The position numbers and the translations under genes were made by a program. The notes below the pieces were generated by a model. The model saw only the letters and a list, made by a program, of their open reading frames with translations. It made no database searches and was not told where the DNA came from. From an uncultured Eubacterium sp. (GTDB lineage Bacteria > Bacillota_A > Clostridia > Lachnospirales > Lachnospiraceae), in NCBI GenBank assembly GCA_948560485.1, contig CAOXUF010000189.1, forward strand, positions 1 through 5,130: 5,130 nt of DNA, in the 5' to 3' direction. Positions 1 to 5,130 of this stretch are shown here, in pieces (position 1 is the stretch's first letter; each line of letters starts with the position of its first letter).

Positions 1-24
1 CCCTACACGACGCTCTTCCGATCT
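1..24 (+). other. Illumina TruSeq adapter remnant (assembly artefact)
   Basis: These 24 bases match, from memory and without a mismatch, the 3' end of the Illumina TruSeq/universal read-1 adapter, ending in the diagnostic GCTCTTCCGATCT. Genomic sequence starts at about base 25. The adapter happens to be open in the frame of the downstream gene, so a gene caller would extend the protein into it and add the artefactual residues LHDALPI. They should be trimmed before the protein is used in any search. Confidence 0.97.
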
Positions 25-26
25 GT

Positions 27-3000
27 ACGCTTGTTCTGATGCTGAAAAGTGATGGCGGGAAGACAGATTTTTATTTGGGAGCAAGACCTGTTGGGGACAA
101 TTCAGCAGGCACGCTGTTCCAAATGCTCAGACAGACACTTTTAGGATTTTTTCCGGGAAGCCGCATTACAGAGTACTATGATGAAGAAATGCAGAAAGAT
201 ATGGATTCATTAAAGGTTGGCTGCATTTCCAGCGTAACCTGTATTGCGGATTATAAGCAGAAAGAAGAAGCGGCATCTAATAAAGATTTTATCCAGGGAC
301 TGGAAAAATTCGTGTATGCTATGCAGGGAAAGAGCTATACTGCTGTGTTCATTGCGGATAGTGTCGGGCAGGAAGAGTTGATGCACAGAAAGCGGGAATA
401 TGAACAGATTTATACGCAGATATCCCCTTTTGCCAATATGCAGATTAACTTTTCGGTTTCAGACAGTGAGAGCTCTTCTGTTGGGAACAGTGAGGGGGTG
501 ACAAGAAGTACATCAAAAACCGAAACCCGCGGTATTTCAAGTACACGTACAGATACAAAGACAGATACAAATACGACAACGGCAGGATCAAGCCGCACAA
601 GAGGAATGACGGATACGGATTCTCGCACCTATACCCTATCTGATTCTGTTGCGAATGGCAAGACCCATACGACAGGGACATCTGATGGAACCAGCAGGAC
701 AGATACGAATACAGTTTATGCAGGTGGATCGGGTGGATTTTTCGGCTTGCTTAATGCAAATGCAGGTTATAGTCACTCCAATTCTGAAACGAAAAGTCAT
801 ACGGAATCGGTTTCTGATTCAGTTTCCAGAACTTTGTCACATGGTTTTAGCGATGCAAAAGGCTATAGCCATGGCGATAGTAAAACATGGGGGACAAATG
901 AGAGTGAAAGTACTTCAAAGGGCAACTCTGTAAGTGTGGGTACAGGCAGTAATGTGAGTACTTCCCATACTTCTGGTGATTCCTTTAATTTGGTGAATAC
1001 GACATCAATGACGGAGACCTTTGGTTCATCAAAAGGAGTTACGCTGGATGCAAAGAATATGACTCTAAATCTGACATTACAGAGAATAGCAAAGCATTTG
1101 GAAAGAATAGAAGAATGTGAGAGTTTTGGTATGTGGAACTTTGCATCTTATTTTCTGGGAGAAACGGCGGCAGAGACAGAAACGGCAGCTAATACATATA
1201 AATCCGTAATAGCGGGCACAGACAGCGGCATAGAAAGAAGTGCGATCAATTCATGGACTGATGAGGGAGCTTTGAAAAATGTATTACCCTATATCAAAAA
1301 TTTTCTCCATCCACATTTTCTTTACAGAGGATTCAGCTATGACAGGGAACGGTATGTTTCAGTCAATCCCTCTGCACTGGTAAGTACGAATGAACTGGCA
1401 ATTCATATGGGGTTTCCAAGGCATTCTGTCAGGGGTCTTGCTGTAGTAGAGCATGCGCAATTCGCACCGGAAATAATTACAAGGAATTTATCTAAAGGAA
1501 GCATAATAAGGTTGGGAAGCATCTATAATTTCGGACAGGAGACAAATGTATCTATGGAGCTCGATGTAGACAGTCTGACCATGCATACTTTTGTCACTGG
1601 CTCTACAGGTTCTGGAAAATCTAACACTGTGTATCAAATGTTGGCAAAGCTACGAAGAGAAGGAGTAACTTTCCTTGTTGTGGAGCCTGCCAAGGGAGAA
1701 TACAAAACGGCATTAGGAATGTTCCGTGAGGTTAAGACATTTGGCACGAATCCGAATATGAAGGGGATTCAGATGCTGCGGATCAATCCTTTCAAGTTTC
1801 CAGAACACACGCATATCTTGGAGCACCTGGACAGACTGATAGAGATTTTTAATGTCTGCTGGCCGATGTATGCCGCAATGCCTGCCATTTTAAAAGATTC
1901 TGTTGAGCGGGCCTATATGTCATGCGGATGGGATTTGGAAAAATCTACGAATAAATATGATGCGGTGCTTTTCCCGACCTTTAATGATGTTGTCAGTCAG
2001 ATCAAGATTGTCCTGAATGAGAGTGATTATTCTGATGACAATAAAGGCGATTATACAGGCTCTCTTGTGACGAGGGTACGATCACTGACGAATGGCATAA
2101 ACGGACTGATTTTTAATGCGGATGATATCAATGATAATGAACTGTTTGATCGTAATGCCATTGTTGACCTAAGCAGGGTGGGATCTTCGGAAACAAAATC
2201 GCTTATTATGGGATTACTTGTTTTAAAGCTTCAAGAATATAGAATGGAGCAGCGGAGCGCCGGGGCGAATACGAATGATGGACTAAAGCATATTACTGTT
2301 TTGGAAGAAGCGCATAATCTTTTGAAGAGGACATCCACTGCGCAATCCAATGAAGGAGCGAATTGGCTTGGGAAGTCGGTAGAAATGCTGGCGAATTCGA
2401 TTGCTGAGATGAGAACCTATGGAGAAGGGTTTGTGATAGCAGATCAAGCTCCAGGTTTGCTTGATATGTCTGTGATTAGAAATACTAATACTAAAATTAT
2501 TTTACGGCTGCCGGATTTTTCTGACAGGGAGCTTGTCGGAAAGGCTGCCAGTTTAAATGACAGCCAGATTGCGGAACTTACGAGGCTGGAAAAAGGGGTT
2601 GCGGCAATTTATCAAAATGACTGGGTGGAGCCAGTTCTTTGTAAGATTGATAAATTTGATGGCTCCGGGCAGTTTCAGATATCGGATTCCAAAGAAGGGA
2701 TACCCATTACCGCTGTTGACAATGCAAAAGTGGAACGATCACTTTTGGAATGTATTATGAATAAGGAAATATATAGAAAAGGGGACAGAGTGGATATTCA
2801 GGGATTAAGGCAGGATGTTTTAAGGTCGCAACTTTCTACTTCTGTTAAATGCGAATTTATTGAATATCTGAAAGCGGAAAGTGAAACGGCCCTTAAATCT
2901 TTGAGAGCACTTATTTATGATTTCCTTCATGCAAGCGAAGCGATAGAACAGTCAAGAAAATATAGCGATATCAGGGAGTGGGCAAATTATGTAGTGGATG

Positions 3001-3152
3001 CGTTAGAGCCGGATGTCAGGGGCTATAGCAAAACACAAATTGATTTGTTGTTGGGGCTGATTGTTAATGAGCAGGCATTAAGAGATAAGGATTACAGAGA
3101 TTTATTTTGTCGTTTTACAGAAATCTACAGGCGGGAAGGGAGGCTGCTTTGA
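27..3152 (+). CDS. HerA/VirB4-like P-loop ATPase (DUF87-type) with long Ser/Thr-rich insertion, 5' truncated
   Basis: Residues are numbered from the internal ATG at 39, but the real start is missing: the frame is open back to the adapter junction, and the first residues (TLVLMLKSDGGKTDFYLG) read as the inside of a domain. Residues 1-138 form an alpha/beta N-terminal region. It is interrupted by an alternating Ser/Thr insertion (139-331) and resumes with a helical part containing ESFGMWNFASYF. Next comes a segment with NELAIHMGFP (451-460) and a beta-rich stretch, then the ATPase core. The core shows Walker A GSTGSGKS (521-528), VEPAKGEYK (548-556), DLSRVG (710-715), Walker B ITVLEEAHN (752-760), DQAPG (802-806) and TKIILRLPD (818-826), whose Arg823 is a possible arginine finger. 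Residues 883-1037 are mostly helical and not recognised. HerA/FtsK and VirB4/TraC relatives are hexameric motors that pump DNA or power secretion. The toxin gene overlaps its stop, so toxin export is plausible. A DNA translocase is the alternative. Confidence 0.9.
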   Translation, partial: TLVLMLKSDGGKTDFYLGARPVGDNSAGTLFQMLRQTLLGFFPGSRITEYYDEEMQKDMDSLKVGCISSVTCIADYKQKEEAASNKDFIQGLEKFVYAMQGKSYTAVFIADSVGQEELMHRKREYEQIYTQISPFANMQINFSVSDSESSSVGNSEGVTRSTSKTETRGISSTRTDTKTDTNTTTAGSSRTRGMTDTDSRTYTLSDSVANGKTHTTGTSDGTSRTDTNTVYAGGSGGFFGLLNANAGYSHSNSETKSHTESVSDSVSRTLSHGFSDAKGYSHGDSKTWGTNESESTSKGNSVSVGTGSNVSTSHTSGDSFNLVNTTSMTETFGSSKGVTLDAKNMTLNLTLQRIAKHLERIEECESFGMWNFASYFLGETAAETETAANTYKSVIAGTDSGIERSAINSWTDEGALKNVLPYIKNFLHPHFLYRGFSYDRERYVSVNPSALVSTNELAIHMGFPRHSVRGLAVVEHAQFAPEIITRNLSKGSIIRLGSIYNFGQETNVSMELDVDSLTMHTFVTGSTGSGKSNTVYQMLAKLRREGVTFLVVEPAKGEYKTALGMFREVKTFGTNPNMKGIQMLRINPFKFPEHTHILEHLDRLIEIFNVCWPMYAAMPAILKDSVERAYMSCGWDLEKSTNKYDAVLFPTFNDVVSQIKIVLNESDYSDDNKGDYTGSLVTRVRSLTNGINGLIFNADDINDNELFDRNAIVDLSRVGSSETKSLIMGLLVLKLQEYRMEQRSAGANTNDGLKHITVLEEAHNLLKRTSTAQSNEGANWLGKSVEMLANSIAEMRTYGEGFVIADQAPGLLDMSVIRNTNTKIILRLPDFSDRELVGKAASLNDSQIAELTRLEKGVAAIYQNDWVEPVLCKIDKFDGSGQFQISDSKEGIPITAVDNAKVERSLLECIMNKEIYRKGDRVDIQGLRQDVLRSQLSTSVKCEFIEYLKAESETALKSLRALIYDFLHASEAIEQSRKYSDIREWANYVVDALEPDVRGYSKTQIDLLLGLIVNEQALRDKDYRDLFCRFTEIYRREGRLL
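453..1031 (+). other. Alternating Ser/Thr-rich insertion (predicted giant amphipathic beta-hairpin) in the ATPase
   Basis: ATPase residues 139-331 carry Ser or Thr at nearly every second position, for example SVSDSES, STSKTET and RTDTKTDTNT in the left arm and SHSNSETKSHTESVSDS in the right arm. The residues between are mostly charged, polar or glycine. The left arm covers about 139-227 and the right arm about 244-327. Between them lies a glycine and hydrophobic tip (228-243) containing GGSGGFFGLL. The two arms are almost equal in length, so the tip sits near the exact centre. The segment interrupts an otherwise globular N-terminal domain. A two-residue periodicity indicates beta-strand, not coiled coil. 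I infer a long hairpin; a disordered Ser/Thr linker is the alternative. Confidence 0.75.
549..709 (+). repeat. Short dispersed direct repeats, consensus ACAGATACRAA
   Basis: Three in-frame copies of an 11-base unit lie at 549-559, 561-571 and 699-709, the last with G in place of A at the ninth base. Each encodes Thr-Asp-Thr followed by Lys or Asn. The first two are separated by a single base and so repeat at a 12-base period. They are a by-product of the alternating Thr coding pattern and could allow replication slippage that keeps the frame. Confidence 0.6.
3138..3143 (+). promoter_or_regulatory. Ribosome binding site of the nuclease toxin
   Basis: GGGAGG lies 8 bases before the ATG at 3152, inside the last codons of the ATPase gene. 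It fixes the toxin start at 3152 and argues against the longer in-frame TTG start at 3107. The TGATG arrangement at 3150-3154 lets ribosomes that end the ATPase restart on the toxin, so the two products are probably made in a coupled ratio. Confidence 0.8.
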
Positions 3153-3859
3153 TGTCGGAAATTGGTTCGCCAAGAGAGATTAGAGATATTAAAACTCCGC
3201 AGGATACCAATGAATTTAAGCAGATTAAACCTGAAGAAGGGACTTCTTTTCAGGAGGCACAGGGGTTTTGGGATAATTTATTTGAAAAAGAAGATTTAAC
3301 AGACAGAAAGGATGGAGCCGGTTCTGAAACTTTTGATGAAGTGAAAAAACTGGAGCCAGAGAGTTCAGAAGAGCAGGAAATATGTTATTATGATGATAAC
3401 GGAAAATTGTATCGCTCTGGTAATGAACTGGTGCCAAGCAATGAATATGAGATTAACGGATATCAGTATAAGACCAGTGAAAACGGAAGTATTATTTCGG
3501 CCGAAGGAACACTGCATTTAAAGGAGCGTGAGGGCAGGCTGCAAATAAAGGATTCGATCAAGGATATTGGGAAGGGGGATGAAAGGGAAGGCGATGACAG
3601 AGGGCACTTGATTGGAGACCAGTTTGATGGTTCTAATGGACTGGAAAATATGATTCCACAAGATGCAACAGTAAACAGAAATGACTTCAAAAATTTCGAG
3701 AATTCGCTTGCCAGAGAAGTAAAGGATGGAAAAGTAGTTGAATATAAGGTAGAACCTGTCTATGAGGATGGTTCCAGAAGGCCATTGGCCATTGTAGTTA
3801 CATATAGCATTGAGGGTGAGGAAAGTATTAGAATTTTTCCAAATGGGGATGGGACATAA
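3152..3859 (+). CDS. DNA/RNA non-specific endonuclease toxin (Endonuclea_NS_2 / YeeF C-terminal type)
   Basis: The 235-residue protein is predicted to cleave nucleic acid with a single metal ion in a beta-beta-alpha-metal fold. The C-terminal part (about 98-231) has the family layout: EYEINGYQYKTSENGSI (98-114), a basic and acidic linker, then DRGHLIGDQFDGSNGLENM (149-167) and PQDATVN. Comparison with Serratia nuclease suggests His152 as general base, Asn175 as metal ligand and Glu183 as a further active-site residue. The spacing from Asn to Glu is 8 in both, so the site looks intact. Residues 1-97 are acidic and probably flexible, apart from a likely short helix TSFQEAQGFWDNLF (31-44). There is no signal peptide, membrane segment, LXG or WXG100 domain, so the protein is cytosolic unless a dedicated exporter recognises its N-terminus. 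The upstream ATPase overlaps by one base and the downstream gene is a matching immunity family. Nuclease family is confident; export by the ATPase is inferred. Confidence 0.9.
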   Translation: MSEIGSPREIRDIKTPQDTNEFKQIKPEEGTSFQEAQGFWDNLFEKEDLTDRKDGAGSETFDEVKKLEPESSEEQEICYYDDNGKLYRSGNELVPSNEYEINGYQYKTSENGSIISAEGTLHLKEREGRLQIKDSIKDIGKGDEREGDDRGHLIGDQFDGSNGLENMIPQDATVNRNDFKNFENSLAREVKDGKVVEYKVEPVYEDGSRRPLAIVVTYSIEGEESIRIFPNGDGT

Positions 3860-3928
3860 AAGTTGAAAAGGGTAAGCTGTTTTCATCATATTATGTGTCT
3901 GGGTGAAACGAAAGGAATTGATATAATT
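3860..3928 (+). other. Toxin-immunity spacer
   Basis: These 69 bases separate the toxin stop from the preferred immunity ATG. They remain open in the immunity frame from a TTG at 3863 and contain an in-frame ATG at 3893, so a longer immunity protein cannot be excluded. A modest AAAGGA (3911-3916) lies 12 bases before the ATG at 3929, which is longer than ideal. I see no terminator hairpin, so the toxin and immunity genes are probably on one transcript. Confidence 0.5.
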
Positions 3929-4303
3929 ATGAACGATAAAATTTTTCAGGAGATATTTGACAGACTTCAGGATTATTTGCCCGAAGATTGGAAACGGGTG
4001 ATTTATTTTGTGGGATACACAAAAGGAAGTTACAGCATGAAATTTTATACTCAAAATGAGGAAGGCGAGTATTTTGATTGCTTTCATTTACAGGGGATTA
4101 CAAAGGGACAAATAATAAAACTATTTATGGATATTGACAAAATAATTTCGAAAGAGCGGGCAAAACTGGCTGACAAAGACAAATGGTCGTCCCTTACAAT
4201 GAGAGTGGAAAAGAATGGTGCAATGAAAACAGACTTTGATTATGAAGATCATACAGATGATATGGTTTTATATGAAAAGAAGTGGAAAGAAAAATATTTA
4301 TGA
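3929..4303 (+). CDS. YezG/DUF600-family immunity protein
   Basis: The 124-residue protein matches the YezG (DUF600) family by eye. It has an N-terminal helix leading into LPEDWKRVIYFVGY (17-30), a beta meander with KFYTQNEEGEYF (38-49), a central helix IIKLFMDIDKIISKER (62-77), then WSSLTMRVEKNG (86-97), KTDFDYED (100-107) and a closing W..KYL (119-124). In Bacillus subtilis YezG neutralises the DNase toxin YeeF. The gene next to it here encodes the same class of nuclease domain, so the likely role is cytosolic binding and inhibition of that toxin. The acidic surface, including DFDYED and HTDD, suits a nuclease inhibitor. I chose ATG 3929 because family similarity begins there; starts at 3893 or TTG 3863 would add 12 or 22 residues with no family match. 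A hand count over 3901-4320 gives about 33% GC, lower than its neighbours. Such AT-richness is common in exchanged toxin-immunity cargo. Confidence 0.88.
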   Translation: MNDKIFQEIFDRLQDYLPEDWKRVIYFVGYTKGSYSMKFYTQNEEGEYFDCFHLQGITKGQIIKLFMDIDKIISKERAKLADKDKWSSLTMRVEKNGAMKTDFDYEDHTDDMVLYEKKWKEKYL

Positions 4304-4317
4304 GTATAAGATAATTC

Positions 4318-4324
4318 AAGGAGA
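4318..4324 (+). promoter_or_regulatory. Strong ribosome binding site of the WYL regulator
   Basis: AAGGAGA is 6 bases from the ATG at 4331, which is near-ideal Shine-Dalgarno spacing for a Firmicute and decides the start of the regulator. It sits in the 27-base gap after the immunity stop, which contains no terminator hairpin, so read-through from the toxin operon is possible. Confidence 0.85.
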
Positions 4325-4330
4325 CTTTTT

Positions 4331-5130
4331 ATGACCAAAGAAAAATCTTCCAAGAACAATCGTGTTCTCGATATCTACACCTGTTTGAGTGAGGGAAGGA
4401 TTGTTAACAAATCACAAAAAGCAAAGAAGTTTGGTGTGGATGAACGCTCCATTCAGCGTGATATAGATGATGTCCGCAGTTTTCTGGATGAGCGAAGGAC
4501 AGAAGGGGCGTCAGATGGGAGAAAGGTTAAGTATGACCGGAGTTGCAAAGGCTTTGTCATGACGGGGGCAGAGAGCTCAATGATGTCAAACAGCGAAATC
4601 CTTGCCGTGAGCAAAATCCTGCTTGCAAGCCGGGCTTTTACCAAAAAGGAGATAGGCGGTATTTTAAGAAAGATGGTAGATGGCTGTGTCCCATTAAAAA
4701 ATATGAAGCTGGTCAAAGAATTGATTTCAAACGAGCAGTTTCACTATGTGGAACTGCGCCATAAGACTTACATTCAGGACAGGCTCTGGCATATCGGGAC
4801 AGAAATAAGAGACCATAACATAATTGAAATTCAATATTTCCGTGCAGATCATTCAAAAGAAGCCGTCACACGCATGATAGAGCCTATGGCAGTCCTTTTC
4901 TCAGAGTATTACTTTTATCTGAATGCGTTTATTGTTGAAAAGAATGAGGATGGACGATATGCACATAAATATGGCTACCCTGCGATTTTCCGTATTGACA
5001 GGATTAAGGAATATAAAAAGATAGGGGAAAAGTTTCAGGTGACTTATGCAGACAGGTTTGAAGAGGGGGAATTCCGCAAACGGATCCAGTTCATGTACGC
5101 AGGGGAACTGATGACAGTACAGTTGAAATA
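4331..5130 (+). CDS. HTH-WYL domain transcriptional regulator (YafY-like), 3' truncated
   Basis: The frame from ATG 4331 stays open for 266 codons to the window edge. WYL regulators are often 300-330 residues, so perhaps 40-60 are missing. Residues 11-54 form a DeoR/HTH_11-like winged helix-turn-helix: RVLDIYTCLSEGRIV, then KAKKFGVDERSIQRDIDDVR, with the recognition helix at about 37-49. Residues 86-150 are the usual helical linker (SNSEILAVSKILLASRAF). The WYL domain starts near 164 with IIEIQYF, and EPMAVLFSEYYFYLNAF (184-200) stands where relatives have the P..L....WYL motif, with YFYL replacing WYL. The second half of the domain has YPAIFRIDRIKEYKKIGEKF (216-235). WYL domains bind nucleic acid or small ligands and tune defence and mobile-element genes. 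Its position 27 bases after the immunity gene permits co-transcription, but it may equally be an independent flanking gene. Family is confident; target genes are unknown. Confidence 0.92.
   Translation, partial: MTKEKSSKNNRVLDIYTCLSEGRIVNKSQKAKKFGVDERSIQRDIDDVRSFLDERRTEGASDGRKVKYDRSCKGFVMTGAESSMMSNSEILAVSKILLASRAFTKKEIGGILRKMVDGCVPLKNMKLVKELISNEQFHYVELRHKTYIQDRLWHIGTEIRDHNIIEIQYFRADHSKEAVTRMIEPMAVLFSEYYFYLNAFIVEKNEDGRYAHKYGYPAIFRIDRIKEYKKIGEKFQVTYADRFEEGEFRKRIQFMYAGELMTVQLK

Follow-up and report, generated by a model that had tools for sequence, protein, structure and literature searches.

What is a stretch of 190 residues, in which serine or threonine recurs with a two-residue period, doing inside the N-terminal domain of an ATPase that is encoded directly before a nuclease toxin? 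The window analysed here, the whole 5130-nt stretch of DNA whose first lines are shown above, raises this question. A sequence-only reading had described a nearly symmetric Ser/Thr alternation in a hexameric-type ATPase, had taken it to be consistent with a very long beta-hairpin, and had speculated that six such hairpins could build a multi-stranded tube. We examined the insertion, its relatives and their neighbouring genes computationally.

A truncated ATPase gene and its neighbours

All features described lie on the plus strand, and domain hits were taken from Pfam with curated cut-offs. Nucleotides 1-24 resemble what we take to be an Illumina adapter tail, so the contig begins within the ATPase gene and about the first seven residues of the open frame are an artefact. 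Directly after nt 24 the coding sequence matches a full-length protein of 1162 aa (P0001), listed at 100% identity over 100% of the window query, with at least one residue seen to differ by eye. The window's ATG at 39 corresponds to residue 126 of P0001; 125 residues precede it, most of them outside the window.

The ATPase (25..3152, truncated at its 5' end by the contig start) is of VirB4/HerA type (DUF87, 49.7 bits against a cut-off of 23.2), and its P-loop core belongs to the FtsK-HerA superfamily by score and by fold. Its stop codon shares one base with the start codon of a nuclease toxin gene (3152..3859), the product of which carries an N-terminal leader, FKQIKPEEGTSFQEAQGFWDNLF, common to relatives' toxins, and a C-terminal Endonuclea_NS_2 domain (PF13930, 95.9 bits, cut-off 27). 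A YezG-like immunity protein follows (PF04634, 40.3 bits, cut-off 21.7), placed at 3929..4303 from its ATG in an ORF that may start at 3863. The last gene (4331..5128), cut at its 3' side by the window end, encodes an HTH/WYL transcription regulator (PF13280, 30.5 bits, cut-off 21.8), and a related regulator recurs in 31 loci.

The insertion proper occupies 453-1022 of the window and residues 264-453 of the full protein. Arm 1 (453..719, residues 264-352) and arm 2 (765..1022, residues 368-453, with a conserved motif ending TL(T/S)HG) both show the Ser/Thr alternation and flank a Gly-rich tip with hydrophobic residues (720..764, residues 353-367). Over window residues 139-331 (nt 453-1031), 42% of positions are Ser/Thr. 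Within the insertion Ser/Thr positions have an autocorrelation of -0.30 at lag 1 and of +0.30 at lag 2, either value being reached in 0 of 5000 shuffles, and its sign alternates from lag 1 through lag 12; the remainder of the ATPase has no such periodicity (lag 2 of -0.01 before the insertion and +0.06 after it). No tandem repeats were found in the window at the DNA level. The arms, of about 89 and 86 residues around the Gly/hydrophobic tip, are in the same phase, and the alternation and near-symmetry first noticed in the letters are thus borne out.

Distribution of the ATPase and its insertion

Three protein searches scored at least 7996, 7998 and 7995 proteins, respectively (E <= 0.001), and the best 120 of each were listed; the matches listed from the third were mostly near-identical proteins. 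A scan of genome contigs contributed the best 80 of at least 545 confirmed relatives (L004-L083) and a scan of viral contigs three more, giving 83 loci. An ATPase ORF of more than 900 residues with a PAKGEY motif is present in 80 of these 83; the ORF is shorter in L003, long but without PAKGEY in L045, and was not found in L010. Hosts of L004-L083 are mostly Lachnospiraceae and other Clostridia, Oscillospiraceae included, together with Paenibacillus, Selenomonas, Leptotrichia and Carnobacterium.

Sequences were assigned by hand to group A (the window's subfamily), group C (the L001/L031 type) or group D (the remainder, mixed in make-up). The insertion ranges from 44 to 241 residues across the 80 locus ATPases. 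It is exactly 139 residues long in the core of group D, in 106 of 114 anchored proteins among the best 120 listed, and the same length occurs in 14 of the 80 loci. Loss of the insertion with the toxin retained had been named as a result that would speak against the hairpin. None of the 80 ATPases measured lacks the insertion; L034, however, keeps its toxin with an insertion reduced to 44 residues.

In the phylum of L047 the system was found in 3 of 199 genomes (E 1e-60), the query's own genome included, and so looks accessory. Serine recombinase-like ORFs were seen by eye upstream in L001, a viral contig, and the toxin-ATPase cluster may travel on mobile elements. A more distant ATPase (L086:1393-4500, 30% identical) has, by eye, a similar alternating Ser/Thr insertion beside other neighbouring genes, including an Hsp70-like ORF. 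The hairpin may therefore be older than its association with toxins and present outside the toxin cluster.

Arm lengths change in matched, even steps

In group A, arm 1 was measured as the distance L1 between the base anchor and the GKTHT-type motif, and arm 2 as the distance L2 between the TLTHG-type motif and the end anchor. The scan took in 200 ATPases (120 proteins and 80 loci), and all four anchors could be scored in 136; the 64 dropped for weak anchors comprise 59 from groups C and D by our own grouping and 5 from group A (P0016, P0115, L021, L024 and L060). An earlier regular-expression search had placed anchors in 102 of the 200 rows, 83 with a difference of 9 and 19 with other values that we read as motif mis-hits. 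The scoring matrices were built from those 83 rows and contain no length information.

L1 - L2 equals 9 in 134 of the 136 ATPases. The pairs (L1,L2) are (60,51) in 10, (62,53) in 51, (64,55) in 47, (66,57) in 7, (68,59) in 8, (70,61) in 10 and (72,63) in 1. In the two exceptions the arm-1 motif was placed near the tip, ambiguously in L018 (17.7 vs 17.2) and weakly in L015 (14.1). Since the difference is constant, every change in one arm has its counterpart in the other. A FastTree tree of the ATPase domain, covering 130 of the 134 constant-difference sequences, requires at least 23 changes of arm length, always by even numbers, and at least 63 changes of tip length through odd and even values. 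These paired two-residue steps would suit an antiparallel beta ladder rather than a coiled coil or a linker.

Group C behaves alike, with arms of (67,61) in 137 of 146 rows and a tip that is free in length, 120 of the 146 rows being close relatives of one query. Among its exceptions, L026 (75,69) fits a step of +8/+8, L037 fits only with its second-best match, and in seven other rows the arms could not be placed. The placement of indels within the arms adds little: over 65 cross-class pairs the median offset is 4 (MAD 3, range -8.5 to 35), in loose agreement with the offset of 3 described below, and the rank correlation is 0.27. Co-varying arm lengths, which had been proposed as support for a hairpin, are thus what the family displays, and independent variation of the arms, which would have counted against one, appeared nowhere that the arms were measurable.

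One antiparallel register in three subfamilies

Register was expressed as an offset x - y, where x and y number the residues of arm 1 and arm 2, each from the base of its own arm, and 26 registers were scored in each of five sets: three length classes of group A (A60, A62 and A64), D139 and C. The share of oppositely charged pairs is highest at offset 3 in all five (A60 0.81, A62 0.85, A64 0.79, D139 0.76 and C 0.97), against a mean over other registers of 0.47-0.49, or 0.71 in C. Pairs at offset 3 beat the best of 500 partner shuffles in A60, A62, A64 and D139; in set C they fall below it (0.967 vs 0.991). Such shuffles ignore relatedness and are weak alone; more weight lies on the agreement across diverged groups.

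Mutual information with average-product correction also peaks at offset 3, with z of 9.3 in A62, 10.1 in A64, 6.6 in D and 5.9 in C, where the peak is printed as offset 4 because the C anchor ends one residue earlier. The best parallel control reached z of 4.4 in A62 and 4.8 in A64. Registers of the same parity near offset 3 are raised as well. Offset 1 in particular has an opposite-charge share of 0.62-0.81, above the mean register in all five sets; by charge it takes second place in A60, A62 and D, and by mutual information it is second in A62, A64 and C and fourth in D. Group A shows a clear depletion at offset 5. At offset 13 the opposite-charge share is 0.62-0.64 in A62, A64 and D, for which we have no explanation at hand.

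AlphaFold (AF2) monomer models of two subfamilies draw the hairpin in this same register. In P0001 strands 325-352 and 368-395 pair with i + j = 720, and in P0121 strands 271-299 and 350-378 pair with i + j = 649, each equal to offset 3. Low-confidence disorder in prediction had been named as a result against the hairpin, and confidence is indeed very low, with block means of pLDDT within the insertion of 24-35 and 22-42, although both models draw the hairpin. Because the models were built from alignments of these same families, the register they draw does not count as evidence separate from the covariation. Taken together, locked arm lengths and one register found by charge and by covariation in three subfamilies support a register-locked, two-faced antiparallel hairpin. 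We conclude that the insertion is very probably a single antiparallel beta-hairpin, with arms of about 88 residues each, that rises from the ATPase N-terminal domain.

Two faces and a less polar tip

The faces of the arms were analysed in four segments of 131 group A sequences (3 of 134 were dropped for their anchor). In each segment Ser/Thr favours the same parity; there are three ties, in distal arm 1, and no reversal. One face of arm 1 is 71% Ser/Thr and 19% Gly; the opposite face is 57% D/E/K/R/H/N/Q and 20% V/I/L/M/F/Y/W, and near the tip several positions of this charged face are 60-80% hydrophobic.

Polarity is lowest in the tip, where mean hydropathy is -0.03 in group A against -1.12 and -0.73 in the arms, and +1.10 in group D against -0.77 and -1.43. 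A hydropathy above 1.6 over 19 residues is reached by 47 of 97 tips in D and 3 of 131 in A, where tips are at most amphipathic. This suggests that the group A tip may be suited to a beta-type membrane contact and the group D tip to a helical one. The antiparallel, two-faced hairpin characteristic of beta-barrel pore formers is thus present on sequence evidence.

These features also bear on whether the insertion is a disordered, low-complexity Ser/Thr linker. Its composition and the AF2 pLDDT of 22-42 are what such a linker would give. A constant arm difference, charge pairing and covariation that are specific to one register, and the lack of any phase reversal in 131 sequences are not, and we find the linker scarcely credible. 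Disorder of the insertion was accordingly rejected on length locking, register and faces.

Conserved neighbours of the ATPase gene

The surrounding genes were surveyed in 81 loci listed with an ATPase ORF of more than 650 residues. In 80 of them the ATPase is followed directly by a same-strand ORF of 90 residues or more, the exception being L006, where the contig stops 123 bases past the ATPase; one further ORF is present in 71. Eighty adjacent ORFs were scanned with Pfam (the window and 79 loci, with L002 left out as a near copy of L001). Colicin-DNase was found in 36, WHH in 36 and Endonuclea_NS_2 in 20, and LHH (6), GH-E (2) and one glutamine deamidase were less common; the LXG domain is absent from the 11 Pfam families found in these toxins (E 0.001). 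Among 66 following genes (the window and 65 of the 71 loci, leaving out L032, L046, L055, L067, L069 and L076), DUF6985 occurred in 19, a YezG-like family in 14 and SMI1_KNR4 (SUKH-1) in 13. A variable C-terminal toxin domain with an adjacent immunity gene is the arrangement of a polymorphic toxin-immunity locus, and the families found here are ones that we assign to polymorphic interbacterial toxins.

Upstream of the ATPase, single linkage joined related ORFs from 72 of the 81 loci into one cluster. Where 3.5 kb or more of upstream sequence is available (71 loci), 68 have a member, and Dynamin_N was detected in 5 of 5 members tested, from four loci. In 45 loci a small protein is encoded whose C-terminal part contains a hydrophobic stretch; 44 of its 47 copies exceed a hydropathy of 1.6, and the median position of the stretch is 0.88. 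The usual order is dynamin-like GTPase, often the small membrane protein, ATPase, leader toxin and immunity protein, and the sequence data support conservation of GTPase, ATPase, toxin and immunity genes as one cluster. A further downstream gene occurs in related form in 14 loci, L001 (12375-13067) and 13 others. The copies seen start with a toxin-like leader, the one copy scanned, that of L001, carries a putative metallopeptidase domain (DUF6782), and the family may represent a second cargo or a processing enzyme.

Three loci, L025, L029 and L034, have no dynamin-like gene and instead carry three P-loop GTPase-like genes directly upstream (277 to 564 residues, motifs read by eye). They also have the shortest group C insertions, of 105, 118 and 44 residues, respectively, and hairpin length may follow the GTPase set. 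This co-occurrence would be expected if the hairpin were real but solid, a stalk, ruler or docking arm that reaches the membrane, the GTPase or a target surface with no cargo inside. The fixed lengths within groups, 139 in 106 of 114 in D and 67/61 in 137 of 146 in C, agree with such a ruler. A small Ser/Thr/Gly face opposite a charged one that turns hydrophobic towards the tip is, however, what the wall of a tube would require, and we give the solid stalk, one of the two main rivals to a delivery tube, a minor share of the probability.

Leader type follows the ATPase C-terminal domain

The toxin leaders fall into several types. KxIKPE occurs in 24 of 28 toxins of group C, 3 of 20 of group A and 2 of 32 of group D; RFADSxLGK was found in 12 of 32 in D and a SERP type in 4 of 20 in A, and 35 of the 80 leaders fit none of the patterns written. 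Single-linkage clustering of the ATPase C-terminal domains merged 67 of 80 and was uninformative, and nearest neighbours were used instead, with slightly broader leader patterns and without matches above 80% identity. Chosen by the C-terminal domain, the closest neighbour with a typed leader agrees in leader type in 52 of 53 cases; chosen by the N-terminal domain, it agrees in 43 of 53.

The ATPases of the window, L004, L005 and L015 have a group A hairpin but the leader of group C, and the closest C-terminal domains to theirs outside A are those of C or L041. The window ATPase itself appears chimeric, with a hairpin half like that of P0041 and a C-terminal half like that of L001, and the toxin leader follows the C-terminal half. 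That leader type follows the C-terminal domain points to cargo recognition, and suggests that this domain may read the toxin leader and that hairpin half and C-terminal half can be swapped.

The same genes could be read as an intracellular conflict system, in which GTPase and ATPase would detect an invader and then set free or switch on the nuclease within the producer, the immunity protein would be an antitoxin, and the hairpin would be a membrane or partner sensor with no channel. HerA-type ATPases are known from phage defence, and this one is matched by HerA models of PADLOC; one upstream GTPase has a weak match to LeoA (22.7 bits). WYL regulators, too, occur in defence loci. Such a reading sits poorly with toxin and immunity families that we take to be of the polymorphic interbacterial type, and with immunity genes of several unrelated families after the toxin. 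It also leaves aside the recurrent leader before a variable toxin domain, a pattern that the available part of PMC7159879 links to trafficking. We therefore give intracellular conflict only a minor share of the probability.

Comparison with HerA, type VII secretion and pore formers

The VirB4/HerA branch of FtsK-HerA pumping ATPases shares with this ATPase the P-loop core and a VirB4-like fold, which the ATPase was found to have. The recurrent neighbours of this ATPase, which are GTPase, toxin and immunity genes, set it apart, and so may the 190-residue hairpin that interrupts its N-terminal domain. The score of the VirB4_CagE model TIGR00929 (13.2 vs 643.1) is below its cut-off, and T4SS parts were found neither among the recurrent neighbour families listed nor in the 9 neighbour proteins scanned with Pfam. 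The serine-rich protein model NF033849 (ser_rich_anae_1) reached 88.8 bits of a required 650 with the truncated window protein as query, its best stretch being residues 445-836 of that protein.

A DNA translocase or helicase that works with a nuclease, like HerA-NurA, and uses the insertion as a DNA-binding or spacer element would account for the closest folds, which include HerA complexes with nucleases or effectors, and for NCBIfam matches that include the DNA-translocating CedD (83/600 bits). Yet the nuclease domain varies among loci, an immunity-type gene usually stands next to it, and the HerA equivalog cut-offs are far off (NF040937 62.5/800, NF040819 46.5/970 and NF042943 44.5/800), which makes this reading very improbable.

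Type VII secretion in Bacillota combines the FtsK/HerA-type ATPase EssC with LXG polymorphic toxins and YezG-like immunity proteins. An ATPase of this type, polymorphic toxins and YezG-like immunity are common to both systems, whereas here the toxins have a short leader motif, the cluster includes a dynamin-like GTPase, and LXG is found in 0 of 80 toxins (E 0.001). Beta-barrel pore formers such as those of the aerolysin type and anthrax protective antigen have stems of long, two-faced hairpins. The working idea would be similar, a polar stem with a less polar tip, whereas here the hairpin belongs to a translocase-type ATPase. The titles and abstract beginnings listed from the open literature, a set that excludes preprints and most subscription papers, contained no description of this ATPase, hairpin or cluster, and the available parts of PMC3482391 and PMC7159879 gave no account of them.

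A candidate toxin translocase with a self-built tube

The best explanation, which we favour with moderate confidence and which is partly inferred, is a machine that translocates the toxin through a polar tube, built from its hairpins and ending at a membrane. The ATPase would, by homology, form a ring. Adjacent subunits would line up their hairpins edge to edge to form a polar beta-tube, with the small Ser/Thr/Gly face lining the lumen and the charged face exposed to solvent, and their amphipathic or hydrophobic tips would touch or enter the membrane. The ATPase C-terminal domain would bind the N-terminal leader of the neighbouring toxin, and ATP hydrolysis would thread the toxin through ring and tube, either to the outside or into a neighbouring cell. 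The upstream GTPase or GTPases and the small membrane protein may mould the membrane where the tube ends or hold it in place there, and the immunity protein, judging from its family, would protect the producer. Taken singly, we regard a tube formed by the hairpins of several subunits as somewhat probable, and translocation of the toxin by the ATPase as probable to a like degree. L034, which retains toxin and leader with an insertion of 44 residues, is among the observations that count against this explanation.

Six subunits in a closed beta-tube would contribute 12 strands. By arithmetic, a 12-strand barrel with a shear number of 12 has a backbone radius of about 10.6 angstrom and, with the window's arms, a length of about 230 angstrom. 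The signal at offset 1 might be what pairing between neighbouring subunits gives in such a barrel; diagonal contacts inside one hairpin could be another source of it, and offset 13 stands out as well. That a ring ATPase, a self-built closed beta-tube, a membrane-entering tip, leader-tagged toxins fed in by way of the C-terminal domain and a dynamin-like GTPase together make up a new class of protein-delivery machine is a tentative proposal, to which we give somewhat less than an even chance.

The hairpin itself is a case in which sequence-only evidence describes a very long beta-hairpin that structure prediction scores low, and it warns that such low-confidence regions should not be dismissed as low complexity. 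The apparent swap of a hairpin half and a cargo-recognition half is open to direct testing. If the proposed translocase is real, the ATPase brings its own conduit and a delivery system may need few genes, and Bacillota of the gut and elsewhere, among them Lachnospiraceae, Oscillospiraceae, Selenomonas and Paenibacillus, would possess an extra type of weapon.
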